From contig NZ_CP157428.1 in NCBI RefSeq assembly GCF_041021895.1, forward strand, positions 1,302,001 to 1,366,000: a stretch of DNA of 64,000 nt, in the 5' to 3' direction. Numbering within the stretch: position 1 is the first letter of the stretch; every line of letters begins with the position of its first letter. Made by a program: the position numbers and the translations under genes. The stretch comes from Acinetobacter sp. XH1741. Its GTDB lineage: Bacteria; Pseudomonadota; Gammaproteobacteria; Pseudomonadales; Moraxellaceae. The notes below the pieces were generated by a model. It did not search any database. It was not told the origin of the DNA and saw only the letters and a program-made list of their open reading frames with translations. Positions 1 to 64,000 of this stretch are shown here, one piece after another.

Positions 1-443
1 ACTTGTCCCGTTTCGGTGCAGAGGTTATTCGTGCTTCACCTCGTCAGGCTGACTTGATGATTGTTGCAGGTACATGCTTTGTAAAAATGGCTCCGGTTAT
101 TCAACGTTTGTATGAACAAATGTTAGAGCCTAAATGGGTTATTTCAATGGGTGCTTGTGCAAACTCTGGAGGTATGTACGACATCTATTCAGTAGTTCAA
201 GGTGTAGACAAAATCATTCCTGTTGACGTGTACGTCCCAGGTTGTCCGCCTCGTCCTGAAGCATTAATCCAAGCATTAATGCTTTTACAAGACCAGATTC
301 AATTAGAGCGACGCCCGCTTTCTGCCGTGATCGGTGATGATCTTCAGCCAGTGTATAAGCCAAAGATGATGCCAGAACGTGATCGTAAGAATGCACAGCG
401 TATTGCCGTTAAAAACTTACGCTCTATGGATGAGATTAAATAA
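1..443 (+). CDS. nuoB: NADH-quinone oxidoreductase subunit B (5' end outside window)
   Basis: The C-terminal 146 or so residues of NuoB are visible; the reading frame is already open at base 3, so the start lies upstream of the window. NuoB sits in the peripheral arm of complex I and binds the terminal [4Fe-4S] cluster N2, which passes electrons to quinone. Two of the expected N2 ligands are visible in the motifs GACANSGG and PGCPPRPE; the paired cysteines nearer the N-terminus must lie upstream. The fragment closely follows E. coli NuoB from memory. It is the first visible gene of the nuo operon and is followed by an 84-base gap before nuoCD. Confidence 0.97.
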
Positions 444-527
444 TTTTTTGACGGTGCTTTGACATATCTAACCGATATGTTCATCGAGAAAATTGACAGA
501 ATTTGTATTAAATAGGAAGCCAAGCCA

Positions 528-2315
528 ATGGCTGAAACTGACATTGCTATGCCAGAGTCAACACCAGTTGATTCACGCCCAGCATTTGCAATCGTAGAAG
601 AACTCAAAACCAAATTTGGTGAGAACTTCTATGTGCAGGCGACTTTTGAAGAGTTTCCAACAGTCTGGGTTGAGCGCGCACGCGTGCAAGAAGTCCTTAT
701 GTTCCTGCGTAAAGTGGAACGTCCTTATGTAATGCTGTTTGACTTATCAGCGATGGATGAGCGTTTACGTCAACATCGTGATGGTTTACCAGCATCTGAC
801 TTCACTGTGTTCTATCATTTATTATCGCTTGAGCGTAATAGTGACATTCGTATCAAGGTTGCCTTGAACGAAAATGATCTTAACCTCCCGACAGCGACAA
901 ATATCTGGCCAAATGCCAACTGGTATGAACGTGAAGCTTACGATATGTTCGGTATCAATTTCGAAGGGCATCCAATGCTCCGTCGTATCTTGTTGCCAAC
1001 TTATTGGGAAGGTCATCCGCTTCGTAAAGAATATTCAGCACGTGCGACAGAATATACGCCGTACATGCAAGACAAGGCGAAACAAGATTTCGAACAGGAA
1101 CACTTACGCTTTGTACCTGAAGATTGGGGGCTTAAGCGTGGTAATGCTGACGAAGACTTCATGTTCTTGAACTTGGGTCCTAACCATCCATCTGCACATG
1201 GTGCGTTCCGTGTTGTATTGCAGTTAGATGGCGAAGAAGTGAAGGACTGTGTACCTGATATTGGTTATCACCACCGTGGTGTGGAAAAGATGGCTGAACG
1301 TCAAACATGGCATTCTTTCATTCCTTATACTGACCGTGTCGACTACTTAGGTGGTTGTGCTCAGAACATGCCTTATGTCATGGCTGTAGAGCAAATGGCA
1401 GGTATTAAAGTTCCTGAACGTGCACAAGTAATTCGTGTCATGTTGAACGAATTGTTCCGTATTAATAACCACTTGTTATTCTGTGGTACGGCAATTCAGG
1501 ATGCCGGTGGTATGACACCAGTATTCTATATGTTCGCAGACCGTCAAAAAGTTTACGACATTGTTGAAGCAATCACGGGTTACCGTATGCACCCAGCATG
1601 GTTCCGTATTGGTGGTACAGCACATGACCTTCCAAACAACTGGCAAAAACTTGTTAAAGATTTGCTAGAGTGGATGCCAAAACGTCTGAACGAATACTAC
1701 ACAGCTGCACTTAAAAACTCTGTGTTTATTGGTCGTACACGTAATGTTGCTCAATACGATGCGAAATCTGCGCTTGCGTGGGGTGTGACTGGTACTGGTT
1801 TACGTGCAACAGGTATTGATTTCGACGTACGTAAATACCGTCCATACAGTGGCTATGAAAACTTCGATTTTGATGTGCCAGTTGAGTATGAAGGCGATGC
1901 ATACGCTCGTGTTCTTGTTCACTTCCGTGAAATTACTGAGTCACTCAAAATTATCAAACAGTGTTTGGATAACATGCCTTCTGGTCCATATAAAGCGGAT
2001 CATCCATTGGCTGTTCCACCACCTAAAGATAAGACATTACAAGATATTGAAACCTTGATTACGCACTTCTTGAGCGTTTCGTGGGGTCCTGTCATGCCTG
2101 CTGGTGAATCATCATTCATGACTGAAGTTGTGAAAGGTGCAAGTACTTATTACTTGACTTCGGATAAGGCAACGATGAGTTATCGTACGCGTATTCGTAC
2201 ACCGACGTTTACTCACTTACAGCAAATGCCTTCAGTGATTAACGGCAGTTTAGTATCTGACTTAATCATTTATCTGGCGACCATTGACGTGGTTATGGCT
2301 GACGTGGATCGCTAA
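528..2315 (+). CDS. nuoCD: NADH-quinone oxidoreductase subunit C/D (fused)
   Basis: This 595-residue protein fuses the 30-kDa NuoC subunit (about residues 1-190) to the 49-kDa NuoD subunit (about residues 205-595), as in E. coli and Pseudomonas. Both are peripheral-arm subunits; NuoD forms the quinone pocket together with NuoB. NuoC is recognisable from the [12 protein letters not shown] segment and NuoD from GPNHPSAHG and [10 protein letters not shown] near its start and the conserved C-terminal end VMADVDR. The ATG at 528 follows a GGAAG ribosome binding site at 515-519. The length matches the family, and nothing in it looks broken. Confidence 0.98.
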
Positions 2316-2329
2316 GAGGTAACACAATA

Positions 2330-2839
2330 ATGATGATTTTGACTGATAAAAAACCACGTGTGAATGTTGAAGGAATTTTGACTGCGGAAGAAATTCACGA
2401 CATCGAACATCACATTGGTCACTATCCGTACCCACGTGCAGCTTCTTTGGATGCATTGAAGTGTGTACAGCGCCGTAATGGCTGGGTAGATGATGCTCAA
2501 ATGAATGCCATCGCACAGTTGTTGTCGATGAGTGTTGCAGATTTAGAGGGTGTTGCAACATTTTACAACCGTATCTATCGTCATCCGGTAGGTCGTCACG
2601 TAATTTTGCTTTGTGACTCAATTGCTTGCTTCTTGATGGGTGCAGAAACACTTGCTGAAGCGTTCCAGCGCGAATTAGGAATTCAGTATGGTCAGACGAC
2701 ACCAGATGGTCGTTTTACACTGCTTCCAATTTGCTGCCTAGGCAACTGTGACAAAGGCCCAACGTTAATGATTGATGAAGATACTCACGGTTTAGTGGAA
2801 GTGACATCAATCAAACAGTTATTGGAGAAGTATGTATGA
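2330..2839 (+). CDS. nuoE: NADH-quinone oxidoreductase subunit E
   Basis: NuoE (169 aa) is the thioredoxin-like [2Fe-2S] subunit of the NADH-oxidising module. The four cluster ligands are visible as C95-x4-C100 and C136-x3-C140. The start could be either of two adjacent ATG codons at 2330 and 2333; GAGG at 2316-2319 serves as ribosome binding site. The stop codon overlaps the start of nuoF in an ATGA arrangement, which suggests translational coupling within the module NuoE-F-G. Confidence 0.97.
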
Positions 2840-4167
2840 ATACCGAACCAAAACCAATTTATGGCGACGGTAATCCGGAAACTCATCCACTGACTTGGCG
2901 TTTAAGCAAACAAGAAGCAGTACGTAGCGCTGACGATTACGAAGCACTTGAAGGTTATGCAGGCTTTAAAAAAGCATTAGGTATGAAACCTGCTGAAGTG
3001 TTAGACGTCATTAAAGCTGCAACTGTAAAAGGTCGTGGTGGTGCAGGCTTCCCAGCAGGGATCAAATGGTCTCTAATGGCGCCAAATGATGGTGGTCCAC
3101 GTTACTTAATCTGTAACGCCGATGAGATGGAACCGGGTACCTTTAAAGACCGTTTGTTGATGGAAAAACTTCCTCACCAATTGATCGAAGGCATGTTGAT
3201 TGCAGGTTATACCCTAGAAGCAACTCAAGGTTATATCTTCATTCGTGGCGAATACATCGAAGCTGCACAATACCTAAATGAAGCGCTTGAGCAAATTCGC
3301 GCTAAAGGTTACTTAGGTGACAACATTTTAGGTTCTGGCTGGAACTTCGACTTACACGTGCACACAGGCGCAGGTCGTTATATCTGCGGTGAAGAAACTG
3401 CACTGATTAACTCACTTGAAGGTCGACGTGCTAACCCGCGTACGAAACCACCATTCCCGCAAGTTGCTGGTGCATGGGGTCGTCCGACGATTGTGAACAA
3501 CGTTGAGACTTATAACAACTTGCCAGCAATCATGCTTCGTGGTCCAGAATGGTATATCGGTTTATCAGCTGGTAAATCAAAAGATCCAGGCACTAAGATT
3601 TATGGTGCGTCAGGTAAAGTTAAATTCCCTGGTCTTTGGGAACTTCCATTTGGTACGACTGCTCGTGAAGTAATTGAAGATCATGCTGGTGGTATGCGTG
3701 AAGGCTTGAAGCTTAAAGCATGGTTACCAGGCGGTGCTTCAACTGACTTTTTACCGGCAGATACCATTGATTTACCAATGGATGCGGACACTATTATGAA
3801 AGCAGGTTCTCGTTTGGGAACATGTTTGTTGATGGTGGTAGACGAAACTCAATGCATGGTATCGCTCACTCGTAACTTAGAAGAGTTCTTTGCGCGTGAA
3901 TCATGTGGTTTCTGTACACCATGCCGTGATGGTTTGCCATGGGCTGTGAAAGCGCTTAAAGCACTTGAGACAGGTGAAGGTAAGAAAGAAGATATCGATC
4001 ATTTACAAGAGTTAACTCGTAAATTGTGGATTGGTAAAACTTTCTGTGCCCACGCACCAGGTGCGATGGAGCCGCTTATGGGCGCACTCAAACATTTCCG
4101 TGGTGAGTTTGAAGCGAAAGTGACGAATCGTCCTGTCGTGCAAACCAGCCACGTAGAACAAGCTTAA
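2836..4167 (+). CDS. nuoF: NADH-quinone oxidoreductase subunit F (NADH/FMN binding)
   Basis: NuoF (443 aa) binds NADH and FMN and holds one [4Fe-4S] cluster; it is the entry point for electrons. The FMN/NADH-binding glycine-rich motif [10 protein letters not shown] lies at residues 66-75, a second conserved block [13 protein letters not shown] at about 178-190, and the cluster ligands at C357, C360, C363 (ESCGFCTPC) and C404. It overlaps nuoE by 4 bases and precedes nuoG by 11. Length and motifs are those of a normal functional subunit. Confidence 0.98.
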
Positions 4168-4178
4168 GGAATTCGACT

Positions 4179-6863
4179 ATGGCTACAATTCATGTCGATG
4201 GAAAATCGTATGAAGTCAACGGCTCGGAAAACTTGCTACAAGCATGTTTGAGTCTGGGCATCGACATCCCATATTTTTGTTGGCATCCATCCTTAGGTTC
4301 GGTTGGTTCTTGCCGTCAATGTGCCGTAACTCAGTATGCAAATCCTGAAGATACGCGCGGACGTCTTGTAATGTCATGCATGACGCCAGCATCTGACAAT
4401 ACCTATATCTCGATTGAAGACAAAGAAGCAACGGATTTCCGTGCGTCTATTGTTGAATTCTTAATGACGAATCACCCACACGACTGTCCAGTATGTGAAG
4501 AGGGTGGTCACTGTCATTTACAAGATATGACTGTAATGACAGGTCATGACCGTCGTCGTTATCGTTTTACAAAACGTACGCACTATAACCAAGAGCTCGG
4601 CTCATTCATCGCGCATGAAATGAACCGTTGTATTGCTTGTTATCGTTGTGTTCGTTACTACAAAGACTATGCTGGTGGTACGGACTTTGGTGTATATGCC
4701 AATGCATCACGTGTTTACTTTGGTCGTCCAGAATCAGGTACTTTAGAGTCTGAATTCTCTGGTAACTTGACTGAAGTATGTCCAACAGGTGTATTTACCG
4801 ACAAGACTCATTCAGAGCGCTATAACCGTAAATGGGATATGCAATATGCACCAAGCGTGTGTCATGGCTGTTCTTCAGGTTGTAACATCTCTCCGGGTGA
4901 GCGTTATGGCGAAATCCGTCGTGTAGAAAACCGTTTCAATGGTTCGGTTAACCAATACTTCCTTTGTGACAAAGGCCGTTTTGGCACAGGTTATGTAAAC
5001 CGTGCAGACCGTCCACGTCAGCCACAATTCCGCAATGGTGAAACAGTAGCAACTGTTTCTGTTGATCAAGCATTAGATCAAGCAATTGCGAAACTTGAAG
5101 GCAAAAAGGTTTTAGGTATCGGTTCACCACGTGCAAGTTTAGAATCAAACTATGCATTGCGTGAGCTTGTAGGCCAAGCAAACTACTCAACAGGTATTGC
5201 ACAAAAAGAGCAAAATCTTGTTGAGCTTGCAGCTTCAATTATGCAAACAGAGGGTATTTACAACCCGAACATGCGTGAAATTGAAAGCTACGATGCAGTA
5301 TTAATTTTGGGTGAAGATTTAACTCAAACTGCACCTCGTATGGCATTGTCAGTTCGTCAAGCTGCGAAAAACAAAGCTCGCGAAATGGCTGCAAAAACAC
5401 GTACACCAGATTGGTTAGCTGAGCCTGTACAACGTATTGGTCAGGAAGCAAAATCTCCGATCTATATTTTGGCTGCAACTCAAACTCGTCTTGCTGATGT
5501 TGCAACTGGTGAAGTTGTTGCATCTCCAAACGACATCGCGCGTTTAGGTTTTGCGGTGGCTGCGGCAGTTAAAGGTGAAGTTGTAAGTGGTTTAGATGAC
5601 GATGCAAAAGCATTTGCTCAAACTATTGCAGACACTTTAAAAGCAGCAAACAAACCGTTAATTATTGCGGGTACAAGCTTGCAAGATGCTTCAATTATGG
5701 AAGCAGCAGCAGAGTTAACGCAAAACCTTGGTTCAAAAGCTGGTTTAAGCCTTGTTGTTCCTGAAGTGAACTCTATGGGCTTGGCATTGTTTGGCGGTTT
5801 AAGCCTTGAACAAGCATTTGCTCAAGACTACGACACACTTGTTATTGTTGAAAATGACTTGTTCCGTCGCTTACCAGCTGCTCAAGTTAAAGCAGCACTT
5901 GATAAAGCTGAAACAGTTATCGTACTTGATCACAGCGAAACAGAAACTGTGAAACAGGCTGATATCGTTCTTTCAGCAGCAAGCTTTGCTGAAGGTGATG
6001 GTACTGTTGTAAGCCAAGAAGGTCGTGCGCAGCGTTTCTACCAAGTTTACGATCCAAGCTATTACAAACCTGAATATGCGATTAAAGAATCTTGGCGTTG
6101 GTTGCATGCCATTGAAACTGGTCTTAAAGGTAAGCCAGTTGATTGGACATTGCTTGATGACGTTATCGAAACTATCGTTAAAAATGTTCCGGTACTTGAA
6201 GCAATTCAAGATGTTGCACCAGATGCAGGCTATCGTGTACATGGTTTGAAAATTGCGCGTGAACCACGTCGTTATTCTGGTCGTACAGCAATTCGTGCAC
6301 CTTTATCGGTTCATGAACCTAAACAACCAACAGATCCAGACTCAGCATTAACATTCTCTATGGAAGGTTATGTTGGTCCACAAAAAGCATCTTCACTTGT
6401 ACCGTTTGCGTGGGCTCCGGGTTGGAACTCTCCACAGTCTTGGAACAAATACCAAGATGAAGTGGGTGGTCACTTAAAAGGTGGTGATTCAGGCGTTCGT
6501 TTATTCGATCGTTTAGCAAAACGTCCAGCACGTAGCTATGTTGCTCCAACTGCGGTGGTTGCAAACCCTGAAAGTTTCCGTCTTGTACCAATGCATCATA
6601 TCTTTGGTTCTGGTGAATTCACGATTAAAACACCTGCAATGGAAACTCGTATTCCTGAGGCTGTATTTGCTGTGGGCGAACAAGATGCAACTCGTTTGAA
6701 CCTACAAGAAGGCCAACGTATTACAGTGAAAGCAGGCGAAACGACAGTGAGCTTACCTGTACAAGTAATTGAATATTTACCTACAGGTTATATCGGTTAC
6801 CCAGTTGGTTTAGCGCCGACAGTATCGTTAGCTGAGCCTGTTTCAGTGGCATTAGGAGTGTAA
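4179..6863 (+). CDS. nuoG: NADH-quinone oxidoreductase subunit G
   Basis: NuoG (894 aa) is the large iron-sulfur subunit of the peripheral arm. The N-terminal ferredoxin-like domain shows [2Fe-2S] ligands C34, C45, C48 and C67. A histidine-cysteine [4Fe-4S] site follows at H99-x3-C103-x2-C106-x5-C112. Further clusters use the CIACYRC segment and the CHGCSSGC segment at about residues 228-235, the latter being the extra N7-type site also known from E. coli. The remainder is a molybdopterin-oxidoreductase-like fold. An ATG with AAGGA at 4167-4171 starts it. The end of the gene carries the ribosome binding site (AGGAGTG) for nuoH. Confidence 0.97.
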
Positions 6864-6866
6864 TTC

Positions 6867-7883
6867 ATGAATCAAGAAATTATACGTCAAACGCCACTTT
6901 GGGCTGAGAACTGGCCAATTGCCTATGCTGTAGTGCAAGCAGTGGTTATTTTGCTTGTAGTTGTTCTTGTTGCTGCGTTGATGTCTTTTATTGAACGCCG
7001 TTTACTTGCTTGGTGGCAAGACCGTTATGGTCCAAACCGTGTTGGTCCTGGCGGTATGTTCCAGATCGTTGCCGACATGCTTAAGATCATGTTCAAAGAA
7101 GACTGGACTCCAAAATTTGCTGATAAATTAACATTCCGTTTAGCTCCGGCAGTTGCGATGGCAACTGCGGTGCTTTCGTTCATGGTTATTCCAGTAAGCC
7201 CTGCATTGGGTGTTGCTGACATGAGCATCGGTCTATTGTTCTTTATGGCAATGGCAGGTATTGCAGTCTATGCCGTGTTATTTGGTGGCTGGGCTTCAAA
7301 TAACAAATATTCATTACTCGGTGGTTTACGTTCAGCTGCTCAAACAATTTCTTATGAAGTGTTCTTGGGTATCTCATTAATGGGCGTGGTTGCAATCGCT
7401 GGTTCATTTAACCTTCGTGAAATTGTTGAAGCACAACGTGATGTTTGGTTCATCGTTCCACAGTTCTTAGGTTTCTTGATTTTTGTGGTTGCTGGTGTTG
7501 CGGTAACTCACCGTCACCCATTTGACCAACCTGAAGCAGAACAAGAATTGGCTGAAGGTTACCATGTCGAATATGGCGGTATGAAATGGGGTATGTTCTT
7601 CGTTGCTGAATATGTCAACGTTGTACTTATCTCTGCATTGATCGTGACTTTATTCTTTGGTGGCTGGTTAGCGCCATTCAATTTAGAAATTCCATTTATT
7701 CCACCAGTATTCTGGTTTGTGATTAAAACAGCATTCTTCGTCATGATGTTTGTATTGGCACGTGGTTCTTTAATGCGTCCACGTTATGACCAAGTCATGA
7801 ACTTTGGTTGGAAAATTTGTTTGCCATTGGCGTTGGTCAACTTGTTAGTGACTGGTGCTGTGATTCTGATGAATCAGGCCTAG
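6867..7883 (+). CDS. nuoH: NADH-quinone oxidoreductase subunit H
   Basis: NuoH (338 aa) is the membrane subunit that connects the peripheral arm to the proton-pumping membrane arm and lines the quinone channel. About eight hydrophobic helices are visible. Conserved loops [11 protein letters not shown] (about residues 52-62) and [20 protein letters not shown] (about 215-235) identify it. Only three bases separate it from nuoG. Confidence 0.97.
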
Positions 7884-7901
7884 GACAGCAGGGAGTACAA
7901 A

Positions 7902-8444
7902 ATGTATAAATTTCTAGCTGGATTCGGATCGATTGTACGTACGTTACTCATGGTATTTAGCCATGCAACACGTAAACGTGACACGATTTTATATCCAGAA
8001 GTACCGGCTGAACAGATTGTGCCGCCACGCTTTCGTGGTCGTATCGTATTAACGCGTGACCCAGACGGGGAAGAGCGTTGTGTGGCATGTAACCTTTGTG
8101 CGGTTGCGTGTCCGGTTGGCTGTATTTCATTACAAAAAGCTGAAAAAGAAGATGGACGTTGGTATCCGGAGTTTTTCCGTATCAACTTCTCTCGTTGTAT
8201 TTTCTGCGGTATGTGTGAAGAAGCATGTCCAACAACAGCGATTCAAATGACTCCAGATTTCGAGTTAGGCGAATACGTACGTCAAGACCTTGTATATGAG
8301 AAAGAAAACTTACTCATTTCAGGTCCAGGTAAATATCCAGACTACAACTTCTACCGCGTAACCGGTATGGCAATTAACGGTAAAGAGAAAGGTCAAGCAC
8401 AAAAAGAAAGTGCACCAATCGATGTACGGAGTCTATTACCATGA
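7902..8444 (+). CDS. nuoI: NADH-quinone oxidoreductase subunit I (two 4Fe-4S)
   Basis: NuoI (180 aa) carries clusters N6a and N6b, which hand electrons to N2 on NuoB. Two complete ferredoxin motifs are visible: C60-x2-C63-x2-C66-x3-C70 and C99-x2-C102-x2-C105-x3-C109. The gene starts 18 bases after nuoH behind a GGGAG ribosome binding site (7890-7894), and its stop overlaps the nuoJ start by four bases. Confidence 0.98.
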
Positions 8445-8962
8445 TGTGGCCGTTTTATTTGATGGCGCTCGTGGCCATCGTTTCTACGGTTCGTGTAGTT
8501 ACTAACACGAACCCTGTACATGCATTGCTGAGTCTGATTGTTTCATTACTTGCTGTTGCTGGTATTTTCATGATCGTAGGTGCGCCGTTTGCCGGCGCCC
8601 TCGAAATCATTGTTTATGCTGGTGCAATTATGGTCTTGTTCGTATTCGTTGTGATGATGCTTAACTTAGGGCAACACACGGTTGAACAAGAGCGTAAATG
8701 GCTTTCTTCAGATGCTTGGGCATATCCAGCACTTATGAGCTTTTTACTTGGCTTGCTTTTAGTTTGGATGCTTGGTGGTGAATATACAACCATCTCTGCA
8801 CCACTTGGCGCACAAGTAATTGGACCAAAAGTTGTTGGTCAAGCGCTCTTTACACACTATTTATTATTGGTTGAAGTTGCCGCGATGTTGTTGCTAGCAG
8901 CCCTTGTTGCAGCATACCACTTAGGTAAACGTGAACCAGGTGCAGAAGAGGAAAAAGAATAA
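8441..8962 (+). CDS. nuoJ: NADH-quinone oxidoreductase subunit J
   Basis: NuoJ (173 aa) is a membrane-arm subunit with five hydrophobic helices. The conserved helix containing [19 protein letters not shown] at about residues 55-73 contributes to the coupling axis of complex I. The start is the first of two in-frame ATGs in ATGATG, overlapping the stop of nuoI; the stop overlaps the start of nuoK (TAATG). The C-terminal tail is charged (EEEKE). Confidence 0.96.
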
Positions 8963-9270
8963 TGGGCCAGATCCCTTTAGAACATGGTTTGATTGTTGCG
9001 ACCATTCTTTTTGCACTCGGTTTTTACGGTGTAATGGTGCGACGCAACCTACTATTTATGTTAATGAGCCTTGAGATCATGATGAATGCTGCTGCGTTGG
9101 CATTCGTTCTTGCGGGTAGCGTATGGGCACAACCAGATGGACAAGTAATGTTCATTCTGATTTTAACCCTTGCTGCGGCAGAGGCGTGTATCGGTCTTGC
9201 GATTGTCCTTCAGTTCTATCATCGCTTCCATCATTTGGATGTGGATGCTGCTAGTGAGATGCGCGGATGA
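8962..9270 (+). CDS. nuoK: NADH-quinone oxidoreductase subunit K
   Basis: NuoK (102 aa) is a three-helix membrane subunit homologous to MrpC. The conserved [10 protein letters not shown] segment carries the membrane glutamate needed for proton transfer, and a second glutamate lies in [11 protein letters not shown]. It shares one base with nuoJ and four with nuoL, so J, K and L are probably translationally coupled. Confidence 0.97.
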
Positions 9271-11156
9271 GTTATTTATATCTAACAGTATTATTTCCGC
9301 TAATCGGTTTTATTTTATTGGCGGCAGGGCGTGATAAGCTCTCTGAAAATGTTGCAGCAATTATTGGTGTAGGTTCTGTAGGTTTATCTGCATTATTTGC
9401 ATTAATTGCTGGTATGGCATTTACCAACAGCGGCCAGCAGGTTTTTGTTCAAAACCTTTGGACATGGTTCAATGTTGGCGGTTTCGCTCCTGGCATTAGC
9501 TTACATTTAGATGGCTTATCTTTACTCATGATGGGCATGATCACTGGTGTTGGTTTCCTAATCCACATCTTTGCATCATGGTACATGCGTGGTGAAGAAG
9601 GGTATGCGCGCTTCTTCTCTTACTTCAACCTGTTCGTTGCAAGCATGCTTGTGCTTGTATTAGGTGACAACTTAGCGTTGTTATTCTTAGGTTGGGAAGG
9701 CGTAGGTCTTTGCTCTTATTTGCTCATCGGTTTCTATTATGCAAACCCTGCAAATGGTTGGGCAGCGATCAAAGCATTTACAGTTACCCGCGTAGGTGAC
9801 GTATTCTTACTTATCGCTTTATTCTTGCTTTACCAACAATTTGGTACGCTAAATACTCAGTACATCGTTGAACATGCAGCAGAAGTAATGACGAAGAGTT
9901 CGTCACTTACAATCTGGACGGCATTAATGTTGTTCTTGGGTGCGGCTGGTAAATCTGCTCAAATTCCATTGCAAACATGGTTGGCAGATGCGATGGCAGG
10001 TCCAACACCTGTTTCTGCATTAATCCACGCAGCAACGATGGTAACGGCTGGTGTGTACTTGTGCTGTCGTCTATTCAGCGTATTTGAGCTTGCGCCTCAG
10101 GTGATGCAGTTCATTTCGGTAACAGGTGCTGTAACTTTATTAGTTGCAGGCTTTGCAGCTCTTGTACAAACAGACATCAAACGTATCTTGGCTTACTCAA
10201 CAATGAGTCAGTTAGGTTATATGTTCATGGCTGTAGGTGCTGAAGCGTATCAAGCTGGCTTGTTCCACATGTTGGCTCACGCATTCTTCAAAGCATTATT
10301 ATTCTTGTCTTCTGGTGCAGTTATTCTTGCTTACCATCACGAACAAAATATTTTCAAAATGGGCGGTTTGTTCTACAAGAACAAATTCCTGTTTGCATGT
10401 TTCGCGATTGGTGGTGGTGCATTAGCAGCTATTCCATTCTTAACAATCGGCTTCTTCTCTAAAGATGCGATTCTTGGTGAAGTTTGGGTACAAGGTCAAT
10501 CAATTGCTCTATACCACAGCTTATATTGGGCTGGTGTAGCAGGTGCGTTCCTGACTTCAATCTATACGTTCCGTTTAATCTGGGTTGTATTCTTCGGTAA
10601 AGAAAATACGCATTACCATGAGATTAAGGGTGCAACGTATTGGGCGCCATTAGGTATCCTGGCTGTATTGTCTACTTTCGTGGGTGCTGTATTAAAAGCT
10701 CCAGTAGCAGGCATTTTAAATACTGCAAAAATTCCTGAATTTCATGTAGCTGAACAATTTGTAGAAGGCATGCATAGTGCAGAACACTTAGCAGTTGGTA
10801 TTGCACTTGTTGGTTTAGCAGTTGGTATTGGTTTGTTTGCATTTGCTTACGGTGCAGTAAAATCGTTTGCAAAAACAAGTCTTGGTGCTGGCTTAGCTCA
10901 TATTTGTCGTACTGCATTTGGTTTTGACGCGTTGTATGACATCGTTTTTGTTAAACCTTATTTATTCTTCGCCAAACTATTTGGTCGTGATCCAATTGAT
11001 GGCTTGTGGCTTGTGCTTCCTGCGCTTGTTAAAGGCGGAAACAGTTTTACAAGCTCACGTCAAACAGGTTCATTGCGTGAATACGCATCAAGCATGTCAC
11101 TCGGTGTAGTGGTGTTATTGATGATCTTGATCGTTATTCAGGTAGTGGGGAAATAA
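9267..11156 (+). CDS. nuoL: NADH-quinone oxidoreductase subunit L
   Basis: NuoL (629 aa) is the distal antiporter-like proton-pumping subunit. The conserved block around [18 protein letters not shown] (about residues 248-265) and the [15 protein letters not shown] segment identify it, and a C-terminal extension after about residue 500 fits the long lateral helix that is unique to NuoL. The start overlaps nuoK by four bases; nuoM begins one base after its stop. Confidence 0.97.
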
Positions 11157-11157
11157 A

Positions 11158-12756
11158 ATGGAAAACAATTTAATTTTACCCGCGCTGATCCTTGTTCCGT
11201 TCATTGCAGGTTTTACTTGTTGGTTAGTCGATAAACTCGACAAAACTTTGCCACGCTGGATTGCCTTAATTGGTATGCTCATTACTTTGGGCCTCGGTCT
11301 TGCACTTTGGCAAAGTGGAACTTACAGCTACGAGATGGGTTCAAAAGTCCCAACTTGGACTGCTGAGTTCTATTTACCTTGGATTCAATCTCTTGGTATT
11401 GGCATTCACTTAGCTGTGGATGGTTTATCTTTACTCATGGTGTTATTAACAGCTTTACTGGGTGTACTTGCTGTTGGTTGTTCATGGGGTGAGATTCAAA
11501 AGAATGTCGGTTTCTTCCACTTAAACTTATTATGGAGTTTAGGTGGCGTGATTGGCGTGTTCTTGGCAATCGATTTGTTCCTATTCTTCTTCTTCTGGGA
11601 GATGATGCTTGTACCAATCTACTTCTTGATTGCGTTATGGGGTCACAAAGGTTCAAACGGCCGTTCACGTGTTTACGCTGCAACTAAGTTCTTCTTATAT
11701 ACTCAAATCGCTGGTTTAGTAATGTTAATCGGTATCCTTGGCCTTGTGGTCTATGGTTACATGATGACTGGTATGATCGGTTTTGATTACAACTATTTAT
11801 TAGCTGTAGCGAATCGTTTACCTGCTGGCTTTGCGTATGGTTTCATGATCTGCTTCTTTATTGGTTTTGCAGTGAAGTTACCAGTATTCCCATTACATGG
11901 CTGGTTACCAGATGCGCATGCTCAAGCTCCTACAGCAGGTTCTGTAGACTTAGCGGGTATCTTGATTAAAACAGCAGCGTACGGTTTGCTTCGTTTTGTA
12001 ATTCCATTCTTCCCGGCAGCTTCTGCACAGTTCGCAGATATTGCGATTATTTTCGGTTTGATTGGTATTTTCTACGGCGCTTGGTGTGCTTACCAGCAAA
12101 CTGATATGAAACGTTTACTTGCGTATACGTCGATTTCACACATGGGTTTCATTTTACTTGCAATCTATGCAGGTAATATTTTGACCTTCCAAGGTCTAAT
12201 GATCATGATGTTGGCACATGGTTTGTCATCAGCTGCATTGTTCATTATGTCTGGTCAAATCTATGAACGTTTACATACACGTGATTTACGTTTAATGGGT
12301 GGTCTTCGTGGCCAGCTTCAGTACTTACCATTTTTCTTAATGTTCTTCGTGGCTGCTCTTGTGGGTGTGCCAGGTTTAGGTAACTTTATTGGTGAATTCC
12401 TGATTTTGATGGGTTCATTTAATAAATATCCTGTCTTCACGATTCTTGCTTCTATCAGCCTTGTATTTGCAGGTTTGTATGGCTTGATCTTGATTCACCG
12501 TGCTTTATTTGGTGAACCGAACCCTGAACAAAAGCAACACTACGCTAGTCCATTGAAAGACTTATCTGCTCGTGAAGTTGGTATTTTGATGATTTGTGCG
12601 ATTGGTCTCGTTTGGCTTGGTATCTATCCACAAACATTCTTGGATGTATCTCATTCAAGTATGCAGTGGTTCGTCAATAGTTATGTACCAGTACAAGAAG
12701 TCGTTGAAACTGTTCAGCAAACAGCTACTCAACTTGACCATGTGGAGATCCAATAA
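11158..12756 (+). CDS. nuoM: NADH-quinone oxidoreductase subunit M
   Basis: NuoM (532 aa) is the middle antiporter-like membrane subunit, with about 14 hydrophobic helices. The family block LPDAHAQAPTAGSVDLAG lies at about residues 255-272, and FFFFWEMMLVPIYFLIALWG carries the conserved membrane glutamate. nuoN follows after two bases. Length is normal. Confidence 0.97.
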   Translation: MENNLILPALILVPFIAGFTCWLVDKLDKTLPRWIALIGMLITLGLGLALWQSGTYSYEMGSKVPTWTAEFYLPWIQSLGIGIHLAVDGLSLLMVLLTALLGVLAVGCSWGEIQKNVGFFHLNLLWSLGGVIGVFLAIDLFLFFFFWEMMLVPIYFLIALWGHKGSNGRSRVYAATKFFLYTQIAGLVMLIGILGLVVYGYMMTGMIGFDYNYLLAVANRLPAGFAYGFMICFFIGFAVKLPVFPLHGWLPDAHAQAPTAGSVDLAGILIKTAAYGLLRFVIPFFPAASAQFADIAIIFGLIGIFYGAWCAYQQTDMKRLLAYTSISHMGFILLAIYAGNILTFQGLMIMMLAHGLSSAALFIMSGQIYERLHTRDLRLMGGLRGQLQYLPFFLMFFVAALVGVPGLGNFIGEFLILMGSFNKYPVFTILASISLVFAGLYGLILIHRALFGEPNPEQKQHYASPLKDLSAREVGILMICAIGLVWLGIYPQTFLDVSHSSMQWFVNSYVPVQEVVETVQQTATQLDHVEIQ

Positions 12757-12758
12757 TC

Positions 12759-14255
12759 ATGAACTTCACAGTATCATTCGCTACGCTTATGCCTTTAGCA
12801 CCAGTGATGATTGTTGCTTTAACAACAGTCGTCGTTATGTTGTTAATCTCAATTAAGCGTAACCATAATTTAATCGCAACAACGTCTGTTGTTGGTTTAA
12901 ACCTTGCTGCACTTTATATCTTGTTAGAACTATTTGGCGGTAAATTTGTACCGGCAAATGTGATGGGCATGTTTATGGTTGATCCATTTACCATGTTCTA
13001 TCAGTTCATGATTTTAGTTGCATCTTTGGCGTGTTGTACTTTGTCTCATGCTTACATTGAGACTTATAAAGACAACCGTGAAGAATTATATCTTTTGTTA
13101 CTTGCTTCTGTAGCAGGTGCAATGTTGATGGTTGCAAGTTCTCACTATGCATCATTCTTCATTAGCCTTGAGTTAATGTCGATTCCTATATATGGCTTAC
13201 TTGCTTATACATATCAACGTAGTCAGTCGCTCGAAGCTGGTATTAAATACCTTGTACTTTCGGCAACTGCTTCTGCAATGTTGTTGATGGGTATGGCATA
13301 CATCTATGCTTATACAGGTTCACTTTCATTCTATGATTCTGTTCAAGCTTTATTTGGAGCAATCAGACAGCCAATGGTGTTATTAGGTTTAGCACTCATT
13401 ATTTTTGCTGTTGCATTCAAATTGTCGCTTGCACCGTTCCATAAGTGGACACCAGATGTATATGCAGGTGCTCCAGCTCCAATGGCAACTTTCTTAGCGA
13501 CTGCTGCTAAAGTTGCGACGGTTGGTTTGTTTGTTCGTTATTTGCTTGCTTCTGGCGCAATTATGGTGAACTCGTTAGTGACTGTTTTGACAATCATTGC
13601 TGTATTGTCAATTTTAGTCGGTAACTTGCTTGCTGTTCGTCAAGTGAACTTAAAACGTATTTTGGGTTATTCATCTATTGCTCACTTTGGTTATTTGTTA
13701 ATTGCTTTAATTAGCATGACATATGCAAGCTTGGGCAGCGTAACTGTGTATGTGGTGACTTATGTATTAACGACAATCGGTGCCTTTGGTGCGGTAGCGT
13801 TAATGTCTAGTCCATATAACAATGTAGATGAAGCTCAAAGTCTTGCAGACTACCGTGGTTTGTTCTGGCGTCGTCCAGTACTTACAGCAACATTAACAGT
13901 CATGATGTTATCTTTGGCTGGTATTCCATTAACAGCAGGCTTCATTGGTAAGTTCCTTGTTGTTATGGCTGCTGTAACGACTCAACACTGGTTCTTGGCT
14001 GCAGTAATTATTGTAGGTAGTGGTATCGGTTTGTACTATTACTTACGTGTGATGGTTGTGATGTACATGACTCCACCTGAAACTCCTCGTATCGATGCTG
14101 ATGCTCATTGGGGACAAAAAGTGGGTGGTTTAATGGTATTAGCTGCTGCTGCATTAGTAATCATTTTGGGTGTATATCCTGATCCAATGATTAACTTGGC
14201 ATTAAAAGCAGAAATTTTATCTCCATTACATTTCATGCTTTCACAGCAACAATAA
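12759..14255 (+). CDS. nuoN: NADH-quinone oxidoreductase subunit N
   Basis: NuoN (498 aa) is the third antiporter-like subunit and the last gene of the operon. The motif PDVYAGAPAPMATFLATAAK (about residues 230-249) is diagnostic. A strong intrinsic terminator starts 11 bases after its stop codon, so the nuo transcript should end here. Confidence 0.97.
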   Translation: MNFTVSFATLMPLAPVMIVALTTVVVMLLISIKRNHNLIATTSVVGLNLAALYILLELFGGKFVPANVMGMFMVDPFTMFYQFMILVASLACCTLSHAYIETYKDNREELYLLLLASVAGAMLMVASSHYASFFISLELMSIPIYGLLAYTYQRSQSLEAGIKYLVLSATASAMLLMGMAYIYAYTGSLSFYDSVQALFGAIRQPMVLLGLALIIFAVAFKLSLAPFHKWTPDVYAGAPAPMATFLATAAKVATVGLFVRYLLASGAIMVNSLVTVLTIIAVLSILVGNLLAVRQVNLKRILGYSSIAHFGYLLIALISMTYASLGSVTVYVVTYVLTTIGAFGAVALMSSPYNNVDEAQSLADYRGLFWRRPVLTATLTVMMLSLAGIPLTAGFIGKFLVVMAAVTTQHWFLAAVIIVGSGIGLYYYLRVMVVMYMTPPETPRIDADAHWGQKVGGLMVLAAAALVIILGVYPDPMINLALKAEILSPLHFMLSQQQ

Positions 14256-14266
14256 TTCTTGTGTAC

Positions 14267-14298
14267 AAAAAAGCCTCCAAATATGGAGGCTTTTTTTT
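14267..14298 (+). terminator. Terminator of the nuo operon
   Basis: A perfect 12-bp stem (AAAAAAGCCTCC paired with GGAGGCTTTTTT) with a 6-base loop is followed by more T residues. It closes the nuo operon just behind nuoN. Confidence 0.93.
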
Positions 14299-14318
14299 AT
14301 TGATAGTTAAAAAAAGAT

Positions 14319-14324
14319 TATAAT
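14319..14324 (+). promoter_or_regulatory. Possible -10 box for upp
   Basis: TATAAT lies 32 bases before the upp start in the short gap after the nuo terminator, so upp should have its own promoter here. No convincing -35 box stands at 16-18 bases; a TTGATA at 14300-14305 is too close (13 bases). Confidence 0.4.
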
Positions 14325-14355
14325 AAATACGTTTTTATATTTTTAGGTAACATCT

Positions 14356-14991
14356 GTGGCCATTCAAGAAATTCGTCACCCACTTATTCGTCATAAATTA
14401 GGTTTATTACGTCGTGCTGACATTAGTACTAAGAATTTCCGTGAGCTTGCTCAAGAAGTGACTATGTTATTGACATATGAAGCGACCAAAGACCTACCAG
14501 TTGTGGATTGTGAGATTGATGGTTGGGCTGGTAATGTTACTACGCAGCGTATTGCTGGTAAAAAAATAACGATTGTGCCGATTTTACGTGCTGGTATCGG
14601 TATGCTTGATGGTGTGCTTAACCTGATTCCAAGTGCAAAAGTAAGTGTGTTGGGCCTTGAGCGTGATGAAGCAACCCTAGAAGTTCGTACTTACTATAAA
14701 AAGTTAGTACCAGATGTCGCTAATCGTATTGCAATGATCATCGACCCAATGTTAGCAACCGGTAACTCTTTGGTTGCTGCAATCAATGTGCTAAAAGCAA
14801 GTGGATGTAAAGATATTCGTGTTATGGTACTAGTTGCGGCTCCTGAAGGAATTGCAAAAGTAGAAGCAGCACATCCAGATATTCAGCTTTATACAGCGTC
14901 TATCGATGATGGCTTAAATGAGCAAGGTTATATTGTTCCTGGTTTAGGCGATGCTGGCGACAAGATTTTTGGTAGTGTTCAAAAAGATTAA
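14356..14991 (+). CDS. upp: Uracil phosphoribosyltransferase
   Basis: Upp (211 aa) makes UMP from uracil and PRPP in the pyrimidine salvage pathway. The PRPP-binding loop is [11 protein letters not shown] at about residues 128-138, and the uracil-binding C-terminal signature contains [11 protein letters not shown]. The start is GTG at 14356, seven bases after AGGT (14345-14348); no better ATG exists for the conserved N-terminus AIQEIRHPL. The gene lies between two terminators and is therefore a single-gene unit. Confidence 0.97.
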
Positions 14992-15007
14992 TTTTTGAAA
15001 TAGTAAT

Positions 15008-15066
15008 AAAAAGAGACTTCATTAAACCGTATAATTTTAAAGACGGAATTGTGAGTCTCTTTTTTA
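15008..15066 (+). terminator. Terminator of upp
   Basis: AAAAAGAGACT and AGTCTCTTTTTT can pair across a loop of about 36 bases, and the second arm runs into a T tract. The long loop has little obvious inner structure. The position just after upp supports its role. Confidence 0.7.
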
Positions 15067-15106
15067 TTTACCGCAACGATTGCATTGGAAGAATAGGGGA
15101 AAGATC

Positions 15107-15400
15107 ATGAAGCAAGAGTTTTATATTGGACGAGTAAAACAATACAACGCCGATAAAGGGTTTGGTTTTATTTCGACGACTGAAGGAGATATTTTCTTTC
15201 ATATTTCTGATTTCCCTGCTGAAGAGGGTGAACCGAAAAAAAATGAAAAAGTAAGATTTCTGGCTGCAGATAATCAGGGTAAATTTAAAGCGATCAAAAT
15301 TGAGCGTGTTGATCCAAACCCAGCAAAAACCAAAAAGAATAAAATTGCGGATCACAATAAAGCGATCACAAGTGAGTTATTGTCGAATTTCCGACGTTAA
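15107..15400 (+). CDS. Cold-shock-domain protein
   Basis: This 97-residue protein has one cold-shock domain at residues 1-67 with both nucleic-acid-binding motifs, KGFGFIS (RNP1) and DIFFHIS (RNP2). These small beta-barrel proteins bind single-stranded RNA or DNA and act as RNA chaperones. It is about 30 residues longer than a classical CspA because of a lysine-rich tail (TKKNKIADHNK). The ATG at 15107 was chosen over an upstream ATG at 15080 because a GGGGA ribosome binding site lies at 15096-15100 and because the domain begins right after it. Confidence 0.9.
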   Translation: MKQEFYIGRVKQYNADKGFGFISTTEGDIFFHISDFPAEEGEPKKNEKVRFLAADNQGKFKAIKIERVDPNPAKTKKNKIADHNKAITSELLSNFRR

Positions 15401-15406
15401 GTTAAT

Positions 15407-15439
15407 GATGAAGATCAGGCTCTAAGCCTGATCTTCATC
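15407..15439. terminator. Hairpin between convergent csp-like and lysR genes
   Basis: A perfect 14-bp stem (GATGAAGATCAGGC with its complement) and a 5-base loop sit between the two convergent genes and include the last codons of the lysR gene. There is no clean T tract on either side, so its strength as an intrinsic terminator is uncertain. Confidence 0.6.
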
Positions 15440-16309
15440 ACAGAATTTTAAAAATGCTTTAAGCCCTGGACCTTGATATTTTTGGCGATGCACTAGCATA
15501 TAAAGGGGACGAGTCAGTTGCCAAAATGGCGTATCTAAAATAACAAGCTGACCTTTTTCACTTAAAGGTTCAATTGCTAATTTCGAAATACAAGACATTC
15601 CTAAACCGCCAGCCACTATTTTTAAGATTGCTTCATTGTGACCAAGCGTTAAGCGAATGTTGGCATCAGGTAGATCTTGTAATATTGCATTATCGAAGAC
15701 TTCACGAGTACCTGAACCTTCTTCGCGTAAGATCCATTCCACATCATGAAAATCTTGAGGAGTGAGTGGGCGATTTAAACGTGTTAAAGGATGATCAGGA
15801 GAGCAGCATACAGCTAACTCATCATCGCGCCAATGAATACATTGGAGTTGAGGTAAGTGACAAGACCCTTCGATTAAAGCTAAATCTAGTTGGAACTGAT
15901 TTACGGCTTCAATCATTTGGCGTGTGTTACCCACTTGAAGTTGTAAATGTGCTTTTGGATGACGCTGTAAAAAGTTTGCCATTAAATCAGGCATTAAATA
16001 GTCACTGATGGTTAAAGTGGCCCCAATACGTAAATCAATACTCTGTAGCTCACCTTTGGCAGCTTGCTCAAAAGCTTCACAGCGACCTAAAATTTCTAAT
16101 GCTTGAGGCAGTAAAAAACGTCCAAGATCATTAAGCTGTAGACGCTTACCTAAACGATCAAATAAAGGCGCCCCTAAGCCGTCTTCTAAATCGGCTAAAG
16201 CCATACTTGCTGCACTTTGCGTCAGTCTGACTGCATCACTGGCTTTAGTAACGGTTCCTTCTTGGGCGACTGCTACAAAAACAGCCAACTGGCGTAATGT
16301 CATCCGCAT
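15422..16309 (-). CDS. LysR-family transcriptional regulator, FinR-like
   Basis: This 295-residue protein has a LysR helix-turn-helix at residues 1-62 (LRQLAVFVAVAQEGTVTKAS) followed by a periplasmic-binding-like effector domain from about 90 on. It is transcribed divergently from fpr with 86 bases between the starts. That arrangement matches finR/fprA of Pseudomonas, where the LysR protein activates the ferredoxin-NADP reductase under oxidative or sulfur stress. Assignment as FinR rests on the neighbourhood and general similarity; a general CysB/YeiE-type regulator is the alternative. Confidence 0.85.
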   Translation of the reverse strand: MRMTLRQLAVFVAVAQEGTVTKASDAVRLTQSAASMALADLEDGLGAPLFDRLGKRLQLNDLGRFLLPQALEILGRCEAFEQAAKGELQSIDLRIGATLTISDYLMPDLMANFLQRHPKAHLQLQVGNTRQMIEAVNQFQLDLALIEGSCHLPQLQCIHWRDDELAVCCSPDHPLTRLNRPLTPQDFHDVEWILREEGSGTREVFDNAILQDLPDANIRLTLGHNEAILKIVAGGLGMSCISKLAIEPLSEKGQLVILDTPFWQLTRPLYMLVHRQKYQGPGLKAFLKFCDEDQA

Positions 16310-16353
16310 GTTTAAAAAGCCTTAACGTTTAAAAGTATTCATTATTTCGACTG

Positions 16354-16367
16354 TCATGCTAACATGA
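16354..16367. promoter_or_regulatory. Palindrome in the lysR/fpr divergent promoter
   Basis: TCATG-CTAA-CATGA is a perfect inverted repeat 28 bases upstream of the fpr start, in the shared promoter region. It may be part of a binding site for the LysR protein, but LysR sites usually have a T-N11-A core, so this is tentative. Confidence 0.3.
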
Positions 16368-16395
16368 GCGCACTATTTCATGCCACGTTGAAAGT

Positions 16396-17157
16396 ATGTC
16401 AATTGAAAAATTTAGCGTAGAAAAAGTTTTATCAGTTCATCGTTGGACCCCAACACTTTTCAGCTTTACCATGACTCGTCCTCCACACTTTAAATTTACC
16501 GCAGGTCAGTTTGCGCGTATTGGTTTAAAAGTGGGTGATGAACTGGTTGTCCGTGCTTATTCGGTTGTATCTTCTCCGTTTGATGAAACGCTAGAATTTT
16601 TCTCAATTGTTGTGCCCGACGGCGCTTTTACTTCGAATTTACAGCATTTGAAAATTGGTGATGAGCTTTATCTGGAAAAAATTCCATATGGATATCTCAC
16701 CTTGGCACGTTATCAGCAACCTTTACCGCATGATTTATGGCTCTTGGCAACAGGTACAGGTTTAGCACCATTTTTGTCGATGCTACAAGACTTTGAGACT
16801 TGGTCTAATTATCAAAAGATTAATTTGGTCTACAGTGTTCGTACAGCAGATGAATTAGCTTATGTCGATCGTATTCAAGAGATCGCTGAAACTTTTGGGG
16901 AAGGGCATACGGGATTTAAATTTATTCCAGTGATTACCCGAGACTCATCTGCGCCATTGCATGAACGTTTACCTGTTTTAATTGCAAATGGTGAACTAGA
17001 AAAAGCAGCAGGTTTAGAACTTAAGCCAACAACCAGTCACGTCATGTTATGTGGAAACCCACAAATGGTTGATGATACCAAAGAGGCTTTAAAACGCCGT
17101 GGGTTGACAATGAATCGTCGTGGTGAAGGAAATATTGCGGTAGAAAATTATTGGTAA
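16396..17157 (+). CDS. fpr: Ferredoxin--NADP reductase
   Basis: Fpr (253 aa) is a FAD enzyme that exchanges electrons between NADPH and ferredoxin or flavodoxin; it serves iron-sulfur cluster and redox homeostasis. The FAD-binding motif RAYSVVS lies at residues 53-59 and the NADP-binding motif ATGTGLAPFLSML at about 119-131. The protein ends in VENYW, the aromatic end typical of bacterial subclass I enzymes. The divergent LysR gene probably controls it. Confidence 0.95.
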   Translation: MSIEKFSVEKVLSVHRWTPTLFSFTMTRPPHFKFTAGQFARIGLKVGDELVVRAYSVVSSPFDETLEFFSIVVPDGAFTSNLQHLKIGDELYLEKIPYGYLTLARYQQPLPHDLWLLATGTGLAPFLSMLQDFETWSNYQKINLVYSVRTADELAYVDRIQEIAETFGEGHTGFKFIPVITRDSSAPLHERLPVLIANGELEKAAGLELKPTTSHVMLCGNPQMVDDTKEALKRRGLTMNRRGEGNIAVENYW

Positions 17158-17177
17158 TAACTCAAAAATAAAATTTT

Positions 17178-17213
17178 TATGGATATGTTTATTAATGGAC
17201 AAACATATCCATA
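17178..17213. terminator. Bidirectional hairpin after fpr
   Basis: A perfect 13-bp stem, TATGGATATGTTT and its complement, with a 10-base loop lies between the convergent genes fpr and the 17192 gene. It covers the last codons of the latter. Flanking T/A tracts are moderate on both sides. Confidence 0.65.
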
Positions 17214-17614
17214 AATTCACGAATCTCTGAAATTGCACTGTCTACATCAGTTGAAAGCCAAGTGGGCTCAAAAAGACCTGCATAATGTTCAAGACGATCT
17301 TGTGGAACGACTAAGCGAACAGGGCAATCTTCTTCAAGTAAACGCCACGGTAAAATCGGAACTTCATTGTCCAAGAAAATATTGATATTACGAATATCAA
17401 CAATCATGGCATTAATGCAGTCAGGAAATGGCATCACTGAAAATTCTTCAGTACGACGACGAAAATACTCGAGATCACCCCATTTAAGTTCATAGCTCGG
17501 TTTATTAAATTCAATAATACCAATGAGATGCTCGTCTCTCGTCTGATGTAAGTAACATTGATGCGTGACGTCAGTGTCGAGATCAAGTGTTACGTTTTGC
17601 TGACGATACATCAT
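17192..17614 (-). CDS. Unrecognised conserved-looking protein, 140 aa
   Basis: I do not recognise this protein. It is soluble and acidic, without signal peptide or membrane segment. Alternating beta and helix segments (VTLDLDTD, LIGIIEFNKP, NAMIVDIRNINIF, CPVRLVVPQDRL, VDSAISEIREFMDMF) suggest a small alpha/beta domain. The general pattern, with a short loop after a central strand and a final amphipathic helix, is reminiscent of STAS or SpoIIAA-like proteins, but I see no diagnostic motif. It is a lone gene convergent with fpr. The start is the first of two ATGs; no strong ribosome binding site is visible. Confidence 0.75.
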   Translation of the reverse strand: MMYRQQNVTLDLDTDVTHQCYLHQTRDEHLIGIIEFNKPSYELKWGDLEYFRRRTEEFSVMPFPDCINAMIVDIRNINIFLDNEVPILPWRLLEEDCPVRLVVPQDRLEHYAGLFEPTWLSTDVDSAISEIREFMDMFVH

Positions 17615-17902
17615 AAAATTGATTAGCTTTAAAACAAGGGGGCTTATTATAGCCTATTTTATAAAAAGTAAGCGCTAAAACATATTGTATTACAAATCGA
17701 ACTTCGATGAATATTTTGAATAAGCAGATATTATTTTTTTAATAGTCAAAATTAATTTGGCTAAATTTTATACTAATTTAATTATTTTAAAAGTAGAGTT
17801 TTGCAAACATAGTCACCTACGCATAATGCTTTTTCACACAATGCAACAAATCAAATTGTTATGATGAATATAAAGTTAATGATAATAGAAGAGGGGAAGA
17901 AG

Positions 17903-18130
17903 ATGCATGATTTTTCAAAACCACCTCATGTGACGAGTCCTGAAGAGACTGCAAAAAAAAGAAGATTGCCAGTTTATATTTTAATTATTGTAGGGCTTTT
18001 TCTTCTTGCGCTTATTGTTTATATGGTTTCTGAACATAACCAATCACCAAAACAAGAAGCAGCTTTTCAACATGAGACTGCACCACATGTAATAATGGGT
18101 ACTTCTGATTTGAAAACTTACAAAGGATAG
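17903..18130 (+). CDS. Small single-span membrane protein, 75 aa
   Basis: A short cytoplasmic N-terminus (HDFSKPPHVTSPEETAKKRR) precedes one hydrophobic segment (LPVYILIIVGLFLLALIVYMV, about residues 22-42) and a hydrophilic tail. The positive-inside rule places the tail in the periplasm. The ATG at 17903 has an excellent ribosome binding site (GAGGGGAAG, 17891-17899), so I reject the longer frame starting at 17861. A good terminator follows. Function unknown; the gene is alone. Confidence 0.7.
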   Translation: MHDFSKPPHVTSPEETAKKRRLPVYILIIVGLFLLALIVYMVSEHNQSPKQEAAFQHETAPHVIMGTSDLKTYKG

Positions 18131-18155
18131 TAAGCCGAACAGTATATCTCGATAG

Positions 18156-18187
18156 AAAGCCTTTAGGATGTGACCTGAAGGCTTTTT
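18156..18187 (+). terminator. Terminator after the 75-aa membrane protein
   Basis: AAAGCCTTTAGG pairs with CCTGAAGGCTTT across a 6-base loop with one mismatch and is followed by a T tract. Confidence 0.88.
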
Positions 18188-18357
18188 TTGCAATCTTTTG
18201 CAATATTTTGTTGTATTTATGCAGAAGAATGTTGATTGAAAAATATTCAAAACATAAGGTGATACAGACCACATTTATTATCATTTTTTACAACGAACAG
18301 GTGTTTTTCATTTATTGATAACACTGAAAAGAACATAACAATTGAGGACATAACAAT

Positions 18358-20052
18358 ATGAATGAATTTTTAAATGGCCCTCACGGCGCTCAGTTTGATG
18401 CGATGTATTACTGGGATCAGTTCCATCCTATTTTAGCTGCTATTGTCATCTTACTGGTTGGCTGGATAATCGCTTTATTGGTTGCGGCAGGTGTAAAAAA
18501 ACTTCTGCAAAAAGTAAATACAAATGCCAGATTATCTTCAGCTACAGGACGTGCTCCAAATATAGAAGGCCTTATCTCTAAGGTCGTATTTTGGTTTATT
18601 TTGATTCTTGCGGTTGTTGCTGCATTAAATGTGCTCAACATCAGTGGAGTCAGTGGTCCGTTCAGTAATATGGTAAATCAGGTACTCGTTTATATACCGA
18701 ATATTATTGCTGCCGTGGTCGTGGGTTTTATTGGTTGGATTGTTGCTCGACTGGTGCGGGCAGGAGTTACCAATGTTTTATCCAGAACTCAACTTGATGA
18801 CAAATTAAGTAATGAAGTGGGCGTAGGGGGAATTAGTCAGAATATAGGTGAAATTCTTTACTGGCTTGTACTATTACTTTTCCTTCCAATTGTTTTATCG
18901 ATATTAGGATTAACAGGCTTACTCATTCCAGTTCAAAATATGGTGAATGAGGCAATTGCTTTCTTACCTAATATTTTCATTGCTGGCGTTATCGTTTTTG
19001 TTGGTTATATCTTGGCAAAAATTGTACGCGGTATTGTTGAAGGTCTAATTAATAGCTTGGGTGTTCAAGCGCAAGCGGAAAAAATAGGTCTTTTCAAAAA
19101 TTCTAATGTAGGCAAATTCTTAGGTTCATTTGTTTTTGCCATTATTATCATTACTACATTGATCGTAGCATTTGAAGCATTAGGTATTCAGACTATTTCT
19201 CAGCCAGCAACAGCGATGCTGAATGAAATTTTACAGGCAATTCCAAACATTATTGCTGCTGGTTTAATTTTACTGGTTGCTTATATTGTTTCTCGTTTTG
19301 TTGGTCGCCTAGTTGCAGAGCTAATTGCAGGCACAGGTGTTGATGAAATCCCTGCAAAATTAGATGTACAACGCTTTTTAGGTCAAACGAAAGTTTCTAA
19401 TGCGGTTGGTTGTTTAATCGTATTCTTTACAATGTTGTTTGCCGTTTCTGAAGCTGCTGACCGTCTTGGTTTCGAACAAATCAGTGGTCTGATTGCAATG
19501 TTTATCCATTTCGGTGCAAACATTCTGTTAGGCGCTGTAATTTTGGTGATTGGTTTCTGGCTTGCCAATGTTGTGGCAAACGTAGTTCAACGTGGTGAAT
19601 ATAATAGTTCGCGTTGGTTAGGTAGTTTGGTTCGTGTCTTAATTATTGGTTTAGTACTTGCGCTTGGTTTAAGAGCGATGGGTATTGCCGATTCGATTGT
19701 GAACCTTGCATTTGGCTTAACTTTAGGTGCAGTTGCTGTCGCTTTTGCTCTTGCATTTGGTTTGGGTGGTCGTCAACCAGCGGAAAGACTTTTATCTGAT
19801 TTACTAGATAAAGCGAAAAAAGAAGCAAATCAACCAAATCCTTTATATCAGCCACCTTCTAGTACGACTGGTAGTACGACTGGTAGTACAGTTTCATCTA
19901 CTACTGCGTCAACAACGACCACATCTTCACCAACAACGACAACTTCACCAGTTCCATCTGATTCAAAACCAGCAGATTCTTCACAGGTAAACCCAGCACA
20001 ACCACCGGTAAATAAACCATTTGGTTCTACGGGCGAAAATGACGAAATTTAG
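18358..20052 (+). CDS. Mechanosensitive-channel-like membrane protein with repeated TM modules
   Basis: This 564-residue inner-membrane protein consists of repeated pairs of helices. The motif P-N-I-x-A recurs at residues 114, 214 and 306, with a related A-N-I at 387 and a degenerate first copy near residue 25; the period is 80-100 residues. This resembles the conserved TM-helix repeat found in proteins annotated as MscS-family channels. An alanine/glycine-rich segment (GAVAVAFALAFGLGG, about 454-468) recalls the pore helix of MscS, yet the protein then ends without the usual soluble beta domain. Instead it has a low-complexity S/T/P-rich tail of about 80 residues with the repeat TTGSTTGST. 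Channel activity is inferred, not shown. Confidence 0.8.
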   Translation: MNEFLNGPHGAQFDAMYYWDQFHPILAAIVILLVGWIIALLVAAGVKKLLQKVNTNARLSSATGRAPNIEGLISKVVFWFILILAVVAALNVLNISGVSGPFSNMVNQVLVYIPNIIAAVVVGFIGWIVARLVRAGVTNVLSRTQLDDKLSNEVGVGGISQNIGEILYWLVLLLFLPIVLSILGLTGLLIPVQNMVNEAIAFLPNIFIAGVIVFVGYILAKIVRGIVEGLINSLGVQAQAEKIGLFKNSNVGKFLGSFVFAIIIITTLIVAFEALGIQTISQPATAMLNEILQAIPNIIAAGLILLVAYIVSRFVGRLVAELIAGTGVDEIPAKLDVQRFLGQTKVSNAVGCLIVFFTMLFAVSEAADRLGFEQISGLIAMFIHFGANILLGAVILVIGFWLANVVANVVQRGEYNSSRWLGSLVRVLIIGLVLALGLRAMGIADSIVNLAFGLTLGAVAVAFALAFGLGGRQPAERLLSDLLDKAKKEANQPNPLYQPPSSTTGSTTGSTVSSTTASTTTTSSPTTTTSPVPSDSKPADSSQVNPAQPPVNKPFGSTGENDEI

Positions 20053-20111
20053 TAGGTGAAACTAATTTTCAGATAAAGCGTACAAAAAATCTTTGATTTT
20101 TGTGATAAGTT

Positions 20112-20134
20112 CGACCACTCTATATGAGTGGTCG
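20112..20134 (+). terminator. Hairpin after the channel-like gene
   Basis: A perfect 9-bp stem, CGACCACTC with its complement, and a 5-base loop TATAT, followed by the weak T-rich stretch TTCTGTCTTTG. It separates the channel-like gene from the small gene at 20180. Confidence 0.7.
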
Positions 20135-20179
20135 TTCTGTCTTTGACAGCTATAAAAACAAATAAGTGAGGAAAATACG

Positions 20180-20350
20180 ATGAAGAAACCTGGTCGTTTT
20201 TTAGCACCTGTTGTAATTGCTGGGATTACCGTAGGTTTTTTAGCTAGTGCTTATAAATTTGTATTTAACAAATCTAATTCATCAAAACAGGCAACATCGC
20301 ATCAGCGTGATTCTGAAAAATCGTCAAATGATGCAAAAGCTAAGAACTAG
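20180..20350 (+). CDS. Very small membrane-anchored protein, 56 aa
   Basis: This short frame was found by reading the gap. It starts at ATG 20180 behind GTGAGGAAAA (GAGG at 20168-20171) and encodes a basic N-terminus (MKKPGRFL), one hydrophobic helix (APVVIAGITVGFLASAYKFVF, about residues 9-29) and a hydrophilic, serine- and lysine-rich tail ending in DAKAKN. The ribosome binding site, the terminator just upstream and the protein-like composition support it as a real gene. It is reminiscent of the 75-aa protein at 17903. Function unknown. Confidence 0.6.
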   Translation: MKKPGRFLAPVVIAGITVGFLASAYKFVFNKSNSSKQATSHQRDSEKSSNDAKAKN

Positions 20351-20358
20351 CTCATCAT

Positions 20359-21558
20359 TTAAACATATTGCGCTGCTGCATAAGCGGAAGACCAAGCCCA
20401 TTGGAAGTTATAACCTCCTAAATGGCCAGTCACATCAAGTACTTCTCCAATAAAGTATAGTCCTTTCTGCTTTTTGCTCTCGAGTGTTTTAGATGAAACT
20501 TCGGTTGTATCAATTCCACCTAAAGTAACTTCGGCAGTACGATAACCTTCTGTACCTGATGGTTTTACTGCAAAACCGTGTAACTGCTCGGCAATATGTT
20601 CAAGCTGTGCATCACTGATATTGCCAATTGCTGTTTCACTATGCTCTGCCCAGATGAGTTGTTGTAGCTCTTGTACAATACTCTTGGCAGTAAATTCATT
20701 CAGAAGGGTACGCAATAAAACTTTAGGCTGTGCTTTCTTTTTGTCTTTTAAATAAGCTGCTAAATCTTGGCTTGGGAAGAAGTCGATTTTAAAACTCTCC
20801 CCAGTATTCCAATAGTTAGATAGTTGGAGGGAACTTGGTCCACTTAAACCGCGATGGGTAAATAATAATGCTTCAGTAAAGCTATTTTTTGAGTTGCTTA
20901 ACGTGACATCTAAAGCATTACCACTTAAGCGTGTGGTCACTTCTTTAATATGATCTGAAAAAGTAAATGGAACGAGACCTGCACGAGTTGGGAAAACTGT
21001 ATGTCCAAATTTTTGTGCGAGTTCATAGCCAAATCCAGAACCACCCAAAGTCGGAATAGATAAGCCACCCGTAGCAACGACTAATGACTCACAGCTAAAA
21101 CGGCCTTGGTTCGTGTGTACAGAAAAACCGCCTTGTTCTAATGGGTCGATCTGTCCAACTTCACAATGGGTTTGAATTTCAACATTGTTGGTTTTATTAC
21201 ACTCACTCACCAACATCTCTAAAATTTCTTTAGCACCGTTTAGCGTAAATAATTGCCCGTGTTTACGTTCTTCATAGGCAATTCCATAATCACATACCAG
21301 CCCAATAAAGTCCCAGTTGCTATAGCGTGATAGGGCAGAAATAACAAAGTGCGGATTATGGGAAATATAGTTATCAGGCTCTACATACAGATTGGTAAAG
21401 TTACACTTGCCACCACCTGACATTAAAATCTTTTTACCAATTTTATTGGCTTTTTCTAAAATTAAAACCGAGCGCCCTCGTTTAGCAGCATGTGCGGCCA
21501 ACATGAGTCCAGAAGCACCTGCACCTAAGACAATGACATCGACATGACTGTTAGACAT
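20359..21558 (-). CDS. HI0933/YhiN-family FAD-dependent oxidoreductase
   Basis: This 399-residue flavoprotein begins with the dinucleotide-binding motif VIVLGAGASGLMLAAHAAKRG (GxGxxG at residues 12-17) followed by KKILMSGGGKCNFTN, the signature of the HI0933/BaiN/YhiN family. A second FAD-contacting motif, VVATGGLSIPTLGGSGFGYE, lies at about 163-182. The C-terminal block ending GGYNFQWAWSSAYAAAQ completes the flavin site. Family members are widespread, and their physiological substrate is mostly unclear. It is a lone leftward gene convergent with the 56-aa gene. Confidence 0.9.
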   Translation of the reverse strand: MSNSHVDVIVLGAGASGLMLAAHAAKRGRSVLILEKANKIGKKILMSGGGKCNFTNLYVEPDNYISHNPHFVISALSRYSNWDFIGLVCDYGIAYEERKHGQLFTLNGAKEILEMLVSECNKTNNVEIQTHCEVGQIDPLEQGGFSVHTNQGRFSCESLVVATGGLSIPTLGGSGFGYELAQKFGHTVFPTRAGLVPFTFSDHIKEVTTRLSGNALDVTLSNSKNSFTEALLFTHRGLSGPSSLQLSNYWNTGESFKIDFFPSQDLAAYLKDKKKAQPKVLLRTLLNEFTAKSIVQELQQLIWAEHSETAIGNISDAQLEHIAEQLHGFAVKPSGTEGYRTAEVTLGGIDTTEVSSKTLESKKQKGLYFIGEVLDVTGHLGGYNFQWAWSSAYAAAQYV

Positions 21559-21674
21559 AAGAGATTCTCGATTAATCGTGAAAATTAAAAAGGGGCATAT
21601 ACTACCATGTCAGCACTTACTCGTGCTAAAGACATTTATGAGAGTAGAGAAAACGTTAACTAAAAATGAGTGAA

Positions 21675-22586
21675 CTATTGGTGCGATTTATTTCTTATAT
21701 CGGCCTGTAAACCACCAGAATGAATTGCCAGAATACGAGTTCCTTCAGAAAAGTAATTATTCTTTATAAGATCAATCAGACCGAACATCATTTTTCCTGT
21801 ATAGATTGGTTCGAGAGGAACGGCATATTGTGCTTCAAAACTTTCAATAAAGGCTAATAGTTCAGGTGACGTTTTCGCATAACCACCGCAGCAATAAGCA
21901 TCTGTGAGAGACCAATTTTGTTTTTTTGTCCACTGCCTAATTTCTTGTTGTAAAAAATCACCTTTTAAGGCCGAGAAACCTAAAATTTTTTGATGTGCTG
22001 AACTTCTTTCAATAAGACCTGAAATCGTTCCGCCAGTTCCCACTGCACAGCAAATCAGATTATATTGCTCTAAATCATACTCACTAAGAATTTCCTGACA
22101 ACCTTGTACTGCTAGCTGATTGGTGCCACCTTCAGGAATAATAAAAGTTTCAGGAAATTGATGACCTAGCTTTTGAAGATAATTTGCGTCATCTCGCAAG
22201 CGATACTCATTGCGTGAGACAAAATGTAGCTGCATTCCCAGACTTTGAGCTTTAGCTAGTGTTGGGTTCAGAGGCTTACTTGCTAACTCTTCACCGCGAA
22301 TAATTCCAATACTGTTTAAGCCAAAAAGATGAGCCGCATAGGCCGTTGCAGCAATGTGGTTTGAATAAGCTCCACCAAAGGTCAAAATACGTGATAAATC
22401 TTGTTGTTTTGCGGCAAGCAAATTGTATTTTAGTTTGAAAAACTTATTGCCCGAAATTTGAGGGTGAACTAGATCTAACCGTTTAATGTCGAGATGAACA
22501 GATGAAGAGAGTTCAATGTGCTGGTAGGAAATAGGTTGGGCAATGTGATCAAACATTAGAAATTGAGAAAAATAATGATTGATCAC
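21675..22586 (-). CDS. PLP-dependent D-cysteine desulfhydrase / ACC deaminase family protein
   Basis: This 303-residue protein belongs to the fold-type II PLP enzymes related to 1-aminocyclopropane-1-carboxylate deaminase and D-cysteine desulfhydrase. The PLP lysine lies in SGNKFFKLKYN, a conserved substrate/PLP loop is TFGGAYSNH, and the phosphate-binding loop is GTGGTISGL. Substrate cannot be read from the sequence. The start shown is a GTG at 22586; the ATG ten codons later (MFDHIAQP) is a good alternative, and neither has a clear ribosome binding site. A short A/T-rich hairpin lies between this gene and the upstream hlyD-type gene. Confidence 0.82.
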   Translation of the reverse strand: MINHYFSQFLMFDHIAQPISYQHIELSSSVHLDIKRLDLVHPQISGNKFFKLKYNLLAAKQQDLSRILTFGGAYSNHIAATAYAAHLFGLNSIGIIRGEELASKPLNPTLAKAQSLGMQLHFVSRNEYRLRDDANYLQKLGHQFPETFIIPEGGTNQLAVQGCQEILSEYDLEQYNLICCAVGTGGTISGLIERSSAHQKILGFSALKGDFLQQEIRQWTKKQNWSLTDAYCCGGYAKTSPELLAFIESFEAQYAVPLEPIYTGKMMFGLIDLIKNNYFSEGTRILAIHSGGLQADIRNKSHQ

Positions 22587-22621
22587 ATTGTAGCGTTTTA
22601 AAGAGAACTTTAAAAAGCGGA

Positions 22622-23743
22622 TTAAGAGCTTGTATCGACAGAAGTAATCACTGACATGCCAGGGCGTAAGTGTTCCATTCCTTCCTGATTTGGGTCTATG
22701 GTGATGCGTACAGCAATACGTTGAACAACTTTAGTAAAGTTACCTGTTGCATTGTCAGGTTTTAATACACTGAATTCTGAACCTGCAGCAGGTGAGATTT
22801 GCTCAACATGTCCTGTAAATTTTTTATGGTTCATTGCATCGACTGTAAACCATGCTTTTTGCCCAATTCGCATATTGGCAATTTGAGTTTCTTTAAAGTT
22901 GGCAATTACCCAAGTTTGCTGTGGAATCAGATAGAGCAATTGTGAGCCTGCTGCTACATATTGCCCAATACGTGGGTTTACCTCACCAAGTTGACCGTCC
23001 ATAGGGGCAACAATAACGCTATAGTCTTTGGTGGTTTGTGCTTGATCTAACTGTGCCTTAGCACTTGAAACTTGTGCTTCTAAGCCTGCTTCAGCAACCT
23101 GTGCGGTTTTCAATGCCTCGTTTGCAACTAATACATTTGCTTCTGCCTGTTTGAGGGCTGCAAGGTTATTTTCAGCATCTGCCGCGGCTTTATCTTGCTC
23201 AGATTTAGAAGCTGCTCCACTATTTCCTAACTGTTGGTAGCGTCTAAGCTGAGCTAAAGAAAGTTCGTATTGAGCCTTTGCTTGATCTACTTTGGCTTTC
23301 GCTGCAACAATATCTGCTTGTTTCTGAGCAATAGATTGAGTTTGATTGGCTAAAGTATTTTTAGCTTGCTCAACCCCAGAAGCTGCCTGAGTTACTTTTT
23401 GGTCGTAAGTGGTTGCATCAATATGCATGAGCACTTGACCTTTTTTAACATGGTCAAAGTCTTTCACTAATACATCTTTAACGTAACCGTTAATTTGTGA
23501 CGATAAAATCGTGGTTTTACCTTTGACATAACTATTGTCAGTTTGCTGAACACTCGTTGCAAACGGTCCAATTCTCCATGCCCATAAAATCACTAAAATA
23601 CCCACTATAAGCACACCCAGCATCCATAATAGGGTTGAGCGATTTGTAGGAATCAGTTTACTTGCAGGTGCAGGTGCAGGTGTTGGCTCGTTGGCAGGTG
23701 CCTGAGCAGGTGTTTGTTCCGGTTTGTTTTGATCATCTGACAT
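22622..23743 (-). CDS. HlyD/EmrA-family membrane fusion protein
   Basis: This 373-residue protein is the periplasmic adaptor of a tripartite drug efflux pump. It has a proline/alanine-rich cytoplasmic start, one membrane helix (about residues 31-51), a lipoyl/barrel-sandwich half (SSQINGYVKDVLVKDFDHVKKGQVL), a long alanine/glutamine-rich coiled-coil hairpin (about 120-235) and a second lipoyl half with IVAPMDGQLGEV. It follows the MFS gene after 40 bases and is the last gene of the tetR-MFS-hlyD operon. Confidence 0.92.
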   Translation of the reverse strand: MSDDQNKPEQTPAQAPANEPTPAPAPASKLIPTNRSTLLWMLGVLIVGILVILWAWRIGPFATSVQQTDNSYVKGKTTILSSQINGYVKDVLVKDFDHVKKGQVLMHIDATTYDQKVTQAASGVEQAKNTLANQTQSIAQKQADIVAAKAKVDQAKAQYELSLAQLRRYQQLGNSGAASKSEQDKAAADAENNLAALKQAEANVLVANEALKTAQVAEAGLEAQVSSAKAQLDQAQTTKDYSVIVAPMDGQLGEVNPRIGQYVAAGSQLLYLIPQQTWVIANFKETQIANMRIGQKAWFTVDAMNHKKFTGHVEQISPAAGSEFSVLKPDNATGNFTKVVQRIAVRITIDPNQEGMEHLRPGMSVITSVDTSS

Positions 23744-23783
23744 ATATCAATCTCAATTTCTATTTCATCGATAACGAAAGCCT

Positions 23784-25427
23784 TTAAGGACGGCTAATTC
23801 CTCTGCGTTGTAGATATTTACTACGTGCAATATTAAAACTACCCCATAAAAGGAGTGCGATGGCAAAAATACCGTTTAATGCTATAACATCATTGTAGGC
23901 ACGAACCTGAGCTTCACGCGTGACCACCTGATTAAGTGATCGCATAGCTTGAGCGGTTTGTAAGCTAGGGTCATTTGTTGTGATGGCTGCGCTGCGTTGA
24001 TAAGTGGAGAGCCTTTGAGAAACTAATGGATCGGATTGTTCTAAATCTTTAATAATCTCGACTTGATAGTTTTGTGTGCGGTGTTGTTGATAGGTCGAGA
24101 AGAAAGAAGACCCGACAAGACCACCAAAGGTTTGTGTTGCAGAGAACAAGACAATAAAAGTCACCACATATGAAGGACCTTTAGCAAGTGTTTGTGCAAA
24201 GCCAATAAGCAGTAATGGTCCAATAAATAAACCACCAGCAAAGCCGACTAAGAACTGACTTGCAAAGAAGTTTACAGGTCGAACATCACTGGTTAGGTGA
24301 TAATCTAGGCCACAGGCCACCAGAATTAAAAACTCAGCAAACAGTAAATGGAAGATAATGCGTTCGCGTGAAAAAGTAAGCGCACTAAATAATGTTCCGC
24401 TTAAAATACCAATGAATATCACAACATAAAGCGGTACAAACTGATCAGGGCCCATTCCCATAGCTTTTAAAAAATTAACAGCAGCATAGCTTTGCTCGGA
24501 CATTAAAAGTCGAATAGCAAAAGCACCAAAAATAAAGCGTAAGGTTGAAGCAGTACCTAACCAGCGTGTCATGATTAATGGATTGGCACGATAGTGTTCA
24601 TAAAGCAAACCAAGAACAACTAAGCTAAAGCCAGCAATTAAAATGTAAGCAAGCCATACGCTATTAAACCACCATAGAATTGGACCTTGCGTCAGTACAA
24701 TACATAAACATGCAAAACCTGGGGCTAGTAAAGCAAAGGTAAAGAAATCTTGTTTCTCAAAAACATAAATACGTAAGCTACGTGGTAATTTCAATGAAAC
24801 CACCATGGCTAAACAACAAATTGCTAAACCAAGCTCAAATGTGTAAAGAACAGACCAACTGTCTGTACTCACAAGAAATGGAGAAATAATCCAAGCGAGG
24901 GGAACACCTAGCTGTTGAAAACCAAAAGCGATATATATGCCTTTTGCCATGTCTGCTTTTTTAAAAGCTTGCATGGTGTAATACATACCTAACGAGCTGA
25001 GTGGTGCGCCTGCTAAACCCGCAACAACTCGCGCGAATAGCGCCATTTCGTAGGTATGTACAAAAATGTGCAGCACCAGAACCGCAATAAAAATCACGAG
25101 TCCTATTTCTGAAAATACTCTTAAGCCATACTGTTGTCGGGCTTTAAACAAAATCAGGTTTGAACTGACATTTGCCATAACATAAGCAGCAGGGAGCCAA
25201 GCAGCTTCGGAAGGGGTCAGTCCATATTCACCTTGTATTAAAGGTAAATTTGCCGTGATAAAGCCATTACTTAAGCTTGCTGAAAGAGCAACGAATAGTC
25301 CAATAAAAAAATAGATAAAACGTTTAGGTACAGAATGTGCAATCGCTGCTGGAGAGCCAGGCAGAGTCGGTTGTTCTTCTGGTGTCCAGTCGGGTGGTGT
25401 TTCTAAATAACGAGGCGTTTTACTCAT
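23784..25427 (-). CDS. DHA2-family MFS efflux transporter (EmrB-like)
   Basis: This 547-residue protein shows about 14 hydrophobic helices, as expected for the DHA2 (14-TMS) drug:proton antiporters. The first extracellular loop and helix 2 contain ANLPLIQGEYGLTPSEAAWL, characteristic for EmrB-like transporters. Together with the downstream HlyD adaptor and an outer-membrane channel encoded elsewhere it should export hydrophobic compounds. Its start overlaps the tetR stop by four bases. Confidence 0.92.
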   Translation of the reverse strand: MSKTPRYLETPPDWTPEEQPTLPGSPAAIAHSVPKRFIYFFIGLFVALSASLSNGFITANLPLIQGEYGLTPSEAAWLPAAYVMANVSSNLILFKARQQYGLRVFSEIGLVIFIAVLVLHIFVHTYEMALFARVVAGLAGAPLSSLGMYYTMQAFKKADMAKGIYIAFGFQQLGVPLAWIISPFLVSTDSWSVLYTFELGLAICCLAMVVSLKLPRSLRIYVFEKQDFFTFALLAPGFACLCIVLTQGPILWWFNSVWLAYILIAGFSLVVLGLLYEHYRANPLIMTRWLGTASTLRFIFGAFAIRLLMSEQSYAAVNFLKAMGMGPDQFVPLYVVIFIGILSGTLFSALTFSRERIIFHLLFAEFLILVACGLDYHLTSDVRPVNFFASQFLVGFAGGLFIGPLLLIGFAQTLAKGPSYVVTFIVLFSATQTFGGLVGSSFFSTYQQHRTQNYQVEIIKDLEQSDPLVSQRLSTYQRSAAITTNDPSLQTAQAMRSLNQVVTREAQVRAYNDVIALNGIFAIALLLWGSFNIARSKYLQRRGISRP

Positions 25428-25993
25428 TCTATCCCTCGAATTTTTTGTACTTGAAAACCATGAAATAATAATTCAAGTGCTCGTTTTGCTAAGCGGGTCT
25501 GTTCTTCAGGTTCATGTCCCTGAAATGAAGAACCTAACATTGCAGTGACCATTGCATAGTCATCAGCAGTTAGATCAGCCCGGCACAATTTTTGTTCTAT
25601 CGCATTTTCTATCAGTGGCTTAAGTGCATTATTCCGCCGTTCATAAATTTTTAACATAATTGGATCTTGTCGATCAATCACTCTCCAAAAATCTTGCAAA
25701 ATTGCGAGCTTGGGGAGTTGTGCAATATGTCCTTCAATTAAACGAAATAAACCATCTTCGAATTGTTGAAAATGAGCAGCTTTTTGCTCTAGCTGTGTAA
25801 TCGCGCGCTCCAAAAGAGCACTAATTAAAGCTTTGCGATCACAAAAATTGCGGTAGAACGTAGCTCTGCCGACACCGGCATGGTCAATAACGATTTGTAA
25901 GGGCACATTAATGCCATGAATACGAAAACATTCTTCAGCTGCATTGAGTAATTCATCCCGATTGTGGGCAGCAATTTTTTGACGTTTACTCAT
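25424..25993 (-). CDS. TetR-family repressor of the efflux operon
   Basis: A TetR helix-turn-helix lies at about residues 13-58 (VPLQIVIDHAGVGRATFYRNF), followed by a variable ligand-binding domain; total 189 aa. It is the first gene of the operon with the MFS and HlyD genes and overlaps the former by four bases. A perfect palindrome 36 bases upstream of its start is the likely operator, so the operon is probably autorepressed and opened by a pump substrate. The inducer is unknown. Confidence 0.92.
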   Translation of the reverse strand: MSKRQKIAAHNRDELLNAAEECFRIHGINVPLQIVIDHAGVGRATFYRNFCDRKALISALLERAITQLEQKAAHFQQFEDGLFRLIEGHIAQLPKLAILQDFWRVIDRQDPIMLKIYERRNNALKPLIENAIEQKLCRADLTADDYAMVTAMLGSSFQGHEPEEQTRLAKRALELLFHGFQVQKIRGIE

Positions 25994-26028
25994 GTCATCG
26001 GTTAGGGAGTTTTAAAGGTGATATATTT

Positions 26029-26048
26029 AACGGACATTTTTGTCCGTT
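26029..26048. promoter_or_regulatory. Candidate TetR operator
   Basis: AACGGACA-TTTT-TGTCCGTT is a perfect 8-bp inverted repeat with 4-base spacer, located between the leftward tetR start (25993) and the rightward lysE-type gene (26172). Size and position are typical for a TetR-family operator. Confidence 0.7.
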
Positions 26049-26171
26049 GTGAAGAGATAAATTGTAAAAACATGAAAATTCAATTTTCATCATTTATATA
26101 TTTTCCGTTTTTATATCTGCTGTAAAAAGCTGTTAGAATATCGCGCAATTGCATGATGCTAGGCTAATACA

Positions 26172-26795
26172 ATGTTTGAGTCCGTTGTTCCTCTTTTTTC
26201 AATTGCGATGGCATTGATGCTGGGAGCGATCAGTCCTGGGCCAAGCTTTATTTACGTCGCGCAAAATTCAATTTCAAAATCACGTAAACATGGCTTATTT
26301 ACAGCATTAGGGACAGGTACAGGTGCCGCTCTTTTTGGTTTTCTAGCCGTTATGGGATTACAAGCAGTTTTGTTAGCTGTACCTTCTGCTTATTTAATTT
26401 TAAAAGTGGGTGGTGGGCTGTATCTGCTTTGGCTTGCTTTTAAAATTATTAAACATGCCAAAGAACCGATTGCTATTGAAAATGATGCCAAGTCGAAAAT
26501 GACTTATAAACAGGCATATCGTTATGGCTTAATTACTCAGTTAAGTAACCCGAAAATTGCAGTTGTTCTAGCGAGTGTTTTTACTGCTTTACTGCCGAAA
26601 GAAATCCCAAGTTATTACTATGTGGCTTTACCAGTAATCTGCTTTATGATTGATGCGGGTTGGTATTCATGTGTTGCGATGCTGCTTTCTTCAGAAAAGC
26701 CTCGAAAAATGTATTTAAAAGCAAAAACTGGTGTTGACCGAGTTGCTGGAAGTATTGTTACTTTATTAGGCTTAAAACTAATTTTCTTCAAATGA
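26172..26795 (+). CDS. LysE/RhtB-family exporter
   Basis: This 207-residue membrane protein has about six hydrophobic helices and the family signature GAISPGPSFIYVAQNSISKSRKHG at its N-terminus (the SPGP motif at about residues 20-23). LysE/RhtB proteins export amino acids or their derivatives; the substrate cannot be deduced. The conserved block LITQLSNPKIAVVLASVF is present at about residue 120. It stands alone, divergent from tetR, and ends at a good terminator. Confidence 0.88.
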   Translation: MFESVVPLFSIAMALMLGAISPGPSFIYVAQNSISKSRKHGLFTALGTGTGAALFGFLAVMGLQAVLLAVPSAYLILKVGGGLYLLWLAFKIIKHAKEPIAIENDAKSKMTYKQAYRYGLITQLSNPKIAVVLASVFTALLPKEIPSYYYVALPVICFMIDAGWYSCVAMLLSSEKPRKMYLKAKTGVDRVAGSIVTLLGLKLIFFK

Positions 26796-26826
26796 TAAGC
26801 CTTTAATTAAAATATCTAAAAAATCC

Positions 26827-26858
26827 AAAGCCAGCTCTATAGAGGCTGGCTTTATTTT
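26827..26858 (+). terminator. Terminator of the LysE-type gene
   Basis: AAAGCCAGC pairs with GCTGGCTTT (9 bp), and the 9-base loop TCTATAGAG can itself pair. It is followed by ATTTTTG. Confidence 0.88.
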
Positions 26859-26957
26859 TGCGCAAAATATATACAAATTGAAATATCTTTTTTAGTACTT
26901 AACTTCTTTAAAAGTGGTAACTTAATAAATAAAACAAAAAGAAATGAGGATCACGTT

Positions 26958-27146
26958 ATGAAAAAACTAATGGTGAGCATTTCTGTAGTTTTTCTCATCT
27001 TAACTACAGGATGTGAGATGAGAACGATGAGCAAGCAACAACCAGCCAATGAACGAACCATGAGTATTGTTGGTACTCCAGTTCATGAAAAAGATTATAA
27101 GATTTCTGATTTACAAGCGAATAATCACGAGCATTCCAACTATTAA
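26958..27146 (+). CDS. Small lipoprotein, 62 aa
   Basis: The protein begins with a lipoprotein signal peptide (MKKLMVSISVVFLILTTGC) whose lipobox is L-T-T-G-C, so the mature protein of 44 residues starts at C19 and is lipid-anchored. The rest is hydrophilic with no recognisable domain and ends in a histidine- and asparagine-rich tail. GAGG at 26945-26948 serves as ribosome binding site. Function unknown. Confidence 0.8.
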   Translation: MKKLMVSISVVFLILTTGCEMRTMSKQQPANERTMSIVGTPVHEKDYKISDLQANNHEHSNY

Positions 27147-27161
27147 GTACCGATGGATACA

Positions 27162-27260
27162 TCACTTACTACATTTTAAATGTGGTAAGTGAATATAACC
27201 TTAGACCATTCAAACAGAATGGTTTTAGGAAAACTGGTTTTAAACCATCATGTAATGTAG
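27162..27260. other. Gap with three inverted repeats
   Basis: The gap between the small lipoprotein and metG holds three successive hairpins. The first is TCACTTAC-T-ACATTT with its complement (27162-27192). The second is ACCATTC/GAATGGT (about 27206-27224), and the third is a small TGGTTT/AAACCA (about 27236-27248). None has a proper T tract. They could be the end of the lipoprotein mRNA, a structured small RNA or a decayed repeat. No protein gene is visible. Confidence 0.4.
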
Positions 27261-27304
27261 AGCCTAAAAGATTTTTATTTTTATCAAATTACGATATTAG
27301 AAAT

Positions 27305-27334
27305 AAAAAAGCTTCCAATTAAGGAAGCTTTTTT
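27305..27334. terminator. Bidirectional terminator between the lipoprotein and metG
   Basis: AAAAAAGCTTCC pairs perfectly with GGAAGCTTTTTT (12 bp, 6-base loop), with A and T tracts on both sides. It can stop transcripts of the rightward lipoprotein gene and of leftward metG. Confidence 0.92.
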
Positions 27335-27345
27335 ATTAAGGCAGA

Positions 27346-29421
27346 TTAAGAAACTTTATCGCCAGGTTTTGCACCGCTATCTGGTGAAATAATGAAAATA
27401 CCTTCACCATTTCCGGCAGCAAGTACCATTCCGTTTGAAATACCAAAACGCATTTTACGTGGTGCGAGGTTTGCAACCATAACCACTAATTTGCCTTTTA
27501 GATCTTCTGGAGCGTATTGGCTACGAATACCGCTGAATACATTACGTGGTTCAGCTTCGCCAACGTTTAAAGTAAGTTGTAGTAATTTATCAGAACCTTC
27601 AACTGTACCTGCTTCAACTACTTGAGCAACACGTAAGTCAACTTTTAAGAAATCTTCAATACCAATAATTTCAGCTTCACCAACTGCTGGAATTGGGGCT
27701 GCTTTTTTCTCAGCAGATTTATCTTTTTTCGTAGCTGCTTTTGTTGCTTGTGGAGCAGGGGCACCTAAAGACTCTTTAGAAGCATCGACCATTGCAGCTA
27801 CCGCTTTAGGATCAACACGTTGCATAAGTGGCTGGAACTGCGCAATCTCATGGTTTACAAGAATTTGTTTGCGTGAATCAAAATCAAAACTTTCAAGTTT
27901 TAAGAAATCTTGAACTTGCTTCGCCAAAGTTGGAAGAACTGGTGCTAAGTACACTGCTAATTGACGGAATAAGTTGATACCAACTGAGCAAACTTCAAGT
28001 ACTTGTTGTTCTTGGCCTTCTTGTTTCGCAAGTGCCCAAGGTTTTTTCTCATCAATGTATTGGTTTGCACGGTCAGCAAGCGCCATAATTTCACGAATCG
28101 CTGTAGAGAATTCACGTGCTTCATAGGCTTTAGCAATTGAATCGCCTGCATCAATAAAGCTTTGTACCAATTCAGATTCAGCGCATGTAGCTGAGAGTGT
28201 ATTGTTAAAGCTGCTATTGATGAACTTTGCACAGCGGCTAGCAATATTAACGACTTTACCGACTAAGTCTGAATTTACTTTCTGAACAAAGTCATCAAGG
28301 TTCAAGTCAGAGTCTTCAACTTTATCTGAAAGTTTAGAAGCAAAGTAGTAACGCAAATATTCTGGGTTTAAATGTTCTAAGTAAGTCTCGGCTTTAATGA
28401 AAGTACCGCGTGACTTAGACATTTTTTGTCCATTTACAGTCAAGAAACCATTTACAAACAAGCCTGTTGGAGTGCGGTAGTTGGCACCTTCAAGCATTGC
28501 AGGCCAGAATAAAGCATGGAAATAAACAATATCTTTACCAATAAAATGGTAGACATCATTTTGGCTGTCTTTTTTCCAGAAATCATCAAAGTTTAAGTCT
28601 GGACGTTTAGTTTTGATGTAGTTTTCAAAACTAGACATATAACCGATCGGGGCATCTACCCAAACATAGAAATATTTGTTTGGTGCATCTGGAATTTCAA
28701 AACCAAAATAAGGAGCATCACGAGAAATATCCCAGTCTGCTAAACCAGCTTCAAACCATTCATCTAACTTGTTAGCAATTGAAACAGGTAAGCGGCCTTC
28801 ATCACGAGTCCATTTCTGCAAATATTCTGCAAAATTTGGCAGCTTGAAGAAATAATGGTCTGATGATTTTTCAACTGGGGTTGCGCCACTTAAAGTTGAA
28901 CGAGGGTTAAGTAACTCGGTCGCATTATAAGTTGTGCCGCAGACTTCACATGAGTCTCCGTATTGATCTTCTGATTTACATTTTGGGCATGTACCCTTAA
29001 TGAAACGGTCAGATAAGAACATCCCTTTTTCTGGGTCAAATAATTGAGTTACAGGACGAACTGCAATATTTCCAGCTTCACGGTTTTTAATGTAAATATC
29101 AGTTGAACGTGCTTTATTCGAATCGCTATGCGTTGAATCGTAATGATCGAAATGTACGCCGAAGCCATCAAAATCACGGATATGTTCTTTTTGAACATTC
29201 GCAATTTGCTCTTCTGGGCTAATACCATTTGCTTCGGCACGCAGCATAATGGCTGTACCGTGAGCATCATCCGCACATACATAAGTCACGTCATGACCCA
29301 TTGCCCGCATGGCACGAACCCAGATATCTGCCTGGATATAACCGAGTAAATGACCCATATGAATTGGACCATTAGCATAAGGGAGGGCATTAGTGACTAA
29401 AATTTTACGCACGGATTTCAT
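27346..29421 (-). CDS. metG: Methionine--tRNA ligase
   Basis: MetG (691 aa from the chosen start) charges tRNA(Met). The class I signature HMGH lies in [15 protein letters not shown] near the N-terminus. A zinc-knuckle insertion ([18 protein letters not shown]) and the KMSKS loop ([11 protein letters not shown]) follow. The C-terminal EMAP-like tRNA-binding domain begins at about residue 590 ([18 protein letters not shown]), so this is the long dimeric form like that of E. coli. I chose ATG 29421 ([18 protein letters not shown]) with GAGAG just ahead; the frame is open for 30 further codons, but these give no conserved sequence. Confidence 0.97.
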
Positions 29422-29698
29422 TCTCTCATTCGTATTTATAAGGTGGAAGATTTTAACTGATGCAGGGAGATAAGCAAAGATTAATAATCTTTGGCTCAGC
29501 ATAAGAGACATCTATAAAAATGGATGTGAAGTCAAATGTTGTTTCTCTTTAGAACAGATAAACAAATCGAAAAATATTTGAATCTTCCTGTATTGTCTTT
29601 GTTTCAAATTGCAGTTACGGTCAGAAAATAAATCATAACGATGTATAACTAATAACTTATTCAGGTAATTTTTTAAATTAACTACGAGGATAACAACG

Positions 29699-30319
29699 AT
29701 GACTACTGAAAATAAATTAGACGAATTAAAGGCAAAAGCGGCAGATGCAAAAGTACAAGGTGAAAAAGCTTTGGAAGATTTAAAGGATAATGCAAAAGAG
29801 AAACAGGCTGCTGGTAAAGAAGCAGTAGAAGAGAAGGTAGACGAGTTAAAGGCAAAAGCGGCAGATGTAAAAGCAAAAGGTGAGAAAGCTTTTGAAGACT
29901 TAAAAGAAAATGTGAAAGAGAAACAAGCTGCTGGTAAAGAGGCAGTGGAAGATAAGGTAGATGAATTAAAGACGAAAGCGGCAGATGCAAAAGCAAAAGG
30001 TGAAAAAGCTTTTGAAGACTTAAAAGAAAATGTGAAAGAAAAACAAACTTCTGCAAAAGAGGCAGCAGAAGATAAAGCCAATGATTTGAAAGGCAAACTT
30101 GAAGATGCTCAGCATAGCTTGCAAGACAAGTTTGATCACTTACGTACTGAAGCCGCTCACAAATTTGATGATGCTAAAGCAAAAGCCGCAGAATTAAAGG
30201 ATGAGGCTGCTTCAAAACTAGATGAGCTAAAAACTCAAGCAACTGCAAAGTTTGATGAATTGAAGAAAACAGCAACAGATAAACTCAATAAATTAAAAAA
30301 ACATGATGCTGATGAGTAA
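29699..30319 (+). CDS. LEA/apolipoprotein-like tandem-repeat protein
   Basis: This 206-residue protein is almost entirely K, E, A, D and L and lacks signal peptide, cysteine, tryptophan and proline. Its first 120 residues are three copies of a 40-residue unit (VDELKAKAADAKAKGEKAFEDLKEN...), matched by an exact 120-bp period in the DNA. The remainder consists of 11-residue-type amphipathic helix repeats (KLDELKTQATAKFDELKK). Such sequences resemble group 3 LEA proteins, hydrophilins and apolipoprotein-type helices, which protect proteins or membranes during drying or osmotic stress. A stress-protection role is inferred from composition only. GAGG at 29686-29689 precedes the ATG. Confidence 0.85.
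   Translation: MTTENKLDELKAKAADAKVQGEKALEDLKDNAKEKQAAGKEAVEEKVDELKAKAADVKAKGEKAFEDLKENVKEKQAAGKEAVEDKVDELKTKAADAKAKGEKAFEDLKENVKEKQTSAKEAAEDKANDLKGKLEDAQHSLQDKFDHLRTEAAHKFDDAKAKAAELKDEAASKLDELKTQATAKFDELKKTATDKLNKLKKHDADE
29722..30081 (+). repeat. Three tandem 120-bp units inside the LEA-like gene
   Basis: The same sequence GAATTAAAGGCAAAAGCGG (with few changes) recurs at 29723, 29843 and 29963, i.e. with a period of exactly 120 bp. Units 2 and 3 are the most alike; the third decays at its end. The exact period keeps the reading frame, so copy number could vary between strains without a frameshift. Confidence 0.9.
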
Positions 30320-30465
30320 TGTTATTTGAGTAAAGATCTGCACTGCTCAATCGAATGATGCGGCTTTAAAATTAGCAATTATTCATTTCGAGATGAGCGA
30401 GTGTGGATCAATACTGTTACACTAGCTCCAATAAGCTGTAATGATCTGTTTTTGGAGTAAACAAT

Positions 30466-31695
30466 ATGTCTTGGCTTTCTTCATTAAAGTCCGTTTTTTC
30501 ACCCGCCCAAGAAGTGAAAGAAGATGAAATCCAAACCGTACTCCAAAATTATTTGCTCCCACATTCAAAAGATGCCTTAAAAGAGCGTATTAGTCAGCTT
30601 CAAGTGCAAGGTCGGGTTTTACAACTTACCATTAATACATTCCCTGATGAAAAAGAGCATTTGCAGCAGATTCATGATGAATTAGCTGATGCCTTAGAAA
30701 AGTGTGGTATTGAAGAACTTAACTTACATGTAGTTCAACAAAAGCGCCCTTCACAAGAAAGCACAGGGCAAGGTTGTTCATCTAAAGCACCTAAAGAAAA
30801 TTCGAACTTACCTCCGGTAGTTGATGCTTCAACTAAACCTGAACCTGATCCAAACAATCCACCGATTCAGAAAGCTGCTCCCCAACAAAGAGATGTTCCA
30901 CTTCATCCGCGTATTAAGAACGTTATTTTAGTCTCTTCTGGTAAGGGCGGGGTTGGTAAATCGACAACCACTGTTAATTTAGCACTTGCCTTACAAAAAA
31001 TGGGTTTAAAGGTTGGCGTGTTGGATGCAGATATTTATGGTCCAAGTATTCCGACCATGCTTGGCAATGCTGGAAAAACGCCTCTTATTGAAAGTGAAAA
31101 CTTTGTACCCTTAGACGCTTATGGTATGGCGGTTCTTTCTATCGGACATTTAACTGGCGATAACAATACACCCGTAGCATGGCGCGGTCCGAAGGCAACA
31201 GGCGCTCTAATGCAATTGTTTAATCAGACACTTTGGCCTGATTTAGATGTATTAATGATTGATATGCCACCAGGTACAGGTGATATACAGCTTACTCTTG
31301 CGCAGCGTATTCCTGTTACTGGTTCAATTATTGTAACTACCCCACAAAATGTTGCTTTATTAGATGCAACCAAAGGAATTGAGCTATTTAATAAAGTCGG
31401 TATTCCTGTATTGGGCGTGGTTGAAAATATGTCTACCCATATTTGTTCAAACTGTGGGCATGAAGAACAGATTTTTGGTATTGGTGGCGGTGATAAGCTC
31501 TCGGAGCAATACCATATTCCATTATTAGGCCGTTTACCTCTAAATGCTCAAATACGGGAACATGCAGATCAAGGTAAACCTAGTGTTGTAGCTATGGATG
31601 ACGCAGCTGATAGTTATATCGATATTGCTAAAGCAGTATGGCAGCAGATTGAAAAAATTCCTCAGCGTACACGTGATGATAAACGCATCTTTTGA
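30466..31695 (+). CDS. apbC: Mrp/ApbC-family iron-sulfur cluster carrier ATPase
   Basis: This 409-residue P-loop protein belongs to the Mrp/NBP35 family, which transfers [4Fe-4S] clusters to target proteins in the cytoplasm. The deviant Walker A motif GKGGVGKSTT is at about residues 163-172, the switch region contains DADIYGPSIPTMLG, and the cluster-binding CxxC is in CSNCGHE. A DUF59-like domain occupies about residues 15-95 and is joined by a P/Q/N-rich linker. GGAG at 30453-30456 is the ribosome binding site, and a strong terminator follows the gene. Confidence 0.94.
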   Translation: MSWLSSLKSVFSPAQEVKEDEIQTVLQNYLLPHSKDALKERISQLQVQGRVLQLTINTFPDEKEHLQQIHDELADALEKCGIEELNLHVVQQKRPSQESTGQGCSSKAPKENSNLPPVVDASTKPEPDPNNPPIQKAAPQQRDVPLHPRIKNVILVSSGKGGVGKSTTTVNLALALQKMGLKVGVLDADIYGPSIPTMLGNAGKTPLIESENFVPLDAYGMAVLSIGHLTGDNNTPVAWRGPKATGALMQLFNQTLWPDLDVLMIDMPPGTGDIQLTLAQRIPVTGSIIVTTPQNVALLDATKGIELFNKVGIPVLGVVENMSTHICSNCGHEEQIFGIGGGDKLSEQYHIPLLGRLPLNAQIREHADQGKPSVVAMDDAADSYIDIAKAVWQQIEKIPQRTRDDKRIF

Positions 31696-31702
31696 TTTAT
31701 AT

Positions 31703-31728
31703 AACCCGACTCAAAGTCGGGTTTTTTA
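31703..31728 (+). terminator. Terminator of apbC
   Basis: AACCCGACT pairs perfectly with AGTCGGGTT across a 3-base loop and is followed by TTTTTATT. Confidence 0.95.
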
Positions 31729-31835
31729 TTGGTCGGTTAAAAGAAAAATTTAAACCACTGAATCTAACTAACAAAGCTAAACTTGAATTTGGCATATAGA
31801 TTGCTACTTTACATTTAAAAAAGTGAGAGATGAAA

Positions 31836-32708
31836 ATGCAATTTAAATATATGGCTGGCGTAATTAGCGTATGTAGTACTTTATTCTTGGTTGGATGCAA
31901 CGACGACCACTCATCAGTTTCGCAAACATCGACAGCTCAAGAGCAAAAACAGAAATTACAGCCAATTATTATTCAAGGTGCATTACCTGTAGAGTCACAA
32001 CAGTTGGCAGCCAAATTACAGAATGTGACGGTTGAAACTGTAGGTGGATGGACATTCTGGAAGGGAACTCACAATGGCTATCCAATGATTATCTCTAAAA
32101 CACGCATGGGCATGAGTAATTCTGCTGCTGCGACGGCTTTGGCAATCGAGCGTTATAAACCGATTGCGATTATTAATCAGGGAACAGCAGGTGGTCATGA
32201 CCCTGATCTACATGTTTACGATATTGTTTTAGGAAAATATGCAACTAATATAGGTGCTTTTAAAACACCAAAACAACCTATAGGAGGAGGTTCAAATTCA
32301 CTCAAATGGGTTGAAGCGTTTGATGTGTTGCCAACAGATGAGTCTGATCCTGAACCTATTCAGATCCGTAAATTTGAAGGCGATAAAGAACTATTAATGG
32401 CGGCTCATAAAGTCCGTTATGATAAGGGGCAAGTTGTTGAAGGGACCATTGGTTCGGCAGATGTGTGGAACAATGAACTTGATCGTATTCAATTTTTCCA
32501 TCAACGTTATGGTACTTCTGTTGAAGAAATGGAAGCAGCATCCGTTGCACAAGTCGCTAAACAATTTAAGGTCCCATTTTTAGGAATTCGAATTTTATCT
32601 AATAATATTACTAATAAAGGAGCATACGATCCACATACTGGAGAAGCTTGCCAAGACTACGTGCTTAATGTAGCCGAAGAATATATGAAATCAAAACTAC
32701 CAAAATAA
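31836..32708 (+). CDS. Nucleosidase-family (MTAN-like) lipoprotein
   Basis: This 290-residue protein has a lipoprotein signal peptide with lipobox L-V-G-C (C at residue 21), followed by a phosphorylase/nucleosidase fold like MTA/SAH nucleosidase. Compared with E. coli MTAN, the catalytic glutamate of the N-terminal strand is kept (IIIQGALPVES), as is the substrate-binding glutamate in SVEEMEAASVAQVAK. The catalytic aspartate that normally follows the next strand (AISD) is replaced by asparagine (ILSNN). It is therefore a membrane-anchored, periplasm-facing relative whose substrate may differ. ATG 31836 was preferred to 31830 because of spacing to GTGAGAG. An exported nucleoside-processing role is inferred. 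Confidence 0.85.
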   Translation: MQFKYMAGVISVCSTLFLVGCNDDHSSVSQTSTAQEQKQKLQPIIIQGALPVESQQLAAKLQNVTVETVGGWTFWKGTHNGYPMIISKTRMGMSNSAAATALAIERYKPIAIINQGTAGGHDPDLHVYDIVLGKYATNIGAFKTPKQPIGGGSNSLKWVEAFDVLPTDESDPEPIQIRKFEGDKELLMAAHKVRYDKGQVVEGTIGSADVWNNELDRIQFFHQRYGTSVEEMEAASVAQVAKQFKVPFLGIRILSNNITNKGAYDPHTGEACQDYVLNVAEEYMKSKLPK

Positions 32709-32723
32709 TATTTTAATTTTAGG

Positions 32724-32761
32724 CAAGAAGATGAAGGTTAAAGAGCATCTTCTTGTTTTTT
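32724..32761. terminator. Terminator between nucleosidase-like gene and DUF2062 gene
   Basis: CAAGAAGATG pairs perfectly with CATCTTCTTG (10 bp, 12-base loop) and is followed on the + strand by six T. The stop codon of the leftward DUF2062 gene falls in the loop. Confidence 0.88.
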
Positions 32762-33304
32762 ATGGCCCGGTCTGTTTCTCCAGTTTCGGATCACCATCCA
32801 ACGCCAGAAAACCTCAGTCACTAAATAGAGAATGATTGCAAACACAAGGGCTTCAACAATAAGTCCTGACATTAAAATTTTAGCAAGACTAAAATCAATA
32901 TGGCCATGCCCTAAGTGAGTAATCCATCGAGAAATCTGGTGTAATACACCTAAGAGCATCTTTTTATTGATCATATGTACATGATAAATATGGGCACCAA
33001 ACCAGAAGCCAACATATAAAATAGGAACTAATGTAAGTGGGTTACTAAGCCAAGCAAGCATTAAACTGATAGGCAGATTAACTTCAAATAACAATACCGC
33101 CATCACAATAAATACACTGTGAAATGGTATAGGTAATAAACCGAAAAAAGTTCCTACGAAAACGGCTCTAGTAATAGACTTACGATTGACATACCAAAGC
33201 ACAGGATTAAGGGTTTTTTGCCCAAAAATCCTTAAAAATTTCATATTTGAAACTTTCTCTGGAGAAGGAAGCCAAGACTGAAAAAATTGCTTTGCCATAA
33301 TCAT
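32738..33304 (-). CDS. DUF2062-family membrane protein
   Basis: This 188-residue protein has two or three hydrophobic stretches and the hallmark of the DUF2062 family: SITRAVFVGTFFGLLPIPFH and the loop LAWLSNPLTLVPILYVGFWFGA. Function of the family is not established. The first residues (MIMAKQFFQ) leave two start codons to choose from. It is a lone leftward gene. Confidence 0.85.
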   Translation of the reverse strand: MIMAKQFFQSWLPSPEKVSNMKFLRIFGQKTLNPVLWYVNRKSITRAVFVGTFFGLLPIPFHSVFIVMAVLLFEVNLPISLMLAWLSNPLTLVPILYVGFWFGAHIYHVHMINKKMLLGVLHQISRWITHLGHGHIDFSLAKILMSGLIVEALVFAIILYLVTEVFWRWMVIRNWRNRPGHKKQEDAL

Positions 33305-33659
33305 AGGATAGTAGAGTGCGATGACTCATATAAAGACACAAAAAACAATATATTAATTGAAACTTATTAAAAGCTTAAAAATTAAACTTACTGCGTAACT
33401 ATTTATTATAGAGGCTTTTGATGAGAAAACAGATTTTAAATAAAAATACTTATATTACTTAATACAATTTGGCACTCAAAGCCTCATAACTGACTCTAAA
33501 GTTTTTTAGTCTGTTTTTAAGAGGAAGTTCATATATTTTTGTTTTTTAATAAAATTTAAATATTTAAAATTAATTTTTTAAAAATAAGTCTTACAATTAG
33601 ATTTTGCCTTCTAAAAAAATATCTATTAATCTGAAATGACTACATTGTGAGGTCATTCA
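33305..33659. other. AT-rich divergent intergenic region, 355 bases
   Basis: The region between the divergent DUF2062 and LysE-type genes is strongly AT-rich, especially 33540-33600 with runs of A and T. I see no gene, no conserved RNA and no convincing palindrome. It presumably holds the two promoters. Confidence 0.6.
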
Positions 33660-34253
33660 ATGATTTCATGGCTTTTTATAGGCTTAGTTGCCACGATTTT
33701 ACTTACCCCTGGCCCAACAAATACTTTACTTGCATCTTCAGGTGTACAAGTGGGGCTTAAAAAATCTGCGAGACTCATTCCAGCAGAAGTTCTTGGGTAC
33801 GTGATTTCAATTTCAGCTTGGGGAATGTTAATCGGGAAAGTTTCCGCAACGCTTCCTTTTTTACCTCCTATGCTTAAGTTGCTGAGTGCTTGTTATATTA
33901 TTTTTTTAGCAATTAAGTTATGGCATACAGCCAATCAACACTTTGAACTAGAACAGCCCACAATTCGACCACGTGAACTATTTTGTGCAACTTTACTAAA
34001 TCCGAAAGCATTACTTTTTGCTTCAGCGATTTTTCCTGTTACAGCTTGGTCTGATTTTCATATTTATTTAATTCATATGCTGACTTATTTAGCTTTGATT
34101 ACACCGATTGCTTTATTCTGGATTTTCTTAGGATCAGTTTTGGCTGCTAATAAAGTGAGTTGGTTAAATCAATCGAATCTACAAAGAACAGCTTCACTAA
34201 TTTTAGTCAGCTTTTCAATTCCGATTAGCTATTCTGCGTTATTAAACCTTTAA
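33660..34253 (+). CDS. Second LysE/RhtB-family exporter
   Basis: This 197-residue membrane protein shows about six helices and the family start LLTPGPTNTLLASSGVQVGLKKS (TPGPTN at about residues 18-23) with ATLLNPKALLFASAIFP in the middle. It is only distantly similar to the LysE-type protein at 26172. The substrate, probably an amino acid or amine, cannot be inferred. Confidence 0.85.
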   Translation: MISWLFIGLVATILLTPGPTNTLLASSGVQVGLKKSARLIPAEVLGYVISISAWGMLIGKVSATLPFLPPMLKLLSACYIIFLAIKLWHTANQHFELEQPTIRPRELFCATLLNPKALLFASAIFPVTAWSDFHIYLIHMLTYLALITPIALFWIFLGSVLAANKVSWLNQSNLQRTASLILVSFSIPISYSALLNL

Positions 34254-34368
34254 AACCATTTCCGAGCTATTCTTATCAAGCAGAGTAGCTCACGTCTTGT
34301 TTTCATAATTGCTTTTTTACGTTAAAGTACGTCGCAATCAATGAAATTACCTTTTGGATAGAAAATAC

Positions 34369-34938
34369 ATGGCTATTAAGTCTGATCGTTGGATTCGCGA
34401 AATGAGCGAAAAACACGGCATGATTGAACCTTATGCAGAGAATCAAGTCCGTTTTGATAAGAATGGCGAAAAATTGATTTCCTATGGGGTCTCTAGCTAT
34501 GGTTATGACGTACGCTGTGCCCGTGAATTTAAAGTTTTCACTAACGTACATTCTGCAATTGTTGATCCGAAAAATTTTGACGATAAGAGTTTTATCGACA
34601 TTGAGTCTGATGTCTGTATTATTCCGCCAAACTCATTTGCGCTAGCGCGTACAATTGAATATTTCCGTATTCCACGTAATGTTTTGACTGTATGTCTTGG
34701 TAAATCAACTTATGCGCGCTGCGGTATTATTGTAAATGTGACTCCTTTAGAGCCAGAATGGGAAGGCCACGTTACTTTAGAGTTTTCAAATACTACTAAC
34801 TTGCCTGCGCGTATTTATGCGGGTGAAGGTGTAGCGCAAATGTTGTTCTTTGAAAGTGATGAGGTTTGTGAAACTTCTTATAAAGACCGTGGTGGTAAGT
34901 ACCAAGGCCAAACTGGCGTTACACTTCCTAAGACCTAA
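34369..34938 (+). CDS. dcd: dCTP deaminase
   Basis: Dcd (189 aa) deaminates dCTP to dUTP, the main route to dTMP in many Gram-negative bacteria. The conserved active-site region runs [14 protein letters not shown] (about residues 40-53), followed by [23 protein letters not shown], where the last segment holds the catalytic glutamate. I start at ATG 34369 ([12 protein letters not shown]), as the conserved N-terminus begins there; five upstream codons are open but not conserved. Confidence 0.96.
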
Positions 34939-34967
34939 GTTGTATAAGTTAGATTAAATTTTTAAAA

Positions 34968-34997
34968 ATCGGGTCACTTTAAGTGGCCCAATTTTAT
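34968..34997 (+). terminator. Terminator of dcd
   Basis: GGGTCACTT and AAGTGGCCC form a stem with one mismatch and a tiny loop, extended by outer AT pairs and followed by ATTTTATT. It marks the end of dcd. Confidence 0.65.
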
Positions 34998-35237
34998 TGA
35001 AAAATAAAGAAAGTGGCGTTCATCGGAATATTCATAAATGAACGTTTTCTTTTGTAAAAAATGATATAAAATGATCAATAATTGATTTGTTTCTTTGAGA
35101 TGTATCACACAAATGAAAAGAAACGAATCATAAATATCGGCATCTTCTTTAATCTATTTGATTTAAGAATACACTAAAGAAAGAAAAGCCAAATAAAAAG
35201 AAATTAGATTATGCCCCCAAGGATACGGAGGTCGGTC
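34998..35237. other. Leader region of the five-gene secreted-protein cluster
   Basis: About 240 bases of AT-rich DNA separate the dcd terminator from the first gene of the cluster. It should hold the cluster promoter. I see a near-perfect ribosome binding site (GGAGGT at 35227-35232) but no promoter boxes that I would defend. Confidence 0.4.
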
Positions 35238-36545
35238 ATGCGACATTTTAAGTCTCTTCATACAGCTATTCTAGCACTTGGAAGTCTATGCTTTTCTTCA
35301 GCATATGCTGGTTCTACCTTAGTCCCAATGTCTGATGCTGAGTTATCAGCTACTCGTGGCCAAGCCTTGATGAGTATGTCTTATATCGCACCTACCGATG
35401 CTGCAAGTAACTCCAGCACTAACGGGAATATGGGGTTCTATCGACTTGCCCTAGATGCTCAACTAGAAATTAATGCCAATATTAAAAAATTACAGTTAGG
35501 TTGTGGTGGTGTCAACGGAGCCGGGGCTTGTGATATTGATATCGATTATTTGAGTCTAAGTGGCGGTACTGTGGATAGTACCAGTGCGGAACGAGCTGCA
35601 TCTTCAGCTGTTATTACCAACCCATTTTTAGAGTTTGCAGTTAAAAACCCAAATTCAGCCTCTACACGTGAAATACAAGGGTTCCGATTAAGTGCAAAGT
35701 CGCTTTCTGGCTTACTTACTTTTGGTTTACAAAATGGTGATGCTGCAAGTGGTATTAACTCTTTGAGTGGATACTTAGTGACTAAACCGACAGGGGGCAC
35801 GGTAACTACGAATCCTTACTACGGTATTGCCCAAGATGAAACAAATACAGCAATTACTGGGCGAGCAACTGTTATTGGACAAGGCGCGACAGTTCCATTT
35901 ACCTCTACTGCTTATAATTTAAATTTAGGTGTAGGTACGGGGACGTTGTCCATGGGCCAGCAAATTATTACGGGTAAACGTATAAATACCGCCAATTTAA
36001 ATGCGACTGCAAAAGTCGGGGGACTTGCTATTACTGGCACGTTAAATGCCACAGCTTCTGTACTAGGAATCCCTATCCCAATTTCGGGTAATGTAACAGG
36101 CTCTGTAGATAATCTGGATGTTAACGTAGCAATCAAACAAAGTTTAGGTTATTTCCATGCTGCGCAATTAAATGGCTCCGCTGGTTATTTATCTGTACAG
36201 GGTGTGAATATTCTATGGCCAGAGGCTGCCTCTACAGCACAAACAGGATGGTGGTTAGAGCTTACAAATCCGATTGATATTGGTCAAATTACCCCAACAG
36301 GTAGCGTTGATATTGCACTTTCTACTATCGTTGATGCTTTAGGGCAAGTTAGTGCTTATTTGAATAGTCCAGGTCATGCAGTAGATTGTGGAGCTTTGGC
36401 AACTAACTGCTTAATTGCAGGAAATCTTCCTGTAGGAACAGTGGACTTGACTGGTAAAACCCCAGCTTCCATGGCTTTGACTAATGTAGTGCTACAAAAA
36501 CAAAATTTCTCAGCTAACTGTTATGGTTCTTTAAAATTCTGTTGA
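35238..36545 (+). CDS. Secreted cluster protein 1, 435 aa, GQ-motif family
   Basis: I know no function for this protein. A signal peptide is followed by probable cleavage after A24 (SSAYA), then the element M31-S-D-A-E-L-S-A-T-R-G-Q42 shared with the four downstream proteins. The body is rich in G, S, T, N and A with many short alternating beta-type stretches and few charges. It has a close cysteine pair (LGCGGVNGAGACDIDID) and ends with C428-Y-G-S-L-K-F-C435. ATG 35238 was chosen because GGAGGT stands 6 bases ahead; the open frame begins earlier. A cell-surface or extracellular structural role is inferred. From memory the N-terminal element recalls Acinetobacter proteins annotated FilA-like or DUF6160, unverified. 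Confidence 0.8.
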   Translation: MRHFKSLHTAILALGSLCFSSAYAGSTLVPMSDAELSATRGQALMSMSYIAPTDAASNSSTNGNMGFYRLALDAQLEINANIKKLQLGCGGVNGAGACDIDIDYLSLSGGTVDSTSAERAASSAVITNPFLEFAVKNPNSASTREIQGFRLSAKSLSGLLTFGLQNGDAASGINSLSGYLVTKPTGGTVTTNPYYGIAQDETNTAITGRATVIGQGATVPFTSTAYNLNLGVGTGTLSMGQQIITGKRINTANLNATAKVGGLAITGTLNATASVLGIPIPISGNVTGSVDNLDVNVAIKQSLGYFHAAQLNGSAGYLSVQGVNILWPEAASTAQTGWWLELTNPIDIGQITPTGSVDIALSTIVDALGQVSAYLNSPGHAVDCGALATNCLIAGNLPVGTVDLTGKTPASMALTNVVLQKQNFSANCYGSLKFC

Positions 36546-36676
36546 TTGAGTTAAGTGTTTTTACAATTTTTTCATTCATCGGAAAAATGCATTTTTGCTG
36601 ATTTAATTTTGCATTTGAGTAAATATTCAGCATAATGGAAATGTGGAAAGGTTGGCAATTTTAAAAGTTTGCCCCT

Positions 36677-36710
36677 TGTGAGATGGAAAAGGAAATCATT
36701 TTATCTCACA
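36677..36710 (+). other. Hairpin between cluster genes 1 and 2
   Basis: TGTGAGAT pairs with ATCTCACA across 18 bases. It lies in the 227-base gap between the first and second cluster gene, 62 bases before the start of gene 2. Without a T tract it is more likely an mRNA leader or stabilising structure, or an operator, than a terminator. Confidence 0.4.
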
Positions 36711-36772
36711 TCAAGGACTGTTAAAGAAAAAGAAATATGGTGCACAGCATCGTATAAAACAGGAAGGTCACG

Positions 36773-38905
36773 ATGACTACACTTAATTATACGGTCAGTT
36801 TTCAAAAAACCGTTTTAGCAAGCTTAATTGGCCTTTGTTTAAGTCAATCGTGCTTTGCTCTTGAAGAACTTTCTGATGCCGGTTTAAGTGAAATGACGGG
36901 CGAAGGTATTGCAATATTACCCCAAAATGCATTTATGGTATTTCGTGGTGCTGGCCCCAATGAATCTGTAAATCAAATTATTACCGATCGTAGTAAAGAT
37001 ACTGGTTATATTAACTATGTCCCTGTGGGTCCTTTAAGTGTTGCCGCTGCTGATACCAGTGGGAATGGCACTGTAGGGCCTGAAGATAAAGCAGTAGGTA
37101 AGGCTGATATTTTTCTTTATGGCTTAGCACTTTCTAAATCAGACGGTGATGCAAACTCACGTCTAGCCAATACAGCAACAGCAGCAGCCATTTCAAGCTG
37201 GGGAACAGGTGCAAACCCTTGGGTATTTAAAGTAAAAACTGCGAACAATGTTCCTAACTTTAGTACCACAGATAGTGGTGTTTATCCTGTTACATATCTA
37301 TCTTTAGAAGCGCCTTTATATCAACCCACAATTGATGGTGCAGCGGGAGCAGACGCATATAATTTAAAGTTAGGATTTTGGGCTGATGCATTTGTAAGAA
37401 ATCCTAATATTGTGGCAACTGCAGATGGTTCTTTAGCACAATTCCAATATGGCGATAGTAATGGATTAATTGGCACCAGTATCGATACAAGTCGTGCCAA
37501 TCGGTTGCGTTTACAAGGCGTTCTTAATGGCTTTAGTTTAAATGGCAGCCAGATTAGTATGTTCCAAACGCTAGGCGGCGCAACTACTGCGGGTGGAATG
37601 AGTCCTTTTTATAATAATACTTTAGGCATGTCTGGCTTAGTCCGCTTAAATACCGGTGATAGTAAAAATACAAGTATTGTGAACGAGAATGTTACTAGCC
37701 AAACTCAAACCTATGCAACGAGCGCCAATAATGGTTGGCAAACAGTACATGCGGGTGCAAATTCAACTTTAAGTACGAGTAGCAGTGGAGATTGTGGTAA
37801 TAGTGGTACAGGAAGCTTTAGTACATCACGTGGCTGTCGCTACTATGTAGAAAACCGTACCAGAACAGATACAAAAACATCAAGTAAGACACGAAGTGAT
37901 TTTAATGATACTAGTAAAGTCTTAAGATTTAGTACTCGTGAAACTTCAGATTCACCAAATGCATCAAATAATTTATATACACCAGCATTAGACGCAACTG
38001 GTGCTATCGCACCGAAGTTTGCCGATAGTGAAGGTTTATATTTATACAATCCAAATATTAACCTAGTATTAGGTAATTTATATCAACCACTTATTTTAGG
38101 ATCTGATGGTAAAAATTTTAGTATAGAAATTGCGCGAATTGCAAATAAGCCAGAAATATATAAGCAGATTTATACGGATTACACCGGAGCGGACGCCACC
38201 TATAAAGGTTCAACTTGTAATGTTTATTCGTGTGCTAACCCAACACACAGTAGTATTGCAATCGGGACGGTTTACAGCCCTGATAATGGAAAAACCTTGC
38301 TAGCAGACACAAGTGAAGGCGCAATAGGCGTTTCATTTGGCCGTTTAATTTCAGCAGGTACACAAGTTTCCGGAACCTCTGCTGGTAGTCTAGTGTCATT
38401 GACTAACTCTGTGTCTGGAACAACATCTGCCACCATGACTGAAGTCCGCTACAAACAAAGACAACAAAATACTCAAGTATGGAATCAAACCTATAGTTGT
38501 GGTCTGTTTAATACAAATTGTGGTTATAGTGCTGTTGGGTATTTATATCAATGGGAATACAACCAAGGTACAGGTACTTGGGCCATAACAAATCCAACAG
38601 CAAAACCAGCCGATGCTGCGAAGTGTTCTGGTGCATTAGGTTGTACGAGTACTTCCGGTTCAACTCCAATGTATGGAACTACTTCAAACCGTGACTGGAG
38701 TAACGCTTCTATTCCATGGCTGACTTCACGAAATGCAGTCGTCAACGATTTAATTGGTAGTAGTAACGGCACCACAGGTTATGTTATTCCAACTGCTAAT
38801 CAGGCTCCAGCATTAACGAATATCAGTCCACTAAACAATTTAGGTTCTGCTGTGGTGGATGGTTTGCTTATCCAGCATTTAAAACTAACAACGAAAGGTC
38901 TATAA
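36773..38905 (+). CDS. Secreted cluster protein 2, 710 aa, GQ-motif family
   Basis: Unrecognised. The signal peptide ends at about A29 (QSCFA), and L33-S-D-A-G-L-S-E-M-T-G-E44 follows. Residues 94-105 (DTSGNGTVGPED) fit an EF-hand-type calcium loop (D-x-S-x-N-G-x-V-x-x-x-D). The middle part (about 300-400) is very rich in S, T and N with several R/K/T repeats, and there are three cysteine pairs (GDC...RGC, CNVYSC, CGLFNTNC). It ends in LKLTTKGL. AAGGT-type ribosome binding site at 36761-36767. It is probably an exported beta-rich protein. Only 15 bases separate it from gene 3, so genes 2-4 look like one operon. Confidence 0.8.
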   Translation: MTTLNYTVSFQKTVLASLIGLCLSQSCFALEELSDAGLSEMTGEGIAILPQNAFMVFRGAGPNESVNQIITDRSKDTGYINYVPVGPLSVAAADTSGNGTVGPEDKAVGKADIFLYGLALSKSDGDANSRLANTATAAAISSWGTGANPWVFKVKTANNVPNFSTTDSGVYPVTYLSLEAPLYQPTIDGAAGADAYNLKLGFWADAFVRNPNIVATADGSLAQFQYGDSNGLIGTSIDTSRANRLRLQGVLNGFSLNGSQISMFQTLGGATTAGGMSPFYNNTLGMSGLVRLNTGDSKNTSIVNENVTSQTQTYATSANNGWQTVHAGANSTLSTSSSGDCGNSGTGSFSTSRGCRYYVENRTRTDTKTSSKTRSDFNDTSKVLRFSTRETSDSPNASNNLYTPALDATGAIAPKFADSEGLYLYNPNINLVLGNLYQPLILGSDGKNFSIEIARIANKPEIYKQIYTDYTGADATYKGSTCNVYSCANPTHSSIAIGTVYSPDNGKTLLADTSEGAIGVSFGRLISAGTQVSGTSAGSLVSLTNSVSGTTSATMTEVRYKQRQQNTQVWNQTYSCGLFNTNCGYSAVGYLYQWEYNQGTGTWAITNPTAKPADAAKCSGALGCTSTSGSTPMYGTTSNRDWSNASIPWLTSRNAVVNDLIGSSNGTTGYVIPTANQAPALTNISPLNNLGSAVVDGLLIQHLKLTTKGL

Positions 38906-38920
38906 GAGGAGGATAATGCA

Positions 38921-39649
38921 ATGAAAAAAATAACTGCTTTACTCCTTACCCTGTGTGTTGCAACTGCGACTCATGCGGAGCTACAAACCTTAGATAATGA
39001 TGCACTACAGGCGATTAATGGCCAAGCAGGTGCCGATTTATCACTCGTGCTTAATTTAAACCAAACCAATAACAGCATATTTGATAATGGCAGTGGCGGT
39101 GTTTGTGAAAATGTAGAGTTCTGCCATATTGGTTTAGCTATTAACAAGCGTTTTGTGCAAGCAGATGCGACGAAACCAAGTGGTTGGGCAGAAAATAGTG
39201 ATAGTGGTAATAAGCTTTGGTTGGTGTTTAAAGGCGTACAAGGAACTTTAAACATTCAAAAAATGGGTTTGGATGGTGCTGATTTAAAGTATCTTGATAA
39301 AACCAATACAGAAATTATTAAGCCCGCAATTCAACTGAGTTTTAGTGCTGCACAGCCAATTTTAATACGTAACTTTGGTTTTAATGCTTTATCGATTGAG
39401 CAAGATAACTTTAGCAGCTCAACAACGGCACAAGGCTCAAGTGCCAATATGTATGATTATGCATATTTTAAAAAGCCAACCTACGCAGCGACTGCAAACA
39501 GTGCAACTCAACAAGTTGCAACGGCAACACCTTCTGCTTATGACTATGGGCGTGAAACAGGTTTTATGGGCCTCATGATGAATGGGAATTTGGCAATTCA
39601 AGGAAAAGTCATGGTGTTTAGCTGTGATGGTAGCCATCCCCGTTGTTAA
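38921..39649 (+). CDS. Secreted cluster protein 3, 242 aa, GQ-motif family
   Basis: The shortest member. A signal peptide (MKKITALLLTLCVATATHA, cleavage after A19) is followed by L24-D-N-D-A-L-Q-A-I-N-G-Q35 and then ADLSLVLNLNQ. It has a cysteine pair (GVCENVEFCHIG) and ends with C235-D-G-S-H-P-R-C242, the same terminal pattern as cluster protein 1. GAGGAGGAT at 38907-38915 is a strong ribosome binding site. The end of the gene is 32 bases from the start of gene 4. Function unknown; small fibre or minor subunit is a guess from size. Confidence 0.8.
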   Translation: MKKITALLLTLCVATATHAELQTLDNDALQAINGQAGADLSLVLNLNQTNNSIFDNGSGGVCENVEFCHIGLAINKRFVQADATKPSGWAENSDSGNKLWLVFKGVQGTLNIQKMGLDGADLKYLDKTNTEIIKPAIQLSFSAAQPILIRNFGFNALSIEQDNFSSSTTAQGSSANMYDYAYFKKPTYAATANSATQQVATATPSAYDYGRETGFMGLMMNGNLAIQGKVMVFSCDGSHPRC

Positions 39650-39681
39650 TGGTTAATGTAGATTTCAAAGGAACTGAAGTG

Positions 39682-42093
39682 ATGAACAAAAATAAAGAAA
39701 GTCACGGCTCAAAGTTTATTTTAAATACATTAGCAGCCAGCATGTTGTTAGTGAGTGGACAAGTTTTTGCTTTAGAAGCTTTAACGGATGCCGATTTGAG
39801 CGCAGTCAATGGTCAAGATGGAATCTCGATTCAAACTACGTTTAATGAAATTAATATTGATAATGCTTACTGGGACGACCATGCAGGCACGCCAACAAGT
39901 GCTGATCAGGTTTTAAGAGCTCAAGCGAGCGGTGTAAAAATACAAAAAAGTAATGCTTCTACACAAGCTTTAGGAACGAACTATCGTTTAGATGTGGGAA
40001 GTAATACAACTACAGGTAAAGCTGGCATTGATTTTTCTATGCAAAGCAGTCCCTCCCTTATAACTGTAAATAGCGTTAAAGTGTGTAATAGCTCTGCTAC
40101 CTGTTCACCAACAATGGGGCAGATGGCGATACAAACAACTTCTCCTTTAAATTTAGCATTGACTACTCAAGATGGTTTATTTAGCCCCAATAGTCAGTCC
40201 AATATGACGCTGGGTATAAATAACGCAAATATTTATTTGGGGCAATTAGACGCACGTAGTCAGCTAAACCAACTGATATTAAAGAACTTTAATTTTAATT
40301 TTGTGGGTAAAGGGGTCATGTTTATTGATCCTATTCGTGGCGTAGTTTTACAAACGAATACCGGAACAAATGTGGCTGCTGTTGGACAAACCCCAAATAG
40401 TACTTATGGCTATGTCGATTTTAATCGCGTTGCTGATTCAGCTTCCGGATTAACAGCAGGTACTTATGTTGATAGTAATGGCAAAGTGACTAATTCGGGT
40501 TTGAACATTGAAGTAATGCTCAGCTCCAATGTTGATAAAACTAATCCCTATGGATTGGATGCGACCAATACACCGCAAAATTCAAAAGGTTTAATTCGAT
40601 TGGGCGCAAGCGGACGTATGGTAAATAGTTATTTACAAGTCCGTGGTATGGATGGTTCTTCAGATACAACCACTCTAGGTACTGCGAATACGGCTTCGGG
40701 TACGACTTCAAGTAATAGTATTTTAGGTAATACGGGAATTGCCTTCCGTATGAAAGGTGAATTCACCAAAGATAATGATTCAATGCTGGGTTCAGATGGT
40801 AAAGCCACGACTTTAGAAATTGGTGGGGCAGGTTTAAATGCCTACGGTTTCGAGTTTGGTAATTTAACTGGACTGAATTCAGCTACACGTGGTTACTTTG
40901 ATAGCGGAAATATTTATTTAAATCTTGCCGATACAAAAACCTTATTAATGCCAAATAACGCAACCTTAAATAGTATTCGTTTAGGTTCTGGTACTTTAAC
41001 AACCGCTGCCGATTATCAACATAATATTCATCGTGATACGGTGACTAATCCATTTAGTTTAATTCTTGCGATGCGTGGAGCCGAGTTTCAGGCATTTTCA
41101 AGACGTGGCCGTTTTACCACAAGTGCGAATGTCGCTGCTGCCAATCAATTTGCAGACAATGGCTTAAGTAACCAATGGGGCTTGGCGTTACCTTTTTATA
41201 ATTTAAATGCCAATGCTGCTGTTTATGGTGTAGATGCACCTGCAAATAGTGCTTATTACTATACAAAAGATGCTAATGGTAAACCGATTCAAAATGCTGT
41301 GGGTACTTCGGGAACAACTTCGCGTTTAGGTTTTGGTGTCGCTGTTGGAACAACAGGACGCGATGCAGGTGGAACTAAAACGACTTCAATTTTATTAATT
41401 GATGGTTCTCCAAACGCCAATAATGCGGGTAATCCTACCGACTATTACATGGGTTTACGTAATATTGATATGTTCCTAAAAGGTAATGGCACTATCGGTT
41501 TGGAAAATGGCAGTCTCAATATTAGTTTAAGAGAAATGCTACTTGCTTTATCTACCGAAATTGCAGCGGGTTATTTACCGGGAGCTAAATATAAAACTTG
41601 TCCAGCAACAGGATCTTGTACTTCACCGATCGATAACTTTGCCAGAAATAATGATGTCTTATTTGGCTTAAAACTACGCTTAGGCGGCGATTTAAATTTA
41701 TCGATTGTGCCAAATAGTTCGATTGCCGATGGTAGTGCTTTAACTGTTTTAGGTGATTTTACAATGCCTGCTACAGCAACTGGAAACTCAGTTCAGATTA
41801 GTGACCCAATTGATGGCTCTGCAATTGGTTTTGAGAATATGACTGGTAAGCTTGCGTTTAACACGGCGTTAGTTGTTGGAAAAGACAGCGCGAGTGGTTT
41901 GGGTAAGGTGGGTGTAAATACCGCAGTGTATTTTAATCCCGATAAAAATATTGATGGTGCTTTACGCGTTAAAGATATTAACTTCTATCCACCTTCAACA
42001 GGGGCAGGCGCACGTTTAGGTGAACTTGCAATTACTGGTGGACGTTTAAATAGTAGCTTTAGCATTGTGCCGAGAAATGGTGCTTTTAACTAA
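39682..42093 (+). CDS. Secreted cluster protein 4, 803 aa, GQ-motif family
   Basis: The largest member. After a long, basic signal peptide (cleavage about A30, GQVFA) comes L34-T-D-A-D-L-S-A-V-N-G-Q45 and then DGISIQTTFNEINIDN, a clear start of beta strands. The rest is G/N/S/T-rich, low in charge and full of repeated short strands, compatible with a beta-solenoid or large beta barrel, which I cannot distinguish by eye. Cysteine pairs occur in VCNSSATCSP and TCPATGSC. I used ATG 39682 with AAAGGAA upstream and rejected the in-frame ATG at 39643. A strong terminator follows directly. Confidence 0.8.
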   Translation: MNKNKESHGSKFILNTLAASMLLVSGQVFALEALTDADLSAVNGQDGISIQTTFNEINIDNAYWDDHAGTPTSADQVLRAQASGVKIQKSNASTQALGTNYRLDVGSNTTTGKAGIDFSMQSSPSLITVNSVKVCNSSATCSPTMGQMAIQTTSPLNLALTTQDGLFSPNSQSNMTLGINNANIYLGQLDARSQLNQLILKNFNFNFVGKGVMFIDPIRGVVLQTNTGTNVAAVGQTPNSTYGYVDFNRVADSASGLTAGTYVDSNGKVTNSGLNIEVMLSSNVDKTNPYGLDATNTPQNSKGLIRLGASGRMVNSYLQVRGMDGSSDTTTLGTANTASGTTSSNSILGNTGIAFRMKGEFTKDNDSMLGSDGKATTLEIGGAGLNAYGFEFGNLTGLNSATRGYFDSGNIYLNLADTKTLLMPNNATLNSIRLGSGTLTTAADYQHNIHRDTVTNPFSLILAMRGAEFQAFSRRGRFTTSANVAAANQFADNGLSNQWGLALPFYNLNANAAVYGVDAPANSAYYYTKDANGKPIQNAVGTSGTTSRLGFGVAVGTTGRDAGGTKTTSILLIDGSPNANNAGNPTDYYMGLRNIDMFLKGNGTIGLENGSLNISLREMLLALSTEIAAGYLPGAKYKTCPATGSCTSPIDNFARNNDVLFGLKLRLGGDLNLSIVPNSSIADGSALTVLGDFTMPATATGNSVQISDPIDGSAIGFENMTGKLAFNTALVVGKDSASGLGKVGVNTAVYFNPDKNIDGALRVKDINFYPPSTGAGARLGELAITGGRLNSSFSIVPRNGAFN

Positions 42094-42118
42094 TAAAGTG
42101 GTGATCTCACCACTTTAT
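42093..42118 (+). terminator. Terminator after cluster gene 4
   Basis: ATAAAGTGGTGA pairs with TCACCACTTTAT (12 bp, minimal loop) and is followed by ATAAAAAAATT. It starts at the stop codon of gene 4 and separates it from gene 5. The missing T tract makes it imperfect. Confidence 0.65.
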
Positions 42119-42248
42119 ATAAAAAAATTATTTTAAATGTGATTGGATTTGCATTCGTCGGGTTATAGGGATAATTGTTTTGTAGTTGCATTTTATTCTG
42201 ATAGTCTGAACAAATAATAAGCGTTTGTCTCTTAAGGATTAGAGCGAC

Positions 42249-43202
42249 ATGAAAAATAAAAATATAGGGTGCTGGCTATTACTTGCCACTAGTTCAAGTG
42301 TTTTTGCGATGCAGCCTTTGGATGATCAAAGTCTTTCAGCAACGACGGGTCAAAATGGTTTAACGCTAGGTATTCAGGCCGATAAAGTTAAATTTAATCA
42401 AGTCGCACTCATCGATACTAACGGTATTGCCTCTACCGCTTACAATAGTAAAGCTGGTCTTGTTATTGCTGGAAATGCGGCCAATCCGGTTCCCGGTATT
42501 GAGTTTATTAAAGCAGCTGCCTCAACTAATCCTTCTTTTAATATTGCTATAGATACCGATGCAGGCGCGGGTAAACCTTTCGTAAATTTAGCTATCACCA
42601 TGGGAAGTGATGTAAACGGTATTCAACTTTTACCATTTTCAGTTTATTTAGCACCTAATACTTCGCTTTCTAGCCCCTCTGATTATGCAGTGACCAGTTA
42701 TGCCCCAAAATCAATTTTTAGTTCGGGAACCACGGTAAATACAGGAGTGAAAGAACTTATTCGCTCTACTGGAAATTTGGATATTAACTTTGTACAGACC
42801 AATAAACCTCGTTTAAACATTCAATTGGGGCATGCTGCTCAGTCTGTGATGGTCAAATTTGGTGGAGCAATTCAATCGATTTGTTCTGCTGCATCTGGTT
42901 GCCCAATTACTCTGGTGTCCGATTATACAGGTGCTTCATTTGGGTTTAAATTTGCAGGGACAAATCCATCTACAGGTTTTGTTCTTGATGGTTTCTATGC
43001 AGGAGTTGATCCGACTGGACTTACTTTTGGCAATACGGGGGCATCTAGTAAATTTGATGCATCGCTTAACAATGTAACTTTAGGAAATGCAGGCCTACAA
43101 AGTCCAACAACGTTTAATAATTTACCTAATGGGTCTATGGGGAGTTTTGGAGTTACGGGTGCTTCGGTAACCGACTTTAAAATGAAAGTAAGCGGGTTTT
43201 AG
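42249..43202 (+). CDS. Secreted cluster protein 5, 317 aa, GQ-motif family
   Basis: Signal peptide with cleavage after A20 (SSSVFA), then L24-D-D-Q-S-L-S-A-T-T-G-Q35 and NGLTLGIQADKVKFNQV, closely parallel to protein 4. The body is again low in charge and rich in G/S/T/N, with one cysteine pair (ICSAASGCP). It ends in FKMKVSGF; an aromatic last residue is a feature of many outer-membrane beta-barrel proteins, although the fold here is unknown. AAGGA at 42234-42238 is the ribosome binding site. It has its own 155-base upstream gap and may be separately transcribed. Confidence 0.8.
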   Translation: MKNKNIGCWLLLATSSSVFAMQPLDDQSLSATTGQNGLTLGIQADKVKFNQVALIDTNGIASTAYNSKAGLVIAGNAANPVPGIEFIKAAASTNPSFNIAIDTDAGAGKPFVNLAITMGSDVNGIQLLPFSVYLAPNTSLSSPSDYAVTSYAPKSIFSSGTTVNTGVKELIRSTGNLDINFVQTNKPRLNIQLGHAAQSVMVKFGGAIQSICSAASGCPITLVSDYTGASFGFKFAGTNPSTGFVLDGFYAGVDPTGLTFGNTGASSKFDASLNNVTLGNAGLQSPTTFNNLPNGSMGSFGVTGASVTDFKMKVSGF

Positions 43203-43223
43203 AACTACTTACTTAACCTGAAA

Positions 43224-43262
43224 TATAAAAAGAGGGGGTATAAACAGCCATCCTCTTTTATA
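43224..43262. terminator. Bidirectional hairpin between cluster gene 5 and dusC
   Basis: TATAAAAAGAGG pairs with CCTCTTTTATA (one bulge, 16-base loop), with T- or A-rich arms on both strands, between convergent genes. Confidence 0.7.
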
Positions 43263-43274
43263 AATCTTAAGTGA

Positions 43275-44231
43275 TTAATGATGTGATGAACTGGTTTGTT
43301 CTAACTTTTGAACAATTTCATCTAAAGCTTTAATTCGTTTAACTTGGTCCCATAATTCTTTCGCTTGAGGATAGGCTTTAGTCATCATGCCTAACCATTG
43401 CTTATAACGACCCACCATTCCAATTTCTGTTTTGGCTTGACCATTTAAAAAACGGATTTGCAAGTCAACGAGTTGTTCCCAAGTAAATAATGCGTCATCC
43501 ATATTATTACGAATGCATTGGGTTAAATCAGGCGTCGTCACAGCACCACGACCAATCATTAAATCTTCACAACCAGATTGCTGTTGGCAGGCTTTAGCAT
43601 CGGCATTGGTCCAGATTTCGCCGTTAGCAATTACATTAATTTTTAAAGCTTCTTTAATCGGTAGAATTTTTTCCCAGTAGGCAGGAGGTGTATAGCCATC
43701 TGCTTTTGTTCGGGCATGAACGGTTAACCAGCTTGCACCAGCATCTTCAACTGCATGGGCATTTTCCATAGTGTGGTTTTCATCAAGATAACCCAAACGC
43801 ATTTTTGCTGAAACAGGAATGTGTGCAGGTACTGCATCGCGGACTGCTTTAATAAGCAGATGTACCACGTCAGGTTCATCAAGAAGTACGGAACCACCTC
43901 GGTGTCGATTAACTGTTTTTGCAGGGCAACCAAAATTAAGGTCGATTGCAGGAGCACCTAGCTCAACCACTTTTGCAGCATTTGCTGCCAGCATATCTGG
44001 ATTGTTCCCTAAGAACTGGACGTGAACTGGCGTACCTGCGGCTGTTTTACCGTCGTTCTTTAACTCAGGACAAAAACTATAATAGATATGGTCTGGCAAA
44101 ATGCTGTCTGTAACGCGAATAAACTCGGTTACACACCAGTCGAAGTGACCAACAGATGTGAGTGTATCCCGCATGATCGGGTCAGTTAAACCTTCCATTG
44201 GAGCGAGTATGAGTTTCACAGTCTGAGTCAC
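43275..44231 (-). CDS. dusC: tRNA-dihydrouridine(16) synthase
   Basis: This 318-residue FMN enzyme reduces uridine to dihydrouridine in tRNA. The FMN-binding start LAPMEGLTDPIMRD, the catalytic cysteine in DLNFGCPAKTVNRHRGG and the phosphate-binding end VIANGEIW...MIGRGA are all present. Overall agreement with E. coli DusC (e.g. ITEFVRV/VTEFIRV and IPVSAKMRLGY) supports DusC rather than DusA or DusB, so position U16 is the likely target. It lies downstream of the ypjD-like gene but behind a terminator. Confidence 0.92.
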   Translation of the reverse strand: MTQTVKLILAPMEGLTDPIMRDTLTSVGHFDWCVTEFIRVTDSILPDHIYYSFCPELKNDGKTAAGTPVHVQFLGNNPDMLAANAAKVVELGAPAIDLNFGCPAKTVNRHRGGSVLLDEPDVVHLLIKAVRDAVPAHIPVSAKMRLGYLDENHTMENAHAVEDAGASWLTVHARTKADGYTPPAYWEKILPIKEALKINVIANGEIWTNADAKACQQQSGCEDLMIGRGAVTTPDLTQCIRNNMDDALFTWEQLVDLQIRFLNGQAKTEIGMVGRYKQWLGMMTKAYPQAKELWDQVKRIKALDEIVQKLEQTSSSHH

Positions 44232-44240
44232 CTGATTAAA

Positions 44241-44276
44241 ACAAAAACAGCGTTATACGGGATATGTATAACGCTG
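44241..44276 (-). terminator. Terminator of the ypjD-like gene
   Basis: On the minus strand a perfect 11-bp stem (CAGCGTTATAC with its complement, 7-base loop) is followed by TTTTTGTTTT. It separates the ypjD-like gene from dusC. Confidence 0.9.
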
Positions 44277-44303
44277 TCTAGTAGTGCTGAAATTTTAATT
44301 GTT

Positions 44304-45113
44304 TTATCGGCCTAATATCATTTCGAGTACAAATTTACTGCCAATAAAACCGATCGCTAATAGAGCAAAACCAATTAGAGTAAAACGAATCGCTTTTTGA
44401 CCGCGCCATCCGAGTTTGTAATGGCCAATGAGTAATGATCCATAAATAATCCATGAAATAATACTAAATACGGTTTTATGAGCGAGATGTTGGGCAAAGA
44501 AGCTATCAACTGTTAAGAAGCCAAACGCCAGAGCAATCGTTAATAAAATAAAACCGGTAATGATTAAGTCAAATAATAAAGATTCCATTGCCTGAATTGG
44601 CGGAAGTAAATTGACCCAAAAACGTTTTTTTTGTTTCTTTTTGAGTTCACGATTTTGGAACCATATTAAAATTGCGTGTATGGTTGCCATCAGTAAAACT
44701 GCATAGGCAGAAAGTGAAAGAATAATATGTGTATCAAGACCTAGTGAATGCTGCTCGATAAACTGATTTGATTTACTAAATGCAAAACCTAAAATAAGAC
44801 CAATTGCAGCGACAGGAATGCCAAGTAAGTTTAAAGGCACAATCGGGCGAAATGTACTAAAAATTAAACTTAACAACAACATAAGCCATGATGTAAAAGA
44901 AACTAAATTAAAAACATCATAGTTAATTCCTAAAGGCGTCAGCATGGCATGGCATAAAACTGTACCGTGCAGTAGCAGTGCCAAGGTCGTAACAAGAGCA
45001 AATAACCATGGGTTTGGTTCACGTTTTGACATTAAACGTATGAACAGATACCAGAAAGAAGTGGTATATGCGATGAGTGCCAAAATTGTATAAACCAAGG
45101 GGAGGCTAATCAT
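44304..45113 (-). CDS. ypjD: Inner-membrane protein of the CcsA/HemX type (YpjD-like)
   Basis: This 269-residue protein has about eight hydrophobic helices and belongs to the cytochrome c assembly (CcsA/CcmC) superfamily. A conserved pattern (GLDTHIILSLSAYAVLLMATIHAILI) lies at about residues 124-149 and HKTVFSIISWIIYGSLL near 210-228. It is divergent from ffh, exactly as ypjD is in E. coli. Role in heme handling is suggested by family membership, but the E. coli protein is not a dedicated cytochrome c assembly factor. Confidence 0.85.
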   Translation of the reverse strand: MISLPLVYTILALIAYTTSFWYLFIRLMSKREPNPWLFALVTTLALLLHGTVLCHAMLTPLGINYDVFNLVSFTSWLMLLLSLIFSTFRPIVPLNLLGIPVAAIGLILGFAFSKSNQFIEQHSLGLDTHIILSLSAYAVLLMATIHAILIWFQNRELKKKQKKRFWVNLLPPIQAMESLLFDLIITGFILLTIALAFGFLTVDSFFAQHLAHKTVFSIISWIIYGSLLIGHYKLGWRGQKAIRFTLIGFALLAIGFIGSKFVLEMILGR

Positions 45114-45253
45114 GTCAAACCTTTTTCAGGATTAATTCATCTAGATAAGATATAAATTCGCTGCGAACTAAAGTATCCTATAGCATTCTATGCATAAATT
45201 TTCTATTTCGAGAAAGATTTTTTTGCAACTAGCCATTTTAAGCGGATTTTGCA

Positions 45254-46663
45254 ATGTTTGATACCTTAACAGAACGACTCACGCAGAGTTTAAGAAATGT
45301 TACTGGCTCAGGGCAGCTGACCGAAGACAATATTAAAGATACCTTACGTGAAGTACGTATGGCTCTTCTTGAAGCCGATGTCGCGTTACCTGTAACTCGT
45401 GAATTTATCGCGAAAGTTAAGGAAGAGGCATTGGGCCAAGAAGTGATGACCCAGTTATCTCCAGGCCAGGCATTTGTAAAAATTGTCTATGACGAACTCA
45501 CCAAGATGATGGGTGAGGCAAATGAAACACTGGATTTAAGTGCTAAGCCTCCAGTTGTTGTATTGCTTGCCGGTTTACAAGGTGCAGGTAAAACAACCAC
45601 AGCAGCAAAGCTGGCACGTTTCTTAAAAGAACGTCAAAAGAAAAAAGTAATGACGGTTTCTGCCGACGTTTATCGTCCGGCAGCGATCAAACAGTTAGAA
45701 ACTGTTTCCAATGAAGTTGGTGCAGGGTTTATTCCATCAGATCCTTCTGAAAAGCCAATTGATATCGTTAATCGTGCAATTGAACAGGCGAAAATCCAGT
45801 TTGCTGATGTATTGATTGTCGATACGGCAGGTCGTTTGCATGTCGATGAAGACATGATGGACGAAATTAAAGAATTGCACGCAGCAGTTAAGCCAACTGA
45901 AACTTTGTTCGTGGTTGATGCCATGACAGGTCAGGATGCTGCAAATACAGCCAAAGCATTCAATGATGCTTTGGCTCTTACAGGTGTGATTCTTACTAAA
46001 ACTGATGGTGATGCGCGTGGTGGTGCGGCACTTTCTGTGCGTGCCATTACAGGTAAGCCAATCAAGTTCTTAGGTATGGGTGAAAAGCTTGATGCTTTAG
46101 AACCATTCCATCCGGACCGTGTTGCTCAACGTATTTTAGGTATGGGTGACGTACTTTCTTTAGTCGAGGAAGTTGAACGTAAAATCGACAAAGAAAAAGC
46201 CGAAAAAATGGCTAAAAAATTGCAAAAAGGCGGTAGCTTCAACTTTGAAGATATGCTGATGCAATTTGAGCAAATGAAAAAGATGGGCGGTATGATGGGC
46301 TTCTTAGATAAGTTGCCTGGCATGAGCGGTGCGGGAATTCAGCAAGCGATTGAGCAAGCGAACCCTGAAAAACAAGTCAAAAAGATGGAAGCAATTATCC
46401 AGTCAATGACTGTTAAAGAACGCCGTAATCCAGACCTGATGAACCCAAGTCGTAAAAAACGTATTGCGGCAGGTTGTGGTATGGATGTTGCTGAAGTGAA
46501 TAAACTCATTAAGCAACAAGCACAAATGGCTAAAATGATGAAGAAGTTTGCGAATCCATCTGGTATGAGCAAAATGATGCGTTCATTAGGCAATATGCAA
46601 AAACAATTTGGCGGTGGCGGTGGTATGGGACCACTCTTTGGTAACAACGACCAAAAGAAATAA
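45254..46663 (+). CDS. ffh: Signal recognition particle protein
   Basis: Ffh (469 aa) binds signal sequences of nascent membrane proteins together with 4.5S RNA and delivers them to FtsY. It has the N domain (1-85), the GTPase G domain with P-loop GLQGAGKTTTAAK at about 107-119 and VDTAGR at about 192-197, and the methionine-rich M domain (about 300-440) ending in a glycine-rich tail. The divergent ypjD-like gene is the usual neighbour. Confidence 0.97.
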   Translation: MFDTLTERLTQSLRNVTGSGQLTEDNIKDTLREVRMALLEADVALPVTREFIAKVKEEALGQEVMTQLSPGQAFVKIVYDELTKMMGEANETLDLSAKPPVVVLLAGLQGAGKTTTAAKLARFLKERQKKKVMTVSADVYRPAAIKQLETVSNEVGAGFIPSDPSEKPIDIVNRAIEQAKIQFADVLIVDTAGRLHVDEDMMDEIKELHAAVKPTETLFVVDAMTGQDAANTAKAFNDALALTGVILTKTDGDARGGAALSVRAITGKPIKFLGMGEKLDALEPFHPDRVAQRILGMGDVLSLVEEVERKIDKEKAEKMAKKLQKGGSFNFEDMLMQFEQMKKMGGMMGFLDKLPGMSGAGIQQAIEQANPEKQVKKMEAIIQSMTVKERRNPDLMNPSRKKRIAAGCGMDVAEVNKLIKQQAQMAKMMKKFANPSGMSKMMRSLGNMQKQFGGGGGMGPLFGNNDQKK

Positions 46664-46669
46664 AACCAC

Positions 46670-46702
46670 AAAATAAAAGGCGCTATAAGCGCCTTTTATT
46701 TT
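46670..46702. terminator. Bidirectional terminator between ffh and coaX
   Basis: A perfect 15-bp stem (AAAATAAAAGGCGCT and its complement) with a 3-base loop sits between convergent ffh and coaX; the arms provide A/T tracts on both strands. Confidence 0.93.
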
Positions 46703-46712
46703 GTTGCATATT

Positions 46713-47447
46713 TTAGTCTTTCGGATAATGAGCAATATATTGCTGTAATCCTTTTAGCAAAAGATCTGTTTCAACAGTGGGTTGATATTTCTGTAGAAAT
46801 TTAGCAAAAAGAGGAGCATCTCCACCCGTAAGTAGGAGTTTTTTCGGGTATTGCTGCATAATACTTTCAATCGTACTAATCAGGCCTAGCAAAATACCAT
46901 GGTGTACTGCATCAACTGTGTTGTTGCCCGGGTTTAGATTATCAAAAGCCGAATCAGGTATTTTAATACCTTTGGTATTTTGAATCAGTGCATCACGCTG
47001 CAAATAAAGATTAGGTAAAATATACCCGCCTAAATGCTGTTTACCCTTGGTTAAATCAATCGTGAGTGCGGTTCCACATCCAATAATACAATAATTTTCA
47101 TCTGCTTGAGCTACAGCTAACACTTGCAACCAACGGTCAATCCCGAGTTGGCTTGGTACTTCATAACCACATTGTAAGCCTGCATATTCCGAGTGAACTT
47201 TGGCAAAAACCACAGGAATTTCAAGCCATTTTAAAATCTGCTGAATACGTTGATTGTTTTCAGTATCAAGTACAGAAGAAATCCCAATACGATGTAGACC
47301 TTGATGTTTAAAGTGTTGAATCAGACCCAGCAATAAATCAGCAGGCGACTGTAAATGTAGCTCGGCTGCATGCTCAATAATGTGCTGATCTTCAGTAATC
47401 CAGTATTTTAAACGGGTGTTTCCGATATCAAGCCATAAACTTTTCAT
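46713..47447 (-). CDS. coaX: Type III pantothenate kinase
   Basis: CoaX (244 aa) phosphorylates pantothenate, the first step of coenzyme A synthesis. The ASKHA-fold phosphate motif [13 protein letters not shown] is at the N-terminus, followed by the GIDRW motif (about residues 102-106) and CGTALTIDL (about 123-131). It follows birA after 13 bases, an arrangement also known from Pseudomonas and relatives, so the two are probably co-transcribed. Confidence 0.95.
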
Positions 47448-47460
47448 GGGAAATACCTAT

Positions 47461-48213
47461 TTACTGAGTGGTCTGTGGTCTTAGGCGACCTTGATAAAAC
47501 TGCTGTGGCTCTGGCGTTTCAAGAATTACTGCACCTTCGTTGGAAATCCCAACAAAACGGCCGTGTACCAACCCCTGACTATGTTCAAACTGAACGAGTT
47601 GATTAATCCATGCCGCGTGATGGTTAAAACGTCCTGCCAAGTTATAGCAACCATGATCAAACCAGCGAGCTGCATTTTGAATTGCAATATAAAGCTCAGA
47701 AATGAGTTCAAGACGACTCATTTGCTCTAAACCTAAATCCTCTAGAGACGTAATTGGTTGATCACTATCAGTCACTGGAGGTGTTTTTAAATTAATACCG
47801 ACACCCACAATAGCCTGATGTTGAGAAAGCGGTTCGACCAATATTCCACCCCATTTCCCCTGAGTACTATACAAATCATTGGGCCATTTTACTTGTAAGT
47901 TCAAAGCTTGTAACTGCGGGATCTGGAGAATATTTAGAGCAACTTCAAGTGCTAAGCGACCATCTAAGGGTGTTCGAGTTTGCACCAATGTGCTTAAATA
48001 AATGTTTCCTTCAGGTGAAATCCATTGCCGTTGATGTTGACCTCGCCCTTGAGTTTGTTGAGCACTGCAAACCAAGCCTGTTGTGATGCCTTTTTGGGCA
48101 ATTTCACGAATATCATCATTGGTCGAAGTTGTGGTTGCTTTTAATAAAACCACTTCTGGAAGCTGGTTTTTTGCGCTTAAAAGTTGTTGTAGTTGGCGAG
48201 TCTCTAAATCCAT
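47461..48213 (-). CDS. birA: Biotin--[acetyl-CoA-carboxylase] ligase without DNA-binding domain
   Basis: BirA (250 aa) attaches biotin to the carrier protein of acetyl-CoA carboxylase. The catalytic domain is complete: biotin/ATP-binding loop QTQGRGQHQRQW, then KWPNDLY, GILVEPL and VGVGINL, and a short C-terminal SH3-like domain. It starts directly before the catalytic domain and has no N-terminal winged helix as E. coli BirA (321 aa) has, so it is a monofunctional ligase and cannot repress the bio genes. coaX is downstream in the same unit. Confidence 0.94.
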   Translation of the reverse strand: MDLETRQLQQLLSAKNQLPEVVLLKATTTSTNDDIREIAQKGITTGLVCSAQQTQGRGQHQRQWISPEGNIYLSTLVQTRTPLDGRLALEVALNILQIPQLQALNLQVKWPNDLYSTQGKWGGILVEPLSQHQAIVGVGINLKTPPVTDSDQPITSLEDLGLEQMSRLELISELYIAIQNAARWFDHGCYNLAGRFNHHAAWINQLVQFEHSQGLVHGRFVGISNEGAVILETPEPQQFYQGRLRPQTTQ

Positions 48214-48243
48214 GTTGAATATGAGCAGAGTGGTAAAACATTT

Positions 48244-49047
48244 ATGGAGTTAATCATATATTTACTCATTGGCGCAATTGCTGGTTTTACTGCCGGATTG
48301 TTTGGGGTTGGTGGTGGACTAATTATTGTACCAATCCTCTATGTCGTGTTTACTCAGTTGCACTATGACCCAACTGTAATCATGCATATTGCAGTTGGAA
48401 CATCGCTTGCAACCATTATTGTGACGTCATTTAGTTCTGTTTCGGCTCATCATAAAAAAGGAGCAGTTCTCTGGCCTGTTTTTCGTAATTTAGCACCGGG
48501 GCTAGTGATTGGTTCATTCTTAGGGGCAGGCATTGCCGATCTCATGTCGGGTCAACATTTACAGCTTCTTATTGGTGTCTTTGCAGTTGTGATGGCCTAT
48601 CGCATGTTTAAAGGCGCAAATGTAGTCGTTGACCCAACACGTCAGCTTCCTTCGACACCTATGCAATTTATGGCGGGTGGTGGTATTGGTATTGCCTCTG
48701 CAATTTTTGGCATTGGGGGCGGTAGCTTAACCGTTCCGTATTTAAACCGTCATGGTGTAGTCATGCAAAAAGCAGTCGCGACTTCTGCCGCTTGTGGTTT
48801 ACCTATTGCTGTAGCGGGTGCAATTGGTTTTATGTGGTTCGGTGCTAAAGAACACATCTCTGTACCCAACACGATTGGTTATGTGCACATCTATGCGTTT
48901 ATTGGTATTAGTGTCATGAGTTTTATTACGGCCAAATTTGGAGCCAAGGTTGCTCATGCATTGTCACCACAAATGCTCAAAAAATGCTTTGCTTGTTTGT
49001 TAGTGGTGGTAGGCAGTTACTTTATTTATAAAGGTTTTACGCATTAA
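48244..49047 (+). CDS. TauE/SafE-family (TSUP) permease
   Basis: This 267-residue membrane protein has about eight hydrophobic helices and two repeated glycine-rich motifs: AGLFGVGGGLIIVPIL near the N-terminus and SAIFGIGGGSLTVPYL near residue 155. This internal duplication is typical of TauE/SafE exporters, which move sulfonates, sulfite or other organic anions. The substrate is unknown. It is divergent from birA with 30 bases between starts. Confidence 0.9.
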   Translation: MELIIYLLIGAIAGFTAGLFGVGGGLIIVPILYVVFTQLHYDPTVIMHIAVGTSLATIIVTSFSSVSAHHKKGAVLWPVFRNLAPGLVIGSFLGAGIADLMSGQHLQLLIGVFAVVMAYRMFKGANVVVDPTRQLPSTPMQFMAGGGIGIASAIFGIGGGSLTVPYLNRHGVVMQKAVATSAACGLPIAVAGAIGFMWFGAKEHISVPNTIGYVHIYAFIGISVMSFITAKFGAKVAHALSPQMLKKCFACLLVVVGSYFIYKGFTH

Positions 49048-49078
49048 AGCTATTTTTATTTAGAAAATTTTGCAAAAG

Positions 49079-49112
49079 AAAAGCTTAGACTGTTTGGTTT
49101 AAGCTTTTTTTA
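49079..49112 (+). terminator. Terminator of the TSUP permease gene
   Basis: AAAAGCTTA pairs with TAAGCTTTT (9 bp, 12-base loop) and is followed by TTTA. Confidence 0.85.
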
Positions 49113-49197
49113 TTTGAGCATTTAAAAAGATTAAAGATAACTTTTTCATCCGATTCCAGTATGGATTTCGCGTGGGTTGGCTTAAAATGCAATAAAA

Positions 49198-49208
49198 TTG
49201 TCAGACAA
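49198..49208. promoter_or_regulatory. Candidate GntR (FadR-type) operator
   Basis: TTGTCAGACAA, inside the longer perfect palindrome ATTGTC-A-GACAAT, fits the T-N-G-T-N-N-N-A-C-N-A pattern of FadR-subfamily GntR proteins. It lies 90 bases upstream of the gntR gene, so autoregulation, possibly extending to smc and zipA, is likely. Confidence 0.6.
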
Positions 49209-49298
49209 TGACATAGTTTTTAATGGATGGGATCAGTTAAAAACAAGGATGCGAAAGAAAAGCATGGATTAATGCATATAAAAAGTAGCGGGTGATTT

Positions 49299-49994
49299 AT
49301 GAATCTCGAAGAGACAGAAAGTCTTTCTGAGCAAATTGTCAAATATATTAGCGAACAGATTATTAGCGGCGAATTGGTCGAAGGCGAACGTATACAAGAA
49401 CTTCGTATTGCTAAAGAGCTTGACGTGAGTAGGGGGTCAGTTCGTGAGGCGCTATTATTACTTGAACGTACGCATTTAATTGAAATTTTTCCGCGTCGTG
49501 GTGCAATTGTCTCAGAAATGTCAGCGCAACAGGTTAAAGCACTGTTTGACACAAACGTAATGCTATTAGGGCATATTGTACAACGCATCAGTGAAACATG
49601 GCGTGCGCATGAAGCAGACCAATTACAGCTATTATTAGAGCAACTACTTGAGCATGTAAAAGCAGGCGATATCGAAAAATTTTACGATGGTATCTTTCAA
49701 TATCTGGCTGAACAGCAAGATATGGTAGGTAATCCTTACTTAATGAAGTTTTATAAAGAACTACTACCATCACTACGTCGTAGTTATTTTTTGACCCTAA
49801 ATACTTCTAAACGAGAGCTGCAAGAAGCATTTGCATTATTTAAACTCGTGACTGATGCAATTTTAATCCGAAAATCACAACAAGCCGCTTTATTTATGGA
49901 AGATTTTTGTCGACACTTACGTAACCTTGTGTTGGAATCGCTGACACGAATGAAACAGATTGAATTGGCTTGGGCAAGACGCTCACGCCGCTAG
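49299..49994 (+). CDS. GntR-family regulator (FadR/FCD subfamily)
   Basis: A GntR winged helix lies at residues 8-72 (IQELRIAKELDVSRGSVREALLLLE contains the recognition helix), followed by an all-helical FCD-type ligand-binding domain; total 231 aa. GCGGGTGA at 49288-49295 is the ribosome binding site. smc begins ten bases after its stop, so the regulator, smc and zipA probably form one transcript. The ligand is unknown, as the metal-binding histidines of FCD domains are not obvious (H56- and H63-type residues are scattered). Confidence 0.88.
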   Translation: MNLEETESLSEQIVKYISEQIISGELVEGERIQELRIAKELDVSRGSVREALLLLERTHLIEIFPRRGAIVSEMSAQQVKALFDTNVMLLGHIVQRISETWRAHEADQLQLLLEQLLEHVKAGDIEKFYDGIFQYLAEQQDMVGNPYLMKFYKELLPSLRRSYFLTLNTSKRELQEAFALFKLVTDAILIRKSQQAALFMEDFCRHLRNLVLESLTRMKQIELAWARRSRR

Positions 49995-50004
49995 TTAGGG
50001 CATT

Positions 50005-53000
50005 ATGCGTTTAAGCAGTTTAAAACTTTCCGGCTTTAAATCTTTTGCAGATAGTACAACTTTAAATTTCAAGGCTAACCGCACAGCAGTGGTTGGTCCA
50101 AATGGTTGTGGCAAATCCAATGTTATTGATGCAATCCGCTGGGTGATGGGGGAATCAAATGCCCGTCAGCTTCGTGGTGGTAGCATGCAAGATGTTATTT
50201 TTACCGGAACATCCAAGCGTAAACCAGTTGGTGTAGCCAGCGTAGAACTACGTTTTGACAATACCTATGGCAAATTGGGCGGAGCTTATAATGCTTATAA
50301 TGAGCTCGCTGTTCGCCGTCAGGTCACTCGTGAAGGTAAGTCGGAATATTTTTTAAATGGTACGCGATGCCGCCGTCGTGATATTACTGACATTTTCTTG
50401 GGAACTGGTTTAGGGCCGCGCTCTTACGCAGTGATTGAGCAAGGCATGATTAACCGTTTGGTTGATGCCAAGCCTGAAGAAATGCGTATTTTTATTGAAG
50501 AAGCAGCAGGTGTCTCTCGTTATCAGGCGCGTCGCCGTGAAACTCTGCAGCATCTTGAACATACCGAGCAGAACCTTTCACGTTTAGAAGATATTGCGCT
50601 TGAATTAAAATCTCAGCTTAAAACGCTAAAACGTCAGTCAGAAGCAGCGGTTCAATATAAAACCTTAGAAGGCCAGATTCGTACTCTAAAAATTGAAATT
50701 TTGTCTTTTCAGGCAGATAAAAGTGTACGCCTACAAGAAGAATATACCGTTCAAATGAATGAACTGGGCGAAACTTTTAAGTTGGTGCGTTCTGAGTTAA
50801 GTACAATTGAACATGATTTAGAATCTACCAGTGCATTGTTTCAGCGACTCATTCAGCAATCTTCACCATTACAACAAGAGTGGCAACAAGCTGAAAAGAA
50901 ACTGTCTGAACTTAAAATGACTCTAGAACAAAAACAGAGTTTATTTCAGCAAAATAGTACAACACTGGTTCAATTAGAACAGCAAAAAGCTCAGACGAAA
51001 GAGCGTTTACAACTTTCCGAACTACAGCTTGAAACACTGAATAATCAGCTAGAAGAACAAACTGAAGCTTTAACAACGGTTGAACATACCGCAGCCGAAG
51101 CAGAACAAAACTTTGCTGGTTTACAAGCACAGCAGCGTCAAGCACAGCAACAGTTTGAACAAGTAAAAGCTCAGGTTGAAAAACAACAGCAGCAAAAAAT
51201 GCAAATGTCTGCGCAAATTGAACAGCTAGGCAAAAATGTTCAGCGCATTGAGCAGCAAAAAGAAACGCTGCAACATCAGGCAAGCCAGATTCAATCGCAT
51301 GTTCACGAAGATGAACAAGGCGAGTTTGAACAACTACAGCAGCAGTTACGTAATCAAATCTCGGTGCTAGAAGCTGAAATTGAAAAGTGTGTGCAACAGA
51401 TTGAACAGTCTCAGCAAGCGCATCAGGCAAGTAAAAATAATCAGCAAGCTCTAAAAACAGAAATACAGGTTTTATTATCCGAGCAGAAAAATTTAAGTCA
51501 GCTCGTTGCAAAGCAAAGTCCAAAGCAAAACCAAGATGCGTTACGTTTAATGCAAGCACTAGAGTTAACAGAGCAAGGCAAGCCCCATGCGCAGATTGTT
51601 GAAAAGTTTTTAGCAAAATGGTTGCAGGCACATATTGTTGAAACTGAAAAAGCCTTTCAGGAAGGAATTGCTCGCCAGTTAAAACCTTCAGCACAAACAA
51701 GCAAGTTTAAAGAAAACTTGGCGTGTTTGAACGAATGGATTGCATCACCACAACTCTCAATATTTTCCAATGTGGCGATTGCACAAGATTTATCTCATGC
51801 TTTAAATGAGCAAAAGCACCTACAACATGGTCAATCTATTTTGACCTTAGATGGTTATCATGTGGGTGAAGATTGGGTGATTGCTCTTATGTACGATGAC
51901 GAAAGTCAAAGTGCGCAAGGTATGTTGAGCCATCGTATTCGTCTAGATGAAATTGAACAGGCGCTTGAAAAGCAGCAACCTGAACTACATGCATTAGATC
52001 AAATTGTAGTTCAGCAAAAAGATGAGTTGGGACAGTTACAAGCTGACTTACAGCAGAAACAACAAGTTATTAAACAAAAACAAAAAGACTTGCAACAGCT
52101 TGATGTCCAAATTGCAAAGCAACAAACCGCAGCTCAAGCATTTTTACTGCAAAAACAGCAATTGAAAGATCAGCTAGCGCAGCTAGACACGCAGCTGGAA
52201 GAAGATGCGATGCAAAAAGATGATCTGGAAATTGATTTGCATGCATTGGCAATCAAACTTGAAACTATTTTACCTGATTATAAAACTCTGCAATTTCGGG
52301 TAGAAGAGTTAACAGAGCAGCTTGAAGAACAGCAACAAGCTCTACAGCATCAGCAGCAAGAACGCGAGATTTTACGTCGGAACAGTACTCAAACGACACA
52401 ACAGATCGAGTTGCTTGAGAAAGATATTTCGTTCTTACAGAGCCAATATCAACAAATTAATGCACAAATGGAGCAAGCGAAAAAGTTTGTTGACCCTATT
52501 CAGTTAGAGTTACCAAACCTAGAGTCGGAGTTTCAACAACAATTTGCTCAAACTGAAAAGTTGCAAAAGAACTGGAATGAATGGCAGCTTGAACTCAATA
52601 GTGTGCAGGAAAAACAACAAACTCTGACGGACCAGCGTCATCAATATCAGCAAAAAGATGAGCAACTCAGAGAACAACTTGAAGCGAAACGGTTAGCATG
52701 GCAAGCAGCTAAATCTGACCGTGAGCATTATCAAGAACAGCTTAAAGAGCTAAATGCTGAAATTCAAACGGGCTTAAAAATAGATTTAACCGAGCACCAG
52801 CAAAAACTGGAAAAGATACAAAAGCAGTTTGAAAAAATCGGTGCAGTTAACTTGGCGGCCTCACAAGAGTTTGAAGAGGTTTCACAGCGTTTTGATGAGT
52901 TGAGCCACCAAATTCAAGATTTGGAAAATACCGTCACTCAACTCAAAGACGCGATGAAAAGCATTGACCAAGAAACCCGTAAGCTGTTTATGACGACTTT

Positions 53001-53454
53001 TGATCAGATTAATCAAGAGTTGCAAAACCTGTTTCCAAAAGTTTTTAATGGTGGTGAAGCGAGTTTAAGTCTTGAGGATGACTGGCAGTCTGGGGTTAAG
53101 CTTATGGCAAGACCACCTGGGAAGAAAAATAGTTCTCTCGCTTTACTTTCAGGTGGAGAAAAAGCGTTAACGGCGTTAGCATTAGTATTTGCTATTTTTA
53201 GGTTAAATCCGGCCCCGTTTTGTGTACTCGATGAAGTGGATGCACCACTCGACGATGCGAATGTACAGAGATATTGTAATTTGGTAAAAGAGCTTTCTGA
53301 ACATGTACAATTCATTTACATTACACATAATAAGCTGGCGATGACCATGGCAACTGATTTGTTGGGTGTAACCATGCCTGAACCGGGTACATCAAAATTA
53401 GTCACTGTCAATTTAGAACAGGCAAAAGAATACGGGTTAGTTTCGGAGTCATAG
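50005..53454 (+). CDS. smc: Chromosome segregation protein Smc
   Basis: Smc (1149 aa) is the ATPase that organises and condenses the chromosome. The head is formed by the N-terminal Walker A GPNGCGKSN (31-39) and the C-terminal signature LSGGEKAL (about 1048-1055) and Walker B VLDEVDAPLDD (from 1074). Two very long glutamine-rich coiled coils (about 170-490 and 660-990) flank the hinge domain around 510-650. Most enteric gammaproteobacteria have MukB instead; Smc fits Acinetobacter and Pseudomonas. ScpA and ScpB are not in this window. Confidence 0.96.
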   Translation: MRLSSLKLSGFKSFADSTTLNFKANRTAVVGPNGCGKSNVIDAIRWVMGESNARQLRGGSMQDVIFTGTSKRKPVGVASVELRFDNTYGKLGGAYNAYNELAVRRQVTREGKSEYFLNGTRCRRRDITDIFLGTGLGPRSYAVIEQGMINRLVDAKPEEMRIFIEEAAGVSRYQARRRETLQHLEHTEQNLSRLEDIALELKSQLKTLKRQSEAAVQYKTLEGQIRTLKIEILSFQADKSVRLQEEYTVQMNELGETFKLVRSELSTIEHDLESTSALFQRLIQQSSPLQQEWQQAEKKLSELKMTLEQKQSLFQQNSTTLVQLEQQKAQTKERLQLSELQLETLNNQLEEQTEALTTVEHTAAEAEQNFAGLQAQQRQAQQQFEQVKAQVEKQQQQKMQMSAQIEQLGKNVQRIEQQKETLQHQASQIQSHVHEDEQGEFEQLQQQLRNQISVLEAEIEKCVQQIEQSQQAHQASKNNQQALKTEIQVLLSEQKNLSQLVAKQSPKQNQDALRLMQALELTEQGKPHAQIVEKFLAKWLQAHIVETEKAFQEGIARQLKPSAQTSKFKENLACLNEWIASPQLSIFSNVAIAQDLSHALNEQKHLQHGQSILTLDGYHVGEDWVIALMYDDESQSAQGMLSHRIRLDEIEQALEKQQPELHALDQIVVQQKDELGQLQADLQQKQQVIKQKQKDLQQLDVQIAKQQTAAQAFLLQKQQLKDQLAQLDTQLEEDAMQKDDLEIDLHALAIKLETILPDYKTLQFRVEELTEQLEEQQQALQHQQQEREILRRNSTQTTQQIELLEKDISFLQSQYQQINAQMEQAKKFVDPIQLELPNLESEFQQQFAQTEKLQKNWNEWQLELNSVQEKQQTLTDQRHQYQQKDEQLREQLEAKRLAWQAAKSDREHYQEQLKELNAEIQTGLKIDLTEHQQKLEKIQKQFEKIGAVNLAASQEFEEVSQRFDELSHQIQDLENTVTQLKDAMKSIDQETRKLFMTTFDQINQELQNLFPKVFNGGEASLSLEDDWQSGVKLMARPPGKKNSSLALLSGGEKALTALALVFAIFRLNPAPFCVLDEVDAPLDDANVQRYCNLVKELSEHVQFIYITHNKLAMTMATDLLGVTMPEPGTSKLVTVNLEQAKEYGLVSES

Positions 53455-53455
53455 A

Positions 53456-54493
53456 ATGGAAATCAATACGATTATTGGCATCGTTGTTGCCATTATTATC
53501 ATGCTAGTTGGCTTAAGAATGATTTTAAAAAAGCCAAACCATGCTGAACCCTCGCTAGACAGTGATTTACATATTAATCCTGAAAGTAATCAACCGGTTA
53601 TCCCTCGTCATGTGCGAGATCAACTTGATCAGTCAGAAGCAGCAGTAGCATCAGCAACTGTGAATGAACGAGTAGAACCAACTTTAAGCGAGCCAGTACA
53701 GCCAAAAGAAAAGGAAACAAAAGAAGTAGAACAGGCTTCACAAGCTCAATCAGACCAGACACAAGTACCCGTTGAAAATACTCCAGCAAAAGTAGAAGCA
53801 GTTGAAACTGAAGAAAAGACTGTTAGCCCGAGGGTAAATGAAAGTAGTTCAGTTGAGGTAGTGGACCCAGTTTCTACCGAGCCGGAAGTTGTAAGTTCAT
53901 CAGAAGAAAAAGCTGTAGAAGAACTTGCAAAAACTGAACCGGAATTAAGCTTAAATCCAAATATTGAAACGGCTGAAATTGCTGAGTTTGAAGGTGAAAG
54001 CAATATTCTGGATGTACATTTGCATGAACAACAGCGTTATGACGACGAAAGTGCATTAGCGGTCGCTGAGCAAATTATTGCACTCAATGTTTATCCAAAT
54101 CCGCGCCGTGCGTTATCTGGTGATAAAGCGCTAAAAGTACTTTTAAAATATGGCCTACGTTACGGTGAAATGTCTTGTTTCCATCGTTATGAAAATACCG
54201 ATGAACCAAGTGCACTTATGTTCTCTGTACTTCGTATGACAGACAATGGTCCAGCTGGTTTTGACCTAGAAACTTTATCTGCTGAACAAGTTCAAGGCCT
54301 AGCATTTTTCCTTGCACTTCCAAACAGTAAAGCAGTGACAGGGTTTGATATGATGACCAGTATTGCAGGCCTGATTGCACGTGAAATTGATGGCAAAGTG
54401 TATGATGAAAATAATCTTGAATTTACACCACAGTTAAAAGAACATTGGCGTCATCATGTGATTGATTATCGTCCGGCACAGGCAACAGCCTAG
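53456..54493 (+). CDS. zipA: Cell division protein ZipA
   Basis: ZipA (345 aa) tethers FtsZ to the inner membrane. It has the characteristic layout: a short N-terminal membrane anchor (IIGIVVAIIIMLVGLRMIL, about residues 5-23), a long E/P/V/S-rich disordered linker (about 35-190) and the C-terminal FtsZ-binding domain (about 200-340) with LDVHLHEQQRY and GAEM-like AGFDLETL segments. One base after smc, followed by ligA, the same order as in Pseudomonas. Confidence 0.93.
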   Translation: MEINTIIGIVVAIIIMLVGLRMILKKPNHAEPSLDSDLHINPESNQPVIPRHVRDQLDQSEAAVASATVNERVEPTLSEPVQPKEKETKEVEQASQAQSDQTQVPVENTPAKVEAVETEEKTVSPRVNESSSVEVVDPVSTEPEVVSSSEEKAVEELAKTEPELSLNPNIETAEIAEFEGESNILDVHLHEQQRYDDESALAVAEQIIALNVYPNPRRALSGDKALKVLLKYGLRYGEMSCFHRYENTDEPSALMFSVLRMTDNGPAGFDLETLSAEQVQGLAFFLALPNSKAVTGFDMMTSIAGLIAREIDGKVYDENNLEFTPQLKEHWRHHVIDYRPAQATA

Positions 54494-54536
54494 TTTAAAT
54501 TTTTTGTATACGTTGCGATAATTGCAACCTATCTAG

Positions 54537-56624
<2,088 letters not shown>

Positions 56625-56877
56625 AAGACTAGCGAAATAAGAACCATTGATTTTAGTTACAAATTTATAAATTGATGGTTTAAGTCGTATTTGAACGCTT
56701 GTCTGAGCTTGTAAATCGGACAAGCGTTTCTTTTTGCAGAGGAAATTTAAATAACTTAAACTGCAAATGCGTATGTTTCTCATTTTAATTTGATAAAAAT
56801 CATAAACTTAACTATTTTTTATTTTGCAATCATTTTTAAGTTTGCCCATAATAGACTCATACGATAGGAGATTTATT

Positions 56878-57342
56878 ATGCGTGGCAATCCAGAAGTCAT
56901 AGATTATTTAAATATGCTCATTGGCGGAGAGTTGGCTGCCCGTGATCAATATTTAATCCATTCTCGTATGTATGAAGATTGGGGTCTAAATAAGATTTAT
57001 GAGCGTATCGATCATGAGATGCAAGAAGAAGCTTCTCATGCTGATGCAATCATTCGTCGTGTATTATTTTTAGGTGCTAAACCAAATATGCACCGTGAAG
57101 ATATCAATGTCGGTACAGACGTTGTATCTTGTTTAAAAGCTGATTTAGCACTTGAATACCATGTGCGTGAAAAATTAGCGACAGGTATTAAACTTTGTGA
57201 AGAAAAAGGCGACTACATTAGTCGTGACATGTTACGTCAACAATTATCAGATACCGAAGAAGACCACACGTATTGGCTTGAAAAACAATTGCGTTTAATT
57301 GAACTGATTGGCCTGCAAAATTATATTCAGTCTCAAATTTAA
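56878..57342 (+). CDS. bfr: Bacterioferritin-family ferritin without the heme methionine (FtnA/BfrA type)
   Basis: This 154-residue protein stores iron in a 24-subunit shell. The di-iron ferroxidase ligands are present: E18 (GELAARDQY), E51 and H54 (EEASHAD), E94 (LALEYH), E127 and H130 (TEEDH). The residue at position 52, the heme-ligating methionine of classical bacterioferritins, is alanine. It closely resembles P. aeruginosa FtnA/BfrA, which also lacks that methionine. I chose ATG 56878 because AGGAG stands at 56865-56869 and the family starts there. A terminator follows. Confidence 0.92.
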
Positions 57343-57349
57343 TGATTTG

Positions 57350-57376
57350 AAAAACCCAGCTTAAGCTGGGTTTTTT
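57350..57376 (+). terminator. Terminator of the ferritin gene
   Basis: AAAACCCAGC pairs perfectly with GCTGGGTTTT across TTAA and runs into a T tract. Confidence 0.95.
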
Positions 57377-57440
57377 ATTCGCTTTTTTTCTTGAAATCTA
57401 CTTATAAATTAAAAGTTAATTTTGTCAAATTGAACATATT

Positions 57441-57465
57441 CAAAGCCTTACTCTATAAGGCTTTG
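57441..57465. other. Hairpin in the gap before the MFS gene
   Basis: CAAAGCCTT pairs perfectly with AAGGCTTTG (9 bp, 7-base loop) but has no T tract. It lies alone in the 290-base gap between the ferritin and MFS genes. Confidence 0.5.
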
Positions 57466-57525
57466 GTGGTTACAAAAAAGTCAGAAAAATTGTATCAGAC
57501 CCCATGTTTTTTTTGTGGAATTGGA

Positions 57526-57580
57526 TATAATTTCGCCAACAAAAACCCTTGCCTGGAACTTAATAAGGCAGGGGTTTTTC
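57526..57580 (+). promoter_or_regulatory. TATAAT box followed at once by a terminator-like hairpin
   Basis: TATAAT stands at 57526-57531. From 57541 AAAACCCTTGCCT can pair with AGGCAGGGGTTTT (one G-T pair, about 11-base loop), followed by TC. A transcript from this box would meet the hairpin within its first 45 bases, ahead of the MFS gene. This suggests attenuation, or a terminator of something shorter. No convincing -35 box is seen. Confidence 0.45.
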
Positions 57581-57635
57581 TATGGGGAATCGGTTGGTAT
57601 GGATCGCCAATGGTTTTATGGTGAGCTTCGCGTAT

Positions 57636-58820
57636 ATGTTATTTTCCAAATCTGCTGTTTTAGATACAGCTACTCTCTTAAGCACACAACGTCTTGCAAC
57701 TCGTCTCAGCTTTTTTAGCTTGGGCTTTGCGATATCTGCTTGGGCGCCACTTATTCCTTATGCACAGCAACGTTTAAACCTGAATCATGCAAATTTTGGC
57801 TTATTGCTGCTTTGTATGGGAATCGGCTCAATGATTGCTATGCCTGCGACTGGGGCTTTAGTTAAGCGCTGGGGATGTCGCCCATTAATTGCTTTAGCAA
57901 CCATGCTATTAATCGTTTTATTACCAAGCTTAACGCTCTGGCATAGCATTGTCTCAATGGCAGTGGCGCTATTCATTTTTGGCTCAGCAGCAGGTAGCTT
58001 GGGTGTTACTATGAATTTGCAGGCAGTTGTGGTTGAAAAACACAGCTTGCGCTCGCTCATGTCTAGTTTTCATGGAATGTGTAGTCTTGGCGGTTTAACA
58101 GGTGCCATGTTAGTCACTGCATTACTGGCAATTGGCCTTTCTCCGCTCATGAGTACTTTGTCTGTTGTAATGATTTTATTGGTGGTTAGCTTTGTGGCTA
58201 TCCCATCTGCTTTGACAAGTTTTGAGCAAGATGAATCAGAAATAACCGATACCCCTAAAAAACGTTCTCGACCAAATGGCATTATCATTCTTATTGGTAT
58301 GATGTGTTTTATTGCCTTTTTATCTGAAGGTGCGGCAATGGATTGGGGTGGAATTTATTTAACGAGTAAATATCATCTTAATCCTGCTTTTGCAGGTTTG
58401 GCTTATACCTTTTTTGCTTTGAGTATGACTACTGGCCGTTTTACAGGACATATCTTGCTTAAACAATGGGGTGAGAAAAGTATCGTAACTTATAGTGCAA
58501 TGATTGCAGCACTTGGCATGCTCACTATTGTGATGGCACCAATCTGGCAAGTCGTAGTATTGGGTTATGCACTTTTAGGTTTAGGTTGTTCCAATATTGT
58601 TCCGGTGATGTTTTCTCGTGTAGGACGACAAAACGATATGCCTAAAGCAGCAGCACTTTCTTTAGTATCAACAATTGCCTATACAGGTTCATTAAGTGGT
58701 CCTCCTTTAATTGGTCTAATTGGACAATGGACCGGCTTAACGACTGTGCTTTCAGGTGTAGCAGTTTTACTTATTCTAATTGCTGTGCTTAATCGCTTTA
58801 CTGTAGTGAAGGTAAAATAA
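57636..58820 (+). CDS. MFS transporter (YbjJ-like)
   Basis: The protein has about 12 hydrophobic helices and resembles the FHS/YbjJ-type MFS carriers (SAWAPLIPYAQQRLNLNHANFGLLLLCMGIGSM at its start, AMDWGGIYLT in the middle). The substrate is unknown. The first in-frame ATG (57582) touches the upstream hairpin; ATG 57636 (MLFSKSAVLDTA, 394 aa) has GGTGAG at 57620-57625 and gives a normal first helix, so I use it. ATG 57618 is a third possibility. Confidence 0.85.
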   Translation: MLFSKSAVLDTATLLSTQRLATRLSFFSLGFAISAWAPLIPYAQQRLNLNHANFGLLLLCMGIGSMIAMPATGALVKRWGCRPLIALATMLLIVLLPSLTLWHSIVSMAVALFIFGSAAGSLGVTMNLQAVVVEKHSLRSLMSSFHGMCSLGGLTGAMLVTALLAIGLSPLMSTLSVVMILLVVSFVAIPSALTSFEQDESEITDTPKKRSRPNGIIILIGMMCFIAFLSEGAAMDWGGIYLTSKYHLNPAFAGLAYTFFALSMTTGRFTGHILLKQWGEKSIVTYSAMIAALGMLTIVMAPIWQVVVLGYALLGLGCSNIVPVMFSRVGRQNDMPKAAALSLVSTIAYTGSLSGPPLIGLIGQWTGLTTVLSGVAVLLILIAVLNRFTVVKVK

Positions 58821-58844
58821 ATTACGGTCAGCTTGCCAACCTCA

Positions 58845-58875
58845 AGAACATCGAGAAAAGACTTCTCGATGTTCT
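58845..58875. terminator. Bidirectional terminator between MFS gene and otsA
   Basis: AGAACATCGAGAA pairs perfectly with TTCTCGATGTTCT (13 bp, 5-base loop) between two convergent genes; T-rich tracts are short on both sides. Confidence 0.8.
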
Positions 58876-58890
58876 ATTAATAAATGTTTT

Positions 58891-60318
58891 TTAGACTGGA
58901 TAAGTTGGCTGATACTTCTCTGGTAACGTCAGTTTAGACTTCGTGAAAGTCGGAGCATTTTCTAGATCCTTTAAGAAGGTGTTACGCCAATCGGTAAGAT
59001 CACTGGCTGCTAATCCTTCAATTAGCTGTTCATAACGATTGATTCGTTCAGCTTTAGACATTTCTAAAGCATTTTTTAACGTATCCATCATCGCTGCTCT
59101 ATCTCGTGGATCAACAATCAAGGCTTGAGTCATCTGTTCAGCAGCACCTGCATATTTAGATAAAATCAGTACACCTGGATTCTCTGGATCTTGAGCTGCA
59201 ATATATTCTTTCGCCACCAAGTTCATACCATCGCGTAATGAACTAATCCAACAAATGTCAGAACGACGATAAATATGCATTAAACTGTCATGTTGAACTG
59301 TGTCATAGCAACAATCAATTGGTCGCCAGTCTTCATGGGCAAACTCTTCATTAATGAGTTCTAATTTAGTCTTAAAGCGTTGATATAAACGTTGATAAGC
59401 GGGAATATCTGTACGCGAAGGTGTGGCAATTTGAAGATGACGTACAAGCCCATGATATTCAGGGTTAGTTTCCAGAAAAGTTCCAAAAGCGTTAAGACGT
59501 TCAATTAAGCCTTTTGAATAATCAATCCGATCAACCCCAATAATGGTTTTTTGGCGCGGTATATCTTCAAAATTAAATACGTATGGGGTGTGGAACGCCT
59601 GTTGTGCCTGATGTTGAATAAGCTCTGGCTGAACGCCAATAGGATAGGACTTAATCAGTACTTGACGTTTTTTATAGCTAATTCTATCGCTTAGAATTTT
59701 TTGAGCTTCGAGTAAGCCCATGCAGGTTTGCATACAGGTGTTTTGATCAGTTTGTGTCTGTAAGCCAATCACATCATATTGGCACAGGTCTTGAACGAGT
59801 GGTAAAGCCACAGGAATTTTGCGCCAGATATTTAAACTTGCAAAAGGGATATGCAAAAAGAAACCGATTTTATTTTGCATGCCTAATTCTCGGCAATGGC
59901 GAGCCACGCTAAAGAAATGATAATCATGAACCCAAATAACATCATCCGGCTGAGCAATCTGTTTTAATTTTTCAGCAAATAACTGATTCACTCGCTGATA
60001 GGTTTTATATTCTTCTTCATTGTATTCAATCAGATCATCTCGATCATGCATAGCAGGCCATAACACCTTATTGGCAAAGCCACAGTAGTACTGTGCATAT
60101 TGTTGATGCGTAAGAGGGCAGGTAATGTAGTCAATTCCATGAGAATATGCCTCATCGAATTCAGGTGCTTCAGTATTGGTAATTTGCTGCCCATTCCAAC
60201 CCAACCAAATGCCGTTACTGTCATTCAACGCATCTTGTACGGCTACTGCAAGGCCGCCAGCAGAAGCTTGACCTGATGGCATACTTATTCGATTTGATAA
60301 CACGATTAATTTAGACAT
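58891..60318 (-). CDS. otsA: Trehalose-6-phosphate synthase
   Basis: OtsA (475 aa) joins UDP-glucose and glucose-6-phosphate. Typical glycosyltransferase GT20 blocks are present: LSNRISMPSGQASAGGLAVAV at the N-terminus, WVHDYHFFSVARH (about residue 130), VDRIDYSKGLIERLNAF (about 252-268) and SLRDGMNLVAKEYIA (about 350-364). Trehalose protects against osmotic and drying stress. Its start overlaps the end of otsB by 13 bases, so translation is coupled. Confidence 0.96.
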   Translation of the reverse strand: MSKLIVLSNRISMPSGQASAGGLAVAVQDALNDSNGIWLGWNGQQITNTEAPEFDEAYSHGIDYITCPLTHQQYAQYYCGFANKVLWPAMHDRDDLIEYNEEEYKTYQRVNQLFAEKLKQIAQPDDVIWVHDYHFFSVARHCRELGMQNKIGFFLHIPFASLNIWRKIPVALPLVQDLCQYDVIGLQTQTDQNTCMQTCMGLLEAQKILSDRISYKKRQVLIKSYPIGVQPELIQHQAQQAFHTPYVFNFEDIPRQKTIIGVDRIDYSKGLIERLNAFGTFLETNPEYHGLVRHLQIATPSRTDIPAYQRLYQRFKTKLELINEEFAHEDWRPIDCCYDTVQHDSLMHIYRRSDICWISSLRDGMNLVAKEYIAAQDPENPGVLILSKYAGAAEQMTQALIVDPRDRAAMMDTLKNALEMSKAERINRYEQLIEGLAASDLTDWRNTFLKDLENAPTFTKSKLTLPEKYQPTYPV

Positions 60319-61157
60319 ATTTGTTCTCCATTCTGATTTTGACTATTTTTGACATATAAGTTTTTTATATTTTCTAGTAAGAAAAAAAGAAAATTAGAAA
60401 CACTATTAATATCTTTTAATCTATATTGGGCTTCTGTTTTACCAGAACCCACTTTAATTGATGTGCCAAACTGTTGATTAATACAAATAAAACCGGATTC
60501 ATCTGTTAAATCATCACCTATAAAAATTGGATGAACTAACGGTAAATCAAGATGATCTAATATGGTTTGAATTGCTTGGCCTTTATCTGCTTGCTTAGGA
60601 ACTAATTCAACTACAAATTTTCCTCTATTTAATTTTAATTGAGGATAAAAATAATTGATCTGCTGCATAATATAAATTGCATTATTTTCTAGTTCTGGCT
60701 TTTTTCGATAATGTAAGGCAATAGAATATCCTTTATCCTCAATTAATAATTCAGGATATTTTTCACAAGAATTTATAATGTCTTGTTTTAATTTTTTAAA
60801 ATTAATATGACTTAAATCAGGTCGAATATAATGATCCGAACTTAAGTGGATGTCTAAACCATGTAAGCCAGCAATAGGCATTTCAATAGACTGAAGCAGT
60901 TTGCTGGCTGTCTTAACATCACGCCCTGTAATCGCAATAACGGGGATATTTAATTCAATAATTTTTTTTATAATTTCTAATGTTGTTTCGGGTATAAAAC
61001 TCTGCTCAGGATTTATTTGAAATGGAGCAAGAGTTCCATCAATATCCAGAAATAAACAGTAATTTTTATTTGAAGGTAAGAGATCTATAATATCATTAGG
61101 TGTAACGAAATATGTATTTTTTTCTCTCCCATCAGATATTATACTTTGACTTTGCAT
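60306..61157 (-). CDS. otsB: Trehalose-6-phosphate phosphatase
   Basis: OtsB (283 aa) removes phosphate from trehalose-6-phosphate. The HAD motif I is LFLDIDGTLAPF with nucleophile D38 and D40, motif II is VIAITGRD, and the metal-binding motif IV is IFIGDDLTDESG. Gene order otsB then otsA is typical for Acinetobacter. The otsB coding sequence is strikingly more AT-rich than otsA, though no sign of transfer is evident beyond that. Confidence 0.95.
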   Translation of the reverse strand: MQSQSIISDGREKNTYFVTPNDIIDLLPSNKNYCLFLDIDGTLAPFQINPEQSFIPETTLEIIKKIIELNIPVIAITGRDVKTASKLLQSIEMPIAGLHGLDIHLSSDHYIRPDLSHINFKKLKQDIINSCEKYPELLIEDKGYSIALHYRKKPELENNAIYIMQQINYFYPQLKLNRGKFVVELVPKQADKGQAIQTILDHLDLPLVHPIFIGDDLTDESGFICINQQFGTSIKVGSGKTEAQYRLKDINSVSNFLFFLLENIKNLYVKNSQNQNGEQICLN

Positions 61158-61513
61158 ATTAGCCTGCCCAATATTTTTTGATCAATAATTAATCTTCTAA
61201 CATTAAAATGAATTGATGAGTCATTTTTTTTAATAAAAAAACATAAGTATTAACATTAATTACATTGCATACTGGATTTATAGGCGAAGTGTGGAGTATG
61301 TTGTTTTTTGATTTGCTTCAATGTTTAGATAATTAAATTTTTGTATATTTCATATAAATATTTGAGTACTTGCTTATCAATATATTTCAAAATATTGAAT
61401 GTCTATAAATAGCTAATTTTACCTTTTATAATCTAATTTTTATGTTGATTTTAAAGGGTATTTTAAATTGATACTCATATATAATCTTCATAAAATCAGC
61501 TTTGGACAGGCAT
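61158..61513. other. AT-rich divergent intergenic region, 356 bases
   Basis: This very AT-rich gap holds the promoters for otsB (left) and the biotin genes (right). A TATAAT stands at 61480-61485, 29 bases before the right-hand gene, without a clear -35 box. I see no gene or convincing repeat. Confidence 0.5.
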
Positions 61514-62248
61514 ATGAAGTTACAAAATAAAATTTTATTGATTACAGGTTGGGGAGTAGGAACAGAGCCTTTGCAATCTCTCAAATTGTATTTAGAAAAA
61601 GAGGGTTTTAAGACTCAACTCATTAATATTTTTAATGTTTTAGAAAGTGATTTTCAGGCGCAGCTTGATTTGATGGCTGATGTAGATGTCGTAATAGGCT
61701 GGTCCTTAGGCGGACAATTAGCAACTCAACTGGTTGACTTTTTCTATATACAAACAGGCCAAACTAAAACGTTAATTACGCTTGCTTCAAATCCTTGTTT
61801 TGTTGCTCATGCTACTTGGCAAACCGCCATGCCTACTGATGTGTTTAGTCAATTTAAAGCATCCTTTTTACAAAACCCGCAAGCCACCTTAAAACGTTTT
61901 TATTATTTAATTACGCTTGGTTCATCTCAGGCTAAACAAGATTGGATAAGCGTACAAAAAATAGCGAATCCGCCTTCAAGCGAACAATTAGAAGATGGTT
62001 TACAAATGCTTGAGCAGCTAAATTTGGTAAATAACTTGAAAAACTATCCGGGTCTACAGCTTCATCTGTTTGCTGAGCAAGATAATGTTGTTCCTTGCAA
62101 GATTATGGAAAATTTTAAGGATATCGCGACAGGAAACATGACATATAAGCTATTAAAAGATGCTACACATGCTTTTCCCTACTTACAGGTAGAAAGAACA
62201 ATTGAAGAAATCTGCCAATTTTTAACAATTCATCAGCAAAGTTCATAA
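61514..62248 (+). CDS. BioH-like alpha/beta hydrolase
   Basis: This 244-residue protein has the nucleophile elbow GWSLGG (about residues 66-71), the same motif as BioH, an acid in LFAEQDNVVP and a catalytic histidine in DATHAFPYL near the end. BioH cleaves the methyl ester of pimeloyl-ACP to end the early part of biotin synthesis. The position directly before bioA and bioF supports that role here, but overall similarity to E. coli BioH is low, so a BioG- or BioV-type functional analogue is possible. ATG 61514 was preferred to the TTG at 61502. Confidence 0.8.
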   Translation: MKLQNKILLITGWGVGTEPLQSLKLYLEKEGFKTQLINIFNVLESDFQAQLDLMADVDVVIGWSLGGQLATQLVDFFYIQTGQTKTLITLASNPCFVAHATWQTAMPTDVFSQFKASFLQNPQATLKRFYYLITLGSSQAKQDWISVQKIANPPSSEQLEDGLQMLEQLNLVNNLKNYPGLQLHLFAEQDNVVPCKIMENFKDIATGNMTYKLLKDATHAFPYLQVERTIEEICQFLTIHQQSS

Positions 62249-62288
62249 GCTTTGGTTGATCTCGCAATTTTCTTTCATTCCTAACAGG

Positions 62289-62304
62289 TTTAACATGTGT
62301 TAAA
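62289..62304. promoter_or_regulatory. Palindrome in front of bioA
   Basis: TTTAACA-TG-TGTTAAA is a perfect 7-bp inverted repeat with 2-base spacer, 34 bases before the bioA start. It may be an operator of the biotin genes; it does not match the BirA or BioR sites known to me. Confidence 0.45.
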
Positions 62305-62338
62305 TGAAAGATTTGATTGCTGTAAAAGGGTATAGAGG

Positions 62339-63619
62339 ATGACCGATAATTTTGATTTGGAACATATTTGGCATCCATATACTTCAATGACCCAACCTTT
62401 ACCAACATTTAAAGTTAAGCGTGCTTATGGTGCCACCATTGAACTCGATGATGGCAGAACTTTAATTGATGGCATGTCATCTTGGTGGTGTGCAATCCAC
62501 GGTTATAACCATCCTGAACTCAACCAAGCCGTGACAGATCAATTACCAAACATGTCTCATATCATGTTTGGTGGGTTCACTCATGATCCTGCTATTGAGC
62601 TTGGAAAAATTCTTTTAAAAATTACACCGCCAAGCCTCGATAAAATTTTCTATGCTGATTCAGGTTCGGTTGCTGTTGAGGTTGCTCTGAAAATGGCTGT
62701 GCAGTTCTGGACAGCACAAGGCCAACCACAAAAAACAAATTTTATTACAACACGTTCTGGTTATCACGGTGATACATGGAATGCGATGTCTGTCTGTGAT
62801 CCAGTAACCGGCATGCATCAGATTTTTGGTACAAGTTTACCCAACCGTTTTTTTGTGGCGGCACCAAAAACCAAATTCCATCAAGAATGGAATCCAGAAG
62901 ATATTGCCGAGCTAGAACAAGCTATTCAGCAACACCATGAACACCTTGCGGCACTGATTATTGAGCCAATTGTACAAGGTGCAGGGGGGATGCGGTTTTA
63001 TCATCCTGAATATTTACGCAAGGCCAAGGCACTTTGTGAACAATATAATCTGTTATTAATTTTCGATGAAATTGCTACAGGTTTTGGCCGTACAGGAAAG
63101 CTTTTTGCTTGGGAACATGCTCAAGTTGAACCTGACATTATGTGTATAGGCAAAGGTTTAACAGGTGGTTATATGACTTTATCTGCAACCTTAACGACAA
63201 AGCATGTAGCAGAAACCATCAGTCGTGGCGAAGCTGGCGTCTTTATGCATGGCCCAACCTTTATGGCCAATCCTCTTGCTTGCGCGGTTGCTTTAAAAAG
63301 TACCAAGTTATTAATTGAACAAGATTGGCAAGCTAATATTAAGCGAATTGAGCAACAGCTGAGTCAATATTTAACTCCACTCAATCAGCTTGATTATGTT
63401 GCGGATGTGCGAGTGCTCGGTGCAATTGGTGTAGTAGAACTCACTTTTAATGTCGATATGAAGACCTTACAGCAACAATTTGTAGAGCGCGGAATCTGGA
63501 TTCGTCCTTTTGGCAAACTGGTGTATGTGATGCCTCCTTATGTCATTACTCATCAAGAGTTAAACGATTTGCTTGAACAATTGGTTGAGGTTGTTAAAAC
63601 GATGCAGGGAGCGCGTTAA
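62339..63619 (+). CDS. bioA: Adenosylmethionine-8-amino-7-oxononanoate aminotransferase
   Basis: BioA (426 aa) transfers the amino group from S-adenosylmethionine to 8-amino-7-oxononanoate (KAPA). The class III aminotransferase signature is [21 protein letters not shown], the PLP lysine lies in [12 protein letters not shown], and [16 protein letters not shown] near residue 43 is specific for BioA. AAAAGGG at 62324-62330 is the likely ribosome binding site. bioF starts one base after the stop. Confidence 0.97.
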
Positions 63620-63620
63620 G

Positions 63621-64000
63621 ATGTCATTGCTTGATCATTTTGCTTCCGAGTTAGATGAGTTAAAACAACAAGGTAACTTCAGACAATTTACCCAAAATGT
63701 GCAGCATGGCCGTTTTATTACGATTCAAAATAAAACGATGCTCAACTTAGCTTCAAATGATTATCTTGGATTAGCTGCTGATATAAGCCTTCGTCAAGAA
63801 TTTTTAGATAGCTTTCCATTAGAACGGAGCTATTTTAGTTCTTCATCATCACGTTTATTAACGGGTAACTTTGAAGAATATGAACAGTTGGAAAATAGCC
63901 TAAGCTTAGCATTTGGTGGTCGGTCGGCTTTACTATTTAATAGTGGCTATCACATGAATATTGGTATTCTGCCTGCACTCGCTGATGGAAAAACTTTAAT
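63621..64000 (+). CDS. bioF: 8-amino-7-oxononanoate synthase (3' end outside window)
   Basis: The first 126 codons of BioF are visible and read on past the window. The N-terminal motif NLASNDYLGLA and the block SSSSSRLLTGNFEEYEQLE match the alpha-oxoamine synthase family, which condenses pimeloyl-ACP with alanine to give KAPA. Start ATG follows the bioA stop by one base, with AGGGAG (63606-63611) as ribosome binding site inside bioA. Coupled translation with bioA is likely. Confidence 0.96.
   Translation, partial: MSLLDHFASELDELKQQGNFRQFTQNVQHGRFITIQNKTMLNLASNDYLGLAADISLRQEFLDSFPLERSYFSSSSSRLLTGNFEEYEQLENSLSLAFGGRSALLFNSGYHMNIGILPALADGKTL

Follow-up and report, generated by a model that had tools for sequence, protein, structure and literature searches.

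A C39-leader-like element behind the Sec signals of five clustered Acinetobacter proteins, candidate clients of the Fap-related Fil system

The leaders recognised by C39 peptidases are described, in the sections of PMC6959990 concerned with them, by the consensus L(-12)xxxE(-8)L(-7)xxxxG(-2)G(-1), in which residues -10 to -4 form a helix, positions -12 and -7 make up a hydrophobic knot and position -4 is the specificity position. The C39 cleft of PCAT1 is described there as very narrow, and this is given as the reason for double-glycine specificity (PMC6959990). In the Fap functional amyloid system of Pseudomonas the catalytic Cys of FapD is required for secretion of FapC, the C38A substitution abolishing secretion, and FapE is N-terminally processed; the relevant sections of the same source describe no processing of FapA-FapD beyond the signal peptide and mention C39-like domains lacking catalytic activity in type I systems (PMC5557850). 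In the passages that treat it, the target of FapD was called unclear in 2017 (PMC5557850) and undetermined in 2018 (PMC6173800), and FapD was still termed a putative cysteine protease in 2024 (PMC11787515). The closest described system in Acinetobacter itself is the fil operon, known as the 'putative pilus system' FilA-FilF, of which FilC and FilF are reported, in the excerpts available, at raised levels in A. baumannii biofilm or pellicle.

The window considered here is a stretch of 64,000 nucleotides from Acinetobacter sp. XH1741. Its positions 35238-43202 (G000:C1:1337238-1345202) hold five consecutive genes on the + strand, with products of 435, 710, 242, 803 and 317 aa, and all five carry, behind a Sec-type signal, an element of the form hydrophobic-x-D/N-x-x-L-x4-G-Q/E:

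35238..36545, + strand: gene 1, 435 aa as counted from an inner ATG (the open frame begins at 35211), Sec-type signal, element MSDAELSATRGQ, 6 Cys in 3 pairs with the last pair at the C-terminal end
35328..35363, + strand: element of gene 1, 12 residues, ending GQ
36773..38905, + strand: gene 2, 710 aa, Sec-type signal, element LSDAGLSEMTGE, 8 Cys in 4 pairs
36869..36904, + strand: element of gene 2, 12 residues, ending GE
38921..39649, + strand: gene 3, 242 aa, DUF6160 protein, element LDNDALQAINGQ, 4 Cys in 2 pairs with the last pair at the C-terminal end
38990..39025, + strand: element of gene 3, 12 residues, ending GQ
39682..42093, + strand: gene 4, 803 aa, DUF6160 protein with a FilA-like head, element LTDADLSAVNGQ, 4 Cys in 2 pairs
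39781..39816, + strand: element of gene 4, 12 residues, ending GQ
42249..43202, + strand: gene 5, 317 aa, FilA relative, element LDDQSLSATTGQ, 2 Cys in 1 pair
42318..42353, + strand: element of gene 5, 12 residues, ending GQ

The signals were judged by eye and with a hydrophobicity script, and by signal-peptidase sites placed by hand the element begins 3-6 residues past the cut, that is at mature residues 4-7, in all five proteins; an earlier sequence-only reading had placed the shared element of these 242-803 aa products at the same residues, and its observation is confirmed. That reading had also called the proteins low in charge, rich in G/S/T/N and supplied with close cysteine pairs, which agrees with a charged fraction of 10-16% and a G/S/T/N fraction of 32-41% in the mature proteins and with the placing of 24 of 24 cysteines in 12 close pairs, spaced 5-14 residues. 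The bodies of the five otherwise differ from one another. The chance of finding the element pattern at one of four starts is 0.7-1.5e-4 per protein given its own composition (1-1.5e-4 by shuffles), and the product over the five proteins is ~1e-20, a figure which overstates the surprise because the pattern was derived from these same five proteins. The neighbours of the cluster are ordinary genes: those for DUF2062, LysE-type and Dcd proteins lie to one side, and those for Dus and for a cytochrome c assembly protein to the other. No protein-secretion gene occurs among the seven flanking genes scanned (30.4-45.1 kb), nor does an usher or a chaperone appear there or within the cluster, for which the sequence-only reading had already noted this absence; the genome's ushers are located elsewhere. 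The idea that the five are chaperone-usher clients was ruled out on the ground that no such genes were among those scanned nearby.

Kinship to DUF6160 and FilA proteins, which had been put forward as a possibility, can now be given in figures. The cut-off of DUF6160 (PF19657; 27 bits) is exceeded by genes 3, 4 and 5 with 33.1, 35.6 and 34.2 bits (E 6.8e-8, 1.1e-8 and 3.1e-8) and missed by gene 1 (10.4 bits, E 0.84) and gene 2 (no match), and the model starts at the signal and covers the element. The FilA model (NF050077) matches gene 5 at 107.9 bits (E 6.1e-31, residues 12-316), gene 4 at 54.9 bits (E 8.7e-15) and gene 2 at 13.3 bits (E 0.041, residues 10-49), gives no match to genes 1 and 3, and has an NCBI naming cut-off of 220 bits that none of the five reaches; by these scores genes 4 and 5 would be relatives of FilA at most, not FilA. 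A PDB sequence search with gene 1 returned two matches, above E 0.4 and not meaningful, and AlphaFold2 models of genes 5 and 4 (mean pLDDT 41.5 and 30.1, from 12 input sequences of which 11 were near-identical) were unusable.

Among relatives of gene 4 with species names, those at 91-98% belong to species of the A. calcoaceticus-baumannii complex, and the one from Ca. A. avistercoris stands at 58%. Seven distant counterparts, whose orthology is based on neighbourhood, length and element rather than on a profile test, share only 16-22% identity with gene 4 and keep the element, the G at -2 being one of 17 invariant columns. The element was found by script in two to five genes at 31 of the 31 other Acinetobacter cluster loci read, with five element genes at each of the ten closest and fewer at most others, partly because of the script's score threshold and the stretch ends; the GE ending also recurs in gene-2-type copies of the other Acinetobacter cluster loci listed. 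Clusters of element genes with comparable lengths (about 400, 500-600, 220 and 850 aa) recur in further families of the order, and the group is in this sense one that stays together. The order of genes 1-4 is kept in at least L066, L067, L069, L071 and L072 and differs elsewhere, as in L074, and in several Acinetobacter loci, such as L122 and L124, a gene of the gene-1 type is placed behind gene 4. A chance grouping of the five was ruled out by this conservation at other loci, by the co-occurrence described below and by the element statistics.

In both length and register the element equals the C39 leader consensus. L(-12), L(-7) and G(-2) are in register in all five window proteins, gene 1 having M at -12; position -8, E in the consensus, is E, G, A, D and S in genes 1-5, and position -1 is Q in four proteins and E in one, not the G or A of a double-glycine leader. 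The double-glycine leaders of PCAT (C39) substrates share with the element the -12/-7/-2 register, the length and a hydrophobic residue or T at -4; unlike them, the element follows a Sec signal and would act in the periplasm, ends in GQ, GE, GR or GG, and stands on proteins of 97-803 aa. Wider sets were gathered by a search that demanded a hydrophobic residue at -12, L/M/F at -7, G at -2 and, out of three loose conditions placed on -11, -10 and -4, any two, leaving only -8 free, with a further filter on P1 in the Acinetobacter and order-cluster sets and on -10 and length in the former. In the 88 Acinetobacter elements so retained from 23 loci (the window, L076, L086 and L121-L140), after eight rows had been dropped, two of them apparently true elements (L126, L133), position -10 is D in 71, -4 is T/V/I in 69 and -1 is Q in 62, E in 23 and another residue in 3. 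At the same position, 38 order-cluster elements have Q 23, A 7, E 3, R 3, K 1 and S 1, and 29 dispersed elements have Q 26 and others 3. Two features of the elements count against reading them as C39 leaders, namely Q or E instead of G at P1 and a D/E/N/Q residue at -8 in only 48 of the 88. Within one open-access library, no earlier report of the element as a C39 leader was found.

The genes filA-filF lie in the same genome at G000:C1:1225777-1233856, about 103 kb upstream of the cluster, and the head of FilA has the same signal and element (MDDAALSAATGQ). FilB, whose N-terminus is hydrophobic, belongs to the C39 peptidases (NF050078, E 3e-165; FapD model, E 5e-31; PF03412, E 4e-16), and a sequence comparison with the PDB at E <= 0.01 matches it to one entry alone, the double-glycine-motif protease domain 6mpz (E 1.1e-5); FilC matches NF050079 (E 1e-201) and the model of the amyloid transporter FapF (E 4e-13), and FilD is FadL-like. 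A FapD-type C39 gene adjoining a FapF-type barrel gene is thus present in this genome as filB-filC, all of whose matches to the FapD and FapF models, like those of ten other Fil pairs, fall below the naming cut-offs. Of the 24 Fil-clade loci, ten were tested for the gene that follows the peptidase, and in 10 of 10 it resembles FilC and FapF. With the fil operon the cluster shares its signal-plus-element heads, and it differs from it in being a separate set of five genes and in that genes 1 and 2 have almost no FilA match beyond the head. The Fap system is alike in that FapD and FapF models match FilB and FilC and that FapE bears the element after its signal. Differences are that the five proteins show no match to FapB and FapC models (E up to 1), that the cluster leaders end in GQ or GE and not GR, that the clients would be encoded away from the machinery and that fil has the additional FilD-FilF. 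The sequence-only reading had overlooked that the element extends beyond the cluster and matches the C39 leader, and that the likely machinery, FilB and FilC, is to be found ~103 kb away.

Across 119 Acinetobacter genomes gene 4 occurs in 100, and FilB accompanies it in 97 of these against 0 of the 19 others, two of the FilB-less genomes having been deduced from the list of positives. Ushers, taken as a control, occur in 90 of the 100 and 11 of the 19, a weak association (p 0.0016 against 3e-19 for FilB, both p-values ignoring phylogeny). A DUF6160 match is absent from 19 of 22 FilB-less Acinetobacter genomes and present in 8 of 8 FilB-bearing ones tested. The remaining three FilB-less genomes (G156, G218, G239) keep cluster genes with the element, and FilC was not found in five FilB-less genomes including these three, in a search run without a positive control; that these three keep the cluster although FilB and FilC were not found counts against the C39-leader reading, and the three species contradict a strict dependence on FilB unless fil was lost there recently.

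The association extends beyond the genus. For 145 genomes of the order, a standalone FilB/FapD-type C39 gene was defined, after the data had been seen, as a frame of about 180-330 aa matching at E <= 1e-12 over about 395-417 bp, and among the matches listed, which go down to about E 7e-7, it is present in 20 of 20 genomes with DUF6160 over the cut-off and in four of the other 125, intact in G086, G046 and G122 and broken in G017, the broken copy being shorter than the set match length. This count leaves out short frames with ABC-transporter-type C39 matches (G136, G091) and weaker short-frame matches such as those in G035, G065 and G090, and it places among the 125 one genome (G050) that lacks such a C39 and whose DUF6160 match (E 5.6e-5) stays below the cut-off. 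Within genus g21, G051, G078, G101 and G140 have both, G121 has neither, and G017, with its broken peptidase, has no DUF6160. At class level (281 genomes), a FapD-type peptidase was found in 6 of 6 DUF6160 genomes (5 of them over the cut-off) against 33 of 275 others, the peptidase set of 39 of 281 genomes being delimited by E <= 2.8e-20 and frames of 173-380 aa, limits chosen after the data had been seen. None of these co-occurrence counts, at genus, order or class level, is corrected for phylogeny, which also weighs against the C39-leader reading.

FapE itself matches in 37 of 50 genomes of the genus of G122, which we take to be Pseudomonas because of its true fap locus (L063, where FapA, FapC and FapE models are over their cut-offs). 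In 30 of 30 FapE loci read out of the 37 matches, the protein has the element [LIVM]xDxE[LM]xxLRGR about 5-7 residues past the likely signal cut, with E at -8 in all 30 and Y/F-V following LRGR. At L037 a 167-aa protein with LSDPELSEYRGG stands beside a FapD-type peptidase and matches the FapE model over the signal and element only (residues 9-60, E 1.2e-4). Of 40 class-level C39 loci, 22 have a strict-pattern match behind a signal (20 without L204 and L206, whose only matches are not credible) against 2 of 20 control regions; among the 35 strict-pattern matches, four fall within C39 genes themselves and some of the rest do not make credible secreted proteins. Ten FapD-locus proteins compared with Pfam at E up to 10 gave nothing meaningful. 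In 19 stretches read from G369 and G458, dispersed element proteins of 97-246 aa were seen, twelve in the first genome and fourteen in the second, spread over many contigs, with one FapD-type peptidase match in each genome, and DUF6160 matches are likewise scattered in two genomes, 15 and 17, with one FapD-type peptidase each.

A quick tree of 65 C39 sequences, from which the broken gene of L065 was excluded, has three clades (Fap, Gly and Fil; SH-aLRT 95, 99 and 98) that largely match three classes of end residue. Those of L174, L195, L197, L198, L200 and L203 were missed by the regular expression around the Cys and stand outside the tree, the neighbour counts and the active-site alignment, in which Gln, His and Asp are invariant in 66 of the 66 sequences caught. 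In the Fap clade 15 of 16 C39 genes have RG[RK]-[YF] in the gene directly downstream, and in the Gly clade 13 of 19 have RGG there, with RGG downstream in two further loci (L061, L062) by eye; the gene upstream of Gly-clade peptidases ends in GR (often), GQ (once), GG or GM. A GQ element occurs within 1.2 kb in 12 of 24 Fil-clade loci, L209 having also a nearer GY gene and L042 a doubtful GA match, and L196, with its Glu ending, sits on a long branch apart from the Fil clade. End-residue labels given by hand to 39 of the 65 rows need two changes on the tree against a shuffled mean of 18.5, with L186 and L191 labelled by the downstream gene (GG) although the upstream gene (GR, GQ) is nearer, and with L061 (GR), L190 (GM), L201 (GP) and L209 (GY) left unlabelled though within the distance rule. 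Strict nearest-gene labels, on 43 rows, need seven changes against a shuffled mean of 21.7, and 0 of 200 shuffles were as low; that seven are needed where hand labels need two, like the upstream endings in the Gly clade, counts against the C39-leader reading. Linked inheritance alone could yield much of this match between clade and residue, and the Fil clade is the better test because its clients are diverse and often unlinked.

The signals, the element and its register, the kinship of FilB and FilC, the co-occurrence and the FapE and RGG forms, all as read from sequence, suggest that a periplasmic C39 peptidase reads the element as its leader and that the five proteins are trans-encoded clients of a Fil (Fap-like) system, and we consider this probable. 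Residues such as Q, E, R or K, and not Gly, at P1 in many loci would also suit an element that is bound by FilB and/or FilC as a docking or export signal and left uncut, the C39 domain having a chaperone role in the manner of some type I transporters, where inactive C39-like domains are indeed known (PMC5557850). Catalytic Gln, His and Asp are nevertheless invariant throughout the aligned sequences, and in the Fap system the effect of FapD C38A on secretion and the N-terminal processing of FapE (PMC5557850) point to catalysis, which makes docking alone an unlikely account.

The element might also be an N-terminal structural piece of the DUF6160 fold, with element proteins and FilB found together only as parts of a common surface structure and FilB cutting something else, a view suited by the start of the DUF6160 model at the signal and by the three species that keep the element without detectable FilB; the element nonetheless fronts very different bodies (FapE, the dispersed 97-246 aa proteins and proteins of 800 aa) and is in register with C39 leaders, and we regard this view as quite improbable. 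The sequence-only reading had favoured exported surface or fibre components acting together. Export, a common element and a lasting grouping stood up; the fibre role is only putative, the structure models being unusable. A self-contained set of fibre subunits assembling together with no special processing, to which the continued clustering and beta-like composition would be suited, is very hard to credit when the element occurs also in proteins outside the cluster and tracks a peptidase.

For the C39-leader reading we infer the following course. Sec would carry the five proteins over the inner membrane, the signal peptide would be removed, and the element, now near the new N-terminus, would dock on FilB as a short helix held by -12 and -7. 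FilB would then cut at or beside G-Q/G-E, that being the presumed bond, and the trimmed, cysteine-paired, beta-like proteins would reach the cell surface, most likely through FilC, to serve as surface or matrix proteins, possibly in adhesion. Whether this is one case of a general export by Sec and a periplasmic C39 peptidase across Gammaproteobacteria, with leader dialects RG[RK], RGG and GQ approximating to the peptidase clades and with the LRGR of FapE as the FapD site, we hold to be an evenly balanced question. Such a general pathway would have a portable leader mark many, often unlinked, proteins for one peptidase and one FapF/FilC barrel, and does not rest on a strict match of residue to clade.

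A candidate target site for the FapD family is hereby named, together with a large set of candidate clients; DUF6160 and FilA would gain a mechanistic reading, and the poorly understood Fil 'pilus' proteins would be linked to amyloid-type export. If the element is the FilB site, the five proteins would, as clients, use a route of secretion akin to the one by which bacterial amyloids are exported.

The products of genes 1 and 3 of the cluster each end in a cysteine pair, and in both the C-terminal residue is the last cysteine of that pair:

36516-36542, + strand, C-terminal cysteine pair of gene 1 (NCYGSLKFC)
39620-39646, + strand, C-terminal cysteine pair of gene 3 (SCDGSHPRC)

Element-bearing clusters are kept at three other Acinetobacter loci, L134 (genome G239), L135 (G218) and L136 (G156); no FilB was found in these three genomes, and likewise no FilC, in a search run without a positive control. 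A broken peptidase gene occurs at locus L065 of genome G017, which has no DUF6160 match; several species of the same genus have both DUF6160 and a FapD-type C39 peptidase:

G017:C10:549273-549635, standalone C39 gene of the FapD type, broken by an in-frame TGA

Duplication is seen at L037 (G051:C11), where one gene unit is repeated in tandem; it encodes a long repeat protein rich in S/N/D, a protein with a GR element, a C39 peptidase and a protein with an RGG element. The single genome G086 (L060, L061) encodes three FapD-type peptidases, two of which sit in adjoining Fap-like units.

FapA, identified in the true fap locus L063, has an element-like stretch, LSDGDFASVASG, as does a related protein at L044, LSDSDFAGVTSG, each with serine at position -2; PMC5557850 reports no processing of FapA beyond the signal peptide.

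Standalone C39 proteins with LDYSCGA, found at five loci (L201, L202 and L204-L206), form a further deep branch and have small secreted neighbours, e.g. LSDQEMKNTEGA at L205 and LSHDEMQKTEGE at L202. The neighbours at these loci perhaps carry a fourth leader dialect, alongside RG[RK], RGG and GQ.
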